Shown in pieces: positions 1-43,272 of a DNA stretch of 43,272 bases (positions are counted from its first letter, which is position 1; each line of letters opens with the position of its first letter). Source of the DNA: Pseudomonadota bacterium (GTDB lineage: Bacteria > Pseudomonadota > Gammaproteobacteria > Burkholderiales > Nitrosomonadaceae); NCBI GenBank assembly GCA_018241205.1, contig JAFEEI010000021.1, forward strand, positions 8,801 to 52,072. The letters are read 5' to 3'. Position numbers and translations under genes: made by a program. The notes under the pieces were generated by a model that was not told where the DNA came from, searched no databases, and saw only the letters and a program-made list of their open reading frames with translations.

Positions 1-3000
1 CATTAAAGATTGCTCGCTGTCGATTTTTTCCATCGGTATGCGCAAGACCGATGCCACTTGTCCGGAGAGGGCATGCAGCATTCCCGCCTCTCTTTGTTCC
101 GCAGGAAGCTGGAATATTTCCTGGCAGATTTTGGTCAAGGCATTTTCTGATTTCTGATCTGCATGGCTGACTAAGCGCTCAAACCGGGGAGAATTTCCGC
201 CAGTGGGCTCAAATGCTTGCCACTTCTCCCAATCGCAATTCATTAATCCATATTGGGACAGGTCGGTGCCGAGCATTTGCGCCCAGCAATCCATCGCCTG
301 ATTGACCGTGATGGTGTTCATCCCCATCAGATTCAGATGTTTTTTCACTCCTTCACTATTCACCGCCATACCGGTTGCAATAGCGCCCCAGTTAATACTC
401 GTGCCGGCTAGCCCGGCGGCGCGGCGTTTGGCCGCCAATGCATCGAGGAAAGTATTGGCGGCGGCGTAGTTCGCTTGGCGCGCGTTGCCGATAATCGAAG
501 ACACCGACGAGAATAGAGCGAAGAAATCCAATGCATCGTTTTGTGTGCATTCATGCAGATACCAAGCGCTCAATGCTTTGGCGCGCATAACCCGGGTCAT
601 GCGTTCCGGGGTCAATTCGGCAATCGCTGCGTCATCCAGAATGGCCGCGGTATGCAATATTCCTTTCAGCGGCGGGCAAGTAGCGGAGATTTTGTCAAAT
701 AACGACTTGACTTGTGCGGCATCGGTCAAATCCGCCGCAACTGCGGTTACTTTCACATCCTTTTCCGCTAACCAGGCCAATACCGCTTTTGCCACATCAT
801 CCGAAGCGCCGCGGCGGCTAACCAGAATCAGATGTTTAGCGCCGTGCTTGGCCATCCATTTTGCTGCTTCCAGTCCAAACCCGCCGAAACCGCCGGTAAT
901 CAGATAGGCTGCATCGGCGGCAAATAATACGGATTGTTGCCGGTCAATGACCGTGATGGCGGATTTATCTTGCAGCGATAAAATCTGCACGGTATCGGTC
1001 ATTGAATGATTCCGGCCGGATAGGAAGGCAACACCTTCCGGCAGGGTCAATACCTGGACCTGCGGCAAGCTGACGATTTGCACCGTGTTGAATAAATGTG
1101 CAACGGTATACAGCAGCTGCTGAAATAACTCCGGCGCTGTGCGTGCGAGTTTTAATGCATCCAGGTGAATAAAGCTTTTTTCCAATAAGCTGACGGGTGC
1201 GTGATCAGTATTGGTTTGTGTCAGAACGATTTCATGCGTTTCCGGCAGCAGCCAGTGATCGATACCCTCCGGCTTGTGCGCATTCGTACCCCGTATCCAG
1301 GCGCGTACCGGCGCAACTTCCTGATTCTCGCCGCTGTTGTGATGATAAAGCAATGGCGAAGCGCCCAAGCAGCTGGCGACTTCCATTGCGGCTGTAGCCG
1401 CTGCGCCCAATCCGCAATCGATCAACACGGTTTCGAGAGGCGCCACCCGGGCGACATACTTCAGTGCGTAATACGCAGGTACTACTGTGGTAGCCAGAGA
1501 AGTGATCTCTTCGTTAGTGAGCTGAAATTGACCAACCGGAAATACCTTATCGGCTGCACAAACGACATGGGAAGCGATAGTGCTATCGGTCGCGAGCATG
1601 ACCAGCTCGCCGATAGTGTGGCCTGTCACCTGATTGCCGATACTGTCGATTACACCTACCGCAAAATAACCTTGTGCATCAGCATTATGGGCATCGGTAA
1701 GCTGGTAACTGGCCAAGTTGATGCATTGCAATGCCACAACGACATCACCGGTTCCGGGAACGGGCTTGGACATGGTATGAAATTCATAATGACCCGGTCT
1801 GGCTAGTTGGAACGCTGCAACGGTGTCACCGCTACGCTCGTTCGAAGGAAGCTCAATGTCATGTCTTATCCAGCGATGGACATAGCGGTCTTTTCCACGT
1901 AGAGCCACATCGTCTTCGTTGTCGTCGGACATTAATTCTTGGGTTAATAAATGAGCCGCTTGGTTTGCACTCACCGGATCCAAGTCAATCTGCGTGAAGC
2001 GAAATTGCGGGAATTCATTGAATGCCACACGCGTCAATCCGGTTAAGGTGGTTAGCGAGACATTCGTTATTTCGCCGTTGCTGCTGACCGCTTGTGCTCC
2101 CTGGGTGATGACATAAACCCGGGGCGCTTGAGCGGTATACACTTTGCCAAGCAACTGAATAATCTGTAATGCGACATTGGCGTGCTCAATTCCTGCAGGA
2201 TCGTTTGCCGCAATTTCTGTCAAACCCCATAAATAAGCAATGCCGGTGCATCCTTGGGATTTTGCTTTTAAGACGATCTGTTCCAAATAACTGAGCTCAT
2301 CCGGGTCGAGAGGCTGAATGTGATTGAATTCTTGCTGATAAACTTCGTTGATCGGCACCCGTATCACCTGATTGCCGCCGATTTCCAGTTCATTGCACAG
2401 AGTTTCGCTGGTTTCGCTAGCAGTACTGAATACCAGCCAGCAACCCTTGCGCTTCATATTCGACAGTGCTGCTTTTTTCTGCCATTGCCATGCGTATGTC
2501 CATTGCGCCAGCTGCTCACCCGGATTATTCTTTTCATTGGTCAACGCCCGGCACCGTAAGCCTGTGACTTCCGCCAGCACATGGCCGTGCTCGTCGAATA
2601 GTGTTAATTCGCCTTCAATGCTGTGTTCGTTGAGGAGGTTCAGCTTGCCGTGACACCACACGGCGTTACCCGGTTTTGCATGGTAGCTGATGCGTTTGAT
2701 TGAAACCGGCATGTAAAAATGATCTTTCTCACTGGTAGCCGCAATGAGTGACTGAAAACATCCATCCAATAGCGTGGGATGCAGGAAATAATCCGGGTAT
2801 TCAGATAACAAACCGGTATGCAACTGGATATGCGCCAACACTTCGTTGTGACCGCGTTGAAGTTGCTGAATGGTTTGAAAGTAAGGCCCATACGATAAGC
2901 CGCGCTCGTTGAGTTCCGCGTAAAGCTCACCGACATCAACCTTTTCGTTGCATCGCTGCAGGATATCCGGGCGTGCTATTATTTTCGATTCCAACACCGC

Positions 3001-6000
3001 CGGCAAAATTTTCGCCGACGCATGCAGCGTCCAATCTAACGACGTATCCTGGTAGTGACTGTGAAATGCATATTGGCCGTTTTCCGGATCGTAGCCGATA
3101 TGGGTAAACGGTTCGCTTTCATTGCCGCTCAGAATCAATGCTTGATGAAAAAATAATTGTTCTATTGCACAAGCCGTATCGCCTGTTGCCTGATTAAATG
3201 CCGCCAATCCAGCTTCCACATAAGCCGCGCCCGGCATGACAACGAGCTCATCAACCTGATGGTCGTTCAGGTAAGGCAAGAATTGCTGATTGATGGCGCC
3301 CTGCCACGCTGGTTTGGGTCCTGACAAACGGCGATCGAGCAGCGGATGCACCGGTGACCCGATGCGATCGGTGATGGATTCTTCATCCTCGTTCCAGTAG
3401 GTCTCTCTTTGCCAAGGATAGGTCGGCAATTTAACGTACATCACATCGGCTGGATACAATCGTTTCCAGTCGATTTTGCAACCGGCCGTGTACAGTCCGG
3501 CCAAAGCCATCTGGAAAGTGTGCTGCTCGGGACGGTCGCGCCGCAATGAAGTGAAGTTCTGTGGTTTGATATTGTGCTGCTGGCAACATTCCTTGATGGC
3601 GGTTGACAGCACCGGATGCGGCCCGACTTCAAGGAAAATGCGATGTCCGTCTTGCAGTAAGCTGGTCATGGCCTGCGCAAAATAAACCGGTTCACGGACG
3701 TTATTGCACCAGTACTCGGCATCGAAGCTCAAGCTGCCGGTCAATTTCCCTGTCACCGTCGAGTACAGCGGCACCTGCGGCAAGGCGGGATGCAAATCAG
3801 CCAGCGTTTGTCTGATTTCAGGTTTCAGGTGCTCCAGGAAGGCGCTGTGATAAGCCAGCTCGACTTGCAGAAAACGATTGAACTCACCCAGTCCGGTTAA
3901 ATGGGCCGAGATTTTTTCCAATCCGGCCGGATCGCCTGACAGGGTTACTTGCGCGGGGCCGTTAACCGCTGCAATCGAGACATCGCCGCTGGTTAATGTT
4001 GCAATTAACTCCGCGCAGTGTTCCATGCTGACGCCAACGGCGAGCATTTTTCCGCAACCAGCGGCTTTTTTTAGAATGCGGCTGCGTTCATAACTGACTT
4101 TGATGGCGTCTTCCAGGCTGAGCGCACCGGCAGCGTAAGCGGCGCTGATTTCTCCCAGACTATGTCCGACAATCGCGCCCGGCTCGATACCGCTGGCCCG
4201 CCACATGGCGGTTAATCCGGCTTGTACCAGGAAGTTTGCCGGTTGTGCTATTTCCGTATCGGTGATTTTCGAGTTTTGTTCATCGGCCAGCATTTCATCC
4301 AGGATTGACCATCCCGCTAATCGGCGGAAGATCGCATCGCATTCTTCTACGGTTTCCCGGTAGATGGCGTTGTTTTCATACAATTCTCTTCCCATGGCCC
4401 ACCATTGCGGCCCCATGCCGGTGTAAACGAATACCGGTTTTGCCGTTGCCTTGCTGTCGGTTTTTCCCGCAACGCCGGAGTAATCCGGTTGTTTGGTTAC
4501 GTAAGCGCTGAGCTGGTCGTACATGTTTGCCCAGGAACTGCCGATAATCGCCAGCCGGTAATCGTGATGTCCCCGGCGGCACGCCGCTGAGAAGCACAAG
4601 TCTTTTAATGTTCCTTTATAGTCGCGTGGAAACTTGTTCATCCAGGCGCGTGCGAGGTTTTGTAACGCGTGCTCACTGCGGGCGGACAGCGGCAATAGAT
4701 AGGTTTGATCCGCTGTATCCTCTTCGCGAACCGGCTTCAGAGCGGGAGGTGCATTTTCCAGAACCGCATGCGCATTGGTTCCGCCATAACCGAATGAATT
4801 GACGGCGGCGTAAATGGGTTGGGAGCCGGATTGCAATGATTCCAACCGGGTCGGTAAGCGTAAGCCCAGTTCATCAAAGGGAATATTGGGATTAGGTGTG
4901 TGTAAATTCGCTTGCGGCGGTACCTGGTGATGCGACAGGCAGAGCGATGTTTTAATGATGCCCGCGATACCGGCTGCCGCCTCCAAATGACCGATAGCGC
5001 CCTTGACGGAGCCCATCAAGCGGAATTTGGAGTGCTTGGACGGTTTGTCGATGACTTCACCCAATGCTTTGGCTTCGAGCGGATCGCCGACCGGTGTGCC
5101 GGTGCCATGGGCTTCAAAATAGCTGATTTCGTTGGTGTCGATCCCATATTTATCGCAAACTGACCGGATCAAGGCTGTTTGTGAGGCCGGATTCGGGACG
5201 GTAATGCCATTGGTTCTGCCATCCTGATTGACGCCGGTTCCCCGCACCAGCGCATAAATCGAGTCACCGTCTCTCAGCGCTGCCGACAACGGTTTCAACA
5301 CGACAACGCCGGCGCCCTCGCCGCGTCCGTAGCCGTTGGCGCTAGCGTCAAAACTTTTACTGCGTCCGTCGGGTGCAAGAAAGCCGCCTTTGCACATGGC
5401 AATCGGATATTCCGGACGCATCATGACATTGACGCCGCCAGCCAGCGCCACATCGGATTCACCGTTCCAGATGGCCTGGCACGCAAGGTGTAATGCCACC
5501 AGCGAAGACGAGCAAGCCGTATCGACACTCATACTGGGGCCGCGCAAGTCCAGAATATACGAAATGCGGTTGGAAAGGATGGTCATCGTTGAACCGACCG
5601 CAGTATGCGTACTGATCAGATCGCGATTCATTTTGCCCATCTGGGTCAGTTTATGATCGAGGGTGAACGCGCCGATGAACACGCCGGTATTGGATCCGAT
5701 CAGCGATTCATAAGGGATTCCCGCATCTTCCAAAGCTTCCCAACTGGTCTCCAGCAGCAGACGCTGCTGCGGATCTATTGATCCCGCTTCACGCGGGGTG
5801 ATACCAAAAAACAGGGCATCAAATTCATCCACCCGCTGTTGCAAGAAACCGCCTTGCTTGACGTACATTTTTCCGGGCTTACTTTGGTCGGGATCATAGA
5901 AACGCTTGAGATTCCAACGTTCCGGCGGGATGTCGACGATGGCATCGCTGCCCGTAACCAACAAATTCCAGAAGCTTTCCGGATCATGAGATCCGCCGGG

Positions 6001-6078
6001 AAAACGGCAGCCAATTCCAACCAAGGCAATGGGTTCGTAAACCGCTTTTTGGGCTGATTTTGATTTTTTCTGTTTCAT
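1..6078 (-). CDS. Type I polyketide synthase, KS-AT-DH-psiKR-ER-KR-(ACP), 3' end outside window
   Basis: A single open frame of 2026 codons runs off the left edge. It would extend and reduce an acyl chain on a tethered acyl carrier protein. Domains: ketosynthase about residues 15-440, with Cys189 in TACSSS, His324 in EAHGTGT and His364 in GHLEAAAG; acyltransferase about 540-850, with Ser640 in GHSLGE; dehydratase about 900-1180, with His940 and Asp1105 (DGCFQ); a structural pseudo-KR about 1215-1400; an enoylreductase-like domain about 1424-1715; and a ketoreductase about 1720-1900, with a GGFGGFG cofactor loop and Ser1858, Tyr1871, Asn1875. The last visible residues look like the first helix of an ACP, so the serine attachment site lies outside. 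The dehydratase motif has Glu where Gly is usual, and the ER cofactor loop is eroded (CGLGAAA), so full reduction is doubtful. The start at 6078 lies 95 bp after the monooxygenase stop, implying one operon. The product is unknown. Confidence 0.95.
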   Translation of the reverse strand, partial: MKQKKSKSAQKAVYEPIALVGIGCRFPGGSHDPESFWNLLVTGSDAIVDIPPERWNLKRFYDPDQSKPGKMYVKQGGFLQQRVDEFDALFFGITPREAGSIDPQQRLLLETSWEALEDAGIPYESLIGSNTGVFIGAFTLDHKLTQMGKMNRDLISTHTAVGSTMTILSNRISYILDLRGPSMSVDTACSSSLVALHLACQAIWNGESDVALAGGVNVMMRPEYPIAMCKGGFLAPDGRSKSFDASANGYGRGEGAGVVVLKPLSAALRDGDSIYALVRGTGVNQDGRTNGITVPNPASQTALIRSVCDKYGIDTNEISYFEAHGTGTPVGDPLEAKALGEVIDKPSKHSKFRLMGSVKGAIGHLEAAAGIAGIIKTSLCLSHHQVPPQANLHTPNPNIPFDELGLRLPTRLESLQSGSQPIYAAVNSFGYGGTNAHAVLENAPPALKPVREEDTADQTYLLPLSARSEHALQNLARAWMNKFPRDYKGTLKDLCFSAACRRGHHDYRLAIIGSSWANMYDQLSAYVTKQPDYSGVAGKTDSKATAKPVFVYTGMGPQWWAMGRELYENNAIYRETVEECDAIFRRLAGWSILDEMLADEQNSKITDTEIAQPANFLVQAGLTAMWRASGIEPGAIVGHSLGEISAAYAAGALSLEDAIKVSYERSRILKKAAGCGKMLAVGVSMEHCAELIATLTSGDVSIAAVNGPAQVTLSGDPAGLEKISAHLTGLGEFNRFLQVELAYHSAFLEHLKPEIRQTLADLHPALPQVPLYSTVTGKLTGSLSFDAEYWCNNVREPVYFAQAMTSLLQDGHRIFLEVGPHPVLSTAIKECCQQHNIKPQNFTSLRRDRPEQHTFQMALAGLYTAGCKIDWKRLYPADVMYVKLPTYPWQRETYWNEDEESITDRIGSPVHPLLDRRLSGPKPAWQGAINQQFLPYLNDHQVDELVVMPGAAYVEAGLAAFNQATGDTACAIEQLFFHQALILSGNESEPFTHIGYDPENGQYAFHSHYQDTSLDWTLHASAKILPAVLESKIIARPDILQRCNEKVDVGELYAELNERGLSYGPYFQTIQQLQRGHNEVLAHIQLHTGLLSEYPDYFLHPTLLDGCFQSLIAATSEKDHFYMPVSIKRISYHAKPGNAVWCHGKLNLLNEHSIEGELTLFDEHGHVLAEVTGLRCRALTNEKNNPGEQLAQWTYAWQWQKKAALSNMKRKGCWLVFSTASETSETLCNELEIGGNQVIRVPINEVYQQEFNHIQPLDPDELSYLEQIVLKAKSQGCTGIAYLWGLTEIAANDPAGIEHANVALQIIQLLGKVYTAQAPRVYVITQGAQAVSSNGEITNVSLTTLTGLTRVAFNEFPQFRFTQIDLDPVSANQAAHLLTQELMSDDNEDDVALRGKDRYVHRWIRHDIELPSNERSGDTVAAFQLARPGHYEFHTMSKPVPGTGDVVVALQCINLASYQLTDAHNADAQGYFAVGVIDSIGNQVTGHTIGELVMLATDSTIASHVVCAADKVFPVGQFQLTNEEITSLATTVVPAYYALKYVARVAPLETVLIDCGLGAAATAAMEVASCLGASPLLYHHNSGENQEVAPVRAWIRGTNAHKPEGIDHWLLPETHEIVLTQTNTDHAPVSLLEKSFIHLDALKLARTAPELFQQLLYTVAHLFNTVQIVSLPQVQVLTLPEGVAFLSGRNHSMTDTVQILSLQDKSAITVIDRQQSVLFAADAAYLITGGFGGFGLEAAKWMAKHGAKHLILVSRRGASDDVAKAVLAWLAEKDVKVTAVAADLTDAAQVKSLFDKISATCPPLKGILHTAAILDDAAIAELTPERMTRVMRAKALSAWYLHECTQNDALDFFALFSSVSSIIGNARQANYAAANTFLDALAAKRRAAGLAGTSINWGAIATGMAVNSEGVKKHLNLMGMNTITVNQAMDCWAQMLGTDLSQYGLMNCDWEKWQAFEPTGGNSPRFERLVSHADQKSENALTKICQEIFQLPAEQREAGMLHALSGQVASVLRIPMEKIDSEQSLM

Positions 6079-6173
6079 GTCACGTGTTCCAAAAAATTAA
6101 GCTGCTTGCTTTAACAGTATGGCTCGGGATCTGATCGGATCCGGAGTCGGAATGGATTTACCGGTGCAGCGGT

Positions 6174-7553
6174 TTAAACATGCCGCGTAGCGATTTGCAT
6201 CTGTGTGTCCGGATTGGCTTTTAAGGTCGCAAAATCCTCCGCGACGGGCATGGGCCAGCCCAATTGCCGGTACAACTTGCGCACCCGCTTGCGGAATGTC
6301 AGCCAATCGCAATAGTAGGTATGCCGGGGAGAGTCGATCATATGGATCGGCCCCCGCAAGTCGCCGTGCTCGTTCCGGGCAATTTCGAGCAGCGCGAGGT
6401 CTTGCCCGGTTTTTTGCTTCTGACTGAAGAGATAGCAAGCCACCATGGACGCGAATAGCTCGAGATGTGGAAAAACCGCAGCATTGCCTTCGTAAAATCC
6501 GAGCGTGAACAGGTTCGGGTGCTTGCGCGAGAAGCACGTCATGTAATGGCCGACGCCATGCCCTGCCCATTCGATATGTTCGGAATCAAGGTAAGGAAAT
6601 TCGGCCTTGTAACCGGTGGCAAAAATGATTTGATCGACTTCTATCGATGAGCCGTCGACGAAATGAACCATCGAGCCGTCCAATCTTTCGATATCCGGTT
6701 TGGCATGCAAATCGCCATGGGCAAAACAAGACAGGATCTCGGAGTTAAGAATCGGTTGTGTTTCAAGGATGCGATGCTGCGGTTTTTGCAATCCGTAGCG
6801 TGTCAGATCACCCAGCAGAGCGGTTAACATATGACCGAATACCCATTGCCTGAATCTGAACGGCATCCATTCGTTTTCTCGTTCGTAAATATCCGCCGGT
6901 TTTCCAAAAATCACCTTGGGAAGAAAGTGATAGCCCCGGCGCATACTGATATAAGCGGCTTTGGCATTTCTTGCCGCTTCGGTGGCGATATCGCAACCCG
7001 AGTTGCCGGCGCCGACGATCAAGACACGCTGGTTTTTGAATTCATCCGCACCGAAGTAGTCTTTGGAATGGCGCTGCCAGCCGGTAAATGTTCCCGGAAT
7101 TTCCGGGTAGCTGGGATTCCAGTGCATGCCGGAAGCGCAAATTACACTGCGGTAAATCCGTGTCTGGCTATTGACCTTGACCAGCCAGTAGCCATCTTTG
7201 GGTTCAACTTTTTCGACTGCACTGGAAAAATAAATGTATTTTTTCAGATCATAGGCATCAGCAAAATTGTGCAAATAAGCAAGGATCTCGTCGCGTCGGG
7301 GAAAATCAGCGCCCGGCGGAAAAGGAAGCCCCATAAACCCGGATTCCGTTCTCGATGAGACAAAGTGCGTGTGTTCGTATACCGGTGTGCCGGGATTTTC
7401 AATGTCCCAAAGCCCGCCAATATCCTTATGGCGTTCAAAAACATCAAATGGCAAATCCAACGCCAAAAGCGCGCGCGCCTGTGCAAGCCCGGACGGGCCG
7501 GCGCCTATGATGCAGTGTTTATCCTTACAGTCGATAATTGTTGTTTCGTTCAT
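6174..7553 (-). CDS. Flavin-containing monooxygenase (class B FMO-like)
   Basis: A 459-residue FAD- and NADPH-dependent oxygenase. It shows the FAD loop GAGPSG near the N terminus, the FMO signature FxGxxxHxxxY (FTGWQRHSKDY), the NADPH loop GAGNSG directly after it, and a later ATGY motif; all are in the family's usual order. No signal peptide is seen, so it should be cytoplasmic. An upstream in-frame ATG at 7586 would add 11 residues, but the ATG at 7553 is preceded by AAGGAG at ideal spacing and is preferred. It is the first gene of a probable two-gene operon with the polyketide synthase, so oxidation of the polyketide or of an amine or ketone linked to it is a fair guess. The actual substrate (N-, S- or Baeyer-Villiger-type oxidation) cannot be read from the sequence. 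Confidence 0.92.
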   Translation of the reverse strand: MNETTIIDCKDKHCIIGAGPSGLAQARALLALDLPFDVFERHKDIGGLWDIENPGTPVYEHTHFVSSRTESGFMGLPFPPGADFPRRDEILAYLHNFADAYDLKKYIYFSSAVEKVEPKDGYWLVKVNSQTRIYRSVICASGMHWNPSYPEIPGTFTGWQRHSKDYFGADEFKNQRVLIVGAGNSGCDIATEAARNAKAAYISMRRGYHFLPKVIFGKPADIYERENEWMPFRFRQWVFGHMLTALLGDLTRYGLQKPQHRILETQPILNSEILSCFAHGDLHAKPDIERLDGSMVHFVDGSSIEVDQIIFATGYKAEFPYLDSEHIEWAGHGVGHYMTCFSRKHPNLFTLGFYEGNAAVFPHLELFASMVACYLFSQKQKTGQDLALLEIARNEHGDLRGPIHMIDSPRHTYYCDWLTFRKRVRKLYRQLGWPMPVAEDFATLKANPDTQMQIATRHV

Positions 7554-7756
7554 ACAGAGCTCCTTAGCGAAGATCAAAATTTTCATCCTTGAAACAGATC
7601 ATTTGCGTTGCAGGAAAGTAACCACTGCAAAACTAACCTGTTTCATCATGTCCCGATTTGCTGCGCGATACTCTTTGCCGGTTCCACCGCTGCTCATTCA
7701 GTGAACAGCGATTTTTTCCTCAAATTTTTCCTGATCGATGCTCAGAAAATCAGTAA

Positions 7757-7772
7757 TGTGATAATTGTCATT
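7757..7772. promoter_or_regulatory. Second, weaker CRP-like site
   Basis: TGTGATAATTGTCATT matches TGTGA-N6-TCA but loses the last two consensus bases. Its centre is 41 bp from the perfect site at 7798, about four helical turns, so two dimers would sit on the same face of the DNA. Confidence 0.3.
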
Positions 7773-7797
7773 TTATCTTCCAGGGTTATTTTTCCCG

Positions 7798-7813
7798 TGT
7801 GACATTTGTCACA
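7798..7813. promoter_or_regulatory. CRP/FNR-family palindromic site (perfect)
   Basis: TGTGACATTTGTCACA has perfect 7-bp arms and matches the CRP consensus TGTGA-N6-TCACA exactly. It lies about 245 bp upstream of the monooxygenase start in a 570-bp gene-poor gap, between that operon and rightward small ORFs, so it could serve either side. The link to a CRP/FNR-type regulator is inferred from the consensus alone. Confidence 0.5.
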
Positions 7814-7823
7814 AATCGATCGA

Positions 7824-7843
7824 AATCAATATGTAAGTTGATT
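7824..7843. repeat. Inverted repeat AATCAA-N8-TTGATT
   Basis: Six-base perfect arms with an 8-bp spacer, beside the CRP-like site. The half-sites resemble FNR half-sites (TTGAT/ATCAA), but the spacer is longer than the 4 bp FNR uses. It could be an operator for another regulator. Apart from this and the CRP-like sites I see nothing definite in the gap 7587-8123. Confidence 0.25.
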
Positions 7844-8123
7844 GATGTTATAAAGAGGTTTAGTTGTTCTAGTAATTAGGGCGGTTGTTTGCAAAATAAG
7901 CACAATGCTCATTCACTTTCTGAATCTGTGGTTTTAAGATGGGAATGGCAGGTTTTGATAGGATTCGCAGAGGAATCCGATGATCGTTAAATTTTCTGAT
8001 TTAAAGTCACTTCGAACATTGATGGGTGTACAGATCTATTGAATTCACCAGTTCTGCCAAGTTGCGAATTAAATTTATATGTTGCTGATATTGCTTATAC
8101 AGATTCTTAAGGAAGGTTCAGTA

Positions 8124-8237
8124 ATGATAAAAATGATGACTGTAGCGGTATGCGGCCTAATTCTGGTTTTTTCTTCGTTAAGCGATTTTGCATACTTATC
8201 CCGCGTTCAGAGCGTGCAACGGAAAAGCTATTGCTAA
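8124..8237 (+). CDS. Small exported-looking peptide or frameshifted remnant
   Basis: A 37-codon frame beginning MIKMMTVAVCGLILVF, which looks like the start of a signal peptide, with a strong ribosome site (AAGGAAGG, 7 nt before ATG). After the hydrophobic stretch the frame soon stops at 8237. A second frame, open from about 8188 to 8403, continues with polar residues and could be the mature part of a secreted protein lost to a frameshift. I do not recognise the family. It may be a real small gene, a broken gene, or chance. Confidence 0.3.
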   Translation: MIKMMTVAVCGLILVFSSLSDFAYLSRVQSVQRKSYC

Positions 8238-8324
8238 ATATGCCAAAACGAGAATCCACGCAAATGCGACCAGAAAGGATAATTACCGGATGATCAACTA
8301 TAACCTTCTGGACGAGGATATCCG

Positions 8325-8456
8325 ATGCTTAAATACAGCCGGGGAAATAACGGCAACACCGGCGCAGCCAAGCAAGCTGCGGGCGATGCCTTATTTTGTT
8401 TGATTCAATCGACGAATAATCCGGTCGTTTTTCATAAGATAAAAGACGATGGATAG
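8325..8456 (+). CDS. Hypothetical small ORF, 43 aa
   Basis: ATG at 8325 with GAGG seven bases upstream, and a Gly/Asn/Ala-rich start (GNNGNTGAAKQAAG). No recognisable domain. It overlaps the open frame noted for the 8124 gene, so at most one is likely to be real. Confidence 0.15.
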   Translation: MLKYSRGNNGNTGAAKQAAGDALFCLIQSTNNPVVFHKIKDDG

Positions 8457-8492
8457 AATTGGCCACCGGTTAAGGAAAGGCTGATTAGTTGG

Positions 8493-8624
8493 CTATAAGA
8501 GTGAATCACTTTGTTGCGCGGTACTCGCTCCCTCGCCTATCTTGTTGATAGGTTCCGGTTGCTGTACCCCATGCGCTTCGTGCTTCATCTCGTCGGCCGA
8601 ATCGATCAGCGGTTCCTTAAGCAC
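8493..8624 (-). CDS. Possible small ORF or lost C-terminal tail of the proton ATPase
   Basis: A 43-codon frame from a GTG preceded by GGAAGG. The same frame stays open upstream through the ATPase stop codon, shifted +1 from the ATPase frame. It is charged and low in hydrophobic residues. It could be an independent small protein, or a cytoplasmic tail detached by a frameshift near 8670. I do not recognise it. Confidence 0.2.
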   Translation of the reverse strand: MLKEPLIDSADEMKHEAHGVQQPEPINKIGEGASTAQQSDSLL

Positions 8625-8664
8625 TTTCCTTCCCTTTCTCGACCGATCAAGCTGGGAGAACAGT

Positions 8665-11109
8665 TTAAGCCGCTGCGGAAGGAAGCAGCCATTTGATCAG
8701 CGCAACTTTTATGACATCGTTAACCGCGAGACAAGAAACCATCGCATAAGTGAAAATTGCGAGTGTCTGCTGCCAGGGTAGTGCTTTGAGTCCGGGTAAT
8801 TGCAAGAATGTCAGGGCAGTGCCGATGCAAGTAACCGAGATCAAAGCCATGAGGAGCATCCTGTTGGGCATGGTGGCCCAGAAAAAATGACGTTCCCGGG
8901 CTGACACAATAGAGAATACAGCAAAGTAGAACAGCGTCAGGAAACTGAAGGTATGCAGGGCATTATCGTTGTCCGCCAGGCCGAGATGCATCCAGCCAAA
9001 CCACAGAAGCATAAGCGACTCGATCGCCATGGCGATGCCCAGCACTACCGCTAATGTGATCGACCCTCCGATGTTCCATGTTTCCGGTTGCCTGGATGGG
9101 CGCACATCATCGGTAGCCAGCGCAATCTTGGCGAAATCCATTAGAAATACCAGCAATAGCATGGCAAAGGCGGAGATGACGAATTTTCCGGTTACTACGA
9201 ACGCCACGGCCACAAAGGCAGCTTTCAGGATCGTCCGGCTGATCTTGTTAATGATCCACGTCAGAATGCGCTGGTAGATCATGCGGCCCTGTTCGATCAA
9301 TGCGACGATATTGGTCAAACCGGGCTCGGTCAGTATCACGCTGGCGGCATGCTTAGCCACGTCAGTTGCGGTGCTGACCGCAATGCCAACCTCGGCCTGG
9401 CGCAGCGCAGGCGCATCGTTTATGCCATCCCCCGTCATGCCGGTCACATGCCCGGCAGCTTGCAGACATTGCACCACCCGATATTTATCTTCCGGGAAAA
9501 CCTCGGCAAAACCATCGGCATGCGTTAACAAGTTGGCCGCTTCTTCGTTACTGCTTTGGGTATCTGCGTTTCTCAGATCGGTTACGCGCCGGATGTGGGC
9601 AAGTCCGATCCCGCGCGCGATTTCTCCAGCCACCGCCAGCGCGTCGCCGGTGAGCATTTTCACCGAGACGCCGAGGTCGCGCAGTGTGGCGATGAGTTGC
9701 CTGGCATCCGGACGGGGTGGATCGTACAGAGTGACCAATCCGATCAAAACCGGTGTCGCCGTTACCGGACCATAAGCCACGGCCAGTGTGCGGTATCCCG
9801 TGCGGGCGGATTCCGCGACACGAGTTTCCAGTGCCTCGATTTCCTCCGGGTGCAGTTTGCAGGCTTGTGCAATGGTTCGCACCGCACCTTTCATTGCGCG
9901 AAACTGCTGCCCGTTCTGTTCTATGACGGCTTCAGTCCGCTTGGTTGCAGCATCGAAAGGAATGAAGGAAATGGGAGTGATCATGGGTATGCGGTCAAGA
10001 ATCCGCCGTTTCTTCGCTTCAGCCAGAAATGCCAAATCGATCGGATCCTGGTTAGCTTCTTGCGAAGCGAGCGCGCCGACAAATAATACGTCGGATTCCG
10101 CCGCTTCTTGCCAAGGAATGATGCCGGTGATCGCCAGTTGATTTAGGGTGATCGTGCCCGTTTTGTCGACGCAGAGCACGGTCATCGTGGCCGCATCTTC
10201 CGCTGCACTGAGACGGGTAACCAATACACCGTGCTTCTCCAATTCCTTCGCTCCCATCGCCATGCTGACCGTGAACATGACGGGCAAGGCAACCGGTATC
10301 GCGCTCATCAACAGGACGAGCATGAGCGGAATGATTTCGATCAGGGGCGCATCGCGGATCAACGACAGGCCGAATACCAATAAGAGCACCGCAGCAACAA
10401 TCACGAAAAGCCACCGGACTATTTTGGCTATGACGGTTTCGATATGAAGCTTTGATTGCGCTTGCTGCACCAATTCCGTCGTGCGGCCGAAGAAGGTTCT
10501 CGCGCCGGTCAGGATGACTACGCCGTTGCCCTCGCCGTAACGGACGATAGCTCCGGATGTCACGACTTCACCCTGAGCTTTGTCGATATTCTGCGATTCA
10601 CCGGTCAAAGCCGACTGGTCGATGCTCAATGTTCCGGAGAGAAGTTTGATGTCCGCCGGAATGATGTCGCCGGGACGCATGCGGACAATATCGCCTGGAA
10701 CCAGCTCGCGCGCAGGACAAATTTGCCAGTTACCTGCGCGCAGCACCCGGGTGCTGACTTGCAAACGCTGCCGCAAGGCTGCCACCACGCCAGCAGTCCG
10801 GCGCTCCTGCAAAAAGCTCAATACCGCATTGACGACCAGCAGCGCGCCGACGACAACCAGATCCGAATATTTACCCAGAAGCAGCGACAAAATCATGATC
10901 AATTCCAGCATCCAAGCCGAAATACCCCAGAATTTGCGGAGAAACATCAGAACCGGATGATCTTTCTGCTCGACGACTTCGTTATAACCATACTCTTTCC
11001 TGCGATTAACTACCGCAGCCGATGACAAACCTTCCTCGGGATTAACATCAAGTGCTGAAAGTGTCGCGGAAACGGACAAGGAAGCAATGTCGGGGTTGGC
11101 AGTAGTCAT
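8665..11109 (-). CDS. P3A-type proton-translocating P-type ATPase
   Basis: An 814-residue integral membrane pump of the plasma-membrane H+-ATPase type, expected to expel protons using ATP. Seen: the actuator loop with LTGES at 168-172, the transmembrane-4 motif PVALP at 272-276, the phosphorylation motif DKTGT with Asp315 (DKTGTITLN; Ile replaces the usual Leu), the hinge TGDGIND, and several membrane helices at about 60-100, 230-285 and in the last 170 residues. The length fits the bacterial and archaeal proton-efflux P-ATPases. The first helices carry no heavy-metal-binding domain, which argues against a copper or zinc pump. No clear ribosome site precedes the ATG. An HPP-family gene lies just upstream on the same strand, 52 bp away. 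The ion is inferred from family resemblance. Confidence 0.9.
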   Translation of the reverse strand: MTTANPDIASLSVSATLSALDVNPEEGLSSAAVVNRRKEYGYNEVVEQKDHPVLMFLRKFWGISAWMLELIMILSLLLGKYSDLVVVGALLVVNAVLSFLQERRTAGVVAALRQRLQVSTRVLRAGNWQICPARELVPGDIVRMRPGDIIPADIKLLSGTLSIDQSALTGESQNIDKAQGEVVTSGAIVRYGEGNGVVILTGARTFFGRTTELVQQAQSKLHIETVIAKIVRWLFVIVAAVLLLVFGLSLIRDAPLIEIIPLMLVLLMSAIPVALPVMFTVSMAMGAKELEKHGVLVTRLSAAEDAATMTVLCVDKTGTITLNQLAITGIIPWQEAAESDVLFVGALASQEANQDPIDLAFLAEAKKRRILDRIPMITPISFIPFDAATKRTEAVIEQNGQQFRAMKGAVRTIAQACKLHPEEIEALETRVAESARTGYRTLAVAYGPVTATPVLIGLVTLYDPPRPDARQLIATLRDLGVSVKMLTGDALAVAGEIARGIGLAHIRRVTDLRNADTQSSNEEAANLLTHADGFAEVFPEDKYRVVQCLQAAGHVTGMTGDGINDAPALRQAEVGIAVSTATDVAKHAASVILTEPGLTNIVALIEQGRMIYQRILTWIINKISRTILKAAFVAVAFVVTGKFVISAFAMLLLVFLMDFAKIALATDDVRPSRQPETWNIGGSITLAVVLGIAMAIESLMLLWFGWMHLGLADNDNALHTFSFLTLFYFAVFSIVSARERHFFWATMPNRMLLMALISVTCIGTALTFLQLPGLKALPWQQTLAIFTYAMVSCLAVNDVIKVALIKWLLPSAAA

Positions 11110-11161
11110 AAAGATGGTGCGATTCTGAATTCCATCTACTGATAGTTATCAAAGTTTCCGG

Positions 11162-11668
11162 TTACCAGCCGCCCCAGTTAATGCCGGGAGGCGATGGCTC
11201 AGCTAGGGTTACCGGATAGTGAATAAGATCGGGATAGAGGCGGCTCCAGATGATAGCTACCAGAAATAGACAACTAACACCTAGGAGCACCGATTGCCAG
11301 AGGGCCGGCCATCCCGCATTGACGTATATCATCAGAATGGGATTGGTTCCGGCAGGGGGGTGCACGGTTCGAGTAAGAAGCATAAAGCAAAGCGCAAGTG
11401 TCGTGGCGAGAGCATAGACGGCTATTGAGTCACCGAGAGCTTGATAGCAAGCGATACCGATAAATGCGCTACTTAAATGCCCCCCAAACAATGCGCGCGG
11501 CTGCGCAGCGGGTGCCCGGGTAAGCCCAAAGAGAAAAATGGTTGATCCCCCGAGAGATGATAGAAGAAATGTTGTTTCAAGCGGATCCACAACCCACAAG
11601 GCAAGAGAAATTGCAGCGGAAGCGCCTATTGCGCACCAAAGCAGGCGAACAAAAGGGTGTTTTGTCAT
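11162..11668 (-). CDS. HPP-family integral membrane protein
   Basis: A 168-residue protein with four to five hydrophobic helices and the family signature HPPAGTNP near residue 105. HPP proteins are inner-membrane proteins; some relatives have been tied to nitrite transport in plant chloroplasts and cyanobacteria, but the bacterial role is mostly unknown. The ATG at 11668 is chosen; a GTG 13 codons upstream (11707) is also in frame, and neither start has a good ribosome site. It sits directly upstream of the proton ATPase on the same strand and may share its transcript. A nitrite link would be interesting in a nitrifier but is not shown here. Confidence 0.82.
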   Translation of the reverse strand: MTKHPFVRLLWCAIGASAAISLALWVVDPLETTFLLSSLGGSTIFLFGLTRAPAAQPRALFGGHLSSAFIGIACYQALGDSIAVYALATTLALCFMLLTRTVHPPAGTNPILMIYVNAGWPALWQSVLLGVSCLFLVAIIWSRLYPDLIHYPVTLAEPSPPGINWGGW

Positions 11669-11808
11669 GAGTTTACTCTGACTAATTAATCCAACTGACA
11701 GATTCACTTAATCGGAATGGCTTCTGTGCAATCATGAAGACTGGGAGTAATCGAATATTAGTTGGATATGTTGCAAAGATCGATAGATACTATCTTCGTT
11801 AATTTATT

Positions 11809-11845
11809 AACGGCTCCTTACATCACGCGCAAGGAGCCGTTTTTT
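11809..11845 (-). terminator. Hairpin terminator, possibly bidirectional
   Basis: An 11-bp perfect stem (AACGGCTCCTT / AAGGAGCCGTT) with an 11-base loop. A T-run follows on the plus strand; on the minus strand it lies 20 bp after the outer-membrane protein's stop, which it most likely ends. Confidence 0.8.
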
Positions 11846-11863
11846 CCGGATACGTATGGAAAG

Positions 11864-13357
11864 TTAGAACTTAAAAGTCACCATGGTGTAACCGTAATTG
11901 GTGTCCTTCATACCCGGGCTGAATGGCACTTTATCGAAGTAATCACCCTTGAATATGTGGCTATAGCCAAAGTCGAAGCTCATCCGTTTCAAATAACTCC
12001 ACTGCGGATCCCATCCTAAGCTGACATCCAGCATGTGGCCCAGAAAGCTGCCGGCGCGGCCGGTTGGGTCTACTAAGCCGCTGCCGACATACGCAGCATG
12101 TTTATCCGCTAACCAGTATGCGCGATGCGACATCATCAGGCGCACGGTGGGTGTGGGGACGAGTGTGGCGCGGAAGCCGACAGGAGACAGCAGATTGGAC
12201 GGGAAGAATGGTCCGAACATGCCGGTTGGACCATACTCGACCCGGCGTTTTGCGTACAGAATGTCGAAATTCTTGTCCGGATCGCGGTTTCCCGATGAGA
12301 AGTCGAATAAGTAAAGGGCTCGCAGCGGCATCGGCGTATTGAAACTGTACCCGACTTCGCCATGATGACGATGGGCGAACAGGCTCTTATCCTTGGTGTC
12401 GCCGAACTGATACATCGATTCGATTTCATAATCCATGCTGCCTTTCGTGGGCTTGGCGAACAGCCTGAAGCCGGTAGTCGATAAGTTGCGCTGTCTAAGA
12501 TGATCGCTTTCGTTCAGTTGCAGGAAATAACCGTCGAAGTTGGCCCAGCGCAGATCGCGGTTGGTGACGTAAGCGCCCGAGAAGTAGGTTTCGGGGGTGT
12601 TCCAGTTTAGCGATGTCGTCACCCGCTGAACCGGCCGGGAACCGAATACACGCAGACTCCATTTTTCATCGGTATTGCCCATCATGAAGTGCAAGCCGTC
12701 GAACGCAGGCGATAAGGTTCCCCAGCGGTGTCCTCCGACCAGGCGGGCTTCACCCAAGTCCATCATGAAACGGCCGACTTCGAATTTCGCCGCGTAGCCC
12801 GTGCCGAGAAAGTTCTTGTCGTGCACACCGAGATGCATTTGAGTGAAATCAAAATGATCGGCTATGTTCGGGTTATGATCTTGTCCGAAGCTGGTCATCA
12901 GAGCGCGCATGTCGGTCAATTCCAGCGTGAACTTAAGCGGATCGATGATATTCTTGACCTCGAACAAGAAGCGAGTGCGTTGATGAATCGAGTCGTTAAA
13001 TCCCGGAATGGCTTTGGTGAAGCCGTGATCGTACACGTCGTAACGGGTGCGATGCTCGATTGCCACATTGAGCCAATCCGGTGCCATCGCGGCCAGCGGC
13101 GTTTTGTGTTCTTCCATCAGTTTGGTCAGATTGTCGAAGTCGAAACGCGTACTTCCGGGTGTTCCCAGCGCGCTGAAGGGTGCGCCATTGGTTCCATTGG
13201 CCGGCGCGGTTTTATTTTGAACGACAACGGATGGCTTTTTTGCTTTGTCCGCCTCCGTTTTTTCTGCTTCCGCAGCGTATGAGTGGTTACCGTTTAACAG
13301 TGACCCGGTAATGGCCAAGGCCATCCAACGGGCACGTCGTGCATTTTTCCAGGTCAT
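11864..13357 (-). CDS. Alginate-export-family outer-membrane beta-barrel protein
   Basis: A 497-residue protein with an N-terminal signal peptide (cleavage near HSYAA), then a charged and Ala/Pro-rich linker to about residue 70. The rest is alternating aromatic and polar beta strands ending in VTFKF, whose terminal Phe is typical of outer-membrane barrels. The strand pattern and motifs resemble the alginate_exp (AlgE-like) family seen in many proteobacteria without alginate genes. It probably acts as a channel or porin for anionic substrates; the substrate is unknown. A GGGAGAG ribosome site lies about 10 bases before the ATG. It seems to be a single transcription unit ended by the hairpin at 11809. 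No polysaccharide genes are nearby. Confidence 0.85.
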   Translation of the reverse strand: MTWKNARRARWMALAITGSLLNGNHSYAAEAEKTEADKAKKPSVVVQNKTAPANGTNGAPFSALGTPGSTRFDFDNLTKLMEEHKTPLAAMAPDWLNVAIEHRTRYDVYDHGFTKAIPGFNDSIHQRTRFLFEVKNIIDPLKFTLELTDMRALMTSFGQDHNPNIADHFDFTQMHLGVHDKNFLGTGYAAKFEVGRFMMDLGEARLVGGHRWGTLSPAFDGLHFMMGNTDEKWSLRVFGSRPVQRVTTSLNWNTPETYFSGAYVTNRDLRWANFDGYFLQLNESDHLRQRNLSTTGFRLFAKPTKGSMDYEIESMYQFGDTKDKSLFAHRHHGEVGYSFNTPMPLRALYLFDFSSGNRDPDKNFDILYAKRRVEYGPTGMFGPFFPSNLLSPVGFRATLVPTPTVRLMMSHRAYWLADKHAAYVGSGLVDPTGRAGSFLGHMLDVSLGWDPQWSYLKRMSFDFGYSHIFKGDYFDKVPFSPGMKDTNYGYTMVTFKF

Positions 13358-13566
13358 TCTTTTTATCTCTCCCTATTTAGTTTTCAATGATGGATTTAAA
13401 AAACTTGTTGCCCTGGAAAATATTACTTACATAAAAAAGATTGCAATATACGCGTAAGCACGTATCAATAATCACATAAGGTTAAGCCCTTATATTTGGG
13501 AAATTTATAGATAAAGTCAAAGTTGAACTTAAATCTTTTTTATAACAAAATATTCACTTTACTTGG

Positions 13567-15087
13567 ATGCATAATGTGATTGAAGCATTAAAAATTTTAA
13601 GTTTTAGAACATTATTTGACGCGATAGCGGATGCGGCGATAGTGATGGAAAACACCGGGCATGTCGTGCTGATGAATCCGGCCGCGCAACAGTTATTCGG
13701 TTACAACGAAAATGAGCTCATGGGGGTGGCGGTTGAAATGCTGATTACGCCACGCTACCGGAAGCAGTACCGCTATTATCAAACGCTTTTTTTGGACAAA
13801 CCTGCCAAGCTGCCAATGGGAACCGGCAACGAAATCATGGCATGCGATCGTTCCGGTCAGGAAATGCTGCTGGACATGAGTTTCAGTCCGATAGAAGTGC
13901 AGCAGCAGCTGTATGTTTTAATCACATTCACAGTTTTCCGGCAGCGCTTGAAAGTCGAAGACACATTGCGAGTGCGCGAAGAATGTTTGCGCTTGGCGAA
14001 ACAGGCCGCGGGTTTTGGTATTTTCGACTATGACTTCAAACGCGGTGTTGTTTATTGGGATAGGAAAATGCGTGAATTCTGGGGCGGCTATCCCGGGGAA
14101 GTCATCAGTTACGAAGGATTTGTCGCCATGATACACCCCGCGGATCGAGTCGGCCGGCAAGCGGCATTGGATTATGCGATGAATCCGGCCAGTCATGGCG
14201 AGTACAAGGCGGAATATCGCGTGATTGACCCGCTGGAAAAAACCGAACGCTGGATTGCCGTTGCGGGACGCGTCTATTTTGAAGCCAATAGTGCAACCCG
14301 GCTGGTGAGTGTTGTCCGGGATGTGACGGAACAGAAAATTTTCCAGAAACAATTGCGAATACCGCGCAATGAGGCGGAAAAGATTTTTGAACAACAAGCG
14401 GCCGCACGCACAGCTTCGGCTATTGCGCATGAACTCAATCAGCCGTTGACCGCGATATCCGCTTATAGTGAAGTAGTGCTGCAAACGTTACGAAACGATA
14501 ATTTTGACGTGAAGCGTCTGAAGAATGCGCTACAGGGTTGTGTGGAGCAAACGCAGCGTGCTGGCCGCGGCTTGCACGAATTGATTGCTTTTCTGCAAAA
14601 AAGCGAGCTGGCGGCCGAGTCTTTGGATCTGAATGATGTGATACGCGAGGCGCTGGACGTTGTTGTCAGCGACGGTTCCGGGAAATTCCGTACGCGATTG
14701 AAGCTGGAAAAAGACCTTCCCGCTGTTCAGTGCAATCGCACACAAGTGCATAAAGTTCTTGTGAATCTTTTTAGGAATGCCGCAGAAGCTATGCGAACGG
14801 CCGATTCACCCATTTTGACGATCATCACCCAGGTGCAAGCCTTGAATGATAAAAGGATGGCGTCAGTTATCGTGCAAGATAACGGACCCGGGCTTGATCA
14901 AACCATGGCGAAGCGCATATTCGAACCCTTTTTTACCACCAAGCAAACAGGCATCGGGATGGGTCTGGCAATAAGCCGTGCATTGATTGAAGCAAATGAC
15001 GGTGAACTCTGGGTAGAGCCCGATGGAGAGCCCGGTGCTAAATTTCATTTTACCTTGCCTTTTGCGCCGGAATCGTACTTGAGTTAA
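13567..15087 (+). CDS. PAS-domain sensor histidine kinase (FixL/NtrB-like)
   Basis: 506 residues, with no clear membrane segment, so cytoplasmic. Domains: PAS 1 about 13-125, similar to FixL PAS; PAS 2 with PAC about 143-255; a HisKA domain with His288 in AHELNQP; and an HATPase_c domain with the N box (NLFRNAAEA), G1 (DNGPGL), F (FEPFFTTK) and G2 (GMGLA). It should autophosphorylate and pass phosphate to a response regulator, but none is encoded nearby, so it is an orphan. In the first PAS the region where FixL carries its haem-ligand His reads PRYRKQYRYY, with no His, so haem-based oxygen sensing like FixL is unlikely. The start at 13567 has no strong ribosome site; the GTG at 13576 is an alternative. 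Confidence 0.92.
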   Translation: MHNVIEALKILSFRTLFDAIADAAIVMENTGHVVLMNPAAQQLFGYNENELMGVAVEMLITPRYRKQYRYYQTLFLDKPAKLPMGTGNEIMACDRSGQEMLLDMSFSPIEVQQQLYVLITFTVFRQRLKVEDTLRVREECLRLAKQAAGFGIFDYDFKRGVVYWDRKMREFWGGYPGEVISYEGFVAMIHPADRVGRQAALDYAMNPASHGEYKAEYRVIDPLEKTERWIAVAGRVYFEANSATRLVSVVRDVTEQKIFQKQLRIPRNEAEKIFEQQAAARTASAIAHELNQPLTAISAYSEVVLQTLRNDNFDVKRLKNALQGCVEQTQRAGRGLHELIAFLQKSELAAESLDLNDVIREALDVVVSDGSGKFRTRLKLEKDLPAVQCNRTQVHKVLVNLFRNAAEAMRTADSPILTIITQVQALNDKRMASVIVQDNGPGLDQTMAKRIFEPFFTTKQTGIGMGLAISRALIEANDGELWVEPDGEPGAKFHFTLPFAPESYLS

Positions 15088-15250
15088 CAGAGGTTTAATT
15101 TTCGATAGGTTATTCGGTTTAGGGAAGTGCGCTTCAACGCACATAGCAAAATGGGATATCCCTTGAAGCCTGTTAACAATTCGTCTGCTGGTAGCTTAAT
15201 GCTCCGCCAAATTCGTCCGTGAGTTAGTATTTGCTAATCGTTTTGCAGTA
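15088..15250. other. Gene-free stretch between kinase and decayed DUF190 gene
   Basis: It holds a small hairpin (GTGCG-CTTCAA-CGCAC, about 15127-15142) without a good T-run and a short palindrome GGGATATCCC. No gene is seen. Confidence 0.3.
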
Positions 15251-15568
15251 TCATGATTCCCCGGTCATGCCGAACTCGACCGGTGTTTTGACGTAGAACA
15301 CTTTCATCCCTTCCTGCCTCAGATGCTCGAGTATTCGCTCCGCCTGCTGGTCGTTGGCGGTCATCGTTACTTCGACCGGTTGATCGGCCAGTTCGAAGAA
15401 ATGTGCCGAGTGCAGCTAGCGGTCATGTCCGAAACCTTCGGTGGTGACAATCAGTGTTGCGCCGCCGATGTCCAGTTTCGTAGCGGCTTGCAGCAACCAT
15501 TCCCCGAGCGGCAGGTGATTGTGCTGGCGTTTTTGCTGAGTGAAGAAAGTCAGTTGATAACCTTTCAT
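15251..15568 (-). pseudogene. DUF190-family gene with internal amber stop
   Basis: A 105-codon frame, in phase from ATG 15568 to TGA 15251, whose product matches the DUF190 (UPF0166) family, small proteins often encoded next to the fluoride channel gene crcB. A TAG at 15418-15416 interrupts it inside EGFGHDR*LHSAHFFELADQ. The family usually has Lys or Arg there, so a single AAG to TAG change would explain it. The halves on either side are otherwise in one frame and full length. An AGGAAC ribosome site precedes the ATG. Its neighbour upstream is the tail of a crcB-like gene, which supports the identification. Readthrough or amber suppression is possible but unsupported; recent inactivation is likelier. 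Confidence 0.8.
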
Positions 15569-15680
15569 AGCCTGTTCCTGAAATCAGATGGTTTTGAAAG
15601 CGGATACGGTCGCCGACCCAGCATCTCATCAGCAAAGAACCGATTACATGCGCACTGATTGCGCCGAGAGCCCACAATAT
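15569..15680 (-). pseudogene. crcB: 3' remnant of a crcB-like fluoride channel gene
   Basis: On the minus strand the frame reads WALGAISAHVIGSLLM, which aligns with the last membrane helix of CrcB (E. coli WALLNVFVNLLGSFAM). CrcB/Fluc are small four-helix fluoride exporters. Only this last helix remains: the sequence upstream of about 15680 belongs to an unrelated RTX-type gene on the other strand. After the helix the frame runs on without the usual stop, while another frame ends TVSAFKTI-stop just before the DUF190 start, so a frameshift may also be present. Identification rests on this short match plus the DUF190 neighbour. Confidence 0.6.
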
Positions 15681-15688
15681 GCGCCCCT

Positions 15689-15930
15689 CTTTGTGGTGAG
15701 CTGGGAGTCATCTGCTCAGGATGGCAGTTTCTCGGGCATTTATGCGCAGCGCTATGATGCCAGCGGGACTGCGGTGGGCGGTGAATTCCGGGTCAACACC
15801 ACTACAGCAAGCGATCAATTAAGCTCCAGCATCACGGCCCTATCGGATGGCGGCTTTGTGGTGAGCTGGGAGTCATCTGCTCAGGATGGCAGTTTCTCGG
15901 GCATTTATGCGCAGCGTTATGATGCCAACG
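15689..15930 (+). repeat. Two near-identical 75-bp direct repeats, 165 bp apart
   Basis: Copies begin at 15689 and 15854 (offset 165 bp, 55 codons) and are almost identical over about 75 bases, encoding FVVSWESSAQDGSFSGIYAQ and following residues. They are part of a repeat array in the truncated RTX-type gene; further copies were probably lost upstream. Confidence 0.85.
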
Positions 15931-17111
15931 GTGATCCGGTTCAGAATGGCATTAAATTGACTGCGATCAACGATGCGCCCGGCTTCACCAAGGGTGCCGA
16001 CGAAACCGCCGGTGAGAACACCGGCGCACAGACGGTCACCGGCTGGGCAACCGGTATCAGCGCCGGGCCGGCCGATGAAAGCAGCCAGACGCTGACATTC
16101 CTGACGAGCAACGGCAACGAGGCGCTGTTTGCGGCGCAACCGGCGATCGACGCCAGCGGCAATTTGACCTACACTCCTGCGGCCAACGCTCACGGTTCCG
16201 TCGAAGTTACGGTGAGCCTCCAGGACGATGGCGGTACCGCCAACGGCGGTGTCGACACCAGCGCGCCGCAGACATTCACGATCACGATCAACAATGCGCC
16301 GGTATTGAATGGAGCATTGACCAGCCAGGCAATCAAGTTCGATAGCAATATGAACTATGACGCAGGCGCTTCATTCAGCGATCCCAATGACGATGCCTTG
16401 AGTTTCAGCGCCACGCTGGCCAATGGCGATCCTTTGCCGGCCTGGCTGCAGGTTTCGCCTGACGGCGTCATTTCCGGCTTGCCTGCCGCGGGTGATTCCG
16501 GCAGTTACGCGTTAGCCATCACGGCCACCGACACGTATGGCGCTGCCGTCAGCGCGCCGGTGAACGTTACCGTGACGGCATTCGATGCCGGGCAGCTATT
16601 GATTAGCACCAGCGGCAACGACACCTTGACGGGCACGGCCGGTATCGATACGGCTACGTACGCTTTTTCGCCTTCCGCGGTCACCGTCTCGCTGGCGAAC
16701 CGGGCGGCGCAGAACACCGGTCATGGCATCGATACCTTGAGCGGCATCGAGAACCTGATTGGCAGCGCGGCAAACGACACGCTGACCGGCGATCGGCTGG
16801 CCAATGTGCTGGATGGCGGCCTGGGCGCCGACCGGTTGATCGGCGGTGCGGGTAACGATACCTATGTGATCGACGATATTGCCGATGTCATTATTGAATT
16901 GGGCGATAATTTGGAAAGTCAAGCGAGTAACGGTAAAGCTGACCAGGTGCTGACCTGGATCACGCTGCCGGGGCTGGCCAACTATGTCGAGAACCTGACC
17001 TTGCTGGGATCGGCCAATGTCAATGCCAACGGCAACGCGCTGGCCAACACGCTGACCAGCAATGCCGGCGACAATGTGCTGGATGGCAAATCCGGCAAGG
17101 ATGCCATGTTC

Positions 17112-17123
17112 GGGGGGGGGGGG
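17112..17123 (+). repeat. Poly-G tract (12 G) at the frameshift
   Basis: Twelve consecutive G inside an RTX repeat codon stretch. The upstream frame reads MFGGGGLAMI and the downstream correct frame GNDTYVVDSNG. Changing the tract by +1 or -2 bases joins them. It may be a phase-variable tract, a fixed mutation, or a homopolymer miscall. Confidence 0.8.
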
Positions 17124-17773
17124 CTGGCAATGATACTTATGTGGTGGATAGCAACGGCGATACGGTAACCGAAAATGCCGACGAAGGTGCCGATACCGTG
17201 CAATCGGCAATCTCCTACACGCTGGGCGGCAATATCGAGAACTTGACCTTGCTGGGCACCTCGAAACTCAATGGGACCGGCAACAGCTTGGCGAACATTT
17301 TGATGGGCAATAGCAGCAGCAATACGCTGGAGGGTCAAGAGGACAATGACTCGCTCAACGGTGGTGGCGGCAATGACATTCTCACCGGCGGTCTGGGTAT
17401 CGATCAATTCACCGGTGGCGCGGGCGCCGACACGTTCAAATTCATGACATTGGCCGACAGCGGAAAGAATCTCAACCGCGACGCGATTCTCGACTTCTCC
17501 AAACTTGAAGCCGACAAGATCGACGTATCGGGCATCGATGCCAAATCCGCCACAACCAAAAATGATGCCTTTGCGTGGAAAGGCATGGCTGCCTTCACGG
17601 CAGCCGGTGAATTGCGCTATTTTTATGACGGCAGCAATGATGTGACGATAGTCGAAGGCAATGTCGATACCGATCTATCCGCCGATTTCCAGATTCAACT
17701 GGCAGGTAATATTGCATTGACGGCAACCAATTTTGCTTTGTAGCCAAGTTTGGATTGGGAATTTAAACTCATG

Positions 17774-17913
17774 AGGAAGCTCTGAAAAAGATACCAGCGG
17801 CAGTCAGGCAAGGCGGAATCAGGCGAAAAAGCGCAGTTTACGAGGTGCCGATGGGCATTTTGAGTCTGATTCCAGTATTGCAACTGAGGGCGGTAGTATT
17901 TCAGAGACTTCCT
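17774..17913. mobile_element. MITE-like palindromic-end element, 140 bp
   Basis: The ends are inverted repeats: AGGAAGCTCTGAAA on the left and TTTCAGAGACTTCCT on the right, equal except for one extra base, with partial similarity continuing inward (ATACCAGC versus ATACTACCGC). It has no coding capacity. It sits just after the RTX remnant and before the IS element. I see no clear target duplication. This form fits a non-autonomous insertion-sequence derivative. Confidence 0.5.
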
Positions 17914-18047
17914 GAACGAAGCGAAGGGCGTATTTACACACCACATACCGCCGCCGGATCAACCGCCTGGTTGATGAACTTTTCTATCCGGCTTGGAACA
18001 TTTTTTTACGTCCATCGCAGGGTATCAAGTTACAGGAAGATCATAAA

Positions 18048-19102
18048 AGCTCTGTAGCAATCAATTGTTGAATTGAGAGTCAAATGTGCATCGGAATGCA
18101 AAAAAGAGGTATGTATCATGAAAGCATCTGAATTCAGAGATTGTATAAAATCGATTGAGCGGATGAGCCGCAGTCAGCGAGACAAGCTTCGAGAGAGATT
18201 AAAAGGAAAAGCTGGAGCTGATACGATCATAGAATTGATTGAACAAGGGCAGAGTGATGAACGAATTTGTCCCTATTGTCAGGGAACAAAGCTGTATCGG
18301 TGGGGTAAAGCGAGTGAGTTGCAACGCTATCGATGCCGCCATTGTAATCGCACGTTTAATGCCCTGACAGGCACCGCATTGGCCCGATTACGCCACAAAG
18401 ACAAATGGTCTGATTATGAAGAAGCGATGGTTCAAGGGTTAAGTATACGTAAAGCAGCGATGAGGTGCGGAATCACCAAAAACACGAGCTTTAAATGGCG
18501 TCATCGTTTTTTGCAAGCGCCTGCAATCCATCAATCTAACAAAATGAATGGCATTGTTGAAGCTGACGAAATGTATTTTCTGGAATCTTTTCTTTTAAGG
18601 GACAACATCATTTACCGAGAGCCGCACGCAAACGAGGCGGAAAAGCTGCCAAGCGTGGCACATCAAGAGAACAGATACCCGTGTTAGTGATACGAGATCG
18701 TCATGGTGAAACTGATGATCGTATACTGCGTGACACAAGCGCAGAACAAATCGGAACAGTGCTTATCCCTTTGTTAAGCAAAGATGTCATTCTTTGCACA
18801 GATGGAATGCCCGCCTACAGACAGATCACCAGGAATGCAAAAATTGTTCATCGTCCAGTCAACATTGCCGCAGGTCAGCGAGTCATCAACGATGTTTATC
18901 ACATTCAGCATGTTAATGCTTATGGCAGTCGGCTCAGACAATGGATGGCGAAGTTCCATGGTGTAGCAACACGCTATCTTGCTAGTTATCTGGGGTGGCA
19001 TAGAATGATTGACCGTCTCGGTCAAAACGTTACACCAACGCTTTGTTTCCAAGTGTCACTTGGAAAAACAAGACAATTTCAACAGTTAATTACTACATAG
19101 CC
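18048..19102 (+). mobile_element. IS1595-family insertion sequence, 1055 bp, with 8-bp target duplication
   Basis: The terminal inverted repeats match at about 15 of 20 bases (AGCTCTGTAGCAATCAATTG left; GGCTATGTAGTAATTAACTG as reverse complement of the right end). ATCATAAA occurs directly outside both ends, at 18040-18047 and 19103-19110, an 8-bp target duplication as expected for the family. The element carries one transposase gene, now broken. Intact duplications suggest a fairly recent insertion. Confidence 0.9.
18118..19100 (+). pseudogene. IS1595-family transposase, disrupted by a 5-bp tandem duplication
   Basis: From ATG 18118 (AGAGG ribosome site upstream; an earlier in-frame start at 18073 is unlikely) the product shows a zinc ribbon (CPYCQG ... 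CRHCNR), an HTH-like stretch and the catalytic core: Asp in VEADEMYF, Asp in CTDGMPAY, and the HVNAYGSRLRQWM segment with the third catalytic position. The frame breaks after EADEMYFLESF, where CTTTT is present twice in tandem (18587-18591 and 18592-18596). Deleting one copy gives a continuous 325-residue protein reading into RAARKRGGKAAKRG and then VLVIRDRHG. Transposase should therefore be inactive, but the ends could still be moved in trans. Confidence 0.9.
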
Positions 19103-19293
19103 ATCATAAACTTTATCCAGTCTCAATAATTAAAATAAGGCCATCGCATTTGATGCAATAAAAGTTGCGTTAAAGTGTGCGGAGTCCATCGCATAAAAAT
19201 CCCATTTTTTAACAAAAATTCAGTGCAGCTTAGGAATTAATTTGGCAAAATTGGCCTATTTGCAGATAACCTTTCAATTACCGGGGAAATAAA

Positions 19294-20637
19294 ATGAAAT
19301 ATAAGAGTCTTCAGGAGTTCAGCGCCCAAGTCGCCGAACGCAATCCGAACCAGCCAGAGTACATGCAGGCCGTGACGGAAGTCATTGAAAGTTTGTGGCC
19401 GTTTATATTGGAACACCCGCGTTACGCCGAGCAGGGATTGCTGGACCGGCTGGTCGAGCCGGAGCGGGTGATTATATTTCGCGTATCCTGGGTGGACGAT
19501 CATGGCGAAGTCAGAGTCAATCGCGGTTACCGCATCCAGCACAGCTCTTCCATCGGTCCTTATAAAGGCGGTATCCGGTTTCATCCTTCGGTGAATCTGT
19601 CGATTCTAAAATTCCTCGCGTTTGAACAGACTTTCAAGAATGCGCTGACCACATTGCCGATGGGCGGTGGCAAAGGCGGTTCCGATTTCGATCCGAAAGG
19701 AAAAAGCCCCGGCGAAATCATGCGTTTCTGCCAAGCATTCATCAGTGAATTGTTCCGTCATATCGGTTCGGATACCGACGTGCCGGCGGGTGATATCGGT
19801 GTAGGTGGACGTGAAGTCGGCTTCATGGCCGGTATGATGAAAAAATTATCCAACCGCGCGGATTGCGTGTTTACTGGTAAAGGATTGAGTTTCGGCGGCT
19901 CGCTGATCCGTCCCGAAGCAACCGGTTACGGTACGGTGTATTTTGCTCAGGAAATACTGAAGCACGCGGGGCGCTCGCTCGAGCGCATGCGCGTTTCCGT
20001 TTCCGGTTCCGGCAATGTTGCGCAATTCGCTGTGGAAAAAGCCATGTCGCAGGGCGCCAAAGTGGTGACCGTATCCGATTCCAGCGGCACCATCGTCGAT
20101 GAGGCCGGTTTCACGCCGGAAAAACTGGCGATCCTGGCGGAAGTGAAAAACCACTTATATGCGCGGCTCGATGAATACGCCAAACGCGTCAATGTCACCT
20201 ATCTGCCGGGCGCAAAACCCTGGCATGTACCGGTGCAAGTTGCTCTGCCATGTGCCACGCAAAACGAATTGAATGGCGAAGATGCGAAAATGCTGGTCAA
20301 AAATGGCGTGATTTGCGTCGCCGAAGGCGCCAACATGCCGTCGACTGCGGAAGCCGTCGAATGTTTCCTGCACAACAAAGTGCTCTATGCACCGGGCAAA
20401 GCCAGTAACGCGGGTGGTGTCGCCACGTCAGGCCTGGAAATGAGTCAGAATGCCATGCGCATATCCTGGACACGCGAAGAAGTCGACGCGCGCCTGAAAG
20501 AAATCATGCAAGCGATCCATAAATCCTGTCTGAAATACGGTACCAAAGCCGAAGGCAGCGTAAATTATGTCGATGGCGCGAATATCGCCGGTTTTGTCAA
20601 AGTGGCTGAAGCGATGCTCGGCCAGGGTGTGATCTAA
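19294..20637 (+). CDS. gdhA: NADP-type glutamate dehydrogenase
   Basis: 447 residues, the usual length of the hexameric bacterial enzyme that forms glutamate from 2-oxoglutarate, ammonium and NADPH. Seen: the substrate region GPYKGGIRFHPSVN, the glycine-rich segment with catalytic Lys (LPMGGGKGGSDFDPKGKS), Asp in PAGDIGVGGREVGFM, and a Rossmann nucleotide-binding stretch (SGSGNVAQFA). It is cytoplasmic and a main route of ammonium assimilation. The start has GGGGA about eight bases upstream. It stands alone, 190 bp after the insertion sequence and ended by a hairpin at 20674. The IS element could affect its promoter, since only 184 bp separate the target duplication from the start codon. Confidence 0.97.
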   Translation: MKYKSLQEFSAQVAERNPNQPEYMQAVTEVIESLWPFILEHPRYAEQGLLDRLVEPERVIIFRVSWVDDHGEVRVNRGYRIQHSSSIGPYKGGIRFHPSVNLSILKFLAFEQTFKNALTTLPMGGGKGGSDFDPKGKSPGEIMRFCQAFISELFRHIGSDTDVPAGDIGVGGREVGFMAGMMKKLSNRADCVFTGKGLSFGGSLIRPEATGYGTVYFAQEILKHAGRSLERMRVSVSGSGNVAQFAVEKAMSQGAKVVTVSDSSGTIVDEAGFTPEKLAILAEVKNHLYARLDEYAKRVNVTYLPGAKPWHVPVQVALPCATQNELNGEDAKMLVKNGVICVAEGANMPSTAEAVECFLHNKVLYAPGKASNAGGVATSGLEMSQNAMRISWTREEVDARLKEIMQAIHKSCLKYGTKAEGSVNYVDGANIAGFVKVAEAMLGQGVI

Positions 20638-20673
20638 AGCCGGTCCGCCATAACAAAATTCGAAGTGGATTCC

Positions 20674-20702
20674 GGGCTCTTACAGCACCGCTGTGAGAGC
20701 CC
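20674..20702 (+). terminator. Hairpin after gdhA
   Basis: A 13-bp stem (GGGCTCTTACAGC / GCTGTGAGAGCCC, one G-U pair) with a three-base loop, 36 bp after the gdhA stop. No T-run follows, so it may be a weak terminator or a transcript-protecting hairpin. Confidence 0.55.
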
Positions 20703-20768
20703 TAGTTCATTGTAAAATAGCAATCAGCGTTTTTTCCTCCTGCCAGTAAATCCGTAAGGTTAATAGCC

Positions 20769-22685
20769 ATGAAAAATTTTCTTTTTGCGTTGATACTATT
20801 AGCTTACGCTGGAACATCAATGGCCAATCAGGACAGTGATTTCCTCGGCGCCCGGGAAGCCTTTCAATCGGGCAACGCCAAACTTCTCGACGATTATGCG
20901 GCAAGGCTGCAGCGCCATGTGCTGTGGCCTTATGTCGAGTATTACCAGTTGCGCATGGCATTGCGCATAACCGATACCGCGCAAATCCGTTCTTTCCTTG
21001 CGCGCTACGACGGCGATCTGGTCGCGGACCGGCTGCGCAGCGACTGGCTGAAAATACTCGGCAAGAATCAGCAATGGCCGCTTTTTGAAGCCCAATATGC
21101 CTTGCTGGCTAATAAAGATACCGAGTTATTGTGTTATCACTATCAACACCGTCTGCATAGACGCGACAATACAACACTGACCGGCGCGCGTTCGATATGG
21201 TTTACGCCGTCCAGTCTACCGGATAGCTGCGCGCCCGTTTTTCAAGTGCTCATTGACAATAAGCAGGTCACGCCGGAAGATGTCTGGCGCAGGATTCGCT
21301 TGGCTTTGGAAGAAGGACAAACCGGCGTAGCCACCCACGCGAACCGTTACTTGCCCGGCCACGAAGCGCTCAATAGCGCCGATCTGAATAGCGCTGCGAA
21401 AAATCCGCTGCGTTACCTGGACACTTTGAAGCAAAAAATCCACACGCGCAGTGACCGCGAAATTGTTTTATTCGCGCTGTTGCGCCTATTGCGCAATGAT
21501 ACCGATCAGGCTTATAAGCAATGGCTGAGAATCAAAAACCAGCTTACTGCATCCGACCGTTCTTATTTCCTGGCCAGATTGGGGCATCGCGCCGCCATGC
21601 GGCATGATCCGCGCGCGCTGGAGTGGTTCCGCGAAGCGCAAAACACCCCGAATCCGTATCCGGCATCGGATACCGTACTGGCATGGCAAGTACGCGCCGC
21701 ATTGCGAGCTGCCAACTGGAATGAGGTGCTGAAAACCATCGACCGGATGTCACCGGCCGAGCAGCACACGGATACTTGGCGTTACTGGAAAGCGCGCGCT
21801 TTGAAGGCAAAAGGCAAAACGCTGGACGCCAATCAAATTTTTATTCCGCTCAGCGATGAGCACAGTTTTTATGGTCAGTTGGCCAGAGAAGAGCTAGGCA
21901 CGATGCTCAGCATCGCGGAAAAAAACTATCGCGCCAACAATAGCGAAGTATCCGCAATGGAGCGCAAACCCGGAATTCAACGCGCCTTGGCTTTTTCGCG
22001 CATGAATTTGCGTACCGAAGCACAGCGGGAATGGAGTTGGACGACGCGCAATTTCAGCGATGCCGAACTGCTGGCTGCGGCGGAAGTTGCGAAACGCCAG
22101 GGGTTATACGATCGCGCGATCAATACCGCCAATCGCACGCTCTCTCAGCATGATTTCAATTTGCGCTTTTTGTCGCCGCACCGCGCGGTACTCAAAAAAG
22201 TTCTGCAGCAGCATGAGCTCGACGAAGCCTGGGTATACGGTTTGATCCGCCAGGAAAGCCGTTTTATCGCCGACATCAAATCGCATGCCGGAGCAGCCGG
22301 TTTGATGCAGTTGATGCCCGCGACTGCGGAATGGGTGGCCAAGCAACTGGGCATAGCGAATTTCCGCCAGCATCTCGTAGTCGATGTGAATACCAATTTA
22401 CAACTGGGCACGTACTATCTCAAACATGTGCTCAGCACATTGGATAATCAGCCGCTGCTGGCTTCAGCCGCTTACAACGCTGGACCGGGGCGCGCCAAAC
22501 GCTGGCGCGACAATACGGTCCCGCTGGAAGGCGCGATTTATGCCGAAACCATCCCATTCAACGAGACGCGCGATTACGTCAAAAAGGTCTTGGAGAACTC
22601 GATATACTACGCCAAGGTTCTCGATCACGGACACGATGCGCCGCTGCTCAAGGAGCGTCTGGGTGTTGTGCGCGCGGCTAAGTAA
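20769..22685 (+). CDS. slt: Soluble lytic murein transglycosylase
   Basis: 638 residues with a signal peptide (MKNFLFALILLAYAGTSMA). A long alpha-helical superhelical region, about 30-470, forms the ring seen in Slt70 proteins. The C-terminal lysozyme-like domain, about 480-620, has catalytic Glu496 in IRQESRF, followed by GAAGLMQLMPATA and AYNAGPGRAKRW, all family hallmarks. It cleaves the MurNAc-GlcNAc bond of peptidoglycan in the periplasm, giving 1,6-anhydro ends, for wall turnover. The next gene, cca, starts 25 bp downstream and is probably cotranscribed. Confidence 0.96.
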   Translation: MKNFLFALILLAYAGTSMANQDSDFLGAREAFQSGNAKLLDDYAARLQRHVLWPYVEYYQLRMALRITDTAQIRSFLARYDGDLVADRLRSDWLKILGKNQQWPLFEAQYALLANKDTELLCYHYQHRLHRRDNTTLTGARSIWFTPSSLPDSCAPVFQVLIDNKQVTPEDVWRRIRLALEEGQTGVATHANRYLPGHEALNSADLNSAAKNPLRYLDTLKQKIHTRSDREIVLFALLRLLRNDTDQAYKQWLRIKNQLTASDRSYFLARLGHRAAMRHDPRALEWFREAQNTPNPYPASDTVLAWQVRAALRAANWNEVLKTIDRMSPAEQHTDTWRYWKARALKAKGKTLDANQIFIPLSDEHSFYGQLAREELGTMLSIAEKNYRANNSEVSAMERKPGIQRALAFSRMNLRTEAQREWSWTTRNFSDAELLAAAEVAKRQGLYDRAINTANRTLSQHDFNLRFLSPHRAVLKKVLQQHELDEAWVYGLIRQESRFIADIKSHAGAAGLMQLMPATAEWVAKQLGIANFRQHLVVDVNTNLQLGTYYLKHVLSTLDNQPLLASAAYNAGPGRAKRWRDNTVPLEGAIYAETIPFNETRDYVKKVLENSIYYAKVLDHGHDAPLLKERLGVVRAAK

Positions 22686-22710
22686 CGTATTTTCACAGTC
22701 AAAGTAAACC

Positions 22711-23943
22711 ATGAAAACTTATCTTGTGGGCGGTTCGGTACGCGACGAACTGCTCGGATTGCCGGTCAAGGATCACGATTATGTTGTAGTGGGCGCTTCA
22801 CCCGAGGAAATGGTGCGGCTTGGCTATCGTCCAGTGGGCAAGGATTTTCCGGTTTTTCTGCACCCGCAAACACACGAGCAGTACGCATTGGCGCGCACGG
22901 AACGGAAGATTTCGCTCGGTTACAAAGGGTTTGAAGTGTACACCTCGCCGCAAGTCACTCTGCAGGAGGATCTGGCGCGGCGCGACCTGACCATCAATTC
23001 GATCGCCAAGGATGCGGATGGCAATATCATCGATCCCTTTAACGGCGTGGCCGATCTGGAAGCGGGCATTCTGCGTCACATCAGCCCCGCCTTTTCCGAG
23101 GACCCGGTACGCATTCTCAGAGCGGCGCGTTTTGCCGCGCGTTTCAATTTTCACGCCGCTCCGGAAACGCTCGCGTTGATGAGCGATATGGTGCATAACG
23201 GCGAAGTGGACGCACTGGTGCCGGAACGCGTGTGGCAGGAGCTATCGCGCGGACTGATGGAAAATAATCCATCCCGGATGTTCTACATGCTGCGCGAATG
23301 CGGCGCGCTGGCGCGCATCATGCCGGAAGTCGACGTATTGTTCGGTATTCCGCAACCGGCACATGCGCATCCGGAAATCGATACCGGCGTGCACATCATG
23401 CTGGCGATCGATTATGCCGCCGCGCAAAACTATTCGTTGCCGGTGCGTTTTGCCACGTTGACGCACGATCTTGGCAAGGGCACGACCCCGCCTGAGGAAT
23501 GGCCGCGTCATATCGGTCACGAAGCGCGCAGTATCGAACTAACGCAGAACTTATGCGAGCGCATCCGCGCGCCCAAGGATGTGCGTGACCTTGCCTTGCT
23601 GGTCGCCCGTTATCACGGCGACGTGCACCGGGCGGAAGAGTTGAGACCATCCACTATGGCGGATATGTTGCAGGCAGTCGATGCTTACCGCAAACCCGGC
23701 CGCTTCGACGAATTCCTGCAGGCCTGCGCGTGTGATTTTCATGGCCGCCCCGGCTATGCAACCAAACCATACATTCCGTCCGGACGGTTTCAACAAGCGT
23801 ATTCCGCTGCCAAAAGCGTCGATGCCGGGGCCATTGCCACTGAATTGAGTCAGCGCATCACCGATTCCACAGCTTTGCCCGCAGCCATCAATGCGAGCGT
23901 GCGGGAAACGCGTATCGCCCGGATAAAAGCCGAGTTTAGCTGA
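22711..23943 (+). CDS. cca: CCA-adding tRNA nucleotidyltransferase with HD domain
   Basis: 410 residues. The N-terminal nucleotidyltransferase core shows GGSVRDELLG and the metal-binding DHDYVVVG; then RRDLTINSIA, and an HD phosphohydrolase domain near 250-285 (THDLGKG, GHEARS). This is the class II, E. coli-like bifunctional enzyme: it adds or repairs the 3' CCA of tRNA from CTP and ATP, and the HD part removes 2',3'-cyclic phosphates. The first metal Asp pair is DHD, as in E. coli Cca. No ribosome site of note is seen; it probably relies on translation from slt. Confidence 0.96.
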   Translation: MKTYLVGGSVRDELLGLPVKDHDYVVVGASPEEMVRLGYRPVGKDFPVFLHPQTHEQYALARTERKISLGYKGFEVYTSPQVTLQEDLARRDLTINSIAKDADGNIIDPFNGVADLEAGILRHISPAFSEDPVRILRAARFAARFNFHAAPETLALMSDMVHNGEVDALVPERVWQELSRGLMENNPSRMFYMLRECGALARIMPEVDVLFGIPQPAHAHPEIDTGVHIMLAIDYAAAQNYSLPVRFATLTHDLGKGTTPPEEWPRHIGHEARSIELTQNLCERIRAPKDVRDLALLVARYHGDVHRAEELRPSTMADMLQAVDAYRKPGRFDEFLQACACDFHGRPGYATKPYIPSGRFQQAYSAAKSVDAGAIATELSQRITDSTALPAAINASVRETRIARIKAEFS

Positions 23944-23962
23944 AAGGTTTGCTTGATCTTGG

Positions 23963-24211
23963 CTAGCAGCCGTATTGCAACATCCCGAACCGCTCGCCGG
24001 TTGCCTGATTAACAGCCACACCCAAGAAGGGAAACTTCAACGTCACTAAATGCATTAGCCTGCTTTGAATAGCTAAAAATAGCGGCGGAAAATTTTTATC
24101 GACTTGTTCGGGAGATAAGCGATAGGTTGATGGAAAACCCGAGTAAAGAGCGAAGCACAAATTTTTAGAAAATAATTCCCCTTGAGCTTCTTGAAACGGC
24201 GCAATCGCCAT
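23963..24211 (-). CDS. Hypothetical protein, 82 aa
   Basis: A small open frame in an otherwise empty 340-bp gap between cca and the RTX-like gene. It has mixed polar and hydrophobic residues (QVDKNFPPLFLAIQSRLMHL, then GVAVNQATGERFGMLQYGC) and no signal peptide. There is no clear ribosome site. Its composition is protein-like, but I do not recognise it; it may be the tail of a decayed gene. Confidence 0.3.
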   Translation of the reverse strand: MAIAPFQEAQGELFSKNLCFALYSGFPSTYRLSPEQVDKNFPPLFLAIQSRLMHLVTLKFPFLGVAVNQATGERFGMLQYGC

Positions 24212-24282
24212 TTCTGAGAAGCTTGATTAACAGCTAAAATCGATAAACGAAGAGAGGGTAAAAGCCTATCAGCTTACGGGTG

Positions 24283-24933
24283 CTAACTCAGCACACTGAC
24301 ATCATCCCAGCTAATTTGGCCGGGCAGCACACCGACCAGCGTAATTGATACATCGGAACCAAAGTTTACGACGAGATCTGAGTCCTCATAATGCGCATCG
24401 GTAATAAAACTCTTCAGATGATCCACAGAAGTTAAACCTAAACCTGTATCAAATTTTAGCGAATCGTGTTCCGATGAGTGAAAGTCTTCAATGCGCAAAT
24501 GCGCCGCTTCGCGGATGACAAAGTCATCGGCGCCGTGTCCACCGAAGGAGTCTTCACCGCCACGGACGGCAATATGATCGTCACCATCCGATGGTGCAAA
24601 GGAAAGTTCTTCTTCAAATTTGAAGTGAGGACCGACCTCAGTTACATCCATCAAACCGAACCATTGCTCGGACACACGCAAATAAAGACCATCGCCATCC
24701 GCATTCGCGTAGCGGGTTCTTTCCATGCCAAAGGGATTTTCCTCGGTACGCACGACTTCGCTTCCATCCACCGTATAGGTTTCGCTGTGGTCGTCGTCGA
24801 TCGATTTGGGTTTCAGCACACCATCCTCCATTTCAAATACGGCCGTTACCTTGCCGCCCGTGATCGTGAACTTGAAAGCTTTGTGCTCGTGTGCCGACGA
24901 ATCATCATGCGAGTCGTCATGTCCTGAGCTCAT
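24283..24933 (-). CDS. Small acidic RTX/hemolysin-type calcium-binding secreted protein
   Basis: 216 residues, very rich in Asp, His and Ser at the N terminus (HDDSHDDSSAHEH). The middle is beta-rich; the C-terminal part has SFGGHGADDFVIRE, then IEDFHSSEHDSLKFDTGLG and a beta-strand end, like the last RTX repeat and secretion region of serralysin-type proteins. Strong AAGGAG ribosome site. No N-terminal signal peptide, so it is probably exported in one step by a type I system; no exporter is encoded here. It starts 87 bp after the stop of the cupredoxin-propeller gene on the same strand and may be cotranscribed. The His/Asp-rich head could bind metal; its function is unknown. Confidence 0.75.
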   Translation of the reverse strand: MSSGHDDSHDDSSAHEHKAFKFTITGGKVTAVFEMEDGVLKPKSIDDDHSETYTVDGSEVVRTEENPFGMERTRYANADGDGLYLRVSEQWFGLMDVTEVGPHFKFEEELSFAPSDGDDHIAVRGGEDSFGGHGADDFVIREAAHLRIEDFHSSEHDSLKFDTGLGLTSVDHLKSFITDAHYEDSDLVVNFGSDVSITLVGVLPGQISWDDVSVLS

Positions 24934-25020
24934 TTTTTCTCCTTTTTAGTAATAGTAAAAGTACTGTACAACGTTAGAAATCAAAATACTGCCAAAAGAA
25001 TACACCAATCCGCGATCCGG

Positions 25021-26856
25021 TTAACGGATCGGATTTTGTTGCGCCGGGATCAGTTGATTGCGCCATTCTGCGGGCAGATTCTGCACCCAGCCGTTATAAA
25101 CCAGCGGAATCGGTAGAATGCCTTGCCCGCCCATGCCGGGATTGGCTACGATGACGTCATCCCGCGCTGTGGTGCTTGCGGCAAAAAGCCCGACCTGACC
25201 TGCGATCCTGGCGTCAGATGGATCACCGTCGCCATTGGGATCAGGATCTACGACCAGCATCCGGTTTGAAAATTTACTCGTGACATAGGCATAATAACCG
25301 CCGCCTTTCTTGGCGCCATACTGCACACCATGACAACCGGGATCGCATGGCAGCATGACAACCACTTCATCGGTTGTCGCCAGATTGGGCCGCGTATCGA
25401 CGATGGTGATGGTACCGGTCAATGTGTTCGCCGTAACCATGTTTTTCCCGTCCGGCGAAACCGGAGTTTGAATCGGTAATGCGCCGACAGGCCCGGAAAT
25501 CGCTCCGGATACGGGATTGTAATGTTCGATCAGGTTGATATGCTTGATAACGGTATGCGTTACCATATCGACCGCCGTGATGGTGCTATCCAGCAAATTA
25601 GCGACGTAATATTTGCTGGCATCCGGCATCATGCCGGTGGCCAGCGGATGGCTGAAGGGTCCGCTCACCGGCAAAATGGCCTCGATACGATTGGTTCTGA
25701 AATTATATTGCGTGGTATCGCCGCTCAACACATTCGGTGTCACCATGGTCTTGCCGTCATGGCTCATCCAGTGCGCATGCGCGTTGCCGCGGCCGATATC
25801 CACCCGGCGCAACACCTGAGTGGCCAATGGACTCAGCTCCATCACGGAATCGGTGCGGGTATCGCCATTATTGGTAATATGCAGTCTATCCGTATCGGTC
25901 AGCGTCATCACATGCGCGGGTGCTTCACCGACGGATACGTTACGGATCAGTGCGCCGGTTTTACGGTCATAGACCGTCAGTTTTTTGTCAAACCATTGTG
26001 TCACGTAAATCACATTCTGATCCCTGTCCGTCCACATGTTATGCGGATTGTTCATTTTGATCGAGGGCAGCGCCACTTTGCGCGTAACTTGCCACGTGTT
26101 GCCGTCAACCGCCGTTACTGTGCCCGGTTTTTCTTTTCCCGCGGTCATTTCAAACTGCGTAGCTGCCCAAATTTCACCGATCGCAGGTGCCGCCGGATTT
26201 TGCAAAAGCGCTAGCGCAATATCATTGCCATAACGCGCATTCAGCACGGCAGGCAAATTGACAACGCCGATGTCGACACGCACGTCAACGTTCGGATAGG
26301 TGATATGCCACGGGGTATTTTTCGCATAATCCTGCCAGTTGGCGGGATTGGTCGCGATGAAGAAAGTACGCAACAAACGCGTCGCCAGATCGCTGCTGCT
26401 GGGAACGGTGATGCCATTGATCAAACTGAGCGAAGACCCCAGATCGAGACCGCCGGTAGCCGGATCATCGACGATCACGGCACCGAACATATAGGGATGA
26501 ATACTGCACGTAAACACATATAATCCCGGCGTGGTCAGCGTCAGACTATCGCCGCCTTTCTTCGGCTCGGTATTGAACGGCATACCGGCTGCGCCGGTTG
26601 GATAGATCAAGCTGCTTCTGGTATGTACGGTGTTCGAATTACCGGAGAAATTGACCCGCACACCCGGTGCAGCAATGGCAATCGAACGGTTGCCTGCGAT
26701 CGCCGCTCCGGTATCAAACCAGCGCCCCGGAATATCGGTCAACGCAAAATTGACCTGACTGCCGCCGGCAAACACGGTATTTGCCGATAAAACCGAGGCT
26801 GCAGCGCAATAAAAAACAGCATTTGCGATCTTTGCGACGATTGATTTTTCAAACAT
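25021..26856 (-). CDS. Periplasmic cupredoxin-beta-propeller fusion protein
   Basis: 611 residues with a signal peptide (cleavage near NTVFA). About 31-132 is a cupredoxin with all four type 1 copper ligands in order: His78 (NTVH), then Cys117, His120 and Met123 in CSIHPYM. About 225-575 is a YVTN/YncE-like propeller with blades of 45-50 residues. Several blades have a His near the start of a strand: His272 (NPHN), His315 (PAHV), His360/362 (NAHAH), His403 (FSHP) and His509 (CDPGCHG). Nitrous oxide reductase also pairs a His-rich propeller with a cupredoxin, but in the opposite order and with different copper-ligand spacing, so it is not NosZ. Electron transfer or copper handling in the periplasm is inferred. 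The ribosome site AGAGAGG precedes the ATG. The gene faces DUF6502 across a repeat-bearing promoter region. Confidence 0.85.
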   Translation of the reverse strand: MFEKSIVAKIANAVFYCAAASVLSANTVFAGGSQVNFALTDIPGRWFDTGAAIAGNRSIAIAAPGVRVNFSGNSNTVHTRSSLIYPTGAAGMPFNTEPKKGGDSLTLTTPGLYVFTCSIHPYMFGAVIVDDPATGGLDLGSSLSLINGITVPSSSDLATRLLRTFFIATNPANWQDYAKNTPWHITYPNVDVRVDIGVVNLPAVLNARYGNDIALALLQNPAAPAIGEIWAATQFEMTAGKEKPGTVTAVDGNTWQVTRKVALPSIKMNNPHNMWTDRDQNVIYVTQWFDKKLTVYDRKTGALIRNVSVGEAPAHVMTLTDTDRLHITNNGDTRTDSVMELSPLATQVLRRVDIGRGNAHAHWMSHDGKTMVTPNVLSGDTTQYNFRTNRIEAILPVSGPFSHPLATGMMPDASKYYVANLLDSTITAVDMVTHTVIKHINLIEHYNPVSGAISGPVGALPIQTPVSPDGKNMVTANTLTGTITIVDTRPNLATTDEVVVMLPCDPGCHGVQYGAKKGGGYYAYVTSKFSNRMLVVDPDPNGDGDPSDARIAGQVGLFAASTTARDDVIVANPGMGGQGILPIPLVYNGWVQNLPAEWRNQLIPAQQNPIR

Positions 26857-26926
26857 ATAAAACCTCTCTTTTGGATTCTCTAAAAACAGTCGCTTTCAAT
26901 ACAATCAGTTATTTTTGAAAGCATTC

Positions 26927-27010
26927 TTGTGTGATATTTTCCCGCACACGCGGCACTATACGTGGGAGAAAATCCCATGCCAATGAATTTGTGTGATATT
27001 TTCCCACATT
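26927..27010. promoter_or_regulatory. Three operator-like repeats in the divergent promoter region
   Basis: TTGTGTGATATTTTCCC occurs perfectly at 26927-26943 and 26989-27005, 62 bp apart (close to six helical turns), each followed by RCA. Between them, at 26961-26979 on the opposite strand, lies a third relative (GGGATTTTCTCCCAC; 12 of 15 matches). They sit 70 to 140 bp from both start codons, as expected for a regulator of one or both genes. The likely binder is the DUF6502 protein or an unlinked factor. Confidence 0.6.
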
Positions 27011-27068
27011 GTGCTAGAATCGCTCGCAATCAATCAGATCCGCATTCATTGACCAATCAACAGATCTC

Positions 27069-27932
27069 ATGCATGGCATGCATCCAACCAATTCCACCTC
27101 CTCACCTGCGCTGATCACCGCGTTGCGCCGGGTGCTGCGCCCCTTTGTCAAGTTGATGCTGGCGAAAGGGATTACCTATCCGTTCCTGGCAGAAATGCTG
27201 AAAGATTTATTTGTCAAAGTTGCGGAAAACGACTTCAAAATTGACGGAAAATCTTCCAGCGACAGTCACTTGAGCTTGCTCACCGGTATCCATCGCAAAG
27301 ACATCAAACGCTTGCGCTATGATTACTGTTCGGATGCCGAAACCATCCCGCAAGCGGTATCGCTCGGTGTACGGCTGGTCAATTTGTGGACCACGGATCC
27401 TCGCTACCTGGACGAAAACAATCAACCCAAGCGACTACCGAGGTTTTTCAAAGAAGGAGGCGATATTTCTTTTGAAGGGCTGGTTGCCGGCGTCAGCTGC
27501 GATATCCGTTCGCGCGTGGTGCTGGACGAATGGCTCAGGCTCGGCATTGCCCACTTCGATGAGGAAAATCGCGTCTGTCTCAATACGGCAGCGTTTATAC
27601 CGGCACACGGCTTTGACGAAAAAGTTTTTTATTTCGGCCATAACGTGCATGACCATGCGGCAGCCGCAACCAGCAATCTGCTCGGCCAAGCTCAACCGTT
27701 TCTGGAACGCAGCGTGTACTACGACGGATTAAGTGCGGATTCCGTCAAAACACTCGCGGAGAAATCCGAACAACTGGGCATGGAAGCGTTGCTCGCCATC
27801 AATAAAATCGCCATGGAGCTGGAAAAAAACGATGCGCAAAAGAACGAGCCCAGGCAGCGCATGACCTTCGGCATCTATTATTACAGCGAAGCGGTGGAGC
27901 CGGGAAGAAGCAGTGAAAAAAAAGATACTTGA
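27069..27932 (+). CDS. DUF6502-family protein, possible DNA-binding regulator
   Basis: 287 residues, cytoplasmic. The first 80 residues (LRRVLRPFVKLMLAKGITY, then LSLLTGIHRKDIKRLR) look like a winged-helix or helix-turn-helix region, and the rest is mixed with no catalytic motif I can name. It matches the DUF6502 family, which is often next to a DUF5666 protein gene, as here. Several upstream ATGs are close together, and there is no strong ribosome site. It is transcribed away from the cupredoxin gene, and the operator-like repeats lie 60-140 bp upstream, so autoregulation and control of the cupredoxin gene is a fair hypothesis. Its frame is intact, although the genes after it are broken. Confidence 0.75.
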   Translation: MHGMHPTNSTSSPALITALRRVLRPFVKLMLAKGITYPFLAEMLKDLFVKVAENDFKIDGKSSSDSHLSLLTGIHRKDIKRLRYDYCSDAETIPQAVSLGVRLVNLWTTDPRYLDENNQPKRLPRFFKEGGDISFEGLVAGVSCDIRSRVVLDEWLRLGIAHFDEENRVCLNTAAFIPAHGFDEKVFYFGHNVHDHAAAATSNLLGQAQPFLERSVYYDGLSADSVKTLAEKSEQLGMEALLAINKIAMELEKNDAQKNEPRQRMTFGIYYYSEAVEPGRSSEKKDT

Positions 27933-27955
27933 ATATCGAATGAAAAAATTTACCC

Positions 27956-28760
27956 ATGAAGGTAAGCCAAACCGGCATCCGGAAACTGAGCATCATCGCT
28001 CTAACATTTCTATGCTCCGTCAACGCATTCGCAAAAGATAACTGTGACACCCAGGCGTCGCTGATCAATCCTGCAAGTCTCGCCCAATCCGGCATCGGCG
28101 AAACCGGCAATACCGCTGACAATGATGGCATTGGCGGCACCGATATCATTGGCACCATTACCGGATTTGCCAGTATTTGCGTCAATGGAATTGAAATCCA
28201 CTACGACAAGCATACCGCCATCTCGGTGGACGGCCGGGGCGCTACGCTAGGTGAACTCGCGGTTGGACAGGTAATTGCGGTGCGCGCATTTGGAGCAGGC
28301 GGGAACTCGCGGCACGCAGTATCGCGGTGTTGCACGCAGCAGTCGGGCCGGTCGGCAACCTGGATGCAAAAGCTGGAGAAATGCAGGTCTTGGGCCAAAC
28401 CGTGCGCATCGGAAAATCCCTCGAATAGAGCAACCTCTCCGGTATAAAAACCGACGACTGGGTGCAAATCAGCGACCACCGGTTTGCCAGCGGCGCGATC
28501 GCCGCATCGCGTATCGATATCATTCCGCCGCGCGTGGAAGCCAGTCTCAGTGGCCATGTCACCAAAATCGGTCCGCAAGGATTCGAAATCAATGGCGCGC
28601 GTATCCAGCCGCAATCAATATGACGAGTCCCAGTAACGTACTCGGACCCGGTGTCGGCGTCATTGATAGCCGCAGCACTATTTTTGACAGAGGCGGCAGT
28701 GGCGGAAGTGATAGTGGCGGCGGTCATGGCGCAGACGATGCCGCTCAAAAATCAAGACAT
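27956..28760 (+). pseudogene. DUF5666-domain exported protein, frameshifted with internal stop
   Basis: It begins 24 bp after the DUF6502 stop with a clear signal peptide (LSIIALTFLCSVNAFA). The first DUF5666 unit reads GFASICVNGIEIHYDKHTAI and on to VGQVIAVRAFG. Near 28301-28304 one base is missing. The sense continues in another frame as ELAARSIAVLHAAVGPVGNL, meets a TAG at 28426-28428, and goes on to a second unit (GHVTKIGPQGFEINGARIQ) that stops at 28621. A Gly/Ser/His-rich tail (GGSGGSDSGGGHGADD) follows in a third frame to about 28760. At least two shifts and one stop make it a pseudogene. DUF5666 proteins are exported beta-rich proteins of unknown role. Confidence 0.8.
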
Positions 28761-28834
28761 GGTAAAGTAAGCGCACTTGGCTTGGCAGGCGGTATTCCTC
28801 TTGGAGGTTCCTCCTTATTAAATTCAAGCCGGTC

Positions 28835-29304
28835 AGGATTGGGCGAATCGTCACCGCATTCAGCTACAACCTCACCAATCACGCACCCACCGGCATTGCG
28901 TTTGATATCACGGCCCGGCTAAAAATCCCCACCGCCAGCAGCAGCCAGAGATTGGGCACCGGTCAAGTCGATTATGCCGTTCAGGAGATTTATATAAAAC
29001 GATCGCCAAGTTCACGCTCAGCGCTACTTTTGGTTACCGGATACTTGGCAATCCATCCAGCGTAACGTTTCATAATGTATTCTACGGTGCTGCCAGTGTA
29101 GTTACCGGTTATCCGATACGATCACATTGGGGACAAGTTACAACATGGGACAGTCGCCGGTGGGCTGCAGGGCAGCAGAGACCTCACCGTGTATCTTTCG
29201 CAAAGAGTCAGCAATCATTTCCGGCTGAACGTTTATGGTCGGAAGGTTTCGCGGAACGCAGCCCGGATTGGGGTGGTGGTCTGAATTTGCGTTACATTTT
29301 TTAA
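28835..29304 (+). pseudogene. Decayed outer-membrane beta-barrel protein, C-terminal part
   Basis: Pieces of one protein are spread over at least three frames: FSYNLTNHAPTGIAFDITAR and on to GTGQVDYAVQ, then KTIAKFTLSATFGYRILGN to about ASVVTGY, DTITLGTSYNMGQSPVG, GLQGSRDLTVYLSQRVSNHF, and finally ERSPDWGGGLNLRYIF-stop at 29304. The alternating beta pattern and terminal Phe fit an outer-membrane channel. At least four frameshifts (near 29000, 29112, 29165 and 29245) are needed to join them, and the N-terminal half is missing. It was probably the third gene of a DUF6502-DUF5666-barrel operon. Confidence 0.75.
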
Positions 29305-29591
29305 CCATGCGACACCAGATGAACAGCAATCTGCCCGTTTTGCACTGTGTCAGCAGGCACCGTGATCTGACGGCGTTCTGTAATCATAGAGAGCAGTATG
29401 ATACTTTCGCGATATCCATTCCGGTTCCCGATGTATTGGGGATTCACTGTCGTAGAAAGGCATCTTGTTTGTACGTATAATATTTGGCTAGTTTATGTCC
29501 ATTCAGGAATAGAAGGTTTTTTCAAAAAATCATCTGCTTCTGCTACTCGAATTAATTGTAAATTGTATTTATTTGAATACTTGGAGATGTC
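29305..29591 (+). promoter_or_regulatory. Upstream region of icd
   Basis: No gene is seen. A perfect -10-like TATAAT lies at 29476-29481, but no convincing -35 is found 17 bp before it. The leader is AT-rich. Confidence 0.25.
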
Positions 29592-30845
29592 ATGTATCAG
29601 CATATAAAAATACCCCGTGATGGTGAAAAAATTCAGATCGATCATGATAATTTATTGAAAGTACCAAACAATCCAATCCTTCCATTCATCGAAGGAGATG
29701 GTATCGGTATCGATATCACCCCGGTAATGCGCAAAGTTGTAGATTCTGCAGTAGAGAAAGCATACGGAGGAAAACGAAAGATTTCTTGGATGGAAATCTA
29801 TGCGGGTGAGAAAGCAACGAAAATTTATGGATCCGATGTATGGCTGCCGGAAGAAACTTTGCAAGCAGCTGAAGAGTTTGTGGTTTCCATTAAAGGTCCG
29901 CTCACAACTCCAGTGGGGGGCGGTATTCGTTCGATTAATGTAGCGTTGCGTCAGCAGCTGGATTTATACATTTGTTTGCGGCCTGTACGCTATTTTAACG
30001 GTGTCCCTAGTCCGGTGAAGAATCCGGAAAAAACGGATATGATCATTTTCCGGGAAAATTCCGAGGATATCTATGCCGGTATTGAATGGGAAGCAGAGTC
30101 TGAATCCGCAAAAAAAGTAATCAATTTTTTGGTGAAAGAAATGGGGGTGACGAGTATACGTTTTCCTCAAACCTCTGGTATCGGTATCAAGCCCATTTCA
30201 AGAGAAGGCACGGAGCGTTTTGTACGCAAAGCTATTCAGTATGCGATAGATAATAAGCGCCGGTCCGTGACGCTCGTGCATAAAGGCAATATCATGAAAT
30301 ATACCGAAGGGGCGTTTAAGAAGTGGAGTTATGCAGTTGCCGCCAAGGAATTTGGAGCAGAGCTGCTGGACGGTGGTCCATGGATGAAATTGCCACCGGA
30401 AAAAGGCGGAATTATTATCAAGGATGTGATCGCGGATGCTTTTTTGCAGCAAATTTTATTGCGTCCGGAAGAATATGATGTAGTCGCTACTTTAAATCTG
30501 AACGGTGACTATATTTCTGATGCGCTGGCTGCCCAGGTTGGAGGGATCGGCATTGCGCCAGGAGCTAATCTGAGCGATTCCGTCGCAATCTTTGAAGCAA
30601 CCCATGGTACGGCGCCTAAGTACGCAGGAAAAGATCAGGTCAATCCCGGTTCGATTATATTATCCGCTGAAATGATGCTGCGTCATTTGGGCTGGGTGGA
30701 AGCAGCCGATATGATGATCAAAGCGATGGAAACTACCATTCAAAATAAGACGGTCACTTATGACTTCGCACGATTAATGCCCGGCGCTAGGCAGGTTTCG
30801 TGCTCTGCTTTCGGGGATGAGATGATTAAATGTTTAGAAGCGTAA
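29592..30845 (+). CDS. icd: NADP-dependent isocitrate dehydrogenase
   Basis: 417 residues, typical of the E. coli-like dimeric enzyme that oxidises isocitrate to 2-oxoglutarate and CO2. Seen: the substrate motif [12 protein letters not shown], whose Ser is the residue phosphorylated in E. coli, the Arg-rich [11 protein letters not shown], the [11 protein letters not shown] motif, the Lys-containing [14 protein letters not shown], the metal Asp region (NLNGDYISD) and the cofactor loop [19 protein letters not shown] lies six bases before the ATG. It is a TCA-cycle enzyme and supplies 2-oxoglutarate for glutamate formation by gdhA, 9 kb away. The DNA is visibly more AT-rich than that of its neighbours, by eye. 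It converges on rlpA. Confidence 0.97.
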
Positions 30846-30902
30846 GTAGATTAAAGCTTGCTAATACTATTTGCTATAACTTGATGAAAATTGCCAAACG
30901 CG

Positions 30903-31418
30903 CTATTTCTGGCTGATTTTCTCGTCGAGATGCTCAACCCTGACTCTAGCCACACCATGCAAGCCGATTTTTTTCGCCGCGCCGTGCGATAGATCGATGA
31001 TTCTGCCTTTCTTGAACGGCCCGCGATCGTTGACCAGAACGTCGACATGACGGCCATTTTGCAAATTGGTAACCCGCACGCGCGACGGCAATGGCAAAGT
31101 CTTATGCGCCGCCGTTAAGCCATGCGGAACGAAGCGCGTTCCCATGGCGGTGCGATTACCTGATTCCGAGCCATACCACGAGGCATGACCGACTTCCCGG
31201 TAGCCGGCAGCCGAGCGCATCGGGTAGTAGGTGACGCCGTTTATCGTGTAAGGTTTGTTGTAAGGCGCGGTGAGATTGGGGTTGCGTTGACTGCCCGTGT
31301 CCGGCGAACGCGGCGAAGTACCGGAAAACATCGAAGTGCAGCCGCTGATCAAACCGGCAGTTAATAGCATCACACCGATATGCTTGCGATAGGTTGACTG
31401 TTGCGGGGTGTCTGTCAT
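30903..31418 (-). CDS. rlpA: RlpA-family septal-ring lipoprotein, short form
   Basis: 171 residues. A lipoprotein signal with lipobox ISGC (Cys27) should anchor it to the outer membrane. The double-psi beta-barrel shows GHASWYG, TAAHKTLPLPSRVRVTNL, VNDRGPF with its catalytic-type Asp, and GRIIDLSHGAAKKIG. RlpA of some species is a lytic transglycosylase acting on denuded glycan strands at the division septum. The C-terminal SPOR domain common in longer members is absent, so septal targeting may differ. It is convergent with icd, 57 bp apart. Confidence 0.92.
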   Translation of the reverse strand: MTDTPQQSTYRKHIGVMLLTAGLISGCTSMFSGTSPRSPDTGSQRNPNLTAPYNKPYTINGVTYYPMRSAAGYREVGHASWYGSESGNRTAMGTRFVPHGLTAAHKTLPLPSRVRVTNLQNGRHVDVLVNDRGPFKKGRIIDLSHGAAKKIGLHGVARVRVEHLDEKISQK

Positions 31419-31598
31419 TCACAAGTTCCCAAAACGCGGTTGATTATAACGGCCATCAGCTATGATCCATGGTATGAGTTTTTGTTCGCATCGCAAAATC
31501 TTGAATCTGCACCGGCCGATCATATTATCATCGCAAGCCGGTGCTGAAGTTGCAAGACTGCGCCAGCGCATTCAACGACAAAGGAAGAGGGATTGAAG

Positions 31599-32570
31599 AT
31601 GACGGATAACAGCCAGATCAAAATTAATGGTGCGATTGCACGCGAGAGTCCTTACGGCATGCTGCGCGAGCCGACTTTTTCGGGCGTGCTCTCCTTCATG
31701 CGGCGCAATTACAGCAAGGATATTGCCGGGGCCGATCTGGTGATCAGCGGTATTCCGTTTGATCTGGCGGTGACTTACCGCTCCGGCACGCGCTTCGGGC
31801 CGCAGGGCATCCGCTTGGCGTCGGCGGAAGTCGCTTCATTGAAACCCTATCCGTGGGGTTTTGATCCATTCGAGAACCTCGTCGTGATCGATTTTGGCGA
31901 TTGCTATCTCGATGTGCATAATCCGATGACGATCCATGAAGCGATTGCGGATTACGCCCGGCATATTCTGGCATCGGGTGCGCGCATGCTGACGTTCGGC
32001 GGCGACCACTACATCAGTTATCCGTTGTTGAAAGCACATGCGGAAAAGTTCGGTGCGCCGCTGGCGTTGATTCATTTCGATGCGCATAGCGATACCTGGC
32101 CGGATAATTCACCCAGTTCGCTGAATCACGGCTCGATGTTTTATAAGGCCGTACGGGATGGACTGATTGATCCCAAGCATTCCGTGCAAATCGGTATTCG
32201 TACGTGGAATGACGATTTTATGGGCATACACGTTCTGGATGCGACTTGGGTGCACCGGCACGGCAGCGATGCGGCGATTGCCGAAGTTGAACGTATCGTC
32301 GGTGATCGCCCGGCTTATTTCACGTTTGATATCGATTGCCTCGATCCGGCGTATGCGCCCGGTACCGGCACGCCGGTGTGTGGTGGATTGACCACTGCAC
32401 AAGCATTGGCGATCATTCGCGGCTTTACTGCGATCAATTTGATCGGCATGGATATCGTGGAAGTCTCGCCGCCCTATGATCACAGCCAGATCACGGCGCT
32501 CGCCGCCGCGCATATCGCGTGCGATCTGATTTGCTTGCTGGCGAAGCGCAAAGCGGATGGATTGCTGTGA
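31599..32570 (+). CDS. speB: Agmatinase/ureohydrolase-family protein
   Basis: 323 residues with the binuclear manganese motifs of the arginase family: GGDHYISYP, HFDAHSDTW, FDIDCLDPAYAPGTG and EVSPPYD. It would hydrolyse agmatine to putrescine and urea in the cytoplasm; related ureohydrolases act on guanidinobutyrate or other guanidino compounds, so the substrate is not certain. ATG at 31599 is chosen because GGAAGAGGG lies seven bases before it; a TTG two codons earlier is too close to that site. A secreted PD40 protein follows 154 bp downstream. Urea released here could matter for a nitrogen specialist, but no urease is in the window. Confidence 0.88.
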   Translation: MTDNSQIKINGAIARESPYGMLREPTFSGVLSFMRRNYSKDIAGADLVISGIPFDLAVTYRSGTRFGPQGIRLASAEVASLKPYPWGFDPFENLVVIDFGDCYLDVHNPMTIHEAIADYARHILASGARMLTFGGDHYISYPLLKAHAEKFGAPLALIHFDAHSDTWPDNSPSSLNHGSMFYKAVRDGLIDPKHSVQIGIRTWNDDFMGIHVLDATWVHRHGSDAAIAEVERIVGDRPAYFTFDIDCLDPAYAPGTGTPVCGGLTTAQALAIIRGFTAINLIGMDIVEVSPPYDHSQITALAAAHIACDLICLLAKRKADGLL

Positions 32571-32724
32571 GCTTGAGATGCAGTTTTACATCTGAACGAT
32601 TCTTCGCCATTTGCAGTAAGGTGCTGAAAGTTTTTTATTCGCTACGAAGCCATTGCCGTTGCAATATCCGGTTCACGACTCTATTCTTGCAATCAGTAAA
32701 TTTGCTGAAACAGGAGGTCAATTA

Positions 32725-33783
32725 ATGATGAAGAACTCGTTCATTCCTAAACTTTTTTCTGCGTTGGTCTTAATCACTCTCGCCCACGGAATTTCCCAAG
32801 CCATGCCCGGCATGCACGATTCCGGCGGCGGAATGGCAACGGAGCATCCGCGGGTTTCCAACAGCATCGGCGGGAAGATCAATACGGCCGGGTCAGAGAT
32901 GGAAATTACCTACAGTGCCGACGGCAAGACAGCAATTTTTGTATCGACACGCGAGGGGAGCGTCCAGTCGCCCGGCGGCAATTACAGTTTTGATATCTGG
33001 ATGTCGCACCGGGTCAACAATGAGTGGCAGGAGCCGATCCATTTGGGGCCGGGAATCGATCCCAAGGTAGGACCGAACATCAATACGTCGGCGTGGGAGC
33101 TGGAGCCGAGTTTTTCCAACGACGGCAACGTGATTTATTTCACCCGTTACGAGGCGGGCAATATGTTGTCCGGCGATTTGTACGTGGTGCAGAAAGTTGA
33201 TGGCGTGTGGCAAGCGGCCAGAAACTGGAACGATGTACCGGAATTACCAAGCCTCAATACATCGACCGGCGAGGAGCATTGCCCGATCATCGCATCCGAC
33301 AGCCTGATTTATTTCAGTTATCACCAGCCCGGCGTGACGCAGGACAGCGATATCTGGAAAGTCGAGAAAAAGGACGGCGTGTGGCAGAAACCGGTCAGTC
33401 TGGGAGCGAAGATCAACTCACCGCAACGCGATCACATGCACTGGACTGGGCTGTCGAAAGACGGCAAGAGTTTGATCATCACCAGCATGCGCACCGATCT
33501 GGGTTCGCGCGGCGGTCATGACGAATGGATCGTGCGGCAAAACGCCGATGGTGAATGGCAGCAGCCGGTGAATCTCGGCGATGCGATCAATACCGGCGGC
33601 GAGGATATGTGCTGGACCTTCACGCCGGATGGCAAGCAATTCACCGGCAGTTGGGGGCCACACGGCACGTACGACATGGATATCCGCTCGATCAACAAGA
33701 ACGATGTGCCGTTGTTGAGACAGTTCGAGCCGATCGGCCCGCCGCCTAATTTGCTGAAAAACAGTAAAGCGAAAGCAAACTAA
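32725..33783 (+). CDS. Exported PD40 (TolB-type) beta-propeller protein
   Basis: 352 residues with a signal peptide (ALVLITLAHGISQA). The mature part is a row of TolB-like repeats: MEITYSADGKTAIFVSTREG, LEPSFSNDGNVIYFTRYE, HCPIIASDSLIYFSYH, WTGLSKDGKSLIITSMR and MCWTFTPDGKQFTGSWG. These form a propeller, so it is probably periplasmic and binds a partner or ligand rather than catalysing. An ideal AGGAGG ribosome site seven bases before ATG 32725 fixes the start over an upstream in-frame one. It may be cotranscribed with the agmatinase gene. The specific role is unknown. Confidence 0.85.
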   Translation: MMKNSFIPKLFSALVLITLAHGISQAMPGMHDSGGGMATEHPRVSNSIGGKINTAGSEMEITYSADGKTAIFVSTREGSVQSPGGNYSFDIWMSHRVNNEWQEPIHLGPGIDPKVGPNINTSAWELEPSFSNDGNVIYFTRYEAGNMLSGDLYVVQKVDGVWQAARNWNDVPELPSLNTSTGEEHCPIIASDSLIYFSYHQPGVTQDSDIWKVEKKDGVWQKPVSLGAKINSPQRDHMHWTGLSKDGKSLIITSMRTDLGSRGGHDEWIVRQNADGEWQQPVNLGDAINTGGEDMCWTFTPDGKQFTGSWGPHGTYDMDIRSINKNDVPLLRQFEPIGPPPNLLKNSKAKAN

Positions 33784-33811
33784 TAGATCAGATCAGTTCA
33801 GTCGAAAGAAT

Positions 33812-33851
33812 AAAGCCCGCAGGTATGACTGATACCTGCGGGCTTTTATTT
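33812..33851. terminator. Bidirectional rho-independent terminator
   Basis: A perfect 13-bp stem (AGCCCGCAGGTAT / ATACCTGCGGGCT) with a five-base loop and T-rich tail on the plus strand and A/T-rich flank on the other. It lies between the convergent PD40 and typA genes and should serve both. Confidence 0.93.
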
Positions 33852-33864
33852 TTATAATCAGCTT

Positions 33865-35679
33865 TTAAGCAGCCGCTCTCGAAGCGCGTTTGCGTTCGTG
33901 TTCGAGCAAGAAACGTTTGCGGATGCGGATGGTTTTTGGGGTGATTTCCACCAATTCGTCGTCGGCGATGAATTCAATCGCGGATTCCAGCGTCAGTTGG
34001 ATCGGCGGCGTCAGCACCACGGCTTCGTCGGTGCCGGATGCGCGAATGTTGGTCAGTTGTTTTCCTTTGATCGGATTGACCACCAGGTCGTTGTCGCGCG
34101 TATGGATGCCGATCACCATGCCTTCGTACAGACGATCGCCGGGGCTGACGAACATGCGGCCGCGGTCTTGCAGTTTCCACAAGGCATAAGCAACCGCTTC
34201 GCCATGTTCCGAGGAAATCAGCACACCGTTGCGGCGCGGCGGGATTTCCGGACGCATCGGCGCGAATTCGTCGAAGACGTGGCTCATCAGACCGGTGCCG
34301 CGCGTCATCGTCATGAATTCCGATTGGAAACCGATCAGGCCGCGCGCTGGGATGCGATAGTCCAAACGCACGCGCCCTTTGGCATCCGATACCATATCCT
34401 GCAAATCACCGCGGCGCGCGCCCAATGCTTCCATGACCGCGCCCTGATTGGCTTCGTCCACATCGACGGTGAGCATTTCAAACGGCTCACATTTGACACC
34501 GTCGATTTCGCGGATGACCACATGTGGCCGGGATACCGCGAGTTCATAACCTTCGCGGCGCATGTTTTCCAGCAAAATGGTCAGGTGCAATTCACCGCGT
34601 CCGGAGATCAGGAATGAATCGGTTTCGTTGGTTTCTTCCATGCGCAATGCGACATTGGTCAGCAATTCTTTTTCCAGGCGTTCGCGCAACTGGCGGCTGG
34701 TGACGAACTTACCCTCCTGACCGGCAAATGGTGAAGTATTGACCTGGAAGGTCATGGTCAAAGTCGGTTCATCCACGGCAAGAATTGGAAGCGCTTCGGG
34801 TTTGTCGATGTCAGCCAGCGTCGTGCCAATGCTCAGCTCTTCCACGCCATTGATCAGCACGATGTCACCGGCCAAGGCTTCTTTCATTTGCACCCGCTCC
34901 AAACCTTGAAAGCCGAGTACTTGGTTGACTTTGGCTTTTTTTGGCGGTTTGTCGCCCATCATTACCATGACTTCCTGGTTTGGCCGCAGTTTGCCCCGGC
35001 GGATGCGGCCAATGCCGATACGGCCGACGAAACTGGAATAATCCAGCGCGCTGATTTGCAGCTGTAGGGGTTCGTCAGGATTTTCACCAGGAGCGGGGAC
35101 GTATTTGAGGATGGTGTCGAACAACGGGCGCATGTCGCTGCTCGGTTTTTCCTGATCCAGCGTGGCAAAGCCATTCAATGCGGAAGCATAGACCACGGGA
35201 AAATCCAGTTGCTCGTCGTTGGCGCCCAGCTTGTCGAACAAATCGAACGTTTGATCGACTACCCAATCGGCACGCGCACCGGGACGGTCGATCTTGTTGA
35301 TCACGACGATCGGACGCAAGCCCTGCGCCAACGCCTTTTTGGTAACGAAGCGGGTTTGCGGCATCGGACCTTCGACGGCGTCGACCAACAGCAATACGCC
35401 GTCGACCATCGACAACACGCGTTCGACTTCGCCGCCGAAATCCGCATGGCCGGGAGTGTCGACGATATTGATGTGAATGCCTTCGTAGTCGATGGCGCAA
35501 TTCTTGGCTAAAATGGTAATGCCGCGTTCACGCTCGATATCGTTGGAATCCATCACGCGTTCGGAGATTTGCTGATGCGCCGCGAAGGTGCCGGCTTGGT
35601 GCAAAAGCTTGTCGACCATGGTGGTTTTACCGTGGTCGACGTGCGCGATGATGGCGATATTGCGGATTGGACGAGACAT
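33865..35679 (-). CDS. typA: Ribosome-associated GTPase TypA/BipA
   Basis: 604 residues, a translational GTPase of the EF-G/LepA superfamily that acts on 50S ribosome assembly and in stress and cold adaptation. Seen: the P-loop [33 protein letters not shown], a beta-barrel domain II, and the C-terminal BipA domain with RGTGLM and [13 protein letters not shown]. The start at 35679 (MSRPIRN) has GAGGAA at good spacing; an upstream in-frame extension to 35820 has no such site and is rejected. It is divergent from the ornithine cyclodeaminase-family gene, 75 bp apart. Confidence 0.97.
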
Positions 35680-35754
35680 AAATAATTCCTCAAAAAATAG
35701 GCTGTTAGTTGCTGCTGTGGGGGCGATATTATAGCAGCCGGTGGTTAAAAAACG

Positions 35755-36768
35755 ATGACAATTTTCAAAATTCCTGGAAGTCCGCCAAGGATCATGCAGA
35801 GACCCGATGACATGCAACAAAGTTCAGGTATTCGCTATTTATCTCCGGATTTATTGCAATCCTTGCAATTAACACCGCAGGAAATTGCACTCAGCATCGA
35901 GCATCTGTTGCTGGGCCGTCAGCGCCAGCAAGTCTGGAATGCACCCAAAGCGGTGATCACGCCACCGGACGGCCGCTATATGATGGCGACACTAGCGGCT
36001 GCCGACGATCCGCCGCTCCTGGCTGTCAAGGCACTGGTATTGAATCCGGATAATCCGCAACATGGCTTGCCGAGCATCAATGCGCTGGTGACTTTGCTCG
36101 ATAGCCGCAGCGGTTTGCCGCTGGCGATACTTGACGGCAATTGGGTCACCGCGGTGCGCACCGCCGGATTAAGCGCGGTTGCGGCTAAACGGCTGGCACG
36201 GCCGGATGCTTCCATTGCCGCGTTTATCGGTTGCGGAGTGCAGGCGCATAGTCACTTGCAAGCTTTCGCTGCGTTGTTTCCGCTCAAGCGGATTCATGTC
36301 TTCGGGCGCGGAACGGCAAGCCGTGATGCCTTTTGCCGCAGCGCGGAAACGATGGGACTGGCAGCGGTGGCGAGCAAAACCGCACAAGAAGCAATTTACG
36401 ATGCGGATTTGATCGTCACGTCGGTGACCTTATCGCCGCAATTGACACCTTTCCTGAATGCACGCTGGTTGAAACCCGGCGCTTTTGTCACCATGACCGA
36501 TCTGGCCGCACCGTGGCTGGCTGACAGTTTGTCTGCGCTGGATCGCATTATTGTCGACGATCTGGAGCAGGAAGCCAGCATGCCCAAACCATTGGTCGAT
36601 CCGGCGTTGGTGCGTGGTGACTTGACCGGATTAGTGACGGGCGATACGGCTGGCCGTTGCACCGCTGACGAGCGCTCGGCGTTTGTGTTCAGGGGATTGG
36701 CGCTAGGAGATCTGGCGGTGGCTGGCTTAGCTTATCAGCGCGCCTGCGAAGTTTGCCAAGCGCTCTGA
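35755..36768 (+). CDS. Ornithine cyclodeaminase/mu-crystallin-family protein
   Basis: 337 residues with the family's NAD(P) fold: ILDGNWVTAVRTAGLSAVAA contains the conserved Arg-Thr-Ala, and IGCGVQAHSHLQA is the nucleotide loop (GxGxQA). The later DDLEQ and RGLALGDLAVAG match the family C terminus. Members interconvert amino and imino or keto acids: ornithine to proline, or reduction of cyclic ketimines. The true substrate cannot be assigned. The start is uncertain: ATG 35755 is the longest, with 35793 and 35812 as alternatives, and none has a good ribosome site. It stands alone, ending 56 bp before the convergent chemoreceptor gene. Confidence 0.86.
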   Translation: MTIFKIPGSPPRIMQRPDDMQQSSGIRYLSPDLLQSLQLTPQEIALSIEHLLLGRQRQQVWNAPKAVITPPDGRYMMATLAAADDPPLLAVKALVLNPDNPQHGLPSINALVTLLDSRSGLPLAILDGNWVTAVRTAGLSAVAAKRLARPDASIAAFIGCGVQAHSHLQAFAALFPLKRIHVFGRGTASRDAFCRSAETMGLAAVASKTAQEAIYDADLIVTSVTLSPQLTPFLNARWLKPGAFVTMTDLAAPWLADSLSALDRIIVDDLEQEASMPKPLVDPALVRGDLTGLVTGDTAGRCTADERSAFVFRGLALGDLAVAGLAYQRACEVCQAL

Positions 36769-36824
36769 CTGATGATCAGGAAAGAGCAGGTTGATAGATT
36801 AATCAACCTGCCGTTGCCGGGATT

Positions 36825-38933
36825 TTAGAATTCTTCCCATTCATCTCCGCCACCGGCTGCAACTTTACGCGGTTGGGCTGACGCAGTTTCAACATTTACT
36901 TCAGTTTTCATCGCAGCTTTTTTGGCCGCAGGGCCGCGATTCAGCAACTTCGCTACTGTAGCAGGACGATTGCTTCTTTTAACCACCATTGTTGATTCCG
37001 AGCGGGTTCTCGATAATTTGAAGGCGTTAATTGCTTGCGTTAATGCTTGCGCTTGTTCCTGCATCGATTCCGCTGCTGCTGCCGCTTCTTCCACCAAGGC
37101 AGCATTTTGTTGCGTCACTGAATCCATTTGGGTTACCGCTTGATTGACTTGCTCGATACCGGAGCTTTGTTCTTGCGATGCCGCCGAGATCTCGCTCATG
37201 ATGTCAGTCACGCGTTTCACGGCAGTGACGATTTCATTCATGGTGGCGCCCGCTTCATCAACCAGGCGCGTACCGTCTTCCACTTTCGCTACAGAATCAC
37301 TGATCAGTTCCTTGATTTCTTTTGCCGCTGCAGCTGAACGTTGCGCCAATGTACGCACTTCGGTCGCTACCACCGCAAATCCACGGCCTTGTTCACCGGC
37401 ACGTGCTGCTTCAACCGCAGCATTTAAAGCCAGGATATTGGTTTGGAAGGCAATACCATCAATCACGCTGATAATGTCGACAATTTTTTTCGAGCTTTCA
37501 TTGATCGAGCTCATGGTTTGCACCACTTGTCCAACCACTTCACCGCCTTTCATTGCAATTTGCGAAGCACCCACAGCCAATTGGTTCGCTTGGCGGGCAT
37601 TATCCGCATTTTGTTTGACTGTCGATGTCAATTCTTCCATCGAAGATGCGGTTTCTTCCAGGCTGGATGCTTGTTCTTCCGTACGTTGGCTCAAGTCTGA
37701 GTTGCCGGATGCAATCTCTCCCGATGCTGTTGTGATCTGATCGGTTCCCATGCGTACTTTGTCTACCAGATCGATCAAATACTCATTCATGGTTTTCAGT
37801 GCTTGCAATAATCGGCCGGTTTCATTTGTTGAAGTAACTTCAATTTGTTTGGTGAGATCGCCCGCCGCTATGGCATTGGCGATATTGATCGCTTCCCGCA
37901 TCGGCTGTGTGATACTGCGCACGATAAAGACCGCGAACATAATCGCAAAAGTCAGTAAAGCCGCTATTACGCCAACCATAAAATAAATTGTCTGTTTTAG
38001 ATTTCCCTCGCGGATATGCAGCACTTGCGTCAAATTGTCGGCAGCACTGGAATTGTATGCATAGATGGCATCAATGGTGCGTGTGTACTCGGAAAAATAT
38101 TCATTTGAAGGCAGTTTTAATTCCTTTGCTTGTAATAGCTCTTGCGTTGTCATGAGCAAGGTCTTGTTGATCAGCGCCTTTACCTCGTTACCTTTCGCTT
38201 CCAGAGCAGCTTTCGTTTTTGGATCGAACTGTACTGCTTTGTCGATATTGCGCATAAAATCCGACAAGAACAGATTGACATTGCTTAACAGGCCCGCCAG
38301 CTTAGTGCGTCCTTCGTCATTTATACTTCCCGCGGTTAGGAAAGCTGTACCAGCTGCACGCATTTGTCCGATATTTTCCGCCAATCTAGGCGCGTTTAGC
38401 ATCACTGCATTCACCATGAAATAAGTGTTTTTGACTGAATCCAGCAACAGATCGGATTCAACGAGTATTTCCTCGCTCAAAAGCATCAGTTCTTGAACTA
38501 TTTTGGTATGCCGTGCTGTGCTTTCCGGAGCTTTGAGCTGACGCGCAAGAACGGCTTGCTGTATTTCTGTGATGCGCTGTTTTTCAGCTGACCAAAATGA
38601 CACATTTTGAGAGGATATATTTGCTTCTTTGAGCTTGGTGTCAACTAAATTGATGGCTTTGTTCAGCTCGTTCTGCGTTTCTGATAAGCGACTGGCTGCG
38701 GATTCATTGCCGTTAAGTAATGCAGCAGATAGCGCGCGATGTTGTTGAGTGAATTGCACCACTTTCTGTAGCGCAATGACTGGTTGTGTACCCGCAGCTT
38801 CCCGTTTTGTGGTATCGAGTTCGGCGATCACTGTGTTAATGTAGAGTGCTGCCGGTACTGCCGCCATGAGCATTAAAAATGCTGTCAGGATCGTGAGTTT
38901 CTGTGGCATATTCATGCGATTTAATAGCAACAT
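36825..38933 (-). CDS. Methyl-accepting chemotaxis protein
   Basis: 702 residues. Membrane helices at about 12-34 and 314-337 bound a periplasmic, mostly helical sensing domain of roughly 280 residues. A HAMP domain follows (about 338-390, [20 protein letters not shown]), then the long signalling coiled coil with the conserved hairpin [20 protein letters not shown]. The protein ends in DEWEEF, which resembles the xWxxF tail that docks CheR and CheB on E. coli receptors, separated by a Lys/Ala-rich linker. It should signal through CheA/CheW to the flagella; no other che gene is nearby. GGAG lies eight bases before the ATG. Its ligand is unknown. Confidence 0.95.
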
Positions 38934-39195
38934 AGCGTTTGCTCCATTGTCAGTATATTTTTTATCGTGCAGTTTTATAATTTAATAAAATGATTGATAA
39001 AATCTTGTTTTTTAACAAGCCTATGGTGGGGGGTGGGGTTGTTTGTACAAAAAAAGAGATTTTTGTAAGCTATTTCTTTCGGAAGATAAAAACTATTCTT
39101 TAGAAATTTTTTGATGCTAATCGATCTAACTAATACTCTAAAATTAAAGCTTAATTATTTGCGGGGAAACGATAAAACGGGAGGAAAAATTTTCG
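38934..39195. other. AT-rich gene-free stretch upstream of the chemoreceptor
   Basis: It contains a small hairpin (CTTGTT-TTTT-AACAAG, 39004-39019) and a G-rich tract (39025-39038). Within the leader on the minus strand is GCACGATAA, like a sigma-28 -10 element, but no -35 at the right distance. No gene is seen. Confidence 0.3.
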
Positions 39196-39220
39196 CGCAA
39201 CCCTTGTCACAAAGGTTGCG
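39196..39220 (-). terminator. Hairpin terminator of the small membrane protein gene
   Basis: A 12-bp stem with one mismatch (CGCAACCCTTGT / ACAAAGGTTGCG). On the minus strand a T-rich run follows within ten bases. It lies 38 bp after the stop of the gene at 39258. Confidence 0.65.
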
Positions 39221-39257
39221 TGGATTAAACAAAAATTATGATCTTTTTTGGAATTTG

Positions 39258-39449
39258 TTATTGCTTGTCCGCGCCTGACATCAGGAACTTGACGAGTAAA
39301 GCAAAAACGAACGGAACCGTGCTCAGCGCAGTTACCATGTAGTGCTCAGCGGTAAACTGATCGCCTTCATCCATGATGATATAGCCAAAAAATACCGTGA
39401 CCGGAGTGATGATCGATAGTGCAATGACTAAATTGAATAGTCCTTTCAT
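39258..39449 (-). CDS. Small two-helix membrane protein, 63 aa
   Basis: It has two hydrophobic helices (about 5-26 and 41-58) separated by a short acidic loop (MDEGDQFTAEHY), with a basic C-terminal end. A good ribosome site (GAAAGGA) precedes the ATG and a terminator hairpin follows, so it is a real single gene. I do not recognise the family. It should lie in the inner membrane. Confidence 0.75.
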   Translation of the reverse strand: MKGLFNLVIALSIITPVTVFFGYIIMDEGDQFTAEHYMVTALSTVPFVFALLVKFLMSGADKQ

Positions 39450-39592
39450 TTTTTAAATCCTTTCGCTAAATTTTTTCAAAGAATATGTTTGCTGGCGCAT
39501 TCTGCCCATTCTGCCAAAGTTAAAAATCATAGCTGTCCAACCAGTCCTTAGGCAAGGTAAAATTAACCGTTTCGTATCAACTGATAATCCGG

Positions 39593-39916
39593 ATGGAAGC
39601 GGTACTGATCATCTCCAATTTTCCTGACGAAAAGTCGGCGATGCAATTGGCGCAAGCTTTAATTCGTCAGCGGCTGGCTGCGTGTGTCAATGTGTTGAGT
39701 CCGTGCACTTCAGTCTATCGCTGGCAAGGCGAAATTGAATCGGCTGAGGAAATTCCGGTTTTGATCAAAACCCAGCGGCAACACTATGACCGGGTTGAAC
39801 AGTTGATCAAGATCATGCATCCTTATGAACTTCCTGAAGTGATTATGGTTCCTATAACCGGCGGACTGCCTGCTTATTTGCTGTGGCTCGCCGCTGAAAC
39901 ACCGTTATCCGATTAA
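39593..39916 (+). CDS. cutA: Divalent-cation tolerance protein CutA
   Basis: 107 residues, full length for this small trimeric cytoplasmic protein linked to copper and other divalent metal tolerance. Hallmarks: IRQRLAACVNVLSPCTSVYR WQG at the first helix and strands, EIPVLIKTQ, HPYELPEVI and YLLWLAAET. No clear ribosome site is seen before the ATG. dsbD begins 17 bp downstream and the two are usually one operon in proteobacteria (cutA-dsbD). Confidence 0.96.
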   Translation: MEAVLIISNFPDEKSAMQLAQALIRQRLAACVNVLSPCTSVYRWQGEIESAEEIPVLIKTQRQHYDRVEQLIKIMHPYELPEVIMVPITGGLPAYLLWLAAETPLSD

Positions 39917-39932
39917 ACAATACCGAATACCG

Positions 39933-41873
39933 ATGCGATCAATCCAATTTTTGTTACTGATTTTATGTTTAGCCAGTTCTCAGGTTTATGCCGAGGAAAA
40001 CAAGTCTTTCAGCTTGTTCCAGAAACTGCAAGGACTGGGTATCAAACTGGGCCAGGGCAATGCGCAGGAGCTTTTGCCTCCGGACGAAGCATTCAAGCTG
40101 TCGGTGGAAGTGCGCGACGGCAATACGCTAATCGCGAACCTGACGCCGGCCAAAGATTATTATTTGTACCGCGACAAAATCGCGTTTGAGCCGAAACAAG
40201 ATGGCATGACGATTGAAAAAGTCACGTTGCCGCCGGGTAAAATGAAGGAAGACGCGACCTTTGGCCAGACTGAAGTCTATTACAGCCCGGTGCAAGCCAT
40301 CATTTTGCTGAAACGTGAGGATTCTGCCGGCGAGCAGCCGTTGACGCTGGCGGCATCTTACCAGGGCTGCAATGAGCCGGTCGGCGTATGTTATGCACCG
40401 ATTCATAAGACCCTCGATCTGACCTTACCGGCAGTGAAAGCTATCGTAGGCGCGGTTGCCGAAGCTGTGAGCAATCCGGCCGTTGCGGCAAAAGCCGGTG
40501 ATGCCGCGGCGGAATTGTTTCAAATGCCATTCAAAGCGCCAGCGATTGAAACCGAGTCGTACAAAATTGACCAGATGTTTCAAACCGGTGACTTCGGGTT
40601 GATCCTGACCGGATTTTTCGGCATTGGCCTGCTGCTGGCGTTTACCCCCTGCGTATTTCCGATGTTTCCGATTTTGTCCGGGATCATTGCCAATCGCGGC
40701 AAGCATGTGACCAAACAGCATGGATTTATCCTGGCACTGGCGTATGTCATGGGGATGGCGATTACATACGCCATTGCCGGTGTGGCGGCGGGATTATCCG
40801 GCGCGATGTTGTCCGCGGCGCTGCAAAATGCCTGGGTGCTGGGTACGTTTGCGGTGATCTTCGTGTTGCTGTCGTTTTCGATGTTTGGTTTTTATGAACT
40901 GCAATTACCCGGTACGTTGCAGACCAAACTGTCCGAGGAAGCCGGGCATCTCAAAGGCGGGCATTTAACCAGTGTGTTCGGCATGGGCGCATTGTCGGCG
41001 CTGATCGTCGGGCCTTGCGTTGCGGCACCGCTGGCGGGCGCTTTGTTGTATATCAGCCAGACGCGCGATGTGATCCTGGGCGGCTCGGCATTGTTTGTCA
41101 TGGCGCTGGGGATGGGGGTACCGTTATTGCTACTGGGCACCTCCGCTGGTGCGTTGTTGCCTAAAGCCGGCGCGTGGATGGAGTCGATCAAGCGATTTTT
41201 TGGTGCATTGCTGCTGGGTGTGGCGATTTGGATCATCTCCCCGGTGATCAACGACGTGGTGCATATGCTGTTGTGGGCGGCTTTGCTGATCATTTCCGCC
41301 ATTTATTTGCATGCGATTGATCCGCTGCCGGAACGCGCTTCGGGTCTGCAAAAATTTCTCAAAGGCATCGGCGTGATCGCATTGCTGGTTGGCATCGCCA
41401 TGCTGATCGGTGTTTTATCCGGCAGCCGCGATGTGTTGCAGCCGCTTTCGAAGCTCAGCTTGGCCGCAACGAATAGTGCCGATGGTAATGAAGCAACTGT
41501 TTCCAGTTACTCCGCATTACCTTTCCAACGGATAAAAACGGTTGCGGAATTGGATGATCAAATTCACCAATCCACAGGCAAGCCTATCATGGTCAAATTT
41601 CATGCCGATTGGTGTGTTTCCTGCAAGGAAATGGATCGCTTTACGCTGTCCGATGCCAGAGTGCAAGCGCGGCTGAAGGAGGTTGTGTTGCTGCAAATCG
41701 ATGTGACCGATGGCACACCGGAAGATGCGGCGTTACTGAAACGGTTCAAATTGTTCGGGCCGCCCGGTATCCTGTTCATCGATCGTCAAGGTAACGATAT
41801 TCCAGATATTAAAGTGATCGGTTTCCTGAATAAAAATGATTTCTTAACGGTGCTGAACGCTGTTTTGATCTAA
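39933..41873 (+). CDS. dsbD: Thiol:disulfide interchange protein DsbD
   Basis: 646 residues. Signal peptide; periplasmic alpha domain about 40-170 with its Cys pair (GCNEPVGVCYAP); then eight membrane helices about 210-505 carrying the two redox Cys (TPCVFPMFP and GPCVAAPLAG); and a C-terminal thioredoxin-like gamma domain with Cys561-Val-Ser-Cys564 in DWCVSCKEMDRF. It carries electrons from cytoplasmic thioredoxin to periplasmic DsbC- and CcmG-type proteins, needed for disulfide repair and cytochrome c maturation. It is in operon with cutA, and the tlpA-type gene follows on the same strand 158 bp later. Confidence 0.97.
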   Translation: MRSIQFLLLILCLASSQVYAEENKSFSLFQKLQGLGIKLGQGNAQELLPPDEAFKLSVEVRDGNTLIANLTPAKDYYLYRDKIAFEPKQDGMTIEKVTLPPGKMKEDATFGQTEVYYSPVQAIILLKREDSAGEQPLTLAASYQGCNEPVGVCYAPIHKTLDLTLPAVKAIVGAVAEAVSNPAVAAKAGDAAAELFQMPFKAPAIETESYKIDQMFQTGDFGLILTGFFGIGLLLAFTPCVFPMFPILSGIIANRGKHVTKQHGFILALAYVMGMAITYAIAGVAAGLSGAMLSAALQNAWVLGTFAVIFVLLSFSMFGFYELQLPGTLQTKLSEEAGHLKGGHLTSVFGMGALSALIVGPCVAAPLAGALLYISQTRDVILGGSALFVMALGMGVPLLLLGTSAGALLPKAGAWMESIKRFFGALLLGVAIWIISPVINDVVHMLLWAALLIISAIYLHAIDPLPERASGLQKFLKGIGVIALLVGIAMLIGVLSGSRDVLQPLSKLSLAATNSADGNEATVSSYSALPFQRIKTVAELDDQIHQSTGKPIMVKFHADWCVSCKEMDRFTLSDARVQARLKEVVLLQIDVTDGTPEDAALLKRFKLFGPPGILFIDRQGNDIPDIKVIGFLNKNDFLTVLNAVLI

Positions 41874-41910
41874 GCGTGCATTGAAACCCGGCAGCGAGTT
41901 TCTTTGAGCC

Positions 41911-42020
41911 GGAAAATTATCTATAGAGTTAAGCAGCAATGCCAAAATCCAAACTTTTAGCGCTGTATTTGCGCGCACTAAAACCTAATAGCAAGTATCT
42001 TGAAGCTGGAAAATTATCTA
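41911..42020 (+). repeat. Short direct repeat GGAAAATTATCTA before the thioredoxin gene
   Basis: Identical 13-base copies at 41911-41923 and 42008-42020, each preceded by AGC[C/T]. The second overlaps the ribosome-binding area of the TlpA-like gene. It may be a regulatory pair or chance. Confidence 0.35.
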
Positions 42021-42031
42021 AGGATGTTGTG

Positions 42032-42619
42032 ATGTCAAAAGTTAAGCAGATTTTTTTGTATCTTTGTGTAGCGGTATTTGCATTAGTAGCAGGTTCATAT
42101 CTGCGGTCTGTGCTAACAGAAGCGCAACAAACGCAATTATCCAGCGAAGAAAGCCAGCAAGGCGCAAAGGCGATTCTCGCAGCCAATTTGCCGGATATTC
42201 ACGGAGAAAATCAGGCGGTTTCGCAATGGCTCGGAAAGGTCATGGTGGTGAATTTCTGGGCTACCTGGTGTACGCCTTGCCAAGAGGAAATACCGGAGTT
42301 CGTTGCAGCACAGGAAAAATTCCGCGATCAGGGATTGCTGTTTGTCGGCATTGCACTGGATCAAGCCGGTATGGTCAAAAAGTTCAGTCAGGAATTCGGC
42401 ATTAATTATCCGGTGCTGGTCGGCGGCTTGAATTCTTGGCCGCTGGCGCAAGCAGCTGGCAATCGCCTATCGGTGCTACCGTATACCGTGGTAATCAATC
42501 GTTCCGGTGAAATCGTCGAAACCTATGTCGGCCGCGTTAATCTGAAAAAACTGGAGAAATTGGTGATTCCGCTGCTGAAGGAAAACCCGCAGGCGCAGTC
42601 GCCGGAAAAAGCCGGTTGA
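42032..42619 (+). CDS. TlpA-like periplasmic thioredoxin
   Basis: 195 residues. One N-terminal membrane anchor (about 5-26, LYLCVAVFALVAGSYL), then a thioredoxin fold with Cys-Thr-Pro-Cys in FWATWCTPCQEEIPEF and cis-Pro in VLPYTVVI. It is probably a periplasmic reductase fed by DsbD, as in cytochrome c maturation or metal-centre assembly (TlpA/ResA/CcmG group). ATG 42032 is chosen for its AAGGA site seven bases upstream; a longer frame from 41939 lacks a ribosome site and would put residues before the anchor. It could be cotranscribed with dsbD. Confidence 0.92.
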   Translation: MSKVKQIFLYLCVAVFALVAGSYLRSVLTEAQQTQLSSEESQQGAKAILAANLPDIHGENQAVSQWLGKVMVVNFWATWCTPCQEEIPEFVAAQEKFRDQGLLFVGIALDQAGMVKKFSQEFGINYPVLVGGLNSWPLAQAAGNRLSVLPYTVVINRSGEIVETYVGRVNLKKLEKLVIPLLKENPQAQSPEKAG

Positions 42620-42922
42620 TGGCAATGGCGCTTCAATTCCGGCTTGTTCCAAGAGAAGAAGACAGCGCTAAAAAGGCGATTGCGGCGCACGATAATCATG
42701 TAATATTAACCGCAGGAATGGAATGCTTTATTCACCTGATATGCATGCGAGCTACTCTGTCCACATAAATACCTCGCATTCTGATTTTTGCGGATACTTA
42801 CCGGGAAATTCAATAAAACTGTTCATTCAGGATTGAATACAGTACGGAAGGCAGTAACGCAAGGGTTTTAATCTAAATGTGACGAGGGATATTTTCCAAT
42901 AATCATTTAGGAGAACCTCATT
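42620..42922. other. Gene-poor stretch before the BON gene
   Basis: A 47-codon open frame starts at the thioredoxin stop (42619) but has no recognisable content. No clear terminator or promoter is seen. Confidence 0.25.
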
Positions 42923-43255
42923 ATGGGACAGCTTGATTGCACTCGCCGTTTCTTCGTTTTCTTCTTAGTGTCGCAAATCGCTTCTTTCCCGGGCTGCGCA
43001 ACGGGTAAGTATGAGGGAAGCAGGGAGCAGTACGACGACATCGTCATTACGACCAAAGTTCACGAAGCCATTATCGATGAACCTTCTCTGCGACCTTTTG
43101 AAATCAATGTCAGAACCGTGAAAGGCGTGGTAGAACTCAGCGGCACTGTCAATTCGCGGGATGATATCGATAAAGCGCTGGCGGTTGCGCGTGGCATCAG
43201 TGGCATAAGATTTATCAAGAATGATATGCGAACGCTGGGAACCGGCGATTATTAG
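42923..43255 (+). CDS. BON-domain envelope protein
   Basis: 110 residues. An N-terminal signal (FFVFFLVSQIASFPGC) ends at a Cys that could be lipidated, though FPGC is a poor lipobox. Residues about 40-105 form one BON domain (ITTKVHEAIIDEPSLRPFEI, then VKGVVELSGTV, with DDIDKALAVARGISGI). BON domains bind phospholipid surfaces, and related OsmY/Dps-type proteins protect the envelope under osmotic stress. A good AGGAGA ribosome site is present nine bases before the ATG. It stands alone near the right edge. Confidence 0.88.
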   Translation: MGQLDCTRRFFVFFLVSQIASFPGCATGKYEGSREQYDDIVITTKVHEAIIDEPSLRPFEINVRTVKGVVELSGTVNSRDDIDKALAVARGISGIRFIKNDMRTLGTGDY

Positions 43256-43272
43256 GGAAACGCTGATTAATT

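Follow-up and report, generated by a model that had tools for sequence, protein, structure and literature searches.

Histidine sets on the axes of beta-propellers hold metals in nitrous oxide reductase (NosZ) and in the carotenoid oxygenases. Among the copper proteins, pseudoazurin and amicyanin are small free carriers, and the multicopper oxidases (MCOs) are recognised by the motifs HxHG, HxH, HxxHxH and HCHxxxHxxxGM. One enzyme of the latter type, the MCO with a C-terminal cupredoxin from Nitrosopumilus maritimus (9cck), reportedly carries out hydroxylamine chemistry. PMC5960693 describes the enzyme for the NO-to-nitrite step of ammonia-oxidising bacteria as uncharacterised, and would expect a required NO-oxidising enzyme throughout these bacteria. 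Archaeal hydroxylamine oxidation is described as unsettled in PMC13003922, and the lactonase-type NosZ (L-NosZ) is treated in PMC11033732. In the present study, we analysed a stretch of 43,272 nucleotides (the window) from Nitrosomonas, in which one gene of the minus strand encodes a cupredoxin fused to a propeller. The original prediction had found this protein of interest if the host handled nitrogen oxides, and the relevance of the host to nitrogen chemistry was borne out by the presence of amoA in the same genome. We propose, at about even chances, that nitrifying microbes secrete this protein as a copper oxidoreductase, with a histidine site of the propeller passing electrons to the type 1 copper of the cupredoxin.

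The gene (25021..26856, minus strand) is an open frame of 611 residues with an ATG start and has full-length relatives. Residues 1-31 (26764..26856, minus strand) have the appearance of a signal peptide, with a hydrophobic leader and a pLDDT below 50 in the model, and from the look of this leader the protein is predicted to be secreted. The cupredoxin domain follows at about residues 33-133 (26458..26760, minus strand). It was recognised through phmmer, which matched it to pseudoazurin, amicyanin and one NirK chain (for the most part at weak E-values), and through the type 1 copper ligands H78, C117, H120 and M123. The last three stand in the loop C-S-I-H-P-Y-M, so that the His, Cys, His, Met set with the C-x2-H-x2-M loop expected of a type 1 copper cupredoxin can be read in the sequence. 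C117, H120 and M123 were found in 114 of 114 distinct aligned rows and H78 in 113, the remaining row having a gap; that the domain carries a type 1 electron-transfer copper is predicted with near certainty. A seven-bladed YVTN-type beta-propeller was assigned to residues 225-585 (25102..26184, minus strand) from the strands of the structure model, the Foldseek match to 1l0q and the TIGR02276 model, which scored 37.3 bits over a cut-off of 27.85, no individual stretch being significant by itself. With this score and seven blades, the domain falls among the YVTN beta-propellers.

The fusion of a cupredoxin with a full type 1 set to a propeller had been foreseen by the original prediction and was confirmed by TIGR02276, by phmmer and by ligands that are invariant save for the one gap at H78. 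All of the residues that it named (H78, C117, H120, M123, H272, H315, H360/362, H403 and H509) were found at the positions given. It had also suggested that the protein may be a periplasmic copper enzyme or electron-transfer protein not yet described, the last point in agreement with our searches, since no curated family of Pfam or NCBIfam matched the 611-residue protein in full length at its cut-off. Pfam returned YNCE only, below threshold, and no NCBIfam model other than TIGR02276 reached its cut-off in this protein or in the longer relatives tested. The model for hydrazine synthase beta (NF052340) gave 31.9 bits against a cut-off of 560, which places the protein outside that family. In addition, no paper describing the copper family was found in the open-licence literature, a scope short of all literature.

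For the conservation of the propeller residues, a homologue scan of a species-genome collection gave 215 related stretches; the 80 best of these, spread over 78 loci, were used. The alignment grew from 84 to 95 and then to 115 rows, and the counts refer to 114 distinct rows (115 aligned less one repeat), the window included, with identity down to 38%. These counts carry two biases: the peptide seeds of the scan contain H272, H360 and H362, and 12 of the added rows had been selected by the motif surrounding H272. The last step consisted of 20 more distant rows, picked by hand, with no motif filter applied, from lower-scoring full-length matches to the profile; one of the 20 repeats an earlier row. 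H272 (26041..26043), residue 2 of the inner strand 271-276 of blade 1 (MNNPHNMW), and H315 (25912..25914), residue 3 of the inner strand 313-318 of blade 2 (PAHVMT), were each found in 114 of 114 rows. In blade 3 (NAHAHW, 25771..25779), H360 was likewise found in all 114 and H362 in 111, being replaced in three. H509 (25330..25332), at strand 508-516 of blade 6 (CDPGCHG), was kept in 113 rows with one gap. Glutamines were conserved in two further blades: Q463 (25468..25470) at the matching inner-strand place of blade 5 (114/114), and Q578 (25123..25125) in the GGQG motif of blade 7 (110/114, with four gaps). All of these codons, like those of the residues given below, lie on the minus strand. 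Bacterial and archaeal rows alike keep H272, H315, H360, H509, Q463 and Q578 and nearly always H362, and the five histidines are present in 20 of the 20 distant rows.

H403 (25648..25650) lies outside this conserved site. It was found in 62 of the 114 rows and in 2 of the 20 distant rows, being absent from the other 18, and was ruled out as a ligand on the count of 62. The original prediction had set six propeller histidines near the starts of successive blades, and it was this H403, varying freely among homologues, that fell away; the other five resisted the same check and are invariant or nearly so. They do stand at inner-strand starts, where by model strands and alignment the NosZ rows also keep conserved histidines. 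The run of blades had to be amended as well: histidines are borne by blades 1, 2, 3 and 6, and blades 5 and 7 have Q463 and Q578.

The same rows bear on the alternative that the protein carries electrons by its cupredoxin, with a propeller that acts just as a scaffold or docking ring and a His/Gln ring that serves the fold or a partner and holds no redox metal. YVTN propellers are often docking modules, the weak profile matches include hydrazine synthase beta, itself a propeller subunit, and many non-ligand Trp, Gly and Pro positions are as invariant as the propeller histidines. However, of the 11 histidines of the propeller, the five near inner-strand starts are fixed or nearly fixed and the other six vary (Fisher p = 0.002, for a grouping made post hoc), and histidine would be an unusual choice for pure structure. 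The varying histidines in the aligned rows are H403, H434, H439, H445, H366, H326 and H184. We regard this scaffold or docking role as rather unlikely, and the metal site as the preferred reading. Beside H509, C504 and C508 (25333..25347) probably form a disulfide. They occur together in 78 of 84 rows, and of the five ungapped rows that lack a cysteine four lack both; because of this joint loss in four of five rows with residues there, metal binding by the two cysteines was judged less likely than a disulfide. A separate YVTN propeller protein was observed beside a short form in locus L086 (3-1448, minus strand), with its own repeated PHN/PHG motifs and an N-terminus that is presumably DM13-like. 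Since PHx motifs also occur there, a lone histidine of this kind has little meaning.

The AlphaFold model of the 611-residue protein, built from 65 rows, is a confident single piece (pLDDT 92.2, pTM 0.91). Its inner strands begin at 271, 313, about 361, 404, 461 and 508, the strand list fits seven blades, and on our reading of that list the final blade is closed by the N- and C-terminal strands together. In the model, H272, H315, H360/H362 and H509 are placed on or beside the first residues of inner strands. On an ideal seven-ring with an assumed radius of 7-8 Å, C-alphas of neighbouring blades would be 6-7 Å apart, those of second neighbours 11-12.5 Å and those of third neighbours (H509 to H360) about 14-16 Å, and by this arithmetic one shared site for the histidines is possible. 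From the placement of the residues in the model, we infer that the His/Gln ring converges on the propeller axis, which it would face at one mouth. Because histidine sets on such axes hold metals in NosZ and the carotenoid oxygenases, it is fairly likely that a metal is bound at the ring, and one or two copper ions would be the most likely content. Among the best 50 of 1961 Foldseek matches, the propeller was covered and not the whole chain, with a TM to the query of at most 0.44; the YVTN propeller 1l0q came first, and cytochrome cd1 and hydrazine synthase beta were among them.

With such a metal in place, a small substrate would be oxidised at the ring and its electrons would pass to the type 1 copper, a proposal for which we see the chances as equally divided. 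In MCO-linked forms the electrons would go onward to the trinuclear copper cluster and O2, and in the short form of the window a soluble acceptor would take them. Another reading of a propeller with bound copper is copper handling, that is, extracytoplasmic Cu(I) oxidation or storage, with the MCO-linked forms being CueO- or CopA-like. The H-x-M pairs of blades 1-3 (H272/M274, H315/M317 and H362/M364) would suit this reading, M317 being kept in 114 of 115 rows, but the other two methionines are variable (M274 in 93 and M364 in 99 of 115 rows). The MCO parts of relatives score with CopA and CueO models, far below cut-off. Furthermore, PMC11849493 reports an archaeal MCO1 to be upregulated under copper limitation, by which membership of MCO1 in the present family is not implied. 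Against copper handling, neither transport nor resistance genes for copper were recognised beside the gene, and the sole transport ATPase among the window genes searched (8665-11109), with a Cation_ATPase_N domain, lies 14 kb off. Copper handling appears unlikely to us, and substrate oxidation at the ring is kept as the favoured proposal.

Among the best 80 of the 215 stretches, the closest relatives were those of Nitrosomonas (89-91% identity) and a partial Proteobacteria bacterium record (94%). By record title, Nitrosomonas, Nitrosospira, Nitrospira/Nitrospiraceae, Nitrososphaera and Nitrosocosmicus account for 67 of the 78 loci of this set, and the other 11 lie elsewhere, Methylomirabilota, Methanoperedens, Chloroflexi, Rokubacteria and Acidobacteria among them. 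A profile of the copper family, with the groups again named from record titles, matched 88 of the 125 genomes searched in the window's family (76 of 99 good genomes), and the 37 genomes with no match may include some that are not ammonia oxidisers or are incomplete. In the window's order, 6 of 200 genomes were positive, four of them of the window's genus, its own included, and two with weak matches to the propeller only; in its phylum, the 2 positives of 398 drawn genomes were the window's own and one congener. The family of a Nitrospira genome gave 56 positives in 175 genomes, and here the copper family was carried by 38 of 61 amoA-positive genomes versus 18 of 114 amoA-negative ones (p = 7e-10, relatedness uncorrected). 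Incomplete genomes blur this association, and the exceptions amount to 23 amoA-positive genomes without the copper family and 18 carriers without detected amoA. The class of a Nitrosocosmicus genome gave 20 positives in 200. The amoA gene was found in at least 25 of 49 chosen host genomes, which is a lower bound because the amoA model is apparently bacterial and gave no match in some Nitrosomonas assemblies, that of N. europaea included. Across the groups covered by the survey, the copper family occurs mainly in nitrifiers, namely ammonia-oxidising bacteria, Nitrospira and some archaea. A scan for viral carriers gave 24 pattern matches and no relatives.

In a quick tree with a midpoint root, most short Nitrosomonas forms stand beside Nitrospira rows, and the long forms of Nitrosomonas and Nitrosospira join those of Nitrosocosmicus with a support of 93, a pattern that hints at gene transfer without being firm. 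A bolder idea is that of an unrecognised copper enzyme of nitrification, whose propeller would oxidise NO, hydroxylamine or HNO and whose type 1 copper, with the linked MCO where there is one, would take the electrons. If true, it would offer ammonia oxidisers one route among several to their missing NO-to-nitrite step, and a route common to bacteria, comammox Nitrospira and archaea through gene transfer. A nitrogen substrate for the propeller site is made less likely by the universal occurrence that PMC5960693 expects of a required NO-oxidising enzyme, as the family was not found in every genome of the window's genus. We consider such a substrate doubtful, and the nitrification enzyme as a whole is equally a long shot. 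The proposal of a copper oxidoreductase, with its substrate left general, does give a concrete candidate for part of the copper chemistry of nitrifiers: the family is common to ammonia-oxidising bacteria, amoA-bearing Nitrospira and archaea of a nitrifier class, shares an enzyme-like, invariant His/Gln ring and in part of its members is physically linked to MCOs.

The gene is divergent from a DUF6502 gene (27069..27932, plus strand; Pfam PF20112, 100 bits), which encodes a probable regulator. Between the two genes, the operator-like sequence GGGAAAATATCACACAA occurs in two copies 62 bases apart, both on the minus strand. Copy 1 (26927..26943) lies between the promoter and the start codon of the copper gene, and copy 2 (26989..27005) immediately upstream of the -35-like box. 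The candidate promoter, TTGGCA-17-TATAGT (26955..26983, minus strand), was found by a consensus scan for sigma-70-like sites and stands between both copies; it is a weak call by itself, because 6 such sites were found in the region against 4.3 expected. The 16-base form of the motif occurs twice in the 88.6% complete genome, both times at the copper gene. A looser form, GGGAAANNNNYACAC, which was derived from the same loci, was matched 37 times over the 920 kb of sequence from the first 79 loci, versus about 0.9 expected at equal base frequencies, the loci being related and not independent. Of these, 36 lie in 21 DUF6502 loci, upstream of the copper gene and on the same strand, and one lies in L022; in L034, where the copper gene is duplicated in tandem, each copy has its own motif pair. 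DUF6502-related genes were found in 21 of the first 79 loci, and all 21 have the motif. This near exclusiveness (36/37) suggests DUF6502 as a DNA-binding regulator, which probably controls the short form in many Nitrosomonas through a putative paired operator; transcription regulation would then be the probable role of DUF6502.

Downstream of the copper gene, after a gap of 87 bp, an acidic protein of 216 residues is encoded (24283..24933, minus strand), rich in His and Asp and RTX-like by appearance. It has relatives in 25 loci and no match in Pfam or NCBIfam. In Nitrospira loci (L037, L042 and L045 among them) the neighbours are recurrent: L042 has a SPASM radical SAM protein, DUF547 and a family 2 glycosyltransferase upstream, and DUF5666 and a Phenol_MetA_deg protein downstream, and genes of the DUF5666 and Phenol_MetA_deg clusters are also neighbours of many Nitrosomonas copies. 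Elsewhere in the window, a chemoreceptor with a NIT (nitrate/nitrite sensing) domain was found at 36825-38933. The first 6 kb of the window are gene-poor, with only two listed ORFs of more than 120 residues in 1-6096, from a listing that leaves out frames open beyond the window's edge. Ribosomal or transfer RNA was rejected as the cause, with no Rfam match in 1-6200 and no tRNA in the whole window.

The links to multicopper oxidases were found in part of the family. The 611-residue protein itself has no MCO family match and no complete motif set, and stands outside the MCOs. MCO-like sequence was observed in 12 of the first 79 loci, weakly in L024, and the other 67, the window's gene included, have none in their flanks of up to 6 kb; most loci seen show no MCO nearby. 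Long relatives of 918-979 residues (N. europaea, Nitrosospira, Nitrosocosmicus) have a Cu-oxidase region at their start. In split pairs, the upstream partner carries motifs 1-2 and the long chain motifs 3-4, as was read in nine of nine pairs, that is, seven of seven among the first loci (L070-L072, L075 and L077-L079) together with L092 and L099. From this division of motifs, each pair is a probable two-chain oxidase, whose copper cluster would need both chains by the way in which two-domain MCOs work. The class of a Nitrosocosmicus genome also gave L093, L094 and L095, where a single chain of about 1100 residues carries all four MCO motifs along with cupredoxin and propeller, Cu-oxidase domains being matched in L093 and L095. 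An MCO-like gene lies upstream in L060, L069, L073 and L096-L098. A single chain of MCO and propeller with 1317 residues in L073 was set aside, as it looks like two genes joined via an unresolved base, the second of them having a separate leader. The model of the N. europaea long form had a pLDDT of 83 and a pTM of 0.82, with low values at 244-255 and 292-298, in or near MCO motifs 3 and 4, and Foldseek found its N-terminal part like two-domain laccases and 9cck, the latter ranked second. Since some nitrifier relatives adjoin or are fuse partners of copper oxidases, the copper family may be an uncharacterised redox enzyme.

Of the known systems, NosZ is the one whose propeller invites the closest comparison. 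Both proteins join a propeller and a cupredoxin and have histidines at the first residues of inner strands, and the NosZ motifs NPHG, GPLH and xHG resemble NPH, PAH, AHAH and CHG of the present protein. Seven propeller-side columns hold His throughout the five ordinary NosZ rows (motifs HH, HG, PHG, PLH, GH and EPH), and we take these to be the CuZ ligands; in an eighth column, His occurs in four of these rows, or in five of six rows with L-NosZ included. The one L-NosZ row keeps six of the seven columns, and the 611-residue protein has five histidines in four blades. Because of this difference, a NosZ-like four-copper centre is unlikely in it on the reading of its sequence. The domain order and ligands also differ, as the original prediction had rightly observed: our protein has an N-terminal cupredoxin with one Cys in a type 1 pattern, unlike the C-terminal cupredoxin of NosZ with its CuA site of two Cys. 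The seven CuZ His and C-terminal CuA that define NosZ of clades I and II are both absent from it. The histidines at matching inner-strand places and the sub-threshold L-NosZ match would be explained by a variant nitrous oxide reductase whose propeller holds a CuZ-like cluster, but that match (NF052460) is 31.3 bits against a cut-off of 700, where locus L080 scores 786. Moreover, no nos accessory gene was found among the window genes searched. Identity with NosZ or L-NosZ was ruled out by the fewer histidines, the type 1 copper in place of CuA and this score, and even a variant reductase is highly improbable. In the profile alignment with L-NosZ several registers score alike for the pairing of blades, so we claim no homology between the two histidine sites. 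The YVTN propellers 1l0q, a surface-layer protein, and hydrazine synthase beta share the propeller fold and repeats of the present protein and are without a cupredoxin, and we know of no His/Gln set of this kind in either. Pseudoazurin and amicyanin have a C-x2-H-x2-M type 1 site like that of the present protein, with weak sequence matches. In 9cck, as in the long relatives, a cupredoxin follows the MCO, and by title and length there is no propeller, whereas the 611-residue protein of the window is without MCO domains. Two-domain (small) laccases match the MCO half of the long relatives in fold and sequence; in the present family, motifs 1-2 and 3-4 are placed on two chains, or on one chain together with the cupredoxin and the propeller.
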